Below are positions 1 to 64,000 of a stretch of DNA of 64,000 bases, piece by piece. Origin of the DNA: Owenia fusiformis (Eukaryota; Annelida; Polychaeta; Sabellida; Oweniidae); assembly GCA_903813345.2 (NCBI GenBank), contig CAIIXF020000010.1:33655425-33719424 (forward strand). The letters run 5' to 3'. The position numbers and the translations under genes were made by a program. Below the pieces are notes generated by a model. That model was given only the letters and a program-made list of their open reading frames with translations. It was not told the DNA's origin and made no database searches. How positions within the stretch are numbered: position 1 is the first letter of the stretch; each line of letters begins with the position of its first letter.

Positions 1-23
1 CGTTGAAGATCACGCTTCAGAAC
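1..23 (-). CDS. Mariner transposase, start of second exon
   Basis: Reads VLKRDLQR in phase 0 from the AG acceptor and runs off the left edge. It matches the stretch of mariner transposases between the first and second catalytic Asp. Confidence 0.72.
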
Positions 24-194
24 CTGAAAAACAAATGTTTAATGGTTGTTAAACCAGTTGTTTCATTGATTGGATTTGGATTTGAATCATGGCCATGGAG
101 TTATAATTATATTGACAGTGAACAACATTTAAATACTTTAATTTAAAAATAAAATTCACAGTATGATGTATTATTAGAACAAATGATATCTTAC
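24..194 (-). other. Probable spliceosomal intron inside the mariner transposase
   Basis: After AAG at 195 the minus strand reads GTAAGATATC, then 171 AT-rich bases ending TTGTTTTTCAG at 24. Joining across it restores the family sequence: INAVYIAK, then VLKRDLQR in phase 0. Mariner transposases usually have no intron, and the residues expected at this point (an INxxYxxxVLKR-like string) appear only after removal. Confidence 0.75.
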
Positions 195-893
195 CTTTGC
201 AATGTAAACGGCATTAATTCTCTGGCCAATGGGAACAAAATGGGTTAACACCATTCCTCTAATGTCAAAGAATGTCACAACCATTTGTTTCTTTTGTGGA
301 ATTCCTGGCCCTACTATTTTAGGCTTGGTTGGTGTTGGGGAGTTGTCATGTTTCCACGATGAACTTTGTTGCGTGGTCTCTGGGATGTAGAATGATAGCA
401 ATGATTCGTCACTCGTAATGATCTTGTTAAGAAAGTCATCTCCATCTCTCCGATATTTTGCAAGAAAGTCCCTTGAAGCCTTAACACGCCGGTCTTTCTG
501 CTCCTGTGTCAAGTCATGCGGCACCCATTTAGCAGACACCTTCTTTAACAGACAGTTCTTTGTCAGTATCCGTTGCACAGTCCCATAGCTCAGATCGTGT
601 TTTTCAGCCAATTCTCTGATAGAAATTTGCCTATTGTCCATAACATCAGCTTCAATTGCTTTGATGGTTTGATCATCGAATGACGACACTGGCCTGCCTC
701 CTCGCTGCTTGTCTACCACTTCATCATATCCACTGGAATACTTGTTAAACCACCTGTAAATGTTTCTCTCAGCAATGGCAGCTTTACCATATGCCTTCTT
801 TATCTGTCTTATAGTCTCTTTTACACCTTTCCCCAACTTTACACAGAACTTAATGTTTGTTCTTTGCTCTATTTTACTCTGACTTGGCGCCAT
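195..893 (-). CDS. Mariner transposase, first exon
   Basis: The frame opens at ATG (MAPSQSKIEQRTNIKFCVKL) and runs 233 codons to AAG at 195. The N-terminal third is the paired helix-turn-helix DNA-binding domain (residues about 10-125), with the linker motif GGRP near residue 66. The family motif WVPHDL is near residue 123, and TSDES near residue 161 supplies the first catalytic Asp of the DDE/D triad. The following PETTQQSSSWKHDNSP is typical of mariner. The remaining catalytic Asps should lie left of the window. The frame can be read six more codons before a stop, but these fall in a probable intron. It is not part of furin. Confidence 0.9.
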
Positions 894-1476
894 CTTGAAT
901 TGGGTGGGTTAGTGTCCTTGGTCATGTTAGTATTTGTCATGGATGATGGAAGCAATTCAAAGAAATTGAAAGCTTTTTATGAATGCCTATTGTGACATCA
1001 CAACTATTACATATTTGTTACCATGGCAACAAATATAAAAATCATAGAAAACAAACAATGAACATTTTCAAATGTTACTGACTTTTTAAATTAGAGAAAT
1101 TCACAAAAACGTTATGGTTTCTCTTCAATTTGCCCCGGGTTACGCGATATCGGGTTACTATAGCAACCATAATTTCAACCAATGAAATGATTGAATTCCA
1201 ATCTTTGAGATGGTAACTCAGAAATGTTGTGGGTACATGTATACCAAATTTCATGAAGATCTGATGAATACTTTTGAAATTACAATGTCTTTGACGTTAC
1301 TTCTGGATCACCCTGTAAGTAACACATATTCCCTTAAACTCTTCCAAATTCAATCTTCCCTCCTCCATATATCTTATCCTAGACCCCCTCCATATACACA
1401 CTATAGACCTCCTCCATATAAAGTAGACCCTCTCAAGATATACTAGACCCTCGCTCTCTATTTATATATACTAGAC

Positions 1477-1565
1477 CTCCTATCCTGCTATGGTAGGCAA
1501 CTCCGACCCCACAATTCTTGTTATTTTTTAACATTGATACAGTCCCTGCACACCGTGTCCCATGT
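1477..1565 (-). CDS. furin: Furin catalytic His exon, version 3 (possibly decaying)
   Basis: This 89-bp exon is phase 2 in and phase 1 out. The acceptor is ATCGGCAG, and the donor is GGAG/GTCTAG, which has GT but otherwise fits the consensus poorly. The split codon gives Arg, then [20 protein letters not shown] and [10 protein letters not shown]. About 21 of 29 residues match version 2. The Glu after HGTRCAG, nearly invariant in convertases, is Thr here. The catalytic His, both Cys residues and the Asn of the calcium-site-1 loop remain. It lies 7.7 kb beyond version 2, on the far side of a 5.2-kb inverted-repeat element. It may be a third alternative exon or one losing its donor. Confidence 0.68.
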
Positions 1566-2109
1566 CTGCCGATGACACATAAACACTTATTTAGTGACAC
1601 ATAAATATAAAATATTGATACACAAGGTGTCATCTCTGATAAAAAAAGCATCTGACCCATAAGAAATATGGATACATAAATATAAAAATAGAGATATGTA
1701 CAGGACACATAAATATTTATACATTGACACATAAATAGAAACATAGACACTTAAACATGCAAACTACAGCTAAAAGCAAGACACTTAATTAATTACATTA
1801 CAGTAAATGTATGTAAGTAAAAACATTTCAAATATTCATGAATTTTCTCTATTGGCGACATATTACCTTAATAAATATATAGAAATTAATAAAATAAAAA
1901 TAAAAGTTTTGTATAAGATATGAATACATATTTACTCGGGGTGGAAAATTTTCTAAGAGGCTCCGTTAAGGAAAAAATGACTTTATGAGCTGGATGGAAT
2001 TTCTGTGTATTTTTTATTCTATTAGGGTGTCCTGCATAAAGTATTTCGCCTGCGAAGCATATAACTATTGCGAACATATCTAAATACTGGTAAGAAGAAG
2101 ACATACCTT

Positions 2110-4270
2110 GAATTTTTTAGAAAAAATTGGCTAAAAATGGAAACTACAAGAAGTCAAAATGTTCAACTCAAACAAAGTTGTAGCTATTCTATATCAATAT
2201 TTTGTGTTATGTTAGGTTTCTCAGATGTTTCAAGACCTTCATTAGTACACTTTTGTCTCGAAATGTGACATTTAAGGACAAAATTTGGCATTTTTAATCA
2301 TTTTCGCTTTCAGCATTAACATATAGTTCCTTATATCTCGAGTTTAATGCTGACTGGTTGTTGCATTTTTGATTAAATCTGTGCTTGTACATGTGTTCTT
2401 CCATTTGAGGTATAGAAAATGTATAGTGGACAACCAATGTTCGTATGAGAGCTTTTAGATCTCCCCTACCCCATTTATTATGGAAAATTACCGAAAAATA
2501 TGAAAAAATAAAATAACTTGAAATTATAAACTTTAACAAAGTTGTAGCTATTCTGTGTCAATATTATGTGTTATTTAATGTTTTTAAGATATTTCAGAAC
2601 CTATATCGGTATACAAGTGGCTAGAAATGAGACATTTAAGGACAAAACTTGGCATTTTTTGTCATTTTCGCTTTCAGCAGTAATATATAGTTCCTCATAT
2701 CTTTGGTTTTATGATGTCTGATTGTTGCATTTTCAATCAGATCTGTTCTTGTGCATGTCTTCTTCCATTTAAGGTACAGAAAATGTATAGTAGACAAACA
2801 ATGTTCATATTAGAGCTTTCAGATCTCCCCTACCCCATCAATTAGGGAAAATAAACGAGAAATATGAAAAAATAAAATAACTTGAAATTATAGACTTTCA
2901 TAAAGTTGTAGCTATTCTATATCAATATTATGTGTTATTTAATGTTTTTAATATTTTTCAGAACTGTTATTGGTATTCAAGTGGTTAGAAATGAGACATT
3001 TAAGGACAAAACTTGGCATTTTTTAATCAATGCTGCTTTCAGCGGTAACATATAGATCCTCATATCTTGAGTTTTATGCTGACTGGTTGATGCATTTTTG
3101 ATTAAATCTGTTCTTGTACATGTCTTATTCCATTTAAGATACTGAAAATGTATAGTGGACAAACAATGTTCATATTAGAGCTTTCAGATCTCCCCTACCC
3201 CATTTATTGAGAAAGAGTCGAAGGCATGCGAGGCGAATCCTGGAAACCCGGTTTGAGAAAGCAGGGTTCACTGTTTGTTTCCGTTGACAATTGTGCGAAC
3301 TACATTCACAATTCATACGACAGTGAACAGGAGGTTTACAGTCAGACCCGGGTGCGCCAATCCCTTATTTAAGGGTTTAAGGCCATTGCAAACGAAATAC
3401 GTGTTAATGAGGCCACGAAATATAAAAGATTGTTTTATTAGAATTTTATACGTGTTATTTTGTATCTACCAAGACGTTAAACATATTGAAAATAGTTACT
3501 TATTATGACTGGTCTTAAATGTGCAAAGCTAGAAGACACCTTATACTCGTTCGTTCTCTATTTTGACTGAGATAAAATATCAGTACAATGGCTACTAAAA
3601 GAAGGAAAAATTACATATACATATTACAATTGATAAGGAGGAACCCCTCTAATAAAAAATTTTGATGACGGCAACCCCGGGTTTTGAGGGTGCGACTTAT
3701 GGCAACGAGTACTTCTGCATTTATAAGGGAAGATGAGCGGAAAATATAAAAAATAACTTCAAACTACCACTATAAACTTTAACAAAGATGTAGCTATTCT
3801 TTATGTGTTATTGATTGCTATAATTAATGTTTCAGGACCTTTATTAGTATACTAGTGTTGAGAAATTAAGACATTTAAGAACAAAATTTGGCATTTTCAT
3901 CAATTTTTCATCATTTCCACTTTTAGCAATAACATATAGTTCCATATATCTTGAGTTTTATGATGATTGGTTGATGGATTCTTGATCAGATCTGTTCTTT
4001 TGCCTATCTACTTTGATTTAAGGTATTTAAAAATGTATATTGGAAAGTCTATCATTATATTAGAGCTTACATATCTCCCCTACCCCATTTATTTTGAAAA
4101 AAATAACCAGAGATATAAAAACCAAACAATTTCAAAGTATAGACTTTAACAAAGTTGTCGGTATTCTAGATCAATACTATGTATTATTTGATATTTTTCA
4201 GATGTGTCAGGAACTTCATGAGTATACAAGTCTAAAAATTAGACATTTAAAGTTGAGTTGCAAATGGGGC
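2110..4270 (+). repeat. Left arm: five 364-bp tandem units
   Basis: The marker AAAGTTGTAGCTATTCT or a close variant recurs at about 2173, 2538, 2902, 3782 and 4147. Spacing is 364-365 bp except where a 510-bp insertion splits the fourth interval. Each unit also contains GACATTTAAGGACAAAACTT and the block CAGATCTCCCCTACCCCATT. Confidence 0.85.
3208..3717. mobile_element. Insertion within the left arm
   Basis: About 510 bp of less AT-rich DNA interrupts one 364-bp unit. It is flanked by the direct repeat CATTTAT at 3201-3207 and 3718-3724, as a transposition duplication would be. No clear terminal inverted repeat or family was recognised. Confidence 0.55.
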
Positions 4271-4870
4271 GGGTATTCTCTATCTTTGTCCATTGGGCAA
4301 ACTGCTCATTAATCTATGCAATGTATAGTAGAACACTTGGAATATATTTAAAAGTAATGGGGTATAGTAGTGTGATAATTATAACCAGTGATCAAGCCAC
4401 ATTTGTTGAATTCCTTCATATCAATTGCAATGTTGTCAACAGCTTGGTGATTTCCATATTACACCTAAGGGTGGTGTAATTAGGAAGTTCATGAAGGATA
4501 TTGGGCTAGGGGATATTTTGGTAAATGCAAACATTGTGAAATGAGGAACAGCCAACAAGATGATTTTGGAAAGGATTATTGAATGGTAAGCTGTCTTTGG
4601 TTTGTGAAGCAATGTTGCTGTATCTCTAAAATGGGATGAATTTCACTTATGGCAGAGCTGCTATTGAACTTTGCAAAACTGATAGTTGCAACTTATAGAC
4701 AATCTATCAAATACTGATCATGAAGAAGTTGACACTCTCCTTATGGCCCATGTCTACTACAGTGCTGCTGACAAGACAAATGAATTCAATATTGAGAGAA
4801 TTTGTATTCAGTCTGATGATACAGAATGTTGCTTGCCAAGAAGGATGAGAGTTAAAAAGAGCTCTTAAAG
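4260..4870 (+). pseudogene. Decayed coding core of the inverted-repeat element
   Basis: Short stretches on the plus strand look like worn coding sequence: SVIIITSDQATFVEF near 4370-4420, QLGDFHITPKGG near 4440-4475, GTANKMIL near 4547, and DHEEVDTLLMAHVYYSAAD near 4718-4775. From memory, DQA, G-FH and HEEADT-like strings occur together in multi-copy predicted proteins of marine invertebrates. I cannot name the family. The pieces lie in different frames and the copy looks non-functional. Confidence 0.45.
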
Positions 4871-5379
4871 TTTGTTATGTCCTTCAAGATAGCATTCTAA
4901 ATTACTATATGAATGGGTGTCTTGTACCAGTACTCACAAACAAACCTTCAAAAATATGGTAGTGTAGTAATTTTATCTCTAATATGTATATTTGTGTTTA
5001 AAACACATTTTCCATGCTTTGAAGATAACAAGACACATAATTGAATATATATGATCTAAAATATGTCAACTAATCACCATTCAACTAAAAATATAAACAA
5101 CTATTGCTGAAAGTGAAAAATTGGTCATTTTGCCCATTTATGTGTCATTTTTTGATTTTAGTGTGCTAATAAATGTGCTAAACTTTTGGAAAGTCTAAGA
5201 ATATTAACATGCAATAATAACATTTGTTTTGGTTTTCTTATTAAATGGTGGAGGGCAGATCTTAGACCTCTAATAAAACATTTGTTTTCTTACATACATT
5301 TTCTTTAACTTAAATCAAAGAAGACAGATTCAATAAAAAACATATTTGAATCTATCATCAAAGAATTATAATTGTGGAA

Positions 5380-7000
5380 AATTATATGCTACTGCTAAAT
5401 GCAGAATGCTGAAAATGCCAAATTTTAGACACATGTAATCAAATGAAGGTTACATTAAATAATAGTATTGATAGAGAATAGCTACAATTTTGTTAAAGTT
5501 TATGATTTGAAATTACTTTTTCATTTACATTATAAATGGGGCAGGGTAGACATGAAAGCTCTAATATCAACATTGGTTGTCCAATATACATTTTTTATAT
5601 CCTAAATGGAAGAAGACATGCACAAGAACAGATCTGATTGAAAATGCAACAATCAGACATCATAAAACCCAAGATATGAGGAACTATATAGTACTGCTGA
5701 AAGCGAAAATGACAAAAAATGCCAAGTTTTGTCCTTAAATGTCTCATTTCTAGCCACTTGTTTACCGATATAGGTTCTGAAATATCTTAAAAACATTAAA
5801 TAACACAGAATATTGACACAGAATAGCTACAACTTTGTTAAAGTTTATAATTTCAAGTTATTTTATTTTTTCATATTTTTCGGTAATTTTCCATAATAAA
5901 TGGGGTAGGGGAGATCTGAAAGCTCTACTATGAACATTGGTCATCCACTATACATTTTTTATATCTTAAATGAAGGAAGACATCTACAAGAACAGATTTG
6001 ACTAAGAATGCACCAACCAGTCCGCATTAAACTCAAGATATAAGGACCTATATGTTATTGCTGAAAGTGAAAATGGTAAAAAAAGCCAGGTTTTGTCCTT
6101 AAACGTCTCATTTCTAGGCACTAGTTTACCAATAAAGGTTCTGAAATATCTTAAAAACATTAAATAACACATAATATTGATATAGAATAGCTACAACTTT
6201 ATTAAAGTTTATAGTTTCAAGTTATTTTATATTTTCATATTTTTCTTATAATTTTGCATTATAAATGGGGTAGGGGAGATCTGAAAGCTCTAATATGACC
6301 ATTGGTGGTCCACTATACATTTTCTATACCTTAAATGGATGAAGACATCTACAAGAACAGATTTGATTAAAATTGCAACAACCAGTAAGCATAAAACTCA
6401 ATATATGAGCAACTATATGTTACTGCTGAAAGCTAAAATGATTTTAAAAAATGCCAAGTTTTGTCCTTAAATGTCTCATTTCTAGGCACAAGTATACCAA
6501 TAAAGGTTCTGAAATATCTGAAAAACATTAAATAATACATAATGTTGATATGGAATAGCTACAACATTGTTAAAGTTTATAAATTCAAGTTATTTTACTT
6601 TTTCATATGCTTCAGAATTTTTCATAATAAATGGGGTAGGGGAGATCTGAAAGCCCTTATATGACCATTGGTGGTCCAATATACATTTTTTGTATCTTAA
6701 ATGGAAGAAGACATGTACAAGAACAGATTTGATCAAAATTGAAACAACCAGTCAACATTAAACTCAAGATATAAGGAACTATATGTTACTGCTGAAAGCG
6801 AAAATGATCAAAAATGCCAAATTTTGTCCTTAATTATCTTATTTCTAGACACAAGTGCACTAATGAAGGTCCTTAAACATCTGAAAAACATTAAATAATA
6901 CATAGTGTTAATATTAAATAGCTAGAGTTTTGTTTGAGTTGAACATTTTGACTTTTTGTAGTTTCCATTTTTAGCCAATTTTTTTCTAAAAAATTCAAGG
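5380..7000 (-). repeat. Right arm: five 364-bp tandem units, inverted
   Basis: The complement of the left-arm marker (AGAATAGCTACAACTTTGTT and variants) recurs at about 5475, 5820, 6184, 6552 and 6915, spacing 345-368 bp. The block AATGGGGTAGGGGAGATCTG recurs with the same period. The outer segment 7000-7165 mirrors 1932-2104. Confidence 0.85.
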
Positions 7001-8161
7001 TATGTCTTCTTCGGACCAATATTTAGATATGTTCGCAAGAGTTATATGCTTCGCAGGCGAAATCCCTTATGCAGGAAACCCTAATAGAATGAAAAATACA
7101 GAGAAACTCCATCCAGCTCACAAAGTCATTTTTTGCACAATTCTCACACCTTCCACCCCGAGTAATTGCCCAACTGAAGTAAATGCCACGCAATAAATTC
7201 AATTTAAATTCATGAAAATTCTGTTTTTTTTATAAAGTTTTAAAAAGGTAAAGAATTTGTGTTAGTGAATGAACATGCTTGTTTGAGATAAAGTATATAT
7301 GTGCCACCAAATTAAACAATATCAATCTTTAGCATAACCTCAAAATCACAGAACCAGAATCATAGAATTACAGGATCATTTATATTGGTAGTTATTTATT
7401 TTCTTAGTGCTAATCTTGGTGATTACATATACTGTATCTTTTCTATAAATCTAAACATTTTGAAAAAATCTAAGGTATATTTTCAAAACATTTTGATTGT
7501 AAATTATATTCAGTCCTGTCTTAAGTACCCAGTCAAAAATCGGTCTCAATTCATTTTTGCAATATCGGGCAATTTTTGACTCAAGTCCAGGACTTTGTAT
7601 TCTACCCGAGTGCAGAACTGAGTATTCAACCTGAGTGCAGAACTGAGTATTGAGTCGAGTGCAGAACTGTACTCAGGTTTGTTAGAGTGTTAAAAACATG
7701 CACTCACTCAAAAAGTAACACAATGGTCAAATTTTAGCGAGATAAATTAGCAGGGGTGATATGAAAATGCTTGATACTAAGATACCAAAACTTTGACCAT
7801 TATGCTCTTTTTATTAAAAGTGAATTTACAAAACAGTTTTATGAACAGTCGCAAGAATCCATTCAAAGGCTCCATTAATATATATGAGATTATCAAAATA
7901 GTGGAACATTTTCTAACGTCTGTGCACGAGACTTTCAAGAAATGTTATCAAATAAGCTTAAGATGTATCTCTCTGTTGAGAAAACATGTACATGTAGAAA
8001 TAAAATTTGCATTTTGTCTGAGAAAATAAACCTGTATACAGTAGTTGACTGAACTGTAAACTGTAAATCATTATATTCATGAAGAAAAGATTGCATAAAA
8101 TGTGCATATACTTAAGGAGAATGTGTTCACATTGCAGTGCATGAATATATACTCAATGAGG

Positions 8162-8458
8162 CAGAGATCACGATAGTTGAAAAAAAACTTGTTAGCCATT
8201 GTGGCTAATTCTTCACAAAAAATTTTAGCCAACAAAAATATGAAGTAGCCATTTTGACCGAAAAAAATTAAACGCTTCTAATGACTGTTTTCCTTTTAAA
8301 AAATGGAATATCCAGATTTTGCCTTTAAGATTGTTAGGCATTTTTTATGGCATTTTTGGAGGGGGTGTCGACTTTTGGTTTGCAACCGATACATATTTTT
8401 CGCCACCTCTTTTGAAAATTTGTGATTTGCGAATGGCGAACGTCTACCGTGATCTCTG
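8162..8458. mobile_element. hAT-like MITE
   Basis: Ends are CAGAGATCACGATAG at 8162 and its near-complement CTACCGTGATCTCTG ending at 8458. They are flanked by direct repeats AATGAGG at 8155-8161 and 8459-8465. CAG-type ends and a 7-8 bp duplication fit hAT. 297 bp, no coding. Confidence 0.75.
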
Positions 8459-8737
8459 AATGAGGTGTTCACAATAAATATAATAAATATCCCTATGTAC
8501 TGCAATATGTTTGTGATAAATAAAGGTTGTACACTGTACATATAATAAAAAAAAGAAAAAGTGATAAAAGATACTTAGAGATGATGTTTTATCAGAGATA
8601 TGGGTGCATATAAAAGTGAAAGACCAGGTGTAAAAAATATTGAAGACAAATGCAATTTTATATCACACATATCTTAGCATATTTGATTGCAAGTAAAATG
8701 TTATCTAATCATATGTATGTCAATATCCACATTTAAA

Positions 8738-8910
8738 ATGTCCGTCTGCTCATGCTTATTCACTTATTTCTTTCTAAAATTTGAATAAAGTGTCAGATTT
8801 TCTTGCATTTCTATACAATTTAGAGTGTTGACTACATGCCTGTTTACTTTATTCCTTGCTAATTCCACTCTTTGGTAATTTATTTTACATTTTAAAATAT
8901 GACCATCATA
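8738..8910 (+). mobile_element. Pearl/Helentron-like repeat, one core unit
   Basis: Complete left end (ATGTCCGTCTGCTCATGC), one core and the right end (ATGACCATCAT). Confidence 0.8.
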
Positions 8911-9270
8911 ACATTTTACTCGCATATATTGTGAAATAGCCTTAAAGTAGTGTAAGACTTATTTAGATTAACTAAGTGTCCCAAGATTCAAAATCAAAAC
9001 TTCATTGAGAAATTAACTTGTGTGAATAAATTAATATTATTAACTTATATACCTCTGTCTCCGAATTCCTAGTTTTTCAAGAAAGTGCCAAACTTAGAGC
9101 GAGTACTTCGCACATTTTTAATGAAGTCAATCAATGAAGTTTTCATATATGAATTTGGGAGAAGCATATTATAAAAAGAATGCATCGTCACACTGATGAC
9201 ATGTCACAATTAGCATGGCATGTCACACTTAGCATGGCATGTGTCACACTTCTTAGCGATTACACCTTAC

Positions 9271-9356
9271 CTCCTATTTTTGCATTATAAGCTACACCAA
9301 CAGTACAAACGTTATTTTTGGCCGCTGAAACTTCACCCGCACACCGAGTTCCGTGC
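9271..9356 (-). CDS. furin: Furin catalytic His exon, version 2 (canonical)
   Basis: This 86-bp exon is phase 2 in and phase 1 out, with a TTCCTCTAG acceptor and a GGAG/GTAAGG donor. The split codon gives Arg, then [20 protein letters not shown] and VAYNAKIGG. This is the closest of the three copies to ordinary furins ([19 protein letters not shown] in human). The loop between EV and Cys is one residue shorter than in the other two versions. It has the strongest combination of a pyrimidine-rich acceptor and a consensus donor, so it is probably the default form. Confidence 0.92.
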
Positions 9357-9865
9357 CTAGAGGAAGAAATAAAGCCAGGATTTTAGCGATAAATGAACGC
9401 TGGGTAATAACTGAAGGCTCCTGGGATAGCGTGGTCTCTTCTGTGATGTCATAATGGTGTCCTAAAATGACCAACAGCAGACTAATAGCCGCATGCTACT
9501 AATACGGGAGTCACAAATGTATAGCAATCCCCACCCAAGGACAATTCTAGATTTTTGAATATTTCACTATTTAGCCACTGATGTTTTCAAAAATGAATAT
9601 CAGAAAATAAATCTATTGATTTCAATCAATTACAAGATTTTATTTGACCTTGCTCTATTTGCAAGAACGTTAAACTTTCTAATTTCATTATAATTTGGAA
9701 TAATACCATACAGGCATCCACCGATTATCTTCAGCATTTATTCACCTGAGCTAAATTTTGCTCAACTCGGTGATACTCAAAACGGTTGAGATTGCTTTAC
9801 ACGAGATTCACACATAACACGATACACATGCTATAAAACTGAGGGTCAGCCATGCTTAACCTTAC
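9357..9865. other. Short intron between His exons 1 and 2
   Basis: 509 bp, the shortest intron in the visible gene. No mobile element recognised. Near 9735-9800 it reads ATTTATTCACCTGAGC and CTCAACTCGGTGATACTCAA. Confidence 0.7.
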
Positions 9866-9954
9866 CTCCGATACCCGCCTGAAAGGCGACCCCCACGTTA
9901 CATATGCTATTATCTGACTTGCTGGCTACTTCCCCAGCACAGCGCGTCCCGTGG
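9866..9954 (-). CDS. furin: Furin catalytic His exon, version 1
   Basis: This 89-bp exon is phase 2 in and phase 1 out, with a TATATGTAG acceptor and a GGAG/GTAAGG donor. After the split codon it reads [20 protein letters not shown] and ends [15 protein letters not shown] carries the catalytic His (human His194), and both Cys residues are kept. Three differences from the usual sequence stand out: the residue before His becomes Ser instead of the near-universal Arg, the calcium-site-1 loop reads SKSDNSICN, and NARIGG becomes QAGIGG. About 19 of 29 residues match version 2. It is the first of three copies in transcription order, 509 bp before version 2. It could be an alternative exon or a decaying duplicate; the intact frame, signals and motif favour use. 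Confidence 0.85.
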
Positions 9955-10104
9955 CTACATATAGAAAGAAACCGTTGGATGAATTAATCATGTGCGGTGT
10001 TAACTTATTACATGCACATGAAGACGCATCCTCCTAAGCAGGTGTCCAGAATTCGTACCTCCTTCTTCCCCCCTGCTATAACCAATTGGGAAGCGTCTGA
10101 CTTA

Positions 10105-10567
10105 CTGTACTCCGGGTATTGTTCGTGTGCGATTTAATTTCGCTTTGTTCGCGAATGTAGTAAAATCACGAACATTTATCGTCGCGAAATTTGTGTTTTA
10201 AATCCCCGGGGATTTGACCCGGGACTTTTAATATGTCTTGTTCGGTGTAAAACGTTTCGTCCAGTGTTGTTGGGCGATAATTCAAAAAAGGCCTAAAATG
10301 TCTAACATTTTGAATTGGCTTATTAGGCCAACAAGGCAAGAACTGTTGACGACAATGATATCCTACAAATTTAAGTTGAAAAAGCTATTCAAAAATATTC
10401 AAATAAATGCCCTAAACGTGGGAAATACAAACATGATTCGGATTCTGAACGGGCTAAAATTACCGGCGAAATGTCATCAACTCAAATCCGCGAAATTAAA
10501 TAGCCGCGAAATTGCAATTTTGAAAAATCGCGAAATTTTATAGCGTCGAAATTTACCCGGAGTACAG
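10105..10567. mobile_element. TA-flanked MITE rich in GCGAA
   Basis: Perfect 14-bp ends CTGTACTCCGGGTA and TACCCGGAGTACAG, next to TA at 10103-10104 and 10568-10569. Many CGCGAAATT/TTTCGCG words lie in the subterminal regions. TA duplication suggests mobilisation by a Tc1/mariner-type transposase. An open frame at 10238-10543 is incidental. Confidence 0.85.
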
Positions 10568-11239
10568 TAACTGAATCACATGATCCATTTATGCGCAATG
10601 ACTTATACATGATTTCTGTCGCAGTGTTGCGAATCAGATTTCGAGTTATTAATCGGGGAAATGCTAACTGCTTATCGCAGGGGGTAAAAAGAAAGAATAT
10701 ATTCTGGATTTTGAAGCCCTGTGATCGGAAGATGATAAAGACGCCATCCTGAAATAGTTTAACATAGCCAGGGTTTCACTGAAACCCTTTATCACATGCA
10801 AAAATACAAAAGTAAGAGTAAAGCCCCAGTTACATATGCTCTATGACGGCTGCACGGCGGGCGTAAATTCACAAAATCGACATAGAAAATCTACATCGTA
10901 CCATGTATCTCTAGATTTTATGCTGGATATTTATCTCGATTTTGGAAAGCCATGAATGCCGTACAGTTGACATAAATCAAATGTGACTGAGGCTGTTGTT
11001 ACCCTGCTGTCAACTGTCAATGTTACTTTAAAGGAACAGTATCCTGTAAACAAAGAACAGTATTATAAGAAACAGTGATTAGAAGCAGTGGTTTCCATGG
11101 ATATTGAAATATTTCTTAAATATCAAATCTCTAACACCGCATTATGTTAACTTCTGTCCTGGCTCTAAATCCTGACCTTTACTCATGGGTTTCATGAGAA
11201 TTTTTGACAACATGAAAAACAAATAAACAAACAACAGGC

Positions 11240-11440
11240 AAATAAAATATTAGGAGTTATATTTACATGGAAAGAGATGCAAAATTCATCAAAATAACAA
11301 GATATTTTGGTAAAAATAAACAAGATAAATTGGTTGAAAATAATCAAGATATTTTGGTAAAAATAAACAAGATATTTTGGTAAAAACAAGATATTTTGGT
11401 CAAAATAAATAAGAAACAAAATATTTTGGTAAAAATAAAC
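11240..11440 (+). repeat. Short AAGATATTTTGGTAAAA repeats
   Basis: The word AACAAGATATTTTGGT recurs about five times with irregular 25-60 bp spacing. Confidence 0.7.
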
Positions 11441-11609
11441 AGAGAAAATTATATATTGTCTGCTGCCAATAAAACCTTGTTTATCTAATAATTAAAATTA
11501 ATACATCTATATCTTGCACGCTACATGCTAACAATTCAATTATTCATTGTAACACTGTCCAATATTGTGATACATGATACAAGTTTATAATTAATATGAA
11601 ATGAATTAA

Positions 11610-12078
11610 AATCATGCCAATATGGAGAAGAAACATGAGACTCGTTTCATGAATCAATAAATGTTTTGAATTTCAAATCATGACAATTAAATGACTTTTG
11701 TGAAGAAACGTGAGATTTGTTTCAGGAATCAATAAATGTTTTGAATTTCAAATCATGACAATTAAATGACTTTTGTGAAGAAACGTGAGACTCGTTTCAT
11801 GAATCAATAAATGTTTTGAATTTCAAATCATGACAATTAAATGACTTTTGTGAAGAAACGTGAGATTTGTTTCATGAATCAAGAAATGTTTTGAATTTCA
11901 AATCATGACAATTAAAAGTGAATTTTGTGAAGAAACATGAGATTTGTTTCATGAATCAAGAAATGTTTTGAATTTCAAATCATGACAATTAAAAGTGAAT
12001 TTTGTGAAGAAACATGAGACTCGTTTCAGGAATCGAGAAATGTTTTGAATTTCAAATCATGACAATTAAGTGACTTTT
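11610..12078 (+). repeat. Minisatellite, 75-77 bp unit, six copies
   Basis: ATGTTTTGAATTTCAAATCA recurs at 11661, 11736, 11811, 11886, 11963 and 12040. The spacing is exactly 75 bp three times, then 77 bp twice, where AAAGTGAATTTTG replaces AATGACTTTTG. The last copies differ as a group, which suggests stepwise duplication. Confidence 0.92.
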
Positions 12079-12454
12079 GTGATTTGACTATTATGGCATT
12101 CTTTCCAATGGTATACAATCACATCTCCTTTTGAATTTGTAACACCACCATACAGATGGAACATCTAAAACAGAAAATATGGTATGTTCATTGTAAATCA
12201 GGGTACATCATTAAGATGTCAAAATCAAGGGTACCATCTCGTCATCGTCATACCAACAACTTGCTCTGGGTATCATGGCTATGAGAGGGGCTGCATACTT
12301 CATATGAAAATATCGCCAATTCAATGATATTATGAGCATATGATGTTTTAGTATTGAACAACATGGTCATGAAAACTTCTTGTTTAACTTGAATTTCGGA
12401 ACAGTTGTCTACTGGCTTTCATTTGTCGTCTGCTTCTAGGGCACCTGGATTGTG

Positions 12455-12690
12455 TTTATGTCACACCTTGGTGTCATATATACTATAATGTCACACCTTG
12501 ATGTTATATATGACCATGTCACACCTTGATTACCATATATGTTTATACTACACATTCATTTGACATATCATGTCACACATTGATGTAACACATAATGTCA
12601 CACCTAGATATAACACATTATGTTATACCACAATGTCATACATACTCATGGCACATCTTGATATGACAATGTCACACCTTGACAGAAAGC
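12455..12690 (+). repeat. Degenerate TGTCACACCTTG array
   Basis: About eight imperfect copies of TGTCACACCTTGATGTNATA, spaced 25-40 bp apart. Confidence 0.7.
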
Positions 12691-12877
12691 CTATCACTCT
12701 CTTACGCTCACCAGCAATAAAAACAATTCTAATGCAGAAAATTTGAATGTAAAAGCCATATGTTATTCCCGTGGTATATTACAGCCATAGATTCCCATCA
12801 ATGACAAAGAGAGATAAATGGATAGATACACAATCTTATGAATTATACATATAGCAAGTATGCAGTGCTGGATATCT

Positions 12878-12925
12878 GTCTGTCCATGCTTATTCCACTC
12901 ATTTCTCTCTAAAACTTCTACAGAA
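12878..12925 (+). mobile_element. Pearl/Helentron-like repeat fragment
   Basis: Left end only: CTGTCTGTCCATGCTTATTC and CACTCATTTCTCTCTAAAA, then unrelated sequence. Confidence 0.6.
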
Positions 12926-13473
12926 ATTAGAACATTTAAATAATATTAAGAAATACTTATGATATAAGAGAGATTTAGGTTCTGACAATCAGGGTTATTA
13001 AAGATAACCGCAACATAAAAATACAAGACTACAAGAGAGATTTCAGCTAATAATTTTAATCTGCGGAACATTGGTTACAACTCAGTCATAAAAAATTACT
13101 GGAGAGCAGATACCATCAAGAAAGCAGCTATTAAAATTAATGAAAGCGTCAGATTGTATCATAATAAAAAATCATGTCAACGCTCTTAGAGATGCTTTTC
13201 TATTGAAATCTTCGAAAACTCAGATATTTCACAAAATTGTTATCTAAATTGAAAAATTATCAAAAGTGACTTAGGTATCACTATGCAGATGAAAAAAAGT
13301 AATGAGCTAAAAAACCTTTCCCCATTTGACCTCCTGGTAAAATTTCTTTTACTGTATATTTATAACAAAAATAGTAATTTAAACCTTTTTCCAAGGAAAA
13401 CCAACTTATAAATCTCAATAAAATAAACAAGATTAAACAAACATAATTAAATACAATATAATTATAAACTGAC

Positions 13474-13550
13474 CTGTTTTCATTGGTGTAGTCGTATCTA
13501 GGTTGCGGATCTGGGTCATGGCTGTTGACGTCATAGCTGGCACCTGGGTC
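13474..13550 (-). CDS. furin: Furin exon: calcium-site strand before the catalytic His
   Basis: This 77-bp exon enters in phase 0 (ATTTCAG acceptor) and leaves in phase 2 (AACAG/GTCAGT donor). It reads DPGASYDVNSHDPDPQPRYD and ends YTNEN plus two bases (AG) of a split codon. The three Asp residues in DVNSHDPD line up with human Asp174, Asp179 and Asp181, which hold calcium site 2. The split codon is completed by the first base of whichever His exon follows, so residue 193 (Arg or Ser) depends on that splice choice. A SINE-like fragment starts about 40 bp upstream of its acceptor. Confidence 0.95.
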
Positions 13551-13589
13551 CTGAAATGGAAGAAATAGAGACATTTTTAGAAGTCAGCT

Positions 13590-13745
13590 GTGGTCTTATG
13601 GTTCAGGGGTAGAGCATCGGTCTATGGTTTGAATACTATGGGCATTGAAATTAGCACACTCCCTTTCGTGTCCAGTATCTGGCTTGTATCTATAGCTCCC
13701 TGGAGAAGCCTTGGGGTCGTTAAATTATCATTATTAAGACTAATT
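13590..13745 (+). mobile_element. SINE-like fragment with a tRNA-like box
   Basis: TTATGGTTCAGGGGTAGAGC resembles the A-box region of a tRNA-derived SINE. GGTTTGAATAC some 30 bp later resembles a B-box but is too close for an intact tRNA. GCCTTGGGGTCGTTAAAT follows, like the conserved central part of some invertebrate SINEs. It is probably a truncated copy. Confidence 0.45.
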
Positions 13746-15489
13746 AAAAAAACAATGTAAATTATATAGGGGATAGGTTTGAAATAACATCGCCTTAAAA
13801 TGCCTATGTAAAAATCTACCCAAACAGCCCAAATATCAGATCCGTATTTTCATCCTGAGAAACATCCCTGGAAGTCTTAAATCAAGCCTTTAAGCAGTCT
13901 GTCTTGAAATGCACAAACCAGAAAAGTAAGATGCTGATGCCTGCAAAGCTAATGACAATGAAATTTACGTATATCGGTCTCAGTAATTCATTTCTTGCTA
14001 ATTATAGCTCTTTATCAGTAGGAGGACACATTGCCTTAACCCATCAGTTTTATGACGTGCACATACGCGTAGGACTATATCTTTACAGCGGGGACTTCAA
14101 GTTTTTGTCAGTGCAGACATAGAAAGTTGCGGTTCTCATACGCGCGCGTTTTTTAATATTTTCATTTGAAACTTGCAGGAACAGTGCTTTGAATCTAGCT
14201 CTCTACTCTTTGAAAACGTCATGTATAACCAATACAGTTGAACTCTTTATTTTTTGTCGTGAAAATATTATTTTTTTAGTTTATTTTTATTTTACAACTT
14301 TTTGGGAAAAAATGTAACAAATTTTTATTTCTTGTTATATTTATCCGATATTTTGTTATCATGAAATTCGAGATTCTTTTTAATGATGGTGCAAATTTCA
14401 TAACAATTGATGAATTTTTATTATCAGTGTTATGTTTTCCAAAAACGGTGTACCACTGTGCATGTTTCTTTAATTGACGGCACATTTGCCTTTAATTGGG
14501 CGAACGTACAGGTCCCTACGCAATAAGCTTTATTTGATTTAATACACTCAAAAAGAAAGTTTGCTATCAAATCGGAATGTTCATGAAACATAAACCTTGC
14601 CTTTGTTTTCCCAATTCTAAAAGCAGGCCAAATAAACTATGATAATCGTTTGACTCTCGAGACTACAGAACTTGAACATACTAAAATCGAAGTTACCTAT
14701 AGTTACGCTTGTAAAGTTAATTACATGTTTAACGGCCTGCTGAGTGAATATATCTTATCATATTTGTGACATACCCATAAGATCGTAGATCACAATTCTA
14801 AGTTTAAAATGTAATTTGGATTCGTAAGAAGTATTTCTGTTTTAAACTTACCTTTGCAGTCTGAAAAAGATCAATATTCATAGACGGGGATGTTGAAACC
14901 TATATTTCCTTTGAATGACCTGCATTTGTACTACGAAATGATCCTGTGAAGAAAAGTTGATGAATTCCAAACAGCTAGTTCTAGCAAATCTACTAGTATA
15001 AGTTTACTTTCTAAAAGTATTTCAATGTTAAAAATATCTATTCAAATGTTTCATTTTTTTAAAATGATCTTGGCTTCCCTTAACTTAAATGTGTGATTAA
15101 TGAAGAATGCTTTTTACCACATCAAACTTAAGACGTGAACTTGACAATTACTCGATACATCTTATAACGCGATTTTCTTTCATTTTCTACAAAAATGGCG
15201 GTATGTTTTCGAACGGTCACTTATGTTAATCTATGACCGTGGTATGATTGAAAATGAAAAAACTGAACCAAGTATTGTCGACTTGTTTGAATTATAAGAT
15301 TTATTTTGTTTGATTTAATCTCTTCTTGAATTTTAAAACTTTTGTCCGAATTACATCTGCTTGGAATTAAAGTCCAAATATACCTCAGAATTGCTTATTG
15401 AATTAACCTAGCAATTAATTTGAAAATAATTCTTTACATAGGTTATATATCATAGATCATAGATATGTAAAAAATAAAAATGTGTTTTG

Positions 15490-17400
15490 AAAGATGAATT
15501 GATAACAAACGTTTTCGCACACGTGCCATTTCCACTTTCAGCCCATTTAAAGCACGAAATCCCGTATGGCGTAATATAACGAAAATGCGCAGATAATTGA
15601 TATTTTCTATTTTAATTCAACTCACATTGACCGTTCAGTTATGAACGTGTTTAAAGTTCTCATGTTAAAATAAATAAATATGTGGAAAGGCAATGGTTTA
15701 AAGCTTATGAAAATGTCAAAATCAAAATTCAGTTTTTAAAATAAGATATTGACATGCATTCACGCACATATGACATTATCTCTTTTTGTGCGATTCAAAC
15801 ATAAAAATCTCATTACAGTTGTACATAAGAACCAATCTTAGCCATGCCTTTCTAATAGAAGGAACTAATTTGAATCAAAAAATAATTCTATGTAAAGATG
15901 ATTCCCCATAGATATAATAAATGTCAAAAATGTCAACAAATTTATCAAAAATAAATACTCACACGCTTTTAAGCACGCATGACCTTTTCAAGTTTTGATC
16001 ATTTAATTTACATTGAAAACCAAGGAGACCGAATGCAATTTCTAAATACAACCTTGATACGTGTACCAGGTCTATAATTGCATTTTCTCATGGAAGGAAC
16101 CAAGCAAAAATTATAAAAATAATTCTGCGTAGAGGTGATGCTTCACAAATAATATTAATGTCAAAAAATTAATTCCATTTCTTCAAAATTAAATACTGAC
16201 ACGCATTTACGCACACATGACCTTTTCCAGTTTTGCATATTTCATTTACCTTGAAAACCAATGAGACTGGACGCAATTGCCAAATACTTCTTTGATACGC
16301 GTGCCAGGTCTATAATTGCATTTTCTCATGGAAGGAATCAAGCAAAAATTATAAAAATAATTCTATGTTAAGGTGATGCTTCACAAATAATATTAATGTC
16401 AAAAAATTAATTCATTTCTTCAAAATTAAATACTGACACGCATTTACGCACTCATGACCTTTTCTATTTTTGCTTATTTCATTTACCTTGAAAACCAATG
16501 AGACTGGACGCAATTGCCAAATACTTCTTTGATACGCGTGCCAGGTCTAAAATTGCATTTTCTCATGGAAGGAATCAAGCAAAAATTATAAAAATAATTC
16601 TATGTTAAGGTGATGCTTCACAAATAATATTAATGTCAAAAAATTAATTCATTTCTTCAAAATTAAATACTGACACGCATTTACGCACACATGACCTTTT
16701 CTATTTTTGCTTATTTCATTTACATTGAAAACCAATGAGACTGGACGCAATTGCCAAATACTTCTTTGATACGCGTGCCAGGTCTAAAATTGCATTTTCT
16801 CATGGAAGGAATCAAGCAAAAATTATAAAAATAATTCAATGTTAAGGTGATGCTTCACAAATAATATTAATGTCAAAACTTTAATTCATTTCTTCAAATC
16901 CAAATACTGACACGCTTTTGCGCACACATGACATTTTCTTCTTTTGCTCATTTCTTTTATCCTAAAAATCAGTGGGTCTAAATACATTGTCCGATACATC
17001 TTTAATACGTGTCAGGTCTAAAATTGCAGTTTATCATGAAAGAAATCGAACAATTATTATAAAAATAATTATGTTTAAAGGTGATGTTCTTCAGATTATA
17101 TAAACATCAAAATTGTAATTCATTTATTGAAAGTTAAATATCCAAATGCTTTTAGGCACACATAACCTTTTCCCTTTCGTTCATTTTATCTATCTTTAAA
17201 ATCAGTGAGCCTGAACTCATTGCTAAATACTTTTTGATACGAGTCAGCTCCAGGTCTAAATGCATTTCATCATGGAACAAATCGAGCAATCATTATGAAA
17301 GTAATTCTGTGTAAAGGTGATGTTCCAAAGACAATATATATGTCAATTTTATAATTCAGTTACTCAAAATGAAATATCCACATGATTTTACGCACACATG
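15490..17400 (+). repeat. Satellite-like array, 237-bp unit, about eight copies
   Basis: The landmark ACGCATTTACGCACACATGA or a variant recurs at about 15512, 15754, 15963, 16201, 16438, 16675, 16912, 17146 and 17382. Central spacing is exactly 237 bp. The four central copies are nearly identical, while the outer ones are diverged and vary from 209 to 242 bp, the pattern expected from unequal crossover in the middle of an array. Confidence 0.92.
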
Positions 17401-18287
17401 ATTATTTCCTGAATGACGCTACTTTTTGGATTCAACCATGCATATAACGTCGTAAAATACACATTTCTACCGAAATTATGCCCAGCCGTTTTCGTAGAAA
17501 ATGTAACAAATGAAGGCATTTTATCGGAAATGATTGATATTTGGTACTTATAAAATATTGTATATACTTTAACTTTTAAGCGATTCAGACATTTAAAAAA
17601 ATTATGTTTAATCAATGTTAATTTCGCACGAATATAGGGTACAAAATGAGTGAAAGTCTCACGTGTTTGATTGCATTTTACTCCCATTTATGTGCATTTT
17701 TCTAACATTAAAATGAGATAGTTGGAAAGAAGAGATCAGTAGAATTCTATCAGTCACTTTCATTTTCAAATGTTTAAATGTTTCCCGTTTCATTGGACCT
17801 CATAAAGATGGTAGCCAACGGACCAGAAACAAGTAGTGCGATGACGTCATATATCGCTACACCACTTTGATATAAAGTTGGGTAAACAACAATGGTTTTT
17901 TTCAATGTGTCGTCCTACTGTATACTTTATAAACATTTAGCAGGTTCCCACCGGGTTGTAACAATTCTAAAATAGTAAATCTTGCAAAAGAGGTACTTAG
18001 AAAAAACTATAGCCTCGTATATTTTAAATAAATATAAACAAGTTTCAAAGGAAAAAACTTTGAAACAGCCTAACAAGAATAAAATTGTACAAAATATATT
18101 TCTATGATATCTGAAAGATTCTTGACATTTTCTGTAATAATTTCAGTCTATGAAATGACTTATTTTCTAACTTCATGCTTGGGCGCTTTGTTTTCTATTT
18201 TCTACTTAATTTCACATGAAATAATAACAAGACTTCATATTTATGGCCATAAAGATCAGCAGGGGACAAAAGTACCTGTGAAAATAC

Positions 18288-18468
18288 ATCAATGGTCATA
18301 TTTCTAAATGTGAAATACAGTGGAAAACAGTGAAATTATCCAGAAATAAAATATACAGGCATGTAGTGAACATTCTAAATTGTATAGAAATGCAGGAAAA
18401 TCAGACACTTTATTCAAATTTTATAGAGAAATGGCATGAAATAAGCATGAGCAGACGGATTTTCTAAC
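18288..18468 (-). mobile_element. Pearl/Helentron-like repeat, one core unit
   Basis: Both ends present; ends in GCATGAGCAGACGGATTTT. Confidence 0.8.
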
Positions 18469-18984
18469 TGGAACAATAACTCAAAGATAATGAAGCTTGA
18501 AAAGAAAGTGCTGATATTCAGTCATCTCCTCAAAATAAACTACCACGTTGGGCCAAAACTAGTGATGAAAACATCCCTTACATGAAAAGTTTATAAACTG
18601 TCTATTTGGAGGTGAAAAAGGATGTAAATGAGAGAAATTAGCAAGGAATACAGTGGAAGACAGAAAACACGTTTCATTCAAAATTTAGAGAGCAATCAGT
18701 GGAATATGACTTGGTTCAACCAATTCTCCATTAAAACGACTGCTTAAACCTCAATAAGTATTCATCAATCTAAAAGTCCCCAAGAGAAAAAGTCCAAACT
18801 GGATGAAGAGATTAGCCTCTGAGAATCTCCAATTAGAACTTACCAGTTTTACTGACCCAATATTCCTAATAAAAAAAACTTTAAAAAAAAGTAAAAAGTA
18901 GCAATGGAGTCACTTTAGACATTGTTAATCTGCCACGAGTAAAAGATATGCAGGTAACCCTCTTAATTATAAAAAAATGTAAGA

Positions 18985-19160
18985 AAATTAAGCAGTTTAT
19001 TCAAATTTTAGAAAAAAGAGAGGATTGCATGGACAAATAAAAAACAAAATTAACAGGCATTGGGTCAACACTCTAAATTATAGAGAAATACAAGTTCATG
19101 CCACATTCCATTCAAATTCTGTAGAGATTTCAGTAATAAGCAGACGGACATTTTTAAGCC
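18985..19160 (-). mobile_element. Pearl/Helentron-like repeat, rearranged
   Basis: Core pieces TTATTCAAATTTTAG and ACACTCTAAATTATA in altered spacing, ending AAGCAGACGGACATTTT. Confidence 0.7.
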
Positions 19161-19374
19161 TGACTGGCTAGTCTCTGAATTAAGGTTAGCACAGATGCTT
19201 ACATTTCCCAATTAGACAGATTAGAATGTTATTTCATTTTATGGTTCAGATGGCTCCCTGTTAAACATTCAGTTCAGGTGGTTTACTGAAGAAGGCAGAC
19301 GGACTACAACTGAGTAAAGGTTACTAAGAAAGGGTACATCACAACCGATATATCTAATTCAAAAATAGCCATAT

Positions 19375-19540
19375 TTTGGAATGTGAAATAACACAAAAAA
19401 GATAAGAATTCTCTAGGAATAAAGTAAACAGGCATGTAGTCAACACTCTAAATTGTATAGAAATGCAAGAAAACCAGATGCTTTATTCAAATTTTAGAGA
19501 GAAATCGAGTGAAATAAGCATGAACGGTGAGAGATTCCAG
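19375..19540 (-). mobile_element. Pearl/Helentron-like repeat, one core unit
   Basis: GAATAAAGTAAACAGGCATG, ACACTCTAAATTGTATAG and TTTAGAGAGAAAT in order; the outer end after AAGCATGA is lost. Confidence 0.8.
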
Positions 19541-19899
19541 GCTCTAGTAACCAATACATATTTTGTTTGTATATACAACTGCATAATCTTTTAGCACCTG
19601 TATTCTGAACTTAATTTACAAGGCAACATATCTGTCTGCTCAGGCTGTTCTGTGTAACAGTTTTCACAAAATTTGAATGAAGTACCCAGGCTCATAGTCG
19701 GGCAAGAGGATGGGGGTTTGGGATTAGCCCAAATCTCTTACAAAATCATGCCATTTTTCTGCATTTGGAGCAGTTTTCAAGTGATTTTGAGCCAAAATTC
19801 TCAAATTGAGCCTCCCCAGAAATGTTAAAAAAAATTGAACCCCCTATTGACAAAAACTGACTGATTCTCCTACACTTATATCATTAAAAGAGTCAAATA

Positions 19900-20070
19900 C
19901 ATACATGTCTGTTTACTTTTTTCCTTGGTAATTCATATCAGTTCTCTCTAAAATTTGAATAAACTGTCTGATTTTCTTGCATTTCTCTACAATTAAGAGA
20001 GTTGATTACATGCCTGTTTACTTTATTCCTTGTTGACATCTCACCTTTCTACTCTATGTTTTATTTCAAA
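19900..20070 (+). mobile_element. Pearl/Helentron-like repeat
   Basis: Starts inside a core (ATGTCTGTTTACTTTTTTCC), then a full core unit. The left end is missing. Confidence 0.75.
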
Positions 20071-20194
20071 CTTGGTGATATTGGTTTGTTACCGCTGATA
20101 TGATTGAGTATCTGTTGAAATAAAGGAATTTATTGATGCATGTAAAAAATAAAATAAAAGATGTCTCCACTTGTATCAAAATCTTCTAGATCCA

Positions 20195-20355
20195 TGCTTA
20201 TGCTTATTCCACTCATTTCTCTCTAAATTTTGATTGAAGTGTCTAATTTTCTTGCATTTCTATATAATTTAGAATGTTAACCACATGCCTGTTTACTTTA
20301 TTCCTTGCTAATTTCACTCTTTTCTACTCTCTTTTGCAATTTAAACATGACTATG
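20195..20355 (+). mobile_element. Pearl/Helentron-like repeat, one core unit
   Basis: CATGCTTATTCCACTCATTT through AAACATGACTATG, nearly complete. Confidence 0.8.
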
Positions 20356-20864
20356 AAATGACACTTAGAATTTGACTTATTATTAAGAGGATTTCACATT
20401 TGAATAAAAACTAAATGTTCTAATATTGCTTGCCCTTTCAAAAACTTTGATGTTGGTCTTTTAAAAGAGATCTTCATTTTATATTATAGGCTTTGACAAA
20501 GTTTAGGATTAATATTACCAAATCTAGAAAAGATTGCTTGCCTTTAAATGTCTAAAACTAAAAAGCATAGAAGTAAAAAATATTGGAGAAAACATTGTAG
20601 AAGAAAATCCAGTGGATTAGATGTATTGTATTAAATATATGTTTAAATCAGAGACCTAATCCTTAAAATCATACAAAAAAGGAAATTAAGTGCCATATTC
20701 ATAAGGAGAGCTATGTGAATTGTCTCTGACTGAAATAGTTAAATGTTAAAGCCTGTGGGCTATAATCATGGGAGAAAATGATTTGTTTCCATAGTGATTA
20801 TTCTCTCTGAAATCACTTCTACTTACTCTACATCATTCTCTCTGAAATTCTCAGCAAAAAATAT

Positions 20865-21253
20865 CTGTCTGCTCATGGTTATTTTACTCAATTTCTCTCT
20901 AAAATTTGAATAAAGTGTCTGATTTTCTTGCATTTCTATACAATTTAGAGTGTTAATGCCTGTTTGCCTACATGCCTGTTTGATTTACTCCTTGCTAATT
21001 TCTCTCATTTCTCTCAAAATCTTGATTGAAGTGTTTGATTTTCTTATATTTATATACAATTTATAGTGTTTGCTTCATGCCTGTTTACTTTATTCCTTGC
21101 TGATTCCACTCTTTCTCTCTAAAAGTTGAATAAACTGTTTGATTTTCTTGCATTTCTATACAATTTAGAGTGTTAACTACATGCCTGTTTAGTTTATTCC
21201 TTGCTAATTCCAGTCATTTCTACTTTATTTTACATTTCAAAACAAGACCGTCA
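20865..21253 (+). mobile_element. Pearl/Helentron-like repeat with three core units
   Basis: This is the best example of the main dispersed family. The left end is GTCTGCTCATG. The core of about 105 bp runs from ATTCCACTCATTTCTCTCTA through TTGCATTTCTATACAATTTA to TGCCTGTTTACTTTATTCC. The right end is TTTCAAAACAAGACCGTCAT. CAATTTAGAG or its variant recurs at 20941, 21057 and 21161. Fixed ends with a variable number of central tandem units are the hallmark of bivalve pearl elements and other non-autonomous Helentron derivatives. No coding sequence. Confidence 0.85.
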
Positions 21254-21840
21254 TAAGTTGCCTACAGTAACATGCTCTAAATAAATATTGATGAACCCAG
21301 AACCAAGTCTAATTATTTATATAATATATTTTACTTATAAATGCCACATTTCATATCTTTGCACTCAGAGTTAATGATGATAAAACATTTTATGTTACAT
21401 TTTAGCTAATATTTTTTCCATCGTGGAACTAAGAGATTATATAACTCCTTTGCCACAATTGTATTTCTACATCTACATATAGCTTACTCAGAAAATGTCT
21501 TCCGTTAATAATAAAATGATGCATATTCTTATGTTAAAATCAAGACAATGAAATGATAAAGCTGTGCTGACAAAAAAAGAAACCAAAACCTAATAAGCGT
21601 TTTGAAGAAAAAATTGATGAATAAATATAGGTTATCCTACAATTTTGAGGGATTTCATTTGTATCAACAAGTTCTATATTTATGGTGACACATCATGTCA
21701 AAAAATGATAATTTTATGACCAGTGGAAAATGCAATATTTATGTCAAACTTTAACTGAACACTGACTGTGCAGATTTCATATCCATTCATGGATAAAAAT
21801 CATATCATTCACAATTCAGAGGATATCCTAAATAACTTAC

Positions 21841-21975
21841 ATAATTTTCTGCCAAGTCAGGGTGATTTTTTTCAATACCATCATCAAGTATGGAGACGAC
21901 GATACCCTTCCCAGTGTACCCCATGGCCCAAGCGCCTTGCACGTTCATATCTAATCCTCCACTTGGCGCACGATT
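21841..21975 (-). CDS. furin: Furin exon: catalytic Asp region
   Basis: This 135-bp exon has 45 codons and is phase 0 at both ends. Its acceptor is TTTTCAG and its donor is TAT/GTAAGT. It begins NRAPSGGLDMNVQGAWAMGY and continues through TGKGIVVSILDDGIEKNHPD to LAENY. The first Asp of ILDDG is the catalytic Asp (human Asp153), and the Asp of HPDL corresponds to a ligand of calcium site 1 (human Asp162). The residues around the Asp are furin-type rather than PC1/PC2-type, which settles the subfamily. It reads straight on into DPGASYDVN in the next exon. Confidence 0.96.
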
Positions 21976-22083
21976 CTGAAAATATATGAGACAACAATTA
22001 TAGAAAACTTCCATGCATATCACATCATCAAAAATGCCATTCGTATCTATCCTGCCATTCTGAAAAAGACAAGACATTAACAT

Positions 22084-22217
22084 GCAAAATGTCACCACCT
22101 GTCATTTGTTACAGACACGAACTGCTGCCAGCCGAATACCAAACACTGACTCCCACCCATCAAACGCCATCCACAAAAAACTGGCGACAATATCTCACTG
22201 TGGTGGTCACACAATAA
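22084..22217. mobile_element. MITE-like element with TGTCACCACC ends
   Basis: Begins AAAATGTCACCACCTGTCAT and ends GTGGTGGTCACACAATAAA, forming an imperfect inverted pair. Shares CATCCACAAAAAACTGGCGA-type interior words with elements at 49418 and 49963. Confidence 0.6.
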
Positions 22218-22285
22218 AATCAAACGACTTTGCAAAATACTATAGATATCTTTTCACTAGAACCAATCTGCGCGAGATTCCATTT

Positions 22286-22635
22286 CTTGGTTCGGTTTTT
22301 GGCGGCATGCATATTAAATACAGCAATTTAATTGGTTCAAATTATTATGACGCATGCGCTATGAGTAACTTAATAAGAACATTTAATTTGAGATAGATGT
22401 CACTTACGTTCATTATTTCACAGCAGTCCTTACCCATAATACACCATATTTTGCGGGAATATTTTTGTTTCGTGTCAAAACAAAAAGTATACACCAAAAT
22501 CAAATGTAATGACATAATATCAATCTGTCCTGGATTTGTAGACGTTTGTTGTACAAACTTAAACCGAACCGATGGAAGAAAAGCACTTTGAATCATGGGA
22601 GTTACGTACTTCCCTTAAAGAAAAACCGAACCAAG
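22286..22635. repeat. Inverted pair CTTGGTTCGGTTTTT, 350 bp apart
   Basis: Perfect 15-bp inverted repeat at 22286-22300 and 22621-22635. Possibly a MITE. Related CCGAACCG words recur at 27160-27225. No target duplication recognised. Confidence 0.45.
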
Positions 22636-23494
22636 TAAAAACTGAACCTCGCACAGATTGCCCCGACTCTATCTTTTTCTGTATATACTGTATAACATGC
22701 TCAAGTTTTACTTTAAAACAAGTGTATTACTTCAGTAATGGCTTGATGGATCAAGATCTGTACCCTTTGCATTCATGTGAATAGATAGAACTAAACTCTG
22801 CTTAGGGTATCATTATTGAAAAGGGTTAATCTAAGAAGGATATTAGGCCATTTAAAATACAACCCTATGGGGAGAGACTATTACAGTGAAATATTTCAAA
22901 TAATCTTGATAGCATCTCTTGTAAATCACTAGTTAATAATGAGGAAAATTGGAATTCGATAAAACACATTTGCCTTGTAGGAGATCAGAGATACAATCCC
23001 TTTTGAAAAATGTCAGAAATAGTATGTTTTGAAATTGGAATTAGAATTACCAAGAAAAGTTTAGGTAAAATACATGTACCAACACTTTAAATTATACAGA
23101 AATATCAAAAACATAACAAGTTTTCTTGATGATATTTATAAAGGGATATAAACATTCAGATATTATTGCAATAATTTCATACTCCATTTTTAGATGAAAG
23201 AGTCAATTAGACTTACATTCATATTCATAATAAAAAATCTTCAGATAACGAAGCTTTTTAAGTTGGAAATTCCCAGAAAGGAAGTAGATTCCTTCAAGTT
23301 CTTAAGATAATGCAGTGCTCTTCCCTGGATTTCTTGTGCAGATTGCAAATCTCCTTACTTATTTTGAGAGAGAAAAATGGGAAACATAGCATATATCAAT
23401 AAAAATATCTACTATACTGAACTGTTGAAGAATTGGCAAAGAGTAATTGAGGTAAAACAAGTTTACTCTTGTGTTAAAAACCAGATAATCCTAC

Positions 23495-23642
23495 AGAATT
23501 CACCCTCGAGTAAAATTTCACTTTTGCTTCAGAATTTACCCATGAGTAAAATTTCACCTTTGCTTCAGAATTCACCCTCGAGTAAAATTTCACTTTTGCT
23601 TCAGAATTCACCCTCGAGAAAAATTTCACTTTTGCTTCAGAG
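23495..23642 (+). repeat. Minisatellite, 36-bp unit, four copies
   Basis: CAGAATTCACCCTCGAGTAA plus AATTTCACTTTTGCTT repeated four times in frame (a 12-residue open repeat), lying within a 95-codon open frame at 23377-23664. Probably not a gene. Confidence 0.9.
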
Positions 23643-24279
23643 TCAGGTTAAAATCACAAAATAAACAGAAAAGAGAAAACATACAGCAAAGAATTAAGCA
23701 AAAAACATTAATGAATCAGGGAAAAAATTCCGACCTTAGGGTATTTTATGGAATAAGCAAGGACTGAATAACAGTTAACTCCAACTATAAGTAGAATTTA
23801 TAAGTTTGGGGTTAGTGGATCAAGCATTTGTGATAACCAGAATTCATAAAGATCTCTGCAGACCATAACTATATAAGAAGATCAAATGGTTCTTACAGTA
23901 TTCAAGAACTAGATTTTTGGTGTGGTTGACTGATTAGTTTGATCGACTGATTGGGTTGATTGTTAAATGATCAACGATTGACAGACTGATTGATTGACTG
24001 GTCAAATGAATGAAAATGTGACTTTAGAGATGACCTCAACATTTAATATCTCGTGACTCTGTCAGTTAATTTTATATTTGCTGTATTTCTCAAAAATATG
24101 GACTGATATCGACTGTTCAGTAGTTTAACCCAATATTCTAAAGGTCACTATGGCCACGGAAGCTGACTTACTATCATAAACACACTAAATTATGCATTTG
24201 TATTATTATAACTTTTATTGACATATAGTATAATAACATGACTACATTAGTCATTATGACCAAGCCTAACAATTCTGCA

Positions 24280-24480
24280 TACACTCATTCCATACTTTTT
24301 TCTAAAATTTGAATGAAGTATTTGGTTTTCTTGGATTTTTATACAATTTAGAGTATTGATTGTAATGCCTCTTTACCCAATTTCTTGCTAATTCCTCTGA
24401 TTTCCTTCTAAAATTTGAATGCAATGTCTAATTTTCTTGCACTTCTAAATAATATCTTGCATTTCTAAATAATATAAAAT
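24280..24480 (+). mobile_element. Pearl/Helentron-like repeat, degraded, two partial cores
   Basis: CTAAAATTTGAATGAAGTAT and CTAAAATTTGAATGCAATG mark two worn cores. The block CTTGCACTTCTAAATAATAT is further duplicated. Confidence 0.7.
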
Positions 24481-25094
24481 GTGTATGGCTCATTAATGTA
24501 CTTACTCGGGATTTTTTATTTTTTACTAATTTACTGTCAGGACATTGACTGGTCTGGCATTTTGGGAACTTCTATATTTTAAAGGGCAGTGTTTATATTG
24601 GTAATTCCAAGTAACTAGACAAGTTATTGATCTCCTCAAGTTTCAAGCAAAACCAAACAAAAACCTAAAACCAAGGTGAGAACTTTAAAATTTCTCGCAA
24701 CCAGTCAAAATCCATTTGCAACTCGCTGAAAATCTTGAAAATTTACAACTGTATGAAAATCTTTTTGTATTCAGCTGAATATATATAAATTCATTTCAGA
24801 GTTTAGAAAAAAGTACAATTCAGACCATGAATGAAAAAAGAACATGAATGTTATTTTATTTTGGAAAATTTAAGGCATCACAATTTCAAAACAAAACTAT
24901 AGAATTCCTTTGTGACATTTATACAAGAATGCAACATGGATTCCATACCTGTTATATGCTACATGTGTGCTATGAGAGAAGGTTAAAGGTGTCTGGCCCA
25001 AAAATAAAATCTCAGGAGTGATGTTTCAAATGAAAAGTACACAATAAAGATAAAACCCAAATTGAATATATTCACACTGGCCTGAGCTTCATAC

Positions 25095-25195
25095 TTTAAA
25101 TTATATAGTAATGCAAGAAAATCAGACATTTTTTAGAATTTTTGAGCGAATTTTGGAAATATTTTGAGGAATAGGAAAGAGCAGCCGGACAGACA
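25095..25195 (-). mobile_element. Pearl/Helentron-like repeat fragment
   Basis: TTTAAATTATATAGTAATGC to GAGCAGCCGGACAGACAT. Confidence 0.65.
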
Positions 25196-25275
25196 TTTTA
25201 AGTATCATGTAATGAGGTTCTTCTTTGAGTAGCAGAAATAAATGCCACAAACATTCAGGTCAAATTCAAGAAATT

Positions 25276-25442
25276 GTCCGTCTGCTCATGCTATTCCATG
25301 CCGCTTCTCTCTAAAATTTGAATAAACTGCCCAATTTTCTAGCATTTCTAAACAATTTAGAGTCTCAACTACATGCCTGTTTACTTTATTCCTTGCTAAT
25401 TTCTCTTTTTTCCACTCTATTTCTCATTTCAAAAGATGACCC
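25276..25442 (+). mobile_element. Pearl/Helentron-like repeat, one core unit
   Basis: GTCCGTCTGCTCATGCTATT to TTTCAAAAGATGACC, complete ends. Confidence 0.8.
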
Positions 25443-25577
25443 CCCATCTAGTAATTCAGAACTGGAGATAAGCTACTTGAACACATCATAAAATACATTA
25501 CCCTGCAACGGTACTTCATTCACACACTCAAAACTAGTTCATTATGAGTGCATAACTCTGCAAGAATGATCAATCAG

Positions 25578-25741
25578 GCCGGTAGCAGGAGGGTGGGGGA
25601 GCTGGGGGGGGGGGGGAGGGAGCTGGGGGAACAGAAGTTCTTCATCATTCTGGGCTCTTTTCGCATGATTTTTAAGCAAATCTGTCAAAAAAGCTTCCCC
25701 TTTGGCAAAGCCCCCCCCCCCTTGGTAAAAACTGGCTACAG
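25578..25741. mobile_element. Possible hAT-like MITE with G-rich body
   Basis: CAGGCCGGTAGCAGG and ACTGGCTACAG resemble worn CAGGGGCGTAGCCAG-type ends seen intact at 48371-48557. The body is a G run followed by a C run. Confidence 0.4.
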
Positions 25742-25764
25742 ACAAAATCATAATACATGCACTC

Positions 25765-25860
25765 TCTCATTCGGATACTCATAGCATCTTTCTGTTTCAT
25801 CTTAAACAACTCATGGCTGGGAAGAAATGAGATGTCATGGTTAATCATGATGGCACTCTC
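25765..25860 (+). repeat. Dispersed 90-bp repeat, copy 1
   Basis: GATACTCATAGCATCTTTCT through GATGTCATGGTTAATCATGA. Copies at 26143-26240 and 43915-44000. Confidence 0.75.
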
Positions 25861-26142
25861 TTAATAAGTGATAACTTCTGACAAGAGAAAATCAGCCTAC
25901 ACTTCAATCAGTTCATTGGGAGTCTGTAAATCAAGATTGGTCATTTTTGCTTGATACGCTATTCAAATAAGCCATTTATTTCAAGCTAATCAGAGCTATA
26001 ATTGCAATTGCTCAATCATGACAATTTCCTCACAGTTCAAAAAATGTCCCCCCGACACAGTCCCAATATTAACTCTTTCTGTTCGGTGTCTCGAACCAAA
26101 CCATCTTAACCGAAATACACTCCAATCACAATATCGGGAAAC

Positions 26143-26240
26143 TGCATTCTGATACTCATAGCATCTTTCTGTTTCACCCGAAACATCTCAGGGCTGAGAA
26201 GATTTGAGATGTCATGGTTTATCATGATGGGAAACCGTGA
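26143..26240 (+). repeat. Dispersed 90-bp repeat, copy 2
   Basis: GCATTCTGATACTCATAGCA through ATGGTTTATCATGATGG; closest to the copy at 25765. Confidence 0.75.
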
Positions 26241-26507
26241 CATCTCTTCTCTATAAGAATCACTTTGTGGTGCCCTATGATTAATCTAATACAGAACTGC
26301 AAAATGAACAATTGTACAAATTTAATACACTAAGACTAAAATCTATCATCAATTAGCAAAAAAGTCTTTAGAGAACCTTTTGAATGATTCAAACCCTCTT
26401 GTTATTATACTTAGTCACTCTTCTAGAGACTCTCCAGACATCTTGTAGCCATTCAGTCAATTTCCCCTGGGGAAAATTTCTTTTTCTCCATGTCTTCGAA
26501 TAATGAA

Positions 26508-26668
26508 AATGTCCATCTGCTCATGCTTATTCCACTAAATTCTCTCTAAAATTTGAATAAGGTGTCTGATTTTCTTGCATTTTCATACAATTTAGAGTGT
26601 TAACTACATGCCTATTTACTTTTTCCTTGCTGCTTTCTCTCTTTTTAGAAAAAAACATGACTGTTTAT
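26508..26668 (+). mobile_element. Pearl/Helentron-like repeat, one core unit
   Basis: AAAATGTCCATCTGCTCATG to ACATGACTGTTTATG. Confidence 0.8.
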
Positions 26669-27329
26669 GATGCCATGTTTGATGAAGCGAATATACAGAA
26701 TCATATCATGCTCATAGAATGACTAAATGAAGCAAGAACTGATATTGGATATGATTGAATTACCAAGTATGAAAATTAGATAACAGATCCAGGAAAGAAT
26801 GAACCTAAAAGACGAAAAACCTTCTAAATCTGTTAAAAAGGAGAGAATGAAAAGAATAGCAAAGAGAATGAGAGAATTAAGGAGAAAAAGACTGAGTCCA
26901 AGCACAAAGTAAGCCTACGTGAGTCAAGTGTGATATTTCAAAGATTGGTAAAAATTAAATTAATATACTGATGATTCAACAGTCATTGTGAATTAGGCCT
27001 GAAAAATTGTAAAAAATTAAATTTTCTTAGATGGAAATTAGTGACACATTTATCATTCCTTCTTTAGTTAAAGTAATTTCCTTTTTATAATATTGTTATA
27101 ACGTGGCATAATTGATACAAATCATGTCAATCAATACAAATCCTTAATGAATGAACCGAACCGAAAAAACCGAACCGACGGCTGATGATCCGAAAAACCG
27201 AACCGAACCGAAACGAACCGTCCCATCCCTAATACTATATAGTGCTTTCCAAAGTTTTTAGGATATTAGAACTCTTGAGATTTTGAAAATATGCAGATGA
27301 TCTCCACAGGATGTTTTCTCAAATGGTTG

Positions 27330-27462
27330 CGAAATTCTCATTTTCACAATTCAGACCGAAACTGGTCAAAATATGCCAATTTTTCTCATTTTCAAGTGGG
27401 TGCAAATAGATTCTCAGGTGGGTTCTGCGCCCACTTGCGTTAAGGCTGGGGAGATTACTGTG
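27330..27462 (+). repeat. Dispersed repeat with CAAGTGGGTGC, copy 1
   Basis: TTTTCAAGTGGGTGCAAATA and CCACTTGCGTTAAGGCTGG. Related copies at 41975-42155 and, inverted, 43068-43235. Confidence 0.75.
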
Positions 27463-27824
27463 CAATTTAACATCTTTCATCGTTTTCTGTTGAGAAACCA
27501 TTTAAAACACCACAAACACAGAATATCATTGAATAAGAACAATTTTATATCAAAAAGATATTTAATTCAGCTAGAATTGCATGAATTAGACTTTCTCCTG
27601 AATAATTTTACTCTGTACTTTATTCAAATCATCGAATAGCCTTCAGTATCAAATGAAATCGTGATTATTATTATGACACAATAAATGTGATTAAAGTATC
27701 AAAATCCTAATTAAACTTTATACCACAGCATCAACTGTTATAAGTTAAGAATAATTCTGAAGATCGTTATTTTGTAACCCAATAGTCAATTCATTGTTTC
27801 ACCTTCTAGTAATTACTCTTCATA

Positions 27825-28012
27825 CAAGGAGGATTGGAAGCCAGGGTTCCAACTCGATATTCTTTAATCTCCACGCATGCGTCATTTGCTATTCGTGTCT
27901 GTATAATTTGTACGCCTGCATGGAGAATGACCCGATACTCTCCAACAAAGCTATCGCTAGGTGATTGTTTTGCAGAATATCGGTGTTGCATTCTGGGAGC
28001 CAATCCTCCTTG
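27825..28012. mobile_element. hAT-type MITE with 8-bp duplication
   Basis: Ends CAAGGAGGATTGG and CCAATCCTCCTTG, flanked by the perfect 8-bp direct repeat TCTTCATA at 27817-27824 and 28013-28020. 188 bp. Two overlapping open frames on opposite strands are incidental. Confidence 0.85.
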
Positions 28013-28654
28013 TCTTCATACCAATAGAACACATTCGTGACAATAAAGTATTATCATATTACTGAGCGTGACAATGAAGTATTGTCATATTACTGAATGT
28101 GCTAATGAAGTCTTGTCATATAACTGGGTGTCGTGTTTAATTTTATGACCACAAGAATTTTCATTTGTGCATCTTCTTTTGTGCATCATGATAAACCGTG
28201 ACATCTCCGGCATTGAAACAGGAAGTGTTTCGACAAGAACATTTCGCAATGATGGATTTTTGAGGTATTACACGGACACAGATTCTTTTATATTGAAATA
28301 ATTTAACGCCTTTATTATGTAACAGGTACCACTGTATCTCCTACCCCATACTTTCTCTTCTAACGCAGGTGTATTTAACACAGTGTATGTATTAAATCAA
28401 CACTAACTAGGATGTTATACACTATTTTATCAAATCAATCTACGGGTACTTTGATGGGAAGAATTCACAGAAGAATCGGTACATTCTTAGACCAAACATA
28501 CTCGCGTCTCAAAAACATAAGGTATAATTTCCTCAGGTAAATTGAGGCGAAACTGTAACACCGGCATATGGTATGAGTTTTATAAGCAGAATTATGCTGA
28601 AAGGCAGGAATATCATCTAAACTGATCTAGCATAAAATATATCCGGATATACTT

Positions 28655-28808
28655 ACTTCTTGCTATTTCTCACAAAAATTTGAATAAAGTGTCTGATTTT
28701 CTTGCATTTCTATACAATTTAGAGTGTTAACTACATGCCTGTTCACTTTATTCCTTGCTGATTTCACTCTTTTTCACTCTATTCTGCATTTGAAAACATA
28801 AACCGTTG
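28655..28808 (+). mobile_element. Pearl/Helentron-like repeat, left end missing
   Basis: Starts at TTGCTATTTCTCACAAAAAT; full core, then CATAAACCGTTGAC right end. Confidence 0.8.
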
Positions 28809-29304
28809 ACATTTATATTTTAGGTAATATTGCAGTTGAGAAGAAGATACAGAGGTCAACATAAACTTGGCTCAATTTTAGCAACTTTCAAATTTTCCGA
28901 CTAGGTCCGTCAATCATGAGTTCAAAAATAGCCCATAGAATTCTAGTTACGAAGAAACTATGTCTGAATTTTTTTTATCTCCTTCTATAAATTTGTAGTA
29001 ATCTGCTCATGGTTGGGTAGACTTAGTACATACTAATTATCCTATTCTAAGATTTTCTATGATACACAATATAATGTATTGATCAGAAAATGAAAATGTT
29101 TGGATTATTTGTCCCAATAATTTTTATTGACTTGTATTGGCAATTCTTTCAACAGAGGTTCTATTCATCCCTTTGAATCTTTTCCCAGATCAAAATATTG
29201 ATAAACTTCAATAATTTTATTAATCATATTTCATTGATTATTTACCAAGGGATCAAACTTTATTCCTGTATAACATTACTTGCCAGTGTACCTAACATAC
29301 TTGT

Positions 29305-29680
29305 AACATTAATCTAACTTACTTGCCAAGTGATCTAACTTACTTGTCAAGGGATCTAACTTACTTGTCAAGGGATCTAACTTACTTTCCAAGGGATCTA
29401 ACTTTCTTGCCAAGGGATCTAATTTATTTGCTAAGGGATCTAACTTACTTGTCAAGGGATCCAACTTACTTTCCAAGGGATCCAACTTACTTGTCAAGGG
29501 ATCCAACTTACTTGTCAATGGATCTAACTTTCTTGCCAAGGGATCTAAATTATTTGCCAAGGGATCCAACTTACTTGTCAGAGGATCTAACTTACTTGCA
29601 ACTAAGGGATCTAACTTACATTCCAAAGGATCCAATTTATTTTCCAAAGGATCTAACTTACTTTCCAAGTGAACCATTGT
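29305..29680. repeat. 21-bp tandem array, about 17 copies, open on both strands
   Basis: The unit is TTACTTGTCAAGGGATCTAAC with few variants and one spacer of 3 extra bases. Because 21 is a multiple of 3 and the unit lacks stops, it reads as a 7-residue repeat on both strands: K-L-D-P-L on minus and L-T-Y-L-S-R-D on plus. The minus frame has its only ATG close to the array (MVHLESKLDPL). Coding use is unproven. Confidence 0.9.
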
Positions 29681-30419
29681 TTGTTGGCAAGGGCCACAAA
29701 TAAAAAAAAATAAGGAAATTGCGATGCAGTGAATGATAATCAACTACATTTAGCAATAGAAACTTGTTCAGATATTGCGGAAACACTTCTTAACACCCGT
29801 TTGCACAAATGTTGATTTAACAGAGCCTTCTTAACGATTTTTACGAGTAACTTGTCAATTCTGATTATTAGTTTTCCCCGATTACATCCCGAGTAGTAGC
29901 AATACAAAGAGTATTAAAACAACTTCTACATTCTTGTGTGGCAAATCACCATGGAGATGGTAGTCCAAAGGTGGTCTGAATTTGAAAATGTAAAAAGTTT
30001 GATAAAAAGTTAAATAAACAGGCAAGCTGTGAGTCTGTAGCCACAAAAATGAAACAACCATAGCCTAAATTCAAAGTTACTTCAAAAATCTAAAAAATAA
30101 GACTCGCTTTTTAAGATTTTAAATTATTTTCTCCATCTACCCTGTCAACTTCAAGGTCTAAATTCTTACACATAGACTAGATCACCTCATCAACAAAATC
30201 AAATCTGTGCAAATGATCTAGCAAAACATATAAAAATAGAGTAACATTCTACTGAGTGTGTTCTTATTTCATTGGTTCCAGTTGTAAAAACAAATCTACA
30301 TGGTCCATTTACCCTGTTACAGATTTGAAAAATGTGATATATCTTTCCTTTTCCAAATCAAGCTTTATTCAATTGACCAATTTTGGCATTTCAATATAAT
30401 TTAAGTTGTAATTTCAAAA

Positions 30420-30672
30420 ACAAGAAAGAGTGGAATCAGCGAGGAATAATGTAAAGATGCATGGAGTTAACACTCTAAATTATATAGAAATATCAGACAC
30501 TTCAATCAATATTTTGAGAGAAATGAGAGGAATTAGCAAGAAATAAAGCAAACAGACACGAAGCAAACATTCTAAATTATACAGAAATCCAAGAAAATCA
30601 GACACTTTATTCAAATTTTAGAGAGAACTTCAGTGAAATAAGCATGAGCATACAGATTTTTGAGCAGACGGA
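30420..30672 (-). mobile_element. Pearl/Helentron-like repeat with two core units
   Basis: TCTAAATTAT recurs at 30474 and 30571. The outer end is doubled: AAGCATGAGCATACAGATTT, then GAGCAGACGGATTTTCATC. Confidence 0.85.
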
Positions 30673-30811
30673 TTTTCATCATGGAATTGCTGAAGAGCAG
30701 AGTTTATCTGGAGGTGAGTATGCTTTGATTCACTCCATTTATTATAAATCATGTGTGCTACCACAACTATCAACACACCAAACAGGCCTAAAAATCATTC
30801 ATAAAAGCCGT

Positions 30812-30975
30812 CTGTTTGAACTATTTCCATTCAAATCTCTCTAAAATTTGAATAAAGTGTCTGTTTTTCTTGCATTTTTGTACAATTTAGTGTATTGGCT
30901 ACATATTTGTTTATTTTATTCCTTGCTAATTCCTTTCTTTTGTGTGTATTTCATGTTTCAAAACAGGACTGTCAC
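30812..30975 (+). mobile_element. Pearl/Helentron-like repeat, one core unit
   Basis: GCCGTCTGTTTGAAC to TTTCAAAACAGGACTGTCAC. Confidence 0.8.
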
Positions 30976-32458
30976 AATATTTATCTAATGGATACACCTA
31001 CTGACGCTTTACCAGATAACAAGAAAACACACTTGCTTGATGGTGATAATCTGGTTAAAAAAACAGGAACCGAAGATAATAAAACATCAGCTGAAAAATT
31101 TGAAATTGGGTCAATTGGTGTTTCATTGGAACATATGTGAAACAGAACACCAGATGGAACTTAGTAATAGGAAAGTATAAGAGAATATAGAATATGATCT
31201 AGGTATAATGAAGAATCAATGATGGCAAGGATATGGATATATAAATTATATAATCCCTTATTTAATGACATTGTTGGTGATCTCTTCAATTTTAGGTTTT
31301 TTGAGTGAAATACATGTACATGCCTAATATATACACACTTGTAAATCTTATGTCCCCTTTTCTTCCCAGGAGAACATCTTTCATTATTTGTTTTAACTCT
31401 GAACCTTTGACTATAGCATTATCTCCAAAGAAAATCTGGAAAATACTGCCCCTCATACCTTCTGCTTATACTGCCCTCCCACTCTATCTTACTCAGTGAG
31501 GAGATATACAGGGTTTTGACACAAGACTAGCTCAAGAATTCGGAAGCTTGTTTATGAGAAAGTAATTTGAAAGAAAAACATATCAGTGTCGGTTTCCCTG
31601 TGGTATGATCCTGAAACAATTTCCAAAAAATATTTTTGTAACTTAACCCGAATGACACCAGGTTCTTAAGTGCTAAACCACAAAATCTAAAGCCCATTAT
31701 TCCACACTGGAAGTTTTATATCTCTGTTGAAACCATGACAAGAAAAATAATGATTAATTCTGGCAGTTTATTGCATCGATTTAACATCATGGTGGCCAGA
31801 TTTTTATGTCACCCTCAGGTGCTATATTGTGATCAGCTTGCCGGGCAGGGCCAGGGCAGGTGTCTAATAATCTTGTTCCTAAATGATACTATTTAAAGTA
31901 TCAAGAATGGTAATGATGTAGGACTTACGGAAATGCCAGAAACAGTTGAATCAAATGTAATCAACAAATGATGAGAAAATTCTAACCTGTTATAGTTTCA
32001 GTTCGCTTTATCTGTCAAGTGGTATGTCTGAAGATGTGAAGATAAAAAAATGAACCAATGCCAAAGAATTGAAAAGGGTTATGTTAAGCATACATAGAAT
32101 ATGAGATCAACAGTCCCTCACCCTCAGATATATCAAACCAAACAAAAAATGATAAAAACATTAGGATTTTGTCAAGCTTGGATCTGAGCTACGTTATGAA
32201 TAAGCTTATATATGAGTATTCTTCCCAGGATGCAACAGCAGTATACTTATATGAAGCACACATTTGAGCACTCTTGCAATATGGCACTATGGCAGAAATA
32301 GCAATATGAAATGTGCAGAAATGATTTATATAACACTTTAAATAGGAATGCCAGGAGAACAGGTGTTTCCTGTAGGTAGAAACATCTCCCAACCTTGTTT
32401 GCTTCTGTTCTGGATGAAAATGGCAAAACATGCTCAAATTCATTTATTCATTCATCAG

Positions 32459-32962
32459 GTTAAGGTGAGCAGGTAAGGTGAGCAGGTAAGGTGAGCAGGT
32501 GAGGTGAGCAGGTAAGGTGAGCAGGCAAGGTGAGCCAATTAGGTGAGCAGATAAGATGAACAGGTAAGGTAAGCAGGTAAGGTAAGCAGGTAAGGTGAGC
32601 AGGTAAGGTGAGCAGGTAAGGTAAGCAGGAAAGGTGGGCAGGAAAGGTGAGCAGGAAAGGTGGGCAGGAAAGGTGAGCAGGAAAGGTGGGCAGGAAAGGT
32701 AAGCAGGTAACGTGAGCAGGTAAGGTAAGCAGGAAAGGTGGGCAGGAAAGGTGAGCAGGAAAGGTGGGCAGGAAAGGTGAGCAGGAAAGGTGGGCAGGAA
32801 AGGTGAGCAGGTAACGTGAGCAGGTAAGGTGAGCAGGTAAGGTGAGTAAATTAGGTGAGCAGATAAGTAAGCAGATTAGGTGAGCAGATAAGATAATCAG
32901 GTAAGAAACTATATGAAGGTAAGGTGAACAGGCAAGGCAGGCAGGAAAGGTGAGCAGGTAAG
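32459..32962 (+). repeat. 13-bp array AAGGTGAGCAGGT, about 38 copies
   Basis: Variants GGTAAGGTGAGCA, GGAAAGGTGGGCA and GGTAAGGTAAGCA alternate in blocks, showing later duplication of longer units. Most units contain CAGGTAAG or AAGGTGAG, both consensus 5-prime splice sites on the plus strand, opposite to furin. Confidence 0.93.
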
Positions 32963-33849
32963 GTCAATCTATTTCAATTGATTATTTGACATAAACAGGT
33001 TGAAAATGCCTTGAAGTTAAACTCATAAAAAACTCCAGATTTTTTAAAAGTCTTTCAAATGTTTATTGGTATACTGTCTAATACAGGATGTAGAGAGAGG
33101 CTACACTATCCAATTGGTTTATTTTTTCTTAAAAGAGAACTTCATCTTCACATCTACAGACACACAATGAAGGGACAGGCTACAAATGTTCATAATGAGG
33201 TGTTTGCATTTAAGCGTCATCATAACACGAGGAGTCGATTTTTAAAATTATGACCATGATAATTTTAAAGGTGTACATTCATAGATTAGTTAACTACCTA
33301 TACCATTATGTCCCTTCTCCATGGAAACACTGAACATTTGTTTACACCTAGTCATTAGGGTGAAATAATTAGAAACTTAACCAATAAAAACAAGTGAATT
33401 AGGAATAAACATCCAACTATGCAAAACACCCTCATGGGACTATAGTGAAACTGTGAGAATTAAAACTTGCAATAAACAAAACCAAATTAAAGATTTCAGA
33501 ACTGATCCTCTACAGGCAAAAACATCAAATAATTCTCTTAAACTGTATTCACAAGTAGAAAAACTTGTAAAAATTCTCTAATTTGCCAAACACCTGGAAG
33601 AAGTAGAGCTCAAAGAAAATATCCAAATAAATCATACACTCTCGTGGAAGACCCCAAAAATTGACTAAACAGCCAAGTTCTAGATGTCTCAAGTTGAAGA
33701 ATTTATCAGGACTTTGCAAAAGACTGAGAAACCATCTTCAGGTCTCTTACGAAAAGATTACTATCTTATAAGATAACTAAAACAAACTGTTTTCTCCAAA
33801 CACCTTCCGGGATCTTAAGTGTTTCCCAAAAATAAAGGTCCATGGGTTA

Positions 33850-34020
33850 TACTTTAAAATGCAAAATAAAGTAAAAAAGAGATGAATTAGCAAGGAATAA
33901 AATAAACAGACATATAGTTTACACTCTAAGTTGTATAGAAATGCAAGAAAATCACACACTTTATTCAAATTTTAGAGAGAAATGGAGTGAAATAAGCATG
34001 AGCAGACGGACATTTTCATC
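33850..34020 (-). mobile_element. Pearl/Helentron-like repeat, one core unit
   Basis: GCAAAATAAAGTAAAAAAGA to GAGCAGACGGACATTTTCAT. Confidence 0.82.
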
Positions 34021-34089
34021 ATGAATACATGAGGTGTTGGTTTGTCCCCAAATCTACTTAACCCGAACCTTCAAGAAAACTTACCGTGG

Positions 34090-34215
34090 TGTTCTAAAAT
34101 TTGAGTTACATTTTCTTGCATTGCTTTATTAACAATTTTATCTATTACATGCCTGTTTACTTTCTTTCTATTTCACCATTTTCCTTTCTAGTTTACATGT
34201 TAAAACCATTATGAC
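34090..34215 (+). mobile_element. Pearl/Helentron-like repeat, degraded
   Basis: Core landmarks TAAAATTTGAGT, TTGCATTGC and ATGCCTGTTTACTTTC remain; left end lost. Confidence 0.6.
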
Positions 34216-34423
34216 ATTCTCTACAGGTGAGACTATTATCTTTACATGCAGAGTCTAAAATTGAAATGTTGTGACATCCAAATATCCTGTATCCTTTTCA
34301 ATACATTAATTTCATTTCAGGTCTTTAAAAGAGAACTTCATCTAGACTCAAATGATCTTATTTCTTAATGAAAATCTTTTAGTCTTAGAGTCAATAAAAT
34401 TTCATCACTACCAAGTCTGTATA

Positions 34424-35031
34424 CAGTGAAACCTGTTAAGTGAACGACCTCTCTTAGTGGAACACTTTTCGAGTCCCAAGACCATCTGATTTAATGTTGA
34501 ATCAACCTCTATAAATGGAACACCTCTACAAGTGGAACACCTCTCTTAGTGGAACACTTTTCAAGTCCCAAGACCATCTGATTTAATGTTGAATCAACCT
34601 CTATAAGTCGAACACCTCTACAAGTGGAACACCTCTCTTAGTGGAACACTTTTCGAGTCCCAAGACCATCTGATTTAATGTTGAATCAACCTCTATAAGT
34701 GGAACACCTCTACAAGTGGAACACCTCTCTCAGTGGAACACTTTTCAAGTCCCAAGACCATCTGATTTAATGTTGAATCAACCTCTATAAGTGGAACACC
34801 TCTACAAGTGGAACACCTCTCTTAGTGGAACACTTTTCAAGTCCCAAGACCATCTGATTTAATGTTGAATCAACCTCTATAAGTGGAACACCTCTACAAG
34901 TGGAACACCTCTACAAGTGGAACACTTTTCACTTTTCAGAGTCCAAAGACTAACTGACTTAATGTCAAATGAACCTCTATAAGTGGTACATTTTTAGAGG
35001 TACCAAAGTTGTTCTACTTAGACAGGTAAAT
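34424..35031 (+). mobile_element. CAGTGAAACC-type TA MITE carrying a 92-bp array
   Basis: Starts TACAGTGAAACCTGTTAAGT at 34422 and ends near GTTCTACTTAGACAGGTAAA, a worn version of the end seen intact at 44041. Between them lies a tandem array. Confidence 0.7.
34445..34930 (+). repeat. 92-bp tandem array, five copies
   Basis: GTCCCAAGACCATCTGATTT occurs at 34473, 34565, 34657, 34749 and 34841: exactly 92 bp each. Copies are nearly identical, so the expansion is recent. The related MITE at 43769 holds one unit. Confidence 0.95.
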
Positions 35032-36414
35032 ACTCTATTTGTCCCTTTCAGAGGATAGTTATTCCTACTACCTAATGGGGCCAAGGGTAATCTGGGGTGT
35101 GTCTATTAAAGGGATGGTTGTTGATACGGGTAATTATGCAAGACGTGCGTACTGTGAGGTTAACATGAAGGCCCCCTATCAACATTACAAAATTATCTCG
35201 CTACATATTCTTTACATTGATTCAATTTCAAAAATATTTTCAAAATCTGGTTTTGGTCTGCATGCCAAGTTAATTCTATCAGCTCTGAAGTGAAGAAAAA
35301 ATCTACCCAGAATCCTCCCTGTGGTCACATGACTGATTTCAACCAATCAAATGCTACATTTTACAGGTAAGTGATATATTAAGTGGTTTAAAGATCAGAA
35401 AGAATCAAATATTTACAAGCTCTTGCTTAGAATACATACAGAGTGTGCAAGTCTACACTGATAAAAAAAATACCCCTCAATATAATACTCTAATTCACTC
35501 TTTTTAAAACACTGGAAAAATCAAATGATGACATATTTCAATTTCATGTCATTTACTTTTGAAACTACTATCCAATTGTTGATTTCTCCATGAAAAAGTA
35601 GAGATTGATTTCAAATATTCAAATCATCTACAAGGGAATCTTTGATTTTTATGAACTCAGCTTTTTGATGTTGACATGTAAGGAAGTTTACAATTTGGCC
35701 CCATGTATACTTTTTTGCTATACTATTGCTTGTTTTACTAAATTAATATGTCAAAATGTGGTAAATCTCACTGGTTTTCTCTGGGTTATATATGTTGTTA
35801 GATTTTTTGTAATCATCACCAATTTTATTCTTTAATTGTTATGCACTTAACTGATTATTTCACGTAAAAAGGGCGGCCGTATTGAAAGTTTATTCACAGA
35901 AATGCACCAAACTTCAACCTACATACAAGCAAAACTGGAAGCTGCAAGAATTTCATTTCATAATTTTGTACGTCATAAATTTTCGAAGAAAACCACTTAG
36001 ATTCTAGGAAAGAGAAAATTGTTAAATTCTGATTACTATTAGAAAAAAAACTCAAAGTTGAAATTATGAAATCTGCAGAATTATGATACCCATATTCTGA
36101 AATTATTTTATCCAAACACCTTACAATTAATTAACTTACAAGTCACTGAGTGAACAATATTACACCTAAAAAATGAATAAAAAATGACTGCATTAAAATG
36201 CCAAGCATACCCATATACGTGTCCTCAGATCTAGATTTTTAAATAAAGTAGCATTCATACATATAATTTTAAATCAATTGATTTAAGACTGGAAATGTGC
36301 AATCAATAGAAACAATTAGGTACCACCACCCATCTACCAACATGATGACAATCATACTTATTTAGGAACAATAATAAAAAGCAATGTATAAATTTGATTC
36401 TATTTTAACATTAA

Positions 36415-37016
36415 AGGAATATTCCTTGCCAAACCATCTCTCTCCTCATATTGTAGCCATTACCATATATATGCTTGTCATGTTAAGCAAAACACGCAAA
36501 AATGTTTTGATATGGTCAAATTTGATCACTTAGAAATGTGATGCTCAATTCCAGTAAGCTGCCATCTTTTAAAATTTCACACAGGAAGTGATGTCATCGA
36601 CTCTCAACTTTGCATATAGCATTAGGTGAGGAGCTATTAAGAATTAGAAAACCAGCTAAATATTCTTTTTCAACTTTGTATCTTATTTAATCCTTCTGAA
36701 AATCTCTTCTTTTATTCTAAGTTGACAAGCCCTGAAAATATTTTTGCACAGAAAGTAATGATCACTTGTCTAGAAGTGATTTTGTGCTACTTTCCTATAC
36801 TGTTATGGGCAAGGTCATAGAAGTTGAGAGTTGATGACATCACTTCCTGCAAGAAATCTTAAAAGATGGCAGCTCACTGGAAATAAGCACTAGATTTTTA
36901 AATGATCAATATTGACCATATTCAAACATTTTCCCATGTTTTGCTAAATATGGAAACTATATATATGATTATAGCTACCATATCAAGAGAGAAAGGGTCT
37001 GGCAAGGAATATTCCT
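36415..37016. mobile_element. TTAA foldback element with 210-bp arms
   Basis: Flanked by TTAA at 36411-36414 and 37017-37020. Arms start AGGAATATTCCTTGCC and stay complementary for about 210 bp (roughly 78 percent by eye), including AGCTGCCATCTTTTAA and GGAAGTGATGTCATC. TTAA is the piggyBac-type target. No coding. Confidence 0.85.
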
Positions 37017-37561
37017 TTAAACTAGACACCATATTGATCAACCAATTACGATTAATAAAAACCTTTTTGGTTTATAATAAATATAATCATTCACTCAATA
37101 TAAACTGAATCCTGAGTACTATAAAATGCTATAAGTGTTTCTATTAAAAGCTCAGATAACATGGAAATCAATGGAAAATCCAATATTAAAAAGTGTTCAT
37201 ATTGAGAGGTGTTCATATTAGGAAGGTGTTTGAGTAAACAGATCTCCGTATATTTTGTTTTCATTGATAACTTGTTATCAGAATTTAAATACACTCCCTG
37301 TAATGATAATACAAACCAGGCTAGCAGCGAAACTAAAATTATTTGGGTTCTTATAGAATTAACATTTATTCGAACATGACTGTATTCACGCCTTCTATAA
37401 ACTGTAAACAAAGTCAACACTTCACCCGGGGTATATTCGCGATCAATACCCCTGGTAATACGTGTAATGTTTGACGTCATAACGGTGGGTCGTAGTAATG
37501 GCGGACCATCGAAACATTCTGGTGAATTTTTATTTTTTATTTTTCGTAATATTGACCTCAG

Positions 37562-37700
37562 AGCAGGGGTAATACTGTCAAATACACCCCTTAGGGCTAG
37601 GCACAAAAGCTTTCGAACCCCTCACTCCCTTGGTCATTCAGGGTACAGAAAACATTTGTGCCTAGGGCTGCAGGGTGTATTCGACAATATTACCCCTGCT
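37562..37700. repeat. Inverted repeat, 49-bp arms
   Basis: AGCAGGGGTAATACTGTCAA at 37562 pairs with TTACCCCTGCT at 37690; GGGCTAGGCACAAAAG pairs with CATTTGTGCCTAGGGC. Loop about 40 bp. Likely a small MITE. Confidence 0.75.
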
Positions 37701-38067
37701 TTTCGGTCCATATTTCTTAAATAAACTCAACCAGAGATAGAAATGACTTGAATAAATCACTTGGATTGTTCTTTAAATAAAATGGAAGGTTTATCTAATT
37801 AAAGACTATAAGGCCAATTTTTCTCCATTATCTCAGATCCTTTGATGTTTGCGGTAATTTGAAAGACGTCAGACATTACGCAATTAGAATCCTGTTCACC
37901 AAACAATTTCTGTATTTCATATTGAAATTGATTACTTATTTCCTCCCATTTCATTGCTTATAAAATCATTTTTGAAGTCATCTAAATGAAGTCTATTTAT
38001 AATAATCAAGTAAAGGATGACTTTCTAGTTTCATAAAAATTTATATCTATTGGCTAAATACATAACT

Positions 38068-38173
38068 GGAGGATATCGCTACGATAAATTCCGGAAAACC
38101 AATAAGCGGAGGATATTGTGACGATATACTCCGGAAAATCTATATGCGGAGGATCGTGATGATAAACTCCGCT
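38068..38173 (+). repeat. 40-bp tandem dyads, three copies
   Basis: GGAGGATATCGCTACGATAA and variants start at 38068, 38108 and 38148. Each copy is itself an interrupted palindrome (GGAGGATAT ... ATATACTCC). Confidence 0.85.
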
Positions 38174-38257
38174 TGTTGATTCCCCGCCAAATTGAACTAT
38201 TTGACATTAAATTTAATTTTCAATGATATTAAACATTTAGTACACTACTAGCAAGTG

Positions 38258-38414
38258 TAGGATAATAAGGACATCCTATTTTTTTCAGAATATCATTTTA
38301 ATAATTGGTGATATTGATATATACACTCATTTGCTTCGCTCTCTCATGCAGATATCAATATCACCTCGTAGATAAAAATGACATTCCTCAAAATCATAGG
38401 TTGTCCTATAATTA
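38258..38414. repeat. Inverted-repeat MITE, 64-bp arms
   Basis: TAGGATAATAAGGACATCC ... GGTGATATTGATAT pairs with ATATCAATATCACC ... GGTTGTCCTATAATTA around a 30-bp loop with TTTGCTTCGCTCTCTCATG. Confidence 0.75.
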
Positions 38415-38656
38415 TAATCGATGTAATGAGTTTCAGAATGTTTAACGAGTTGTACAGCATGAGCTATATTTGATTTGTTCAAAGAAATAAGATGCCATGA
38501 GTGTCATAGAGGACAATGCCCTTTTGAAGGAGAGAATGGTAACAGGCAAGGTGACATTTCCCTTAATTAGAGCTAGTTCTTGAATAGGTTTCCTTAAGTC
38601 TTATGAGTAAATTGTGAATTATTACATTCCCATGGAGCATAAAACGTATTACTATT

Positions 38657-39022
38657 GTCCGTCTGCTGACATTATTTCCTTCTAGTTCACTCTAGAATTT
38701 GATTAAACTATCTCATTTTCTCATACTTATGTACAATTTAGAGTGTTACCTACATGGCTGTTTACTTAATTCCTTGCTGATTCCACTCATTTCTCTCTAA
38801 AATTTGAATGAAGTATTTGATTTTCTTGCATTTCTATACAATTTAGAGTGTTAACTACATGCCTGTTTACTTTATTCCTAACTATTTCCTCTCATTTCTC
38901 TCTAAAATTTGAATGAAGTGTTGCATTTCTATTCAATTTAGAATGCTAACTACATGCCTGTTTACATTATTCCTTGCTAATTCCCCTCTATTTGATTTTA
39001 TTTTGACTTTAAGAACATGATC
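38657..39022 (+). mobile_element. Pearl/Helentron-like repeat with three core units
   Basis: CAATTTAGA recurs at 38734, 38839 and 38934. Left end GTCCGTCTGCTGAC, right end AAGAACATGATCAC. The third core lacks about 10 bp. Confidence 0.87.
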
Positions 39023-39184
39023 ACACCACACCAACATTTTCTTCTTGGATATTCTGTAAATGAATACATTATTGACTTATACTTTAGGGATTCATAACAG
39101 GATTTCTCATTATATTTTCATTATTGTTATTAGTGATAAGCCACTCTAAATCCTCTGACAATTGTGCTCTAACTAAAAATCCAG

Positions 39185-39400
39185 TAAAAAGAGATGAATC
39201 ATAAAGGAATAACAATAATGTAAACGACCATGTAGCCAATACAAAATATAAGAAAATACAATACAAAATATAAGAAAATACAATACAAAATATAAGAAAA
39301 TACAATAAAAAATTAAGAAAATACAATGCAAAATATAAGAAAATACAAGAAAATCAGACACACAAATGTTAGAGAGGAACCATAAGAATGAGTAAGTAAT
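39185..39400 (-). mobile_element. Pearl/Helentron-like repeat with an internal 22-bp array
   Basis: Family landmarks at both sides; the middle is replaced by about five copies of ATACAAAATATAAGAAAATAC. Confidence 0.7.
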
Positions 39401-39532
39401 AAGGTATTCTAATATCTTACGTGACGTCACAATAGCTAGAACAATTGATTTATGCCAGTCTATATTGGAGTATGTATGACCGATAAAATTTATAAATGCA
39501 AATCGTCGTGTTTCTTGTGTGTTTATCGTAAC

Positions 39533-39652
39533 AAAGACCTCTATTTTATGATTTACGTCAAATATATGACCTCAAATTTTATTCTGGCCTTTGCCACAGA
39601 CCTCAATCAGTCATATATTACGCCATAAATCATAAAATCTAGGGTCTTTATT
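39533..39652. repeat. Inverted repeat, 40-bp arms
   Basis: AAAGACCTCTATTTTATGAT pairs with ATCATAAAATCTAGGGTCTT; loop about 40 bp. Confidence 0.7.
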
Positions 39653-40854
39653 CCTTAAGTATATGTAGGGAATTCTCTAAATTATATAGGAATGATAGAA
39701 TTTCAATCGGAAAACACATATTCAAAAGACTAGTCTCAGTTTGGAGAACAAAGTTCATCAGTCTACTGCGCATTACGCCTGCTTTGGACAATTTTGATAT
39801 TTTTACATATTGTAGATTTAAATGTCCGCTTTTGAATATCCATAATTTAATTTGGGTGATATTTCTATATTTTTCATAAAAAATTATTAGCCCAGGAGAG
39901 TGTTCTCCTAACAGAGACTTGTCCTTTTAGAGGGTTCAAATGGGAAGCAAGAGAAACATTTTAAAGGGTGAATAGGAGCCGAGTGACAATGAACTGTCTC
40001 ATTTCTGAATCAATATTTCCTTGAGCTCATGCTAATCTTTTAATCTTACAGAGATGTCAGTGACTTATACACTACCCTCAAAAAGTTTGGAAAACCGTCA
40101 TTCCTCATAAACTTGTTTGGCTCACCTATATTAGTTTCATTTCATTGCTGCATGCAGAACCAGTTTTCTTGAAACACAGGATCAACTCCTATGCTAAGGG
40201 CTGATGAGAAAAAGTCACTCCACCTCAATTAAGATTTGAGCCATAATGTACAAGGTAGCTCAGTTATAAGGATGACAAGTGACTGAATTACTAAACGGCA
40301 AAATACATTCTGGATTTTATGAATTTTTGAACTTCACCAAACGCATACACTATAAAACAGGCTTTTGCACATTGCTTACTAATAACAAAGTTTGGAATTC
40401 CAATTTTTGGGATTGGAGTGTATGTTGAATGTTCTTTTCTTTGTTGTTATTGTTATCATAGTGACTTGTTTGTTGTTATATTTTACATGATTCACTTATT
40501 TTCTCCAACAAAATCAGAAGTAAAAAATCTAACCTGTTTACTTCTAAAGAGGTCAACAATCTTAGTAAGTATCAACAATGTCAGCAAGCATCTTGTATAA
40601 AATGAAATGTCACCGTTGGAGATAATTTTCCATCTATTTCATGAGAAATTCTACATTAAAGCCAAAAAGTCACTTTCAAATGAAAATTCTAAAATGTATC
40701 ATACATAACAGATATAAGGTACTGGTATAAGAAAATCTGACCTTTCAATAGAAACCACCCCTCCCCCAAAGAACTTCATCTGATGAAGATATATGGTAGA
40801 TATTTAGTATAGAAAGAAATCAGTAGGGAGAAATCACACAAAGGGGCAATTTAA

Positions 40855-41539
40855 CCTTTAGCGTGCTGCCGGCGGACTCGTCCGCCGAGACTAAAATGTC
40901 TCTCACAACTGCCGGCGGACCCGTACGCCCGATTTCAAACTTTTAAAAACTTTACTTTTTCGCGCCATTCGTATTGTCCAATTAGATTGCCCGATTTATT
41001 CAGTGCCTAACATGACTTCCTGTTGACCTAGAAATGGCGATATTTCGAAAAATAATTCTCAATTCAACAATTTAAACAGTGTTTTAGTCGTTTTTAGTAA
41101 ACGAATCGTACAAAATGGTGGACAAATACGATCACAACGAAAATGTGGAGGAAATGAATTACGATTTCGAGCTCTTTAGGCTCTTGGAAGCCGATAACGG
41201 TCATCGAAAATAGAAACTAGAATATTTTCTGAATTGAAAAATTGAACATTCGATCGCTGCAAATTCAGATTTGGATTCTGACCAGACGAAGAGGCGGAGC
41301 GGCGGATTCCGGAGGAGTATTCATGGTATATTTATGCCCAGTCGTGTTAATGTAGGAAAAAATTCATGAGAACATTTTTTTCATGAGCCAGGCCACTGTA
41401 TCTTCCCTTTGTGAAAATTTTATCCAGATTCATTCAGTAGTTATTGAGATATTAATTATTTAGTCCAGTTATATCACTCTTTGAAAAATAAGCCAGTTGC
41501 GTGGGATATATTTGCTGAATTAAGGCAGCATGGTAAAGG
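40855..41539 (+). mobile_element. piggyBac-derived non-autonomous element
   Basis: Flanked by TTAA (40851-40854 and 41540-41543). Ends are CCTTTAGCGTGCTGCC and GGCAGCATGGTAAAGG, complementary except three bases. Two GCCGGCGGAC repeats lie just inside the left end. An ATG at 41115 opens MVDKYDHNENVEEMNYDFEL and ends after 32 codons, which looks like the acidic N-terminus of a piggyBac transposase kept after internal loss. Locally GC-richer than its surroundings. Confidence 0.85.
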
Positions 41540-41795
41540 TTAAAAAAAATCTTTTCATTGTTCTGACCTGTACAGGCCCAGATAATTTTTAGGGGCAATA
41601 TTTTTAGGCATATCTTGGCATTTTTGTGACTTTTTAGGCCAAATTATCAAAAAGAATTGTTGCTCACTTGAAATGTACCCCCCCTTGTTAGTCCTGGATC
41701 AGCCAGTGGGACCTGTACAACATGCATAGTACATGACTGTACAACACATGTATATACATGAAAGTGATTTTAATTGATAAATGGACAGCACTCAC

Positions 41796-41885
41796 CAGGT
41801 ACCACTGCTTTGGCCACTTGGGGTCATTAAAAAATACATCCCTCTTTACTCTTCGTTTAACTACCTGCTGTTCCAGCCAGTGGAC
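41796..41885 (-). CDS. furin: Furin exon: prodomain activation site RRVKR/D
   Basis: This 90-bp exon has 30 codons and is phase 0 at both ends, with a TTTTCAG acceptor and a CTG/GTGAGT donor. It reads VHWLEQQVVKRRVKRDVFFN and ends in WPKQWYL. It carries the autocatalytic activation site Arg-Val-Lys-Arg followed by Asp, matching RTKR/D in human furin, and then the first strand of the mature catalytic domain (DPKWPKQWYL). Family knowledge says this site is cut in the ER and the prodomain stays bound. It sits 12.3 kb downstream of the previous exon and 19.8 kb upstream of the next. Confidence 0.95.
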
Positions 41886-41974
41886 CTGAAAATAAAATAA
41901 AATTCCTAAAATATCAAATATACAGCAAAAACTATCCAAACACCTCTCTTATATCTGAACACGTCAAGTTGGTA

Positions 41975-42155
41975 CAAAATTCTTATTTTCACTATTAAGA
42001 CCAACTTTGGTCAAAATATTCTGGTTTGTATTTTTCATGATTTTACTGATTTTCAAGTGGGTGCTAATGGATTCTCAGGTGGGTAGAAGACTACTATTAA
42101 AATCTCAAATGGGTACAGCACCCACTTGCTTTAATGCTTGGGAGATCACCATGGT
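41975..42155 (+). repeat. Dispersed repeat with CAAGTGGGTGC, copy 2
   Basis: TTTTCAAGTGGGTGCTAATG, a partial internal duplication (CTCAAATGGGTACAGCACCC) and TTGGGAGATCACCATGGTC. Confidence 0.75.
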
Positions 42156-43067
42156 CTTCAAGCAAAACTAAAGAAACACATTAAAGGCAGAATCAGATCT
42201 ATGGGGGTGACAAAATTACAAGCAACATGTACAATTGACCTACCAATCTATTCCTTACAATCTCAAATACACGATCTCACAAAAGATTCACGATGTATCA
42301 ATTGGTGAAGTTATAATGGATTCAAACTGCAAAAATGGGTGAAAAATGTTTAAATTCTCCCAAATAATAAGAATGGTAACCATTCTTATAGAAAAGTAAT
42401 ACATTATTGTAAAAATCTCGAGTTTTATTGAAATAAAGTGTGCACTTTGGCTATTTTTAGAAAACAGGCATGAAAAGGAATGACATGAGCCAGAAATATT
42501 CTAAAATTGAAACAATTTTTTGTTAGGCTGCTTACTAGATCTGATTCTCTCTTTAACATCTAAAAGTATGCACTGGATCTGAGAGGCTAGTGACAATTAC
42601 TGCTACAGAAGTCTCTTATGAAACTATTGAAATAGATATTCTCTCTATCGAATCTACATAACCCCTCAAATTGGGATGAGTCAATCAATACCAATTTGGG
42701 TAATTGGTCCATGTCATGAACATGGGATCTATCTCTCTTGCTATATGTGAAACTGTAAATGTGAAAGTATGGGCTAGTTATATTCTACATCTAGTTAATG
42801 GTCTTTTCCTATGGTCTATGAGAATGAGAAATACATGTAGGCATAAATTTCATGCAAAAATAACCAAGTAAATTGCCTGTCATAAAGTCTGCCACTACCC
42901 CCCCCCTCAACCACCGATCTACCATATACGTCAACAGAATCAACACGAGAGTGGAAAATGGGTATGTGGGGGGGGGGGGGGGTGCATAAACTACAGCCTA
43001 ATAACTGACCATATTCTCTGGGTCTGTATATGAGACTGTATCTGTAACTGCATATATGAACTTAGCA

Positions 43068-43235
43068 GTGATCTCTCAAGGGATGAAGCAAATGAGTGCA
43101 TTGCCCACTTGACATTTTGGATGGGTTCACACCTACATGAAATCTATTTGCACCTTGTATACATGAAAATGAGAAAACTCATGAGCAATTCACAAAGTTT
43201 GATCAATTTTGACCAAATTTTTGGAGCAAGAATTT
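43068..43235 (-). repeat. Dispersed repeat with CAAGTGGGTGC, copy 3, inverted
   Basis: GATCTCTCAAGGGATGAAGC, GCCCACTTGACATTTTGG and TTTGATCAATTTTGACCAAA are complements of blocks in the other copies. Confidence 0.65.
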
Positions 43236-43410
43236 AAAACAAAGTTGATAAGAAAATCCTCAAAGGAACTCTGCTTTGTGCAACAGTTATTATAGAAGAA
43301 ATGGATAAGCCTAATCCATAATCCTAATCTTAATCCAAGTATATAATCTAATCCTAGACTGTTGAAATCATATCATATAAGCTCCTGGAACTAGTTCTAA
43401 TCTGGCAGCT

Positions 43411-43590
43411 ACATCCGTCTGCTCATGCTAATTTCACTCCATTTCTCTCTAAAATTTGAATAAAGTGTCTGATTTTCTTGAATTTCTATACAATTTAGAG
43501 TGTTCACTACATGCCTGTTTACTTTATTCCTTGCTGATTCCACTCTATTATACTCTATTTTGCATTTAACAACACGACCGTTATATTTCA
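43411..43590 (+). mobile_element. Pearl/Helentron-like repeat, one core unit
   Basis: CATCCGTCTGCTCATGCTAA to AACACGACCGTTATA; both ends intact. Confidence 0.85.
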
Positions 43591-43770
43591 TTTCTGGGTG
43601 ATCATATCATATGGAGTGTTGCAAGGGGACTTAATCAGATAGATTTTGAATGATGGAATTCCTAAGATTTGATAGTCTGCTTTACCGAAATTAATGCCAC
43701 CCATAAATAGAACACCATTTATATATAATAGATACTCAACAGACATTTATGTAATCTACCCTTTGCAATA

Positions 43771-44039
43771 CAGTGAAACCTGTTAAGTGGAACACCTCTA
43801 GATGCGGAACACATCTGTAAGTGGAACACTTTTCAGAGTCCCAAGACCGTCACTGACTTAATGTTAAATGAACCTCTGTTAAGTGGGATACCCCCAAAGA
43901 TGAATACTTTTTAGCATTCTGATACTCATCACATCTTTCCTCTTCAACCAATACTAGTGTGAAGCCAATAGAAGGCCATGATTTCTCATGATGACTTTTT
44001 AGAAGTACCAAAGGTGTTCCACTTAGGTATGTTTTACTG
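43771..44039 (+). mobile_element. CAGTGAAACC-type TA MITE
   Basis: TA at 43769-43770 and 44040-44041. The left end CAGTGAAACCTGTTAAGTGG pairs imperfectly with the right end CCACTTAGGTATGTTTTACTG. A copy of the 90-bp dispersed repeat (43915-44000) sits inside. Confidence 0.8.
43915..44000 (+). repeat. Dispersed 90-bp repeat, copy 3
   Basis: GCATTCTGATACTCATCACA through ATGATTTCTCATGATGA, nested in the TA MITE. Confidence 0.65.
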
Positions 44040-44754
44040 TAATTTGATATTGACTAGTGTACTAGACTTTAATACTCAGAGTAGATGTACTTGTAGAATA
44101 TCAATAACTAAATATATTTTGTAGGATCAGGACACGAGTTCTAGGTTTCAGACTCAAATCGTCTTCAATTACACTTTCCAATAATTTGATTTTGTTTTAG
44201 TGAAAGGTTCATCAATATGAACTAGGCACTGATCCCCAAAAGGGAATTACTTGTCTCCTTATACTTTTGCTATATTTGGAGGAAGCCTAAAGAATTCTTA
44301 CCATAACATCAAACTTTTGAACCTATACACCCACCTTACCATATTAATGCTTGCATCCTTTTCAACATTAGCCTTATCTGATTAGTTAATTTGAGTCACA
44401 TGGCTTAAACATTGACACATGGGAAGGAACCCCCCTTGTGAAATTCTGAAAGTAATTACCGGAGTGGAAAAATATTACAGGGAAACCCATATATCACAAA
44501 TCGAAGATTTTTCATGGGTTTCACTAATTTTCTACCTAAAGTTGAACAAATCTTTGGATTTTTACATAATTTATTACAATTTAGAGTAGATTTTTCTATT
44601 TTTGCTAATTGTTCAAAGGAAGTGATGGTTCTATGACAGTGATAGATACATTTATATGTAGACATTTTACTGATGAAACATTTATATAGTGATTTTGATA
44701 AGCTTGTAATTATACTTATCATGCAATGTTATTTGAAAAATTATTTATGGGTTA

Positions 44755-44922
44755 GTGTTTCAAAATGAAAAATAGGGTGTAAAATAGTAGAATCAGCAAT
44801 AATAAAGCAAACAGACATGTAGTTAACACTCTAAATTATACAGAAATGCAAGGTTATTAGACATTTCATTCAAATTTTAGAGAGAAATTGAGTGAAATAA
44901 GCATGAGCAGACGGACATTTTC
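44755..44922 (-). mobile_element. Pearl/Helentron-like repeat, one core unit
   Basis: GTGTTTCAAAATGAAAAATA to GAGCAGACGGACATTTTCAA, both ends intact. Confidence 0.85.
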
Positions 44923-45239
44923 AACAGGCCCCAAGGGTTTATAGACAAAACAAATAATTTAACTCATTATCACCCATCATTTTTACAAACTAAACATGAT
45001 TATGTTGTAAAATACTCTTACTAAACTTATTTTGTAAAATGTCCTGTTTTTAACCAGATTTCATAAAAAATGAACAAGCAAGAATTAAAGAAAGAAATTA
45101 ATGATTAAAAGTTATAGCAATTCACAAATGGAAAGAAATTCAGTATCTTCTTGAATTAACTTTTACTTTTATATCTAGTGAAATCTTTCAGCCAGGAACA
45201 CTCCATTTACCTGAGAAAATAATATCAATTTCATGAACG

Positions 45240-45400
45240 TGGTCTTGTTTTAAAATGGAAAATACAGTGCGAAGGAGAGGAACCAAATAGAAATAAAGTA
45301 AACAAATATGTAGTCAATACTCTAAATTGTATAGAAATGCAAGAAAATCAGACACTTCATTCAAATTTTAGAGAGAAATGAGTGAAATTAGGAAGGGTGG
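45240..45400 (-). mobile_element. Pearl/Helentron-like repeat, one core unit
   Basis: CGTGGTCTTGTTTTAAAATG to GAGAAATGAGTGAAATTAGG; the GCAGACGGAC end is missing. Confidence 0.8.
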
Positions 45401-45759
45401 TCATTCAGAACTCACATATGTTTTCAAAGTACTTCTATGTCATGTGTGTAAGCAACAACTTGGCAACAAATCTGCTAATGTGCTCGCCAAATGATATTCA
45501 AAAATAGTAAAACATTTTCTGCATTTCACTGTCATGTTTAGCTTTCTATTTCCAACAGAGACGGAACAGGTGGAAAAATAGAAACAACGTATTAAACAGA
45601 TGAAATAACAAGAGGGAAGTACAAATCAAAAATTAGTATATTTTTATTGGTTAATTCTATCACTAAGTGGCTTTGAATTATTTATTGTTTCTTGTTTTTT
45701 AAACATTCCAACCCAGTGAGATATTATGTAGACAAACAAAAATACAAAGCATCAGCATG

Positions 45760-46028
45760 GAAAAATGTCACCGCCTGGTTGCAATTATTAAAGTGTAACC
45801 ATTTAACTCAGAAGATTTGCCAAATATAGGTCAAAATAACATTGTCACCACTTTTTAGTCGTGACATTCACCATTCTCAGTGGTGACATTCACCATTCTC
45901 AGTGGTGACATTCACCATTCTCAGTGGTGACATTCACCATTCTTAGTGGTGACATTCACCATTCTCAGTGGTGACATTCACCATTCTCAGTGGTGACATT
46001 CAGATCTTCTTGGTGGTGACATAACAAT
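45760..46028. mobile_element. TGTCACC-type element with a 22-bp array
   Basis: Starts AAAAATGTCACCGCCTGG and ends TGGTGGTGACATAACAAT. Inside, GTGGTGACATTCACCATTCT is repeated about seven times at 45860-46010. The array unit looks derived from the element end. Confidence 0.65.
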
Positions 46029-46124
46029 GGGAAAGACTGTACCTTTTTGTTGGCTTCACACAAATACATACAAGGTTTCCAAATCAGAAATAACTTCAAG
46101 ATACAATAAAAACAGTCTGGTGAA

Positions 46125-46250
46125 AACCACTGTAAGAGTCAGAGGACCTATTAAGTTGATAATAAATGAACCTCTGCAAGTGGAACCCCTTCCAAGTGGA
46201 ATACCTTAAAGGTACCACTTGTATGAGTTCCACTTGTACTGTGGTTCTGA
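46125..46250 (+). mobile_element. CAGTGAAACC-type MITE relic
   Basis: CCACTGTAAGAGTCAGAGG, GAACCTCTGCAAGTGGAAC and GAGTTCCACTTGTACTGTGG in the order expected for the family at 43771. Confidence 0.6.
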
Positions 46251-46921
46251 TATACACACATATCGCATGAAACCATAAAACACTTAAACTTAATATAACA
46301 TCCTTTGGTAGCATGTGTGAATACCCCCCAAAATACAACTTCAGAATACAAAATACATCTATTTCAACCTACAATACACTTATCAACTAATAGCTTCAAA
46401 ATTGTTTCATAGCAAGTGTTATAGACTCTAAAGTAACCTATTTTAGTAAACTGTTATATTTGGAGCATCTTAGTACTTGATTTATGATGGTTCAAACATA
46501 ATAGTGTGTTGAAATATCTGGGGAAATATTTGGTCTGCCCCAGGATTTATTTACACAAACTTGGAGCTAAACGAGAGTCAGGTTATGTTCATTTTTAGCA
46601 TTTACACTCAAAAACGAAACAAATTGCTTTTTAATTTGTATAACTGAATTAAGGTAGGCACGGCAGGATGAGTTTTGGAAAAGTATATGAAAGGATTGCT
46701 GGAAAGTTTGAGGAACTAGTTGGGCAGTTTTCTTAAACATGAGGGCAGGAGAATGATTTAAAGGTGGGGGGGGGGGATGGATGAGGGGTGAGGGACCAAT
46801 CACTGAATGCAAGCTCTGGCTCTATGTTTGTCCCAGGATGTGTGTCTCAATTTTGTGTGTCTTGTTCCCCTCCATCTTTCTGTATCTCTCAGAACATAAA
46901 TAATTGTTCAAATATTGTATA

Positions 46922-47263
46922 CCGTATTCGCCGTAAAAAGTGCCCAGGGCGCTTTTGAAATTGAAATTCCCATTGTAACCCATAACAAAGAGCGCCCATA
47001 TATGAGAGAAGTCAAATCTCCCCGGAAATTTCATATATGGGAATTTTCATGGGATATTTATCGGGAGAATGCTTCGAATTACAAAATGCGTCATGTTTTC
47101 TGCATTTTAGTGTAAGTACTCTATTATCGCCCACTATATTTCTTTGGAAATTTGATTTTTTCTGATACATTCGTTAACACTAGGTCATTCCTCGATATTT
47201 CTTGATCTCTGTGAAGCGGTGTAGGCGCTTATTAGGGGTAGGCCCTTATTACGGCGATTACGG
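46922..47263. mobile_element. TA-flanked MITE with CCGTATTCGCCGTAA ends
   Basis: Ends CCGTATTCGCCGTAA and TTACGGCGATTACGG (one mismatch), TA at 46920-46921 and 47264-47265. GCGCTTTT/GGCGCTTATT blocks lie inside. Confidence 0.85.
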
Positions 47264-48370
47264 TAAGTCAAGGGACTCACTCTTATTAATATGTCTAATA
47301 ATCTCCCTCCTTATTCCTAAAAATAGAGCTATTTTTTGAAATAAAAATCATTGCTAGAATATTTCATTGGCATAACAGGAACCAGCTGATTACTCTTCAT
47401 ACAGAGAACTGCTCAACAGCTCATCAATATCTATTATAAAACCCATGAATACAAAATATCAGTATGTGTTCCATTAACTGCGAAATTGAATAAACCAGCC
47501 TTTTGAGAACAGGGATGAAAATAAGATTTCTTAATTGTGGAAACCTGTGAACATCAGTTCTTTCCTCCAAATATTGAGTAAACGCCATGGAATAAACATG
47601 GAAAAACAGGTAGATCTTTTGAATGTAAGAAAAACATAAACAAATAAAATATTCTTAATTATAACATATTAGACAGTCCCTGCATTTGTGATTTTCCTTA
47701 TTATTTTACATACAATGGTACAATAATAAAATGACAAAGGGATGTATAATCATAAAGCACTACACATACTCTATAAATATCTCTAAATTCAGATATTTTC
47801 GTCATAGTTAGTGTTATAACAGCATATAATGTATTCTGTGCAAAAGTTTGACTTCTCAACCCAAAAAGAGAGACAATGGTCTGTCGAGCAATCAACTGTT
47901 TTTACTCTTTTATAAATCCTTCATAAATTTTGAATATATTTTAGATGGAATCAATCAAATACTACAAAGCTGTGACATGATCTCTCCTTTGTAAAAATGA
48001 TATTGTTTTATTAAAAAAATGTCGGGAGATGATTTTCACAGGAAAATTAAAATTACAAATATTGTTTTACAATTCCATTGTTAGCTGTTGTGAATTACAA
48101 TCTCTCTAGTTTCAACCCTAATTTTTATTGGCGTGAACTCTGAAGCTTGATAAAAGCTTTAAAAATTAATCAACTATGAAAGAGGATATACTGTATTTAA
48201 ATATATATTGGTTGTTACACAGAAGGGTTTTAAATTGCTACATTAAAATACATGGGTATAAAATAAAGCTTTGTAATGAAGCAATTTGTACTTGCGCAAT
48301 ACCTCAAAAATCTTTCTATATGAAAGCTGTTTTGTCAAAATGCTTCTTACAGAGTAATGAACCCTATTGT

Positions 48371-48557
48371 CATAGGCGTAGCCAGGGGGTGCGATGGGTG
48401 CGACCATGAGCAAGAAGAAAGCTTCTAGGTCAATTTTGAAGGAAATTGCATCAATTTTTGTAAAATTCAAAATAAATTGCACCTCCCTGACTAAAAAGCG
48501 AAAAAAATTGGCGATCACCCCCCACCCCCCCCCGACTTAAAGCTGGCTACGCCCCTG
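48371..48557. mobile_element. hAT-like MITE with GGCGTAGCCAG ends
   Basis: CATAGGCGTAGCCAGGGGG and GCTGGCTACGCCCCTG, flanked by CTATTGT at 48364-48370 and 48558-48564. C- and G-rich inside. Confidence 0.78.
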
Positions 48558-49417
48558 CTATTGTATAACTCTAACCATCAAGAAACCACCCCAACCCATC
48601 TCCAGACAATAGCTGGCAATAAATACAATAATATGCTATTATATTTACACAGACAATTCATGCATATATCAAGCAGGGCATGACAACCTTTATTGAATAC
48701 TTGTCTAATATGATATCAATAAAACTCAAACATTTTTATTAATTTTATTTTGTTATTTAATTGTCAAGTCATGCATAGAGACTAGAAAGCATGTAGCAAA
48801 GATACTATTAACTGTATAAAATATCAAATCAAGTTTCAATAACTAAGAATGAGTGCATTAATAGCATGAATGCATTACCATCCAGTATTGCACTGGCATT
48901 AATTAAACGGCAGATTTTCAGGTAAAAATGATAACTTTTCACAGCAAAATTAATCACTTTTACAGAATTACAACAGCTCATGATTCCATTGATGATTGTA
49001 TTAAAATCTATTATTGCCTTTGATATACATTATTACAATTTCTATATTTACCTATACAGAGCAATTGATTTACCATTTTCTCATCTCACATTTTATTTGC
49101 AAATTTTATAGGAATATAAACAGAAACTGTTATAAATTATTGCAACAACAATGCTTGTTGATAAACGATTTCATTTGATGTGATAGACAAGATAACTCAT
49201 AAAAATAGATTAAAAAAGTTATAATATTTGCAGATCGAGCCTATCCCAGTGGTTTTATGTCGTATTTGACATGACACTCCAATATTATATGTCATATTTG
49301 ACATGACACTCCGATATAATGTGTCAGATTGACATTTCTATACAATTTAGAATGTTACCATAACAACATGTATGTTAACAGTATACTGATTACATTGTCA
49401 ATTACAAGGCATGAACA

Positions 49418-49590
49418 AAATGGCACCACCTGCCATTTGGTACAGCTGCAGAATGCCAAATACCAACCACTGAACACCAACCACTGAACACCAACCACCG
49501 AACACCAACTGCCAAACATCACTCATTGAACAACGTCCACAAAACACTATAACAATATGTCACCATCTGTGGAAGAAGTGGTGACATAAT
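49418..49590. mobile_element. TGTCACC-type element with 14-bp repeats
   Basis: AAATGGCACCACCTGCCATT to GAAGTGGTGACATAATAAA. AACCACTGAACACC repeats four times at about 49466-49520. Confidence 0.7.
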
Positions 49591-49962
49591 AAACTAACTA
49601 GTCTTCCTCAGAGGGCATATTATAGAACTAGCTGATTAACTCAGGGTATTGCTTTCTATACAACTGATCTGATCAAATACATGGGCTTCAAGACCTAAAT
49701 TTCCCCAAAGGATTAATCAATTGGAGTAAAATTAACAAGGCAAGTCTTATTTCAGTATCACACAAAAAACTCATTAGTAATCTCCTACAGAAAAATGTCT
49801 CTTGCTACTCAGTTGTTTACATAGTGCTTTCAGAAGTTAATTTTAAATAAAGATAGATTTTAATATAAATAAAAAAGAGGATGATTTAGCACATTATTTT
49901 ATAGTTTACATGTATTTCAATATTGACCTTATCATATACATGTGTTATTTCCAAAATTTGCA

Positions 49963-50033
49963 AAATGTCACCATCTTCCATCCACAAAAAGCTGGTGATT
50001 CACAATATGTCACCACTTCTGGTAGTGACATAA
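49963..50033. mobile_element. Short TGTCACC-type element
   Basis: AAAATGTCACCATCTTCCAT to CTGGTAGTGACATAA, with an internal ATGTCACCAC. Confidence 0.6.
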
Positions 50034-50235
50034 AAAAAACAGATATAAAGTTTACTCATTTATAGTTTGATATCAATAGTGGCACATTTAGTCCATATAG
50101 TTCACATTTTCTCACAAATCCCAAGAAATATGAATATTACCTAGTATAACCACTCATCCGCACTAATTTCTCTTTTCTGGAAGGTTTTACAATTCAAAGC
50201 TGATCACCAGGAGGTTTGATTCATTGGCAATATGA

Positions 50236-50760
50236 GATGAATCTTTTCAACCAGTGTTCTTTAATTACTTAAGTCTGTAGAGTTATTTCTATACTATTGA
50301 CTCTACCCTGATGCCAAGATAATAATAATAACAGTAATGAGCACTGTGCTCTGAAATTAAGACATTAAGAGATGAATCTTTTCAACCAATGTCCTTTAAT
50401 TACTTAAGTCTGTAGAGTTATTTCTATACTATTGACTCTACCCTGATGCCAAGATAATAATAATAACAGTAATGAGATGAATCTTTTCAACCAGTGTTCT
50501 TTAATTACTTAAGTCTGTAGAGTTATTTCTATACTATTGACTCTACCCTGATGCCAAGATAATAATAATAACAGTAATGAGCACTGTGCTCTGAAATTAA
50601 GACATTAAGAGATGAATCTTTTCAACCAATGTCCTTTAATTACTTAAGTCTGTAGAGTTATTTCTATACTATTGACTCTACCCTGATGCCAAGATAATAA
50701 TAATAACAGTAATGAGCACTATGCTCTGAAATTAAGACATTAAGAGATGAATTTTTTCAA
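50236..50760 (+). repeat. Higher-order tandem repeat, 240-bp unit
   Basis: GATGAATCTTTTCAACCA starts at 50236, 50371, 50476, 50611 and 50746: spacing 135, 105, 135, 135. The 105-bp form lacks GCACTGTGCTCTGAAATTAA and ten more bases. Blocks 50236-50475 and 50476-50715 are almost identical. Confidence 0.93.
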
Positions 50761-51723
50761 CCAAAGGAATGAGTCACATACCAATTTGACAAACGATTCA
50801 GAATGAGGGATTTTTGAATATAACATGGCACAAAAAAACACATCCTTCAAAATCAGTCCTTCACTGGTTTTATTGCAGCTTATGAGGTAATGGAATGAAT
50901 TACTCTTGGGCCAAGAATGCAAAATCCTTCATTACATAGCATTTTGATTTATAACGAAGCAGTTTAACCTTGCTATATAACAGGTATCACCAATTCAGCA
51001 CTTACATCTCAAAAGAGAAGTCAGAGAAGGCAATCCTCTGAGCATAAGGAGTCTTTGAATGTGTATATATTTCCAGTCTAAATTGCAACTGAAGCTGATC
51101 CAAATACATCTGGGAAATGAAACTTCAATTATGCAATAAATGTCAATTTGATTCCTGAAATGGATGAATGAATGTCTGCATAATCTAAGCCTTCTATTGT
51201 TTAGCTGATAAAACAACAATATTACAGGCTCCAGTAAGACGATTCTTTAGATTATCTCCCAATGGATTTTAAAATGGTAGAAATCTATATGATGGGTACA
51301 TTTCAAAATTTAAAATAGACCACAATGCAATCAGATTAACAAGGAATAAAATAAATAGATGTAAAGCCCAAACTCCAGATTACAGAAAATTGCAAAAATA
51401 TCTGATACACAGCAACTATCCAGGCCCCTGTATATAGCGAGCAAGTTCCTGCTGACATTGTGTACAATGAGCTCATGTTAGAAGCGGGGCCTTGAGAGAT
51501 ATGATTAAGCATAGTTATAGTTGAAGAACATTGTTGCCCTGCAATATCCCAGATGCGAGTAGAAATAATCTTGATTTACGTCATTAAAAATTCACAATTC
51601 AGTCAAACTGATGTCATATTTGGAATCTACATGTAAAATTACATCTAGAAATGTGGTTTTAAAAAGTGTTTATCAACTTTGAAAAATTAATTTTCTTTGA
51701 AAATGTGACTTCTAGGTCGGTGA

Positions 51724-53738
51724 CCCTTAAGAAAAAAGCCATGGTAACCATGGTATTCCATGGTACGTCCATGGTTTTCCATGGAAATTCATGGTTTTTC
51801 ATGGTATTTTCCATGGAAATTCATGGACACCCATGGTAATCTTCCATGGATATTTATCATGATTTTCCATGGTAATTAGTGGTTTGGTAATTGTTTTTTC
51901 ATGGACGTGTCATGGTTTTTACCAGGACACACAGAGATCCAAGTTGGACTGAGACTTATCAGTGAGAAAAAAAAGGGTAGACATTTCATGTTATTCTAGG
52001 TTTAGCAGGAACATATTAAACTCAGATTCCTTACAAATGAGAAAATGTGTAAAAGTTTTGTAACTTTTCTAAGAAATATGATAATGCAGTTAATGCAGCA
52101 CAGAGTAGGCCACAAGATTTCAAAGAGAAATATGTATAGGGCTTTTGTGTAGATCAAGACTAGATAGAGATTTTTAAGGCCAAACACTTCTTGTCTTTGG
52201 GAAAGATTAAGTCAAACTAGCCCTACCTCTGTTTTGTTTTCTTATTGTTTCTTTAATATTCAGTTATGAAAATTAAAATCAAATAATTTCAAAAATAAAT
52301 AACTCTTTTTCTTAAATTACATGTCTTACATATTAGAATGCAATAAAAACCATGGTTTCTTTCTTTGAAGTTGAGGAAACTGCAATCAAAAGCCATGGAA
52401 GACGGTTGATTGCAATCGAAAGCCATGCTTTTCCATGGTTATTTCTTTGATGTTTTGGAAAGTGCAATCAAAAGCCATGCTTTTCCATGGATATTTCTTT
52501 GATGTTTCGGAAAGTGAAATCAAAAGCCATGGTTTTCCATGGTTATTCTTTTGATCTTTTGAAAAATCCATGGTTTTTCATGGGCTATTTGTTTGGTCTT
52601 TTGGATGCAGAAAAAAGAATAGTGCATCATGAACTTTTCCAAAAGTCTCATTTAACCACATTGTCTGAAAAATCCATAGAAAAGTATATACTTTTTAGAA
52701 TTTTGACTTGAAATTAAGGTGGGGGATTTAACACAAGCCTATGACTGCAAACTGAAATGTAATGCCTAAGTGATCAAAAATCTATTTGTCTCTGTACTAA
52801 GGTTATTATAATTATGTAATCTATTTAAAAAGAAGTCATAATCATTTGCATAATTTTTAAATATTTGGTTGTCATTGTTCTATGTTAATTAGGTTTCTTA
52901 ACTCTCAAATTAGTGTTAAAATTTCTCTTTGCTACAGATTATATAGTTCATTTGCATAATTCTAAAATACATGTATTATGATCTTAATTGTTATTATTTA
53001 TGATGAGTGCCTCCTCTTCAGTAATTATAATTGTCTGTAAGTATAGACAGTGCAAGTCAAAAATTCATTGTTGATCAAATAAAACCAAATAGGATTAAAA
53101 ACACCAAGTAAACATGTCTCATCGCTCTGCAATAAGGGAATCTGGTGAGCTGATTTTATATCACTTATTTTGTTTTTTTAAATTTGTGCCAAAGTTTCGT
53201 GATTGCAAATCCCAGCAAACAGATTATTAATTGTAATTATGGGGTCAAATCATGGGCTTTCAATTCAATTATTACGTGAAAATTTCTTTATCATAGAACT
53301 AAACATATATCTAGATTATGAAAATAAGGTGCATGGTTGGATTTCAGACCCATAGCCAGCTTTTGCCAAGGGGGTTGAATTTCTCAAAAATTTGAGGGGG
53401 ACATCATATTCTTCTCTCTATGATTAATCCAGCTTGGATTCATTCATTATTGATTCAATTTGGAAGATTTTGGTAAATACAGAAACTGCCAAAATTGTTG
53501 ATTTTACAACTCCAAGTCACTTAGTATCATGGTAAAAACATGGCATTCCATGAAAAACCAATTACCAAAGCACTCATTACCATGGAAGATCATGGTAAAT
53601 ATCCATGGAAGATTACCATGGACATCCATGAAATTCCATGGAAAATACCATGAAAAACCATGAATTTCCATGGAAAACCATGGATAACCATGGGCGGACC
53701 ATGGAATATCATGGCTACCATGGCTTTTTTCTTAAGGG
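51724..53738. mobile_element. 2.0-kb foldback element built of CATGG motifs
   Basis: Inverted arms of about 205-210 bp at 51724-51930 and 53530-53738 start CCCTTAAGAAAAAAGCCATG and are near 90 percent alike by eye. Each is a run of CCATGG/CATGG words about 10 bp apart. The right arm has one extra 10-bp unit. The interior is AT-rich and has a second CATGG-rich tandem block at 52353-52590. No family was recognised and no convincing target duplication seen. Confidence 0.82.
52353..52590 (+). repeat. 52-bp tandem block inside the CATGG element
   Basis: TTTCTTTGATGTTTTGGAAA with CAATCAAAAGCCATG recurs at about 52441, 52493 and 52545, with two worn copies before. Confidence 0.85.
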
Positions 53739-54234
53739 GAGATTCCCCATAGAGCCCATGTTGTAAAACCACAAAAAGTGAAATATATTTTCTTGTGTTG
53801 GGCAGATAATATTTTCTTTTACTGGACATATTTGAATTTGCATAACTATTAGATACATAAAGGTAATATGAAAAGTGAACCATTAAAACTGATGCATATT
53901 CAAGTTTAAGGGAATTTTGCAATACCCTGCCATGTTAATTCCCCCGAATCAGCCACCTGGTGGCGAAACTGGTAACTGCCTACTCGCATCTGAGTAATTG
54001 AAATAGCCTATGAAAAAAAGTTGTACTGAGTTCCACTAACTAATGTTTCATGATTTTATATTTAAATTTTATCGTATCTCTCGAGGCTTCTAACAGCTCA
54101 TTGCTCGCACGATTGTCAGTGGGGCCTGGAAAGTCCCTGTGTGATATTTCAGTCAAATTTTAGAGAGTAATGTCAAGATATAAATATTTTGTAGCAGATG
54201 TGTGCATTTTTTGTTGCAGACGTAATGTACATAC

Positions 54235-54333
54235 CTGAGGATGTTTTATAAGAGTTCGATGATGATGGCTACTGGGGTTGGTTGATCGACGTAAAACTCT
54301 TCTGTGTTGAAAAGTATAAAATCCGGGCATTAT
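54235..54333 (-). CDS. furin: Furin exon: prodomain C-terminal part with pH-sensor site
   Basis: This 99-bp exon has 33 codons and is phase 0 at both ends. It has a TTTTCAG acceptor and a CAG/GTATGT donor. It reads IMPGFYTFQHRRVLRRS and ends in KHPQ. It matches the part of the human furin prodomain around HRGVTKRS, the internal site cut second during activation. The His at the start of HRRVLRRS lines up with human His69, the residue known to sense the mildly acidic pH of the trans-Golgi network. The Arg-Arg-Ser at the internal cleavage point is also kept. The prodomain folds the enzyme in the ER and inhibits it until this second cut. The next exon continues in frame with VHWLEQQ, as in vertebrate furins. 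Confidence 0.92.
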
Positions 54334-54576
54334 CTGAAAATAAATGAGGAAAATGATTAATTTATTATATCATAATTACTATTGCTTTGGTTGCTCAGGT
54401 TACAACTATAAACATTAAATTTGTTACAGCCATCATCCGGAAAAACAGGCCATAAACAGGATTTGACAGAGGGGATCACTTTGAAAAATCATTTGAAAAG
54501 TACTCAGAATGGTGAAAAACTGCACGAGGGTGGGCTACGGGACAATGGGACTGAAAAAAGTTGGATACCATAATAA

Positions 54577-54600
54577 TATGTCACCCTGATGGTGACATAA
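54577..54600. repeat. Small palindrome TATGTCACC/GGTGACATA
   Basis: Nine-base arms around CCTGAT-type loop; looks like two ends of the TGTCACC family with the interior lost. Confidence 0.55.
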
Positions 54601-55469
54601 AAGGAACCTACACAGTAGTCTCACAACGAGTTCCAGGTCAACAAAATATGGAAACAAAGGGGCTTTGTGCGAGAGTTCTTAACATAACATAAACCTTGCA
54701 TCTCATTCAATTCTTACTTAGTTAAAAGAAATTGGCATTTACTGAATAAGAGAATTCTCCTTTGTATGATAATTGGATGTATAAGTGGCGTTTCAGTTTT
54801 AGCTTATTACTATGGAAATAATTGTTAACATCAATTACAACAACGTAAAAAAAATATTCAAAACAGTATGTATCAAAAAGTTCCTTAAGAGTCTGAAATT
54901 CATATTTCAATATTTTCACATACATGTACTAAAATGTACAGAACTGCATCTTATAAAAAAAACTAGCTGGCATTGGGTCTGAACTATTAACTGATTCATT
55001 GCCATGTTAGTTTAAGATGACATTCAAAAAACATGTTGAACTCTAATATGAAAACCCATTGAACAACTTCTCTAACCACGATCTAAACAGAATGCTCTAT
55101 AAACTAAACATTTATCAATGATTAATTTTCAACAACAGTTTTTATGAATGGGTGGGACTACTTGAGTTATGGTTACACTGCCTTTGCTAAATGTGGAGAT
55201 AAGAACTTATGTAGGTAAGAGGAGGGAAACCCCATGATTCAATTGATGACATACGATTTCCTCCTCTGCGCACCTCCTTTCCCGGATCTACGTATACCCT
55301 CAATCATGGTTTTCCAACATTTTCAAATTGAGCTAGTTTTAAACCAATCAACGATCGACTCGCTAAACCAATCAGCGACAATATCATCTCAATACAGATT
55401 TACATTATAAGAGTATGTCATCTTTGAACCCTGGGTTTTCTCCCCCTCTTTATGTAAGTCATGTTTTAA

Positions 55470-55585
55470 AATATAATATTAGGAGAAAAAGTATAGGATC
55501 ACCAAGGAATAAAGTAAACAGGCATGTAGTTAACACTCTAAATTATATAAAAATGTAAAAAAACAGACATTTCTTTCAAATTTGC
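55470..55585 (-). mobile_element. Pearl/Helentron-like repeat, truncated
   Basis: GGAATAAAGTAAACAGGCAT to CAGACATTTCTTTCAAATTT. Confidence 0.75.
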
Positions 55586-55959
55586 TTGATATGGTGTTAT
55601 ATAAATAATAAAGAAAGAAGTAAACATTTAAAACATTCTGGAGAGAATGATGGTATGATATGGCGTGATGGTGTGACAGAATTAAAGATAAATATTTCAA
55701 AAATATGAGCCTAACTCTTGATTCCTTTACACCAAAAATGTGAACCTCCAAAATTCGTAAAATTGGTTCCAAAATGAGATCTTAGCTCTCGATTCTTTTC
55801 CACCAAAATTGTGAGCCTCAAAAATGCATAGAAAGGTTCCGTGATAGGCATGAATTATTACGCTGGTTACATGAAATTATCTTGATTTGATTCTCTTGTA
55901 CTTCTATCAATTATTGATGGCCATCCTATAAATCAAATGTTACAACAGGGATGATTTCA

Positions 55960-56115
55960 AAATCGAATTAGAGTGGAAAAGAGTGGAATTAGCAAGGAAT
56001 AAAATATACAGGCATGTAGTTGGGACTCTGAATTGTATAGAAATGTCAAAATATGAAAAACTTTATTCAAATTCAAGAGAGAAAATTTGAAATAAACACG
56101 AGCAGACGGATATTA
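55960..56115 (-). mobile_element. Pearl/Helentron-like repeat, one core unit
   Basis: GAGTGGAATTAGCAAGGAAT to ACACGAGCAGACGGATAT. Confidence 0.82.
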
Positions 56116-56430
56116 TAAGGCAGTAATATATCATTTGACAGATGTCTAGATCAATACATGTATAAGTATGTATTCTTTATACAAACTCAGAGATTGAAAA
56201 TCTATAACAGCAGGCTGACTTTTTTCATTTACATGGAGGACAAGTCTTGAAGCATTGATGCAAATCTGGAATCCTTTTATTTCTTAAAAGACAGCATTTT
56301 ATGAACTTTTTGCCAAGGGCTCAATGTAACCAAAACAGAAATGATTTTCTACATTATACATGTATGGCTATTTCCTGATGTCATTGTTAACCCAGTTGAT
56401 GAATATTTAAGATTTTAAAGTTTCTTCCTG

Positions 56431-56905
56431 AAACAAGCAGGGCTTATGTCATAGCAGGAGAAGAGGGGCCATATCCAGGTGCATGGCATTGATGCGGGGC
56501 TTATGTCATAGCAGGAGGAGGGGGGCCACATGTAGGTGCATGGCATTCAGTGATGCGGGCCTTATGTCATAGCAGGAGGAGAGGGGCCACATGTAGGTGC
56601 ATGGCATTGATGCGGGGGGGGGGGCTTATGTCATAGCAGGAGGAGAGGGGACACATGTAGGTGCATGGTATTGATGCGGAGCTTATGTCAAAGCAGGAGA
56701 GGGGCCACATGCAGGTGCATGGCATTGATTCGGGGCTTATGTCATAGCAGGAGGAGAGGGGCCACATGCAGGTGCATGGCATTGATGCGGGGCTTATGTC
56801 ATAGCAGGAGGAGAGGGGCCACATGCAGGTGCATGGCATTGATGCGGGGCTTATGTCATAGCAGGAGGAGAGGGGCCACATGCAGGTGCATGGCATTGAT
56901 GCGCG
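56431..56905 (+). repeat. 57-bp tandem array, about eight copies
   Basis: GGGCTTATGTCATAGCAGGA, then GGAGAGGGGCCACATGCAGG; the last four copies are exactly 57 bp apart and nearly identical. It is stop-free on both strands, giving 19-residue repeats (minus PCTCMWPLSSCYDIS). It begins without any recognisable gene context. Confidence 0.92.
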
Positions 56906-57114
56906 GCTATGGTTTGTTCAGAGATAAAGATAGAAAATCATGTTAATCGAGCAAAATCCAATTTTTCAAATGCAATGTATAGATATTTTTCCGGTTATCA
57001 ATAGCTACTTCGCAAAAAATAATTTTATATATGTAATACCATTTATTGATAGCATTGATCAATGTTCAGTGATATTTATACAACCAGACCAAATGAATCT
57101 TATGAATAAAGTGC

Positions 57115-57232
57115 AAAAAATGAAAATTAGCAAGGATTGAAGTAAACAGGCATGTGGTTAACACTCTAAATTGTATAGAAATGAAATTTTAGAGTAAACT
57201 AGTAAAAAAAAGAAAGCAGACGGATATCATGA
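57115..57232 (-). mobile_element. Pearl/Helentron-like repeat with internal deletion
   Basis: AAGTAAACAGGCATGTGGTT to AAAGCAGACGGATATCATG; the stretch between GAAATG and TTTTAGAG is missing. Confidence 0.78.
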
Positions 57233-57404
57233 GCAGGTCATTCTGGTCTGCAAAACTTCCTTTGTCACTAATAATTATTAGCATTGTCACTTTTATGACA
57301 CTAATGGCCTTTTCATAACACTGATTATATCATCTTGTGGTTCTTATTGAAGTTCCCAAAGGTTTCTCCCTACTCGGTATGTGTGTAGAGTTCCGAAAAA
57401 GGAA

Positions 57405-57510
57405 AGGAATAAAGTAAACAGGCATATAGTCAATATGATGAATTTTAAAGAAAGTATGAAAATCAGACAGTCCATTCAAATTTTAGCGAGATATGAGAGG
57501 ATTTAGAAAG
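57405..57510 (-). mobile_element. Pearl/Helentron-like repeat, degraded
   Basis: GGAATAAAGTAAACAGGCAT to TTTTAGCGAGATATGAGAGG; outer ends lost. Confidence 0.7.
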
Positions 57511-57744
57511 TGATAGTGTCGATGATGAGATATAAAGACTTCTTACTCAGATGAGTAATAACATTAATCATTTTGTACACTCTGGACATTTTGACATGTT
57601 TTCCATCATATTTCACAGTATTGTATTACCATAGTGCCACATTTCTGCTTCATTTAAAATTGCATTTGAGGCTTTAAGATATTTGACACCTTTAGTATAT
57701 TATTATATAAGATGAACCCTTTTACTGTGTTGAGAAGGATTCAA

Positions 57745-57935
57745 AATGTCCGTCTGCCAATACTTTCATTTTCCGTCTGCTCATGCTTATTCCTCTATTT
57801 TCTCTCTAAAACTTGAATAAACTGTTTCATTCTCTGGCATTTTTATACAATTCAAAATGTTAACTACATTTCTGTTCACTTAATTCCTTGCTAATTCCTC
57901 TTTTTCTGTAGTATTTCTAGTTTATAAAAAACATG
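57745..57935 (+). mobile_element. Pearl/Helentron-like repeat with doubled left end
   Basis: AAAATGTCCGTCTGCC, then 20 bp on TTTTCCGTCTGCTCATGC; single core; right end ACATGGTTTTAT. Confidence 0.8.
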
Positions 57936-59269
57936 GTTTTATAGAAATATCCTGAGGGCATTATTGGGTTAATCCAGATCATTGTGGCATCTATGCAGAA
58001 AATCCCCTAATACTTTACTGTTTAAGCAAGTGGAAAATGGAAAAGAATAGAATCTCTACTATAAATATGTGATACTGAGATTTCTGAAATTCAGTATATA
58101 TTCTTAGAACTGAGAGATGGGATGGCAGAATACATTCTTTTTTATAAAATTGCATATTTTCTTGTTAGAATATGACACCAGATAATGTAAGATTTGTTGA
58201 CCTAGCCCTGTGTCGACCCCTATGCCCCTTCCTTCTGGCTCAGGGTTATAGAGTACACAGGGAGAGAGAGAGAGAGGGGGAGGGTAAGAACTTCCTCTGA
58301 GTTCTAAACTAGGTTCTAAAATAACATTTCACAACAAGCTTTTTTCTAGGATACTATGACCTAGTCATTTATTATGAAGCCCTGAGATGAGCATATTAAA
58401 ATGACAATTTCATTAAATTTTATCTCAATAACAATTATGATCATTCAGTTCCCATAATGAAATAGCAATTGAACAATTTAAATCAATTATAAAACTTATC
58501 TTGTTGAATAATTTGACAGCTGGTATATCATATTAGAGATACCATACCAGACAGAAAACGAGCAATTAAACACTAAACACCTATCATTAATAAAATGATA
58601 AAAAAATTAATTCACAACGACTTGTGATAAAAAATGCAATTTGAAAAAAAGCTATCACCTATAGAATTGTCATCACTTACAAATTTACAAGCTTACATGG
58701 GAACAATTTTGAAAAAAGTAGACATCAACTTTTCAATTCTAATAATGAATTTAGACATTTCTGCATTTTAAATCTGTTAACTTCCAGATATAAATAGACC
58801 TCGGCATTGTTTAAAACATATTAATGCTTTTATTTAAAAAAAATTGACTCCAACATTTTTTACTTGCTACCCTTAACTGCCAGTTAAACGAGAATTCTCT
58901 CTCTGAAAACATGTCATGAAGAAAGAATGGGGAAGATGTTGCTTCATAGGCTTCATGCAACCTCTCTATTTTCTCAGGTGTTAAAAGTGACATATCTTCC
59001 TCCTATATGTGCCACTGTGCTAGTGTAGAGATTTCACTGTCAGTCTGTGTCAAGGTTATCAGCAAGTTAAGTTTACTTTTGGAGATTTTGAAATAAAGCA
59101 GATGTCTTGAGCCATCATACAGAGCCCCCATTATGATTTTAGGATCACAACCAAAGATGTCCAAAGATGCTTGAAGTTAGCTGAAGATGCTTCAAGAAAT
59201 TTGACTGGTTCAAAAGTACCGCCAATATGATATAAACTTTATTTGTTGCGTTGCCCTCCCAGAAAAAAC

Positions 59270-59365
59270 AGTAAAATCTGTGTAAGCTGAACAAGTGTTT
59301 CCGAGGTGTTCTACTTAATAGAACAATACATCCCCAAGATCCAGAACCCTCTTAAAAAAGTGAAA
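59270..59365 (+). mobile_element. CAGTGAAACC-type MITE relic
   Basis: CAGTAAAATCTGTGTAAGCT and GAGGTGTTCTACTTAATAGA. Confidence 0.45.
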
Positions 59366-59994
59366 ATTAGATGCCGCCTTCTTGAAAATTACTGAATTTT
59401 TGAAATACTTTGACCAAAAGACGAACATAACTAATCTTGTTTCAAGTCTCTGGACCCCCCCTCCCAACTTTAATTATTCATCACAAGACCTTGTACATTG
59501 TTGTGGGGAGGTACATACTTTAAAAAGAGGGGGAAGGAGGTAAAGACTCAAAAGGGCTTTAGCAGGACTAGTAGTCATTTAGCAACCTGTCAAAAAAACT
59601 GAATAAGATGCTACCCTGTTGAATCCCTAACATAATGGTAGAGTAAGGTTTGATGCAAGACTAAATACATTTCAGCGTATCCACAATATAAAACGATAAT
59701 AAAAATACAATTGATTTCCTAAAGCAATTGTGGCATGGAAAGAGCAACACTACACTCAGTTAAATCTTTGAATGGAATCTATAAAACTCAAGTACTTTTG
59801 AAACGAGAGTAATTATTTAAAGACAGACAGGTGAACACAGATTACTCCAGTAGATTGTTCACTTCAAACAGGAAAAAACTGATTTGATAAAAAGTGTTTC
59901 TAATCCGATTAGTTGACTTCTTTATCATTAATTACGATCACCTGTCACTTTGATGAGCAACAGGTACACACATTCAGGTGTAGAACCGAGGCGA

Positions 59995-60170
59995 AAATGT
60001 CCGTCTGCTCATGCTTATTTCACTCATTTCTCTCTAAAATTTGATTAAAGTATCTAATTTGATTGCATTTCTATACAATTTAGAGTGTTGACTATATGTG
60101 TGTATGGTTTATTTCTGGTTAATTCAATCCATTTTTACTCTATTTCACTATTTAAATACCAGTCATGGGT
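59995..60170 (+). mobile_element. Pearl/Helentron-like repeat, one core unit
   Basis: AAAATGTCCGTCTGCTCATG to ACCAGTCATGGG; both ends intact. Confidence 0.85.
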
Positions 60171-62929
60171 TTTTAAGAATGAGCATTTTGCCTTTGGGAC
60201 CAAGGCTCTTCACAGTTTGAGGCTCACTTCAATCATTAGTGCGATATATCAAAGCATACAGTATAAAATCTAGCACATAAAAATGAAAACCATTCTAGTC
60301 GAAGTATAGGGTAAAACATCTTTACATATTCAAATATTCCTATCATTACTACTGTTTATTGAATATGTTGAAGAAACATGAACTTTTTTCTGAATCAAAT
60401 GTGAGTTTAGATTTATACATATTTGAAGTACATATCATACATGTTTAATGTACAGATGTATTGTCTTAAATGTACATGCATCTATCTAACTTCATAAATA
60501 GAAAATATCAAAAATAAAAAAACAATTTGAAATCAATTTCTGTCTTACTATTTACTCAAAGTAGACGAAGCAATCTTTTAAATAATGAATACTAACTACT
60601 TTGCAACATTTGGAAAGGGTATGCAATCAAACACATGTTTACAAATTAACACAGAATTTCATTTTCACATCTTTATTCTTCATTCTTCCAGTTGTTCTTA
60701 GTTAGGAGCAAGAGGTAAAAAGTAACATTACTTAACAAGGTCATCACTTCCATATGGGAAAGAAAAATGCCAACATGTGATAGACATGCTATTGAAAACA
60801 GTTTAACAAGATGATGATAAATTTTCCCAACTGTTTGAACAACTCAGTAACTCCACTTTTTCCAGGCTAAATGCTTCCAAGAGAGATGAACTTAAAAATA
60901 TAGAAAATACGGAAGATGGTTTGTATTTTAAAATACATACAATTGTATACTACATACAATCAAGAGCAGTCTTACCAAAAGGTTGCATCATTATAAACTA
61001 TTGTTTGTATAATATTGTATTGTTAGCTTAATTATTTTTATAAAATTTAAAGAAACTTGAATTGAGGATATTGAGTAAACAAGCTTGGGACAAAGGAACA
61101 CAAATTGTCAAGTTGCAATAAAAACCTTTAAACATACAATATTGAATGACGTCAAAACATAAAAACATTGTTAAAGGTTAAAGAGCGAGTATGTTTTGAT
61201 CTTCAGTATCACATAGAGATGATATTCAAATTTCAAACAACGAATATAAACGTAACATTTTATCCTGGTTTACTGGAAAGTTCGAAGAAAAATACAACTT
61301 TGAACTTCCTTTTCTATTTCATAAAATCTAGTTTGAATTTCAAGAAAATTCCAAATTCTATTTCATATTTTAAGACGAGAAAAATATCCAGAATCAGGTA
61401 TATGAATAACATAAATATATATTATGGGATAGATTTGCATCATATTGCCCAATCTGATCACTAGAAATTTCACCATCATTCAATAATATGAAATTATAAG
61501 CTGAAGTTCCCTCAAAACGTGTGAAGCTGATTTCAGTTGATGCTTACATATTCCTCCAGGGCACATTCTAAAACACATTACATCCATGACTCATTTTATA
61601 TCTTTGACAATATAATTTTACTCTGTTTGGAAAATACATTTTCTCTGCAATAAAACCAAAATGAGCCAGAAAAATAAGGCATGCACAAATTAAACTGAGA
61701 TGCAAATCAGCCTAAAAAGTGATAAAATCTGACAAAATGTGCAATATCTGAGAAGAATGGAATAAACTGTACAACATTTGAATAAGACTTAAATGATGGT
61801 TTTGAAAAAGGCGTATTCCCATTTGGCCAATTCTATCTCTATTTGTGTTATGTATGATATAATATTTTACCAGTCGTAAGAAATGTTTTACTCGTGGGAC
61901 GTATTACATAAATCAATGAACTTTAGTAATTGATGACTTATAATAAAAAAAGAAGAGGAAATTGACTTTTAAGCAGGTCATCAAAATGCATCTTGGGTAT
62001 GAAAGGAAAAAAATATGAAAAGTGAAAAAAGGGTTGAAAAGTTAAGGGTCTCCTTTGCACACCAGTTTTTTTTAAGACATCGACTGGAGAAGATCTTTAA
62101 ACATTTCAAAGAATCTTTAAACATTTTTTGCTATTTTTAATGTTTTACAGTGACACTATCATTCTTACTGGGAAAGGAGTTGCCTTCTTTGGGTGGTACC
62201 AATATTAGTACCTCCCACATGGGTGGTGCTAACAGTTGGTACCAAATTCCCTGAAGTGACTCTCAAGTCACTCTACAACCTTGTAGATAAATGTTATATT
62301 AAATACACAACCTTACTCCAGATATCAATGCTATTAAAAACAGTCACAGAATCTAATAGAGATAATGAAACAATCAATTATTAAATATGGATTATGAGGA
62401 TTAATTTAATAAGGGAAACATCTGTTTCCTCATGAAGAATCATCATAAATCTTTCTGATAAATTAATTTTGCTTCAACATACACTATTTGATAGTCAAGC
62501 TACAAGTGTCTACCCCCCCCCCCCCCATCAAACACCTCAAACATGTGTTGGTGAAGTAGATAATGGAGGGGGGGGTCTCAAGACTAATTTTTTGAGTCAA
62601 GAGATAAGCCTTTGATCCAGCCTTCCCAAATGACCCCTGGTAAATAATGGATATAAACTGACACATTTAAGCAACGGGCCCCCTGATACATTAAAGCTAT
62701 AAACGGACAGCAGAAAAAAACTGATAATCGAAACCGATCTTTCAACAGAATAGAGGAAACAAATAGATATCCACTCTATTATATTACAGGAAGATGATAT
62801 CAAGATGTAATCCTGAAGTTAATCTAGTACTTAAGAGGACATTGTTAACATAAAATCAATGAGGACAAATCTAGTACAGTAACAACACCTGTATAACCAG
62901 ATACATATCAGAACACTTTCTGTTCATGT

Positions 62930-63250
62930 TTTTAATATCAAATTGAAATGTCCAGACTCTTATCTTCATCTGAACACCTCTAAAATGAACACTTTTTCTC
63001 TTACATGTTTAATATGCCAATGACTGCTTTGTTAAAAATGTGAACACCTGACAATATGAACACCTGACAGAACACCTGACAAAATGAACACCTGACAGAA
63101 CACCTGACAATATGAATATCTGATAATATGAACAATTGACAATATGAACACCTAGAACAATATTAACACTGACAATATGAACATCTGATAATATGAACAC
63201 CTGACAATATGAACACCTAGAACAATATTAACACCTGACAATATGAACAC
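62930..63250 (+). repeat. GAACACCTGACAATAT array
   Basis: About fourteen short units of ATGAACACCTGACA and variants, possibly grown from a CAGTGAAACC-type element whose GAACACCTCTAAAATGAAC words precede it. Confidence 0.85.
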
Positions 63251-63410
63251 TTTTGGCAGGTCTCAGTCAGTGGTGATGGGATTGTACACTGACAAGTTAT
63301 ACTGTCCAGGCCCAGAGTAAGGATTTGCCAAGGGGGGTCACTTTTTGAACAATTACAGGGGGGGGTTCACTTTTGACAATTTTGGTCCAAAAATGGCCAA
63401 AATCACTTAA

Positions 63411-64000
63411 CCTTCTGCACTCTGACTTATTTCAGCAAATATATCCCACGCATCTGACTTATTTTTCAAAAATGATATGCCTGGACTAAATAATCAATAT
63501 CTCAATAACTACTGAATGAATCTGGATAAAATTTTCACAAAGGGAAGATACACTAGCGTGGCTCATGAGAAAAATGTTCTCATGATTTTTTTTCCTACAT
63601 AAACACAACTGGGCATAAATATACCATGAATACTCCTCCGGAATCCGCCGTTTCGCCCCTCGGGAGATTCAACGTCTGGTCAGAATCCAAAACTGAATTT
63701 GCAGCGATCGAATGTTCTTCTTTTCAGTTCAGAAAATATTCTAGTTTCTATTTTCGATGACCATTATCGGCTTCCAAGAGCCTAAAGAGCTCGAAATCGC
63801 AATCCATTTCCTCCATATTTTCGTTGTGATCGTATTTGGCCGTCATTTTGTACGATTTGTTCACTAAAAACGACTTAAACACTGTTTAAATTGTTGAATT
63901 AAGAAATTTTTTTCGAAACATCGCCATTTCTAGGTCAACAGGAAGTCACCTACTAAGGACTGAATAAATCGGGCAATCTAATTGGATCATAAGAACGGCG
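63411..64000 (-). mobile_element. piggyBac-derived element, second copy, cut by window edge
   Basis: TTAA at 63407-63410, then CCTTCTGCACTCTGACTTAT. The minus strand matches 40900-41530 over most of its length. It has the same 32-codon N-terminal frame (here MTAKYDHNENMEEMDCDFEL) from 63846 with the same end, and a longer downstream stretch containing PRGAKRRIPEEYS. Inverted relative to the first copy, 22 kb away. Confidence 0.82.

Follow-up and report, generated by a model that had tools for sequence, protein, structure and literature searches.

Three versions of the catalytic-histidine exon in the furin gene of the annelid Owenia fusiformis

The window analyzed here, a 64-kb stretch of DNA (contig CAIIXF020000010.1, 33655425-33719424) from the 498-Mb genome of the annelid Owenia fusiformis (Oweniidae), is assigned by sequence comparison to the interior of the furin gene of this animal. 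The gene is located on the minus strand and extends beyond both window edges; coordinates above 64000 or below 1 in Table 1 denote neighboring sequence outside the 64-kb window. The translations of exons A, B, C, and h2 were identical to the public O. fusiformis protein P0121 (921 aa), and the remainder of P0121 mapped onto stretches that adjoin the window. The catalytic Asp (exon B), His (h1, h2, or h3), and Ser (THTGTSASAP) segments map to P0121 in kexin-type order. The domains precomputed for this protein are PF00082, PF01483, and PF16470, with PF01483 representing the P domain, and furin chains in the PDB matched the same exons with a best E value of 7.9e-50. On the basis of its gene content (the ordered catalytic segments, the activation site, and the P domain), the product is a furin-type proprotein convertase whose proteolytic activity, with cleavage following paired basic residues, is predicted. 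The gene resembles the furin/kexin-type convertases in the match of its exons to P0121 and the PDB furin chains, in its Asp, His, and Ser segments, and in its KRRVKRD site, but it possesses three His exons where those genes have one. These exons are transcribed in the order h1, h2, h3 between exon C and the next coding exon, and the junction of h2 with that next exon (9271 to -1896) was recovered when P0121 was mapped. Exon C ends in AG, so that the first base of the exon that follows completes codon 193, giving AGC (Ser) for h1, AGG (Arg) for h2, and AGA (Arg) for h3. The HGTRCAGEV sequence of P0121 is common to h1 and h2.

Table 1. Exons of the Owenia fusiformis furin gene in and around the window.
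Feature	Window coordinates	Strand	Evidence
Furin exon 1	71130-70957	-	Match to P0121
Furin exon 2 (propeptide)	54235..54333	-	Exact match to P0121, GT/AG junctions
Exon A: propeptide end with KRRVKRD activation site and catalytic-domain start	41796..41885	-	Match to P0121
Exon B: catalytic Asp segment (SILDDGIEKNHPDL)	21841..21975	-	Match to P0121
Exon C: DPGASYDVNSHDPDPQPRYDYTNEN	13474..13550	-	Match to P0121; ends ...GAA AAC AG
h1, His exon version 1, 89 nt, (S)+29 residues	9866..9954	-	Open frame, AG/GT, profile match
h2, His exon version 2, 86 nt, (R)+28 residues	9271..9356	-	Open frame, AG/GT, profile match; present in P0121
h3, His exon version 3, 89 nt, (R)+29 residues	1477..1565	-	Open frame, AG/GT, profile match; weak donor and acceptor
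Next coding exon of P0121 (VRMLDGDVTD...)	Begins at -1896, 1.9 kb past the window edge	-	P0121 mapping
Last coding exon	Begins at -31624	-	P0121 mapping

An earlier note on this DNA had reported three exons that encode HGTRCAG, and all three were located at the positions it gave on the minus strand, each open, bounded by AG and GT, and in one phase. To score them we used a profile of the convertase His segment, built on 118 distinct segments with P0121 left out; of 301 proteins, 233 fitted the selecting pattern and supplied these segments. In a 124-kb search the profile gave 64.2, 62.6, and 57.5 bits for h1, h2, and h3, respectively, and the next score among the best 25 matches listed was 6.5. 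Pfam Peptidase_S8 also matched all three exons, with h1 slightly below the cut-off (21.3 versus 21.8 bits). A degenerate HGTRCAG pattern occurred at seven sites in the 498-Mb genome, three of which are h1, h2, and h3; a chance origin of the triplet is ruled out by the reversed control pattern, for which the same genome contained no match. The copies diverge from one another at 36-43% of aligned bases (57-64% shared), and their 200-nt flanks exhibited no mutual similarity at E <= 1 on the same strand. Such divergent copies in unrelated flanks are neither chance matches nor haplotype duplicates. Tandem repeats are common around the three exons and would be in keeping with an assembly artefact or a haplotype duplication, but this explanation is already contradicted by the divergence and the unrelated flanks, as well as by the 501 bp surrounding h3, which matched only themselves genome-wide in a search that skipped simple repeats and very common words; we give it almost no weight. 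That search also leaves the derivation of h3 from a dispersed repeat unsupported, and the tRNA and Rfam scans gave no matches. The exon triplication inside the furin catalytic core is real and unusual. The earlier note had treated the three exons in parallel, which is correct for position, frame, and phase but not for their equality, because the h3 donor (GAG/GTCTAG) scores as a poor splice site.

Residue numbers follow the alignment to furin, starting at the catalytic His194; on this count the exon spans residues 194 to 222 and also decides residue 193. The Ca(I) site, described as that of highest affinity, has Asp115, Asp162, Val205, Asn208, Val210, and Gly212 as its ligands (PMC12649860), and four of these six positions (205, 208, 210, and 212, as given in that paper) are inside the His exon. 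The S1' subsite is described as including Arg193, Arg197, and His364 (PMC11859198). His194, Arg197, Asn208, and Cys211 are kept in all three copies, as are the 12 residues that are invariant in the 118 distinct family segments, most of them preset by the pattern used to select the segments, with the exception of R197 and N208. Among the 286 proteins with a readable motif, residue 193 was Arg in 243, Lys in 37, and Ser in two; h1 with Ser193 represents a rare state within a segment of the common length. The h2 segment is one residue shorter and is without the residue between Asn208 and 210 in the Ca(I) loop. This length was found in 19 of the 256 pattern-fitting proteins (302 examined), P0121 included, with PCSK4 of cartilaginous fishes accounting for 13 of the 19 rows; the short form is compatible with a convertase since 18 other proteins share it. 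For h3, Thr201 (E201T) was present in one of the 118 distinct segments and Leu205 in none. An enzyme made with h1 would carry Ser in place of Arg at position 193 of the S1' subsite and a segment of common length, an enzyme made with h2 would keep Arg193 and have one Ca(I)-loop residue fewer, and the two isoforms would be expected to have different calcium dependence and prime-side preference with the catalytic triad kept.

Splice sites were scored using matrices built on other sites of the furin gene (15 donors and 15 acceptors). The donor GAG/GTAAGG is identical in h1 and h2 and scored 2.72 in both; the acceptors scored 0.99 and -0.18, respectively. Both h3 sites were the lowest of the three copies (donor -4.94, acceptor -2.82), and 69.6% of the 6593 GTs in the 124-kb region scored at least as high as the h3 donor. 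None of the three donors reached the lowest leave-one-out score among the 15 others (4.4), in part because they have G at -3 and +6, which was seen in 0 of those 15, and the h1 and h2 acceptors were near the bottom of the range of the other 15 acceptors (-0.2 to 11.8). The AG-free stretch before the acceptor measured 47 nt for h1, 41 nt for h2, and 18 nt for h3, in which another AG precedes the acceptor AG by 20 nt. The intron between h1 and h2 is ∼509 nt, which is long for simple steric exclusion.

The exon lengths (89, 86, and 89 nt) are all 2 mod 3. Exons A, B, and C were joined to each of the eight subsets of h1, h2, and h3 and to the next five exons, and the resulting frames were examined. 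Each of the three single inclusions stayed open to the end of these five exons. When all His exons were skipped, the joined frame ran for 107 residues before a stop, and the four combinations containing two or three His exons ran for 141-151 residues. The locus thus has two features of a mutually exclusive cluster, namely tandem homologous exons of the same phase between the same constitutive exons, and a frame kept only upon single inclusion. Such an arrangement of frames is characteristic of mutually exclusive exons and is compatible also with one copy in use. Since the frame survives only when a single copy is included, the proposal that alternative use would yield isoforms differing inside the active domain is plausible for h1 and h2; P0121 has h2 only. 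The h3 exon may be decaying.

The expectation that the convertase His exon is normally single was borne out at the four other HGTRCAG sites of the genome and in 15 of 17 lophotrochozoan sets, where 90% clustering could hide isoforms. Those four sites belong to other convertase genes, which by their signatures we take to be PC1-, PC2-, PC5/6-, and PC7-like. When the profile was run on 10 kb of sequence around each site, it gave one strong match per site and nothing else above 5.4 bits. The protein searches covered the best 120 of 317, the best 120 of 1745, and the best 120 of 1192 matches. From the named rows among the matches listed, 17 one-species lophotrochozoan sets were grouped by hand, leaving out rows that were like other convertases and some further same-species rows. 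Among these matches, one His segment was common to all members in 15 of the sets, and the segments of the Mytilus californianus set differed by one residue. The Dreissena polymorpha proteins P0235 and P0268 were rejected as a second case of alternative His exons; they are 51% identical over 415 residues and were taken as the products of two genes. The database contains representatives at 90% identity, so isoforms that differ only in the His exon would be hidden. Three Helobdella robusta proteins, encoded on three contigs, were each seen to have one 30-residue segment. The vole PC2 model P0241 contains the same HGTRCAG segment twice; this looks like a model error and was not accepted as an alternative-His case. 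Among Owenia proteins, the searches found P0121 alone, which carries h2 and is the single member of its 90% cluster. The genome search covered one annelid, O. fusiformis, and the triplet may be lineage-wide or species-specific.

Differences at first, second, and third codon positions numbered 8/6/20 between h1 and h2 (third-position excess p = 0.002), 8/9/20 between h1 and h3 (p = 0.0075), and 7/7/16 between h2 and h3 (p = 0.019), and h1 and h2 differ mainly at silent positions. The changes specific to one copy were 4/2/7 for h1, 3/1/4 for h2, and 3/3/3 for h3. The h1-only changes are by themselves no proof of constraint. The even spread in h3 would be the pattern expected from released constraint, with nine changes deciding little, and a copy may have been constrained earlier and then recently released. 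In neutral simulations, 0 of 20,000 per pair (three runs) were open with the observed protein identity, in a harsh design that placed all divergence on one copy and started from a present-day copy. A milder test, likewise started from present-day sequences, gave, for both h1 and h3, a probability of staying open with 11 invariant residues kept of ∼0.036 after nine changes, falling to ∼0.008 after 13. The pN/pS values were 0.31-0.49 between the three copies, 0.19-0.47 among the four other convertase exons, and 0.16-0.52 between the copies and those four, the highest being for h3 versus the PC5/6-like exon. We conclude that h3 is intact but doubtful, and it may be decaying.

The best explanation, to which we assign a probability of about 0.55 from the features of the sequence, is that h1 and h2 form a mutually exclusive pair. 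The exclusive pair is the best reading because the splice scores of h1 are at least as high as those of h2 and their differences are mostly silent. The catalytic-His exon would have been duplicated in tandem long ago, and h1 and h2 would now serve as alternative cassettes, one per transcript, with both spliced in vivo. Transcripts with none, two, or three copies would hit an early stop, and these wrong combinations would presumably be removed by nonsense-mediated decay. The third exon, h3, would be a former cassette or one that is rarely used. Several observations weigh against the pair: P0121 contains h2 alone, the h1 and h2 sites score low beside the other sites of the gene, the intron between them is long for steric exclusion, and 15 of the 17 other lophotrochozoan sets share one His segment.

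Two other accounts have to be weighed against an h1/h2 pair. Possibly, with a likelihood clearly below that of the pair, only h2 is used, and an old exon duplication left h1 and h3 as remnants that are silent since splicing factors prefer h2. The presence of h2 alone in P0121 is in line with this account, as are the inferior donor and upstream AG of h3 and the even distribution of its own changes over codon positions, but h1 fits it poorly, having the same donor as h2, a higher-scoring acceptor, the invariant residues, and an unbroken frame; with its 13 changes, the milder neutral test (run from today's sequence) makes that preservation improbable. At the opposite extreme, all three exons may work, with h3 confined to a particular tissue or stage and dependent on an activator because of its weak sites. 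Such a three-way switch agrees with the open frame of h3, its score against the family profile, and the third-position excess of its differences from h2, and another furin donor, CAG/GTCTCT, is likewise among the weakest of the 15. The h3 donor and acceptor are nevertheless the lowest of the three copies, E201T is rare, and the changes peculiar to h3 are even across codon positions, so we regard this account as unlikely.

To our knowledge, the splice forms described for furin and the PCs vary in the tail or in other parts beyond the catalytic core. The earlier note knew of no described case of furin isoforms that differ inside the active domain, and among the matches listed in searches of the open-access literature for convertase exons, Owenia splicing, and similar cases, none concerned alternative His exons in a convertase. 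The arrangement has counterparts in other families. A survey of tandem duplicated exon substitution in human and fly (PMC9741552) describes tandem homologous exons of one phase in which the residues that contact ligands are mostly kept between versions, and the Owenia His exons are like those cases in both respects. They differ from them in that the Owenia exon carries a protease catalytic histidine; words that begin with "protease" or "PCSK" are absent from the main text of the survey. Exons 4a/4b of OGDH (PMC7969005) are of the same type, being mutually exclusive exons that alter the calcium sensitivity of an enzyme, an effect that in Owenia would follow from the residues exchanged. As described there, the exclusivity of the OGDH exons is enforced by distant branch points, whereas the AG-free stretches before h1 and h2 (47 and 41 nt) give no sign of such branch points.

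More tentatively, the locus may be a regulated two- or three-way switch that exchanges the catalytic-His and Ca(I) segment. One locus would then produce convertases that differ in calcium threshold and in specificity on the prime side, which is elsewhere the task of separate PC genes. Should h1 and h2 both be in use, one furin gene would give rise to enzymes that differ within the active-site segment. Calcium dependence in the secretory pathway and the choice of substrate could then be governed by splicing instead of through an additional convertase gene. The three exons also offer a natural experiment that shows where the Ca(I) loop and the S1' region tolerate change while the catalytic histidine is fixed.

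Between the second and third versions of the furin catalytic-His exon (h2 and h3), the foldback-like structure contains 364-bp tandem repeats and two arm pairs, 1972-2137 with 6969-7134 (90% complementary) and 2145-2855 with 5519-6229 (88% complementary). In the pre-mRNA, such a structure could fold up into a hairpin of very large size. The mariner-type transposase frame sits downstream of h3. The repetitive open frames look minisatellite-like, as judged from the ORF list alone.

Features in the window, in its adjoining stretches and at the PC5/6-like paralog
Feature	Coordinates	Location or basis
Mariner-type transposase frame	174-908, minus strand	HTH_48 and Transposase_1 matches
Foldback-like structure	1972-7134	between h2 and h3
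Repetitive open frame	29296-29743	ORF list
Repetitive open frame	32444-32963	ORF list
Repetitive open frame	53504-53934	ORF list
Repetitive open frame	56567-56946	ORF list
76-bp tandem repeat	L019:1966-2868 (window about -7080 to -7980)	downstream of furin catalytic-Ser exon
Exon with WTLVLYGT P-domain end	window -13512 to -13865	L020
Exon with WTLVLYGT P-domain end	window -20725 to -20877	L021
123-bp tandem repeat	L032:2964-4433 (C10:26.78 Mb)	PC5/6-like paralog

Further along furin, WTLVLYGT lies close to the start of both the L020 and the L021 exon, the lengths of both are multiples of three, and the public furin protein P0121 includes them one after the other; perhaps these are alternative exons joined within a single model.

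The 76-bp unit at the catalytic-Ser exon (11.9 tandem copies, 93% matches) contains the final 45 nt of that exon and its GTAAGT donor, with a pyrimidine-rich CCAG/CTAG before the exon-end copy. Pattern matching found 45 nt in each of ten units, the true exon end included, and the units are in frame because of this length. The array resembles a row of mini-exons. In the PC5/6-like paralog, a 123-bp unit is present twelve times in tandem; it duplicates what looks like the acceptor of the exon next after the His exon, together with roughly the first 30 codons of that exon. Judging from these repeats, an exon-edge minisatellite is present in a second convertase gene, PC5/6-like, besides furin.
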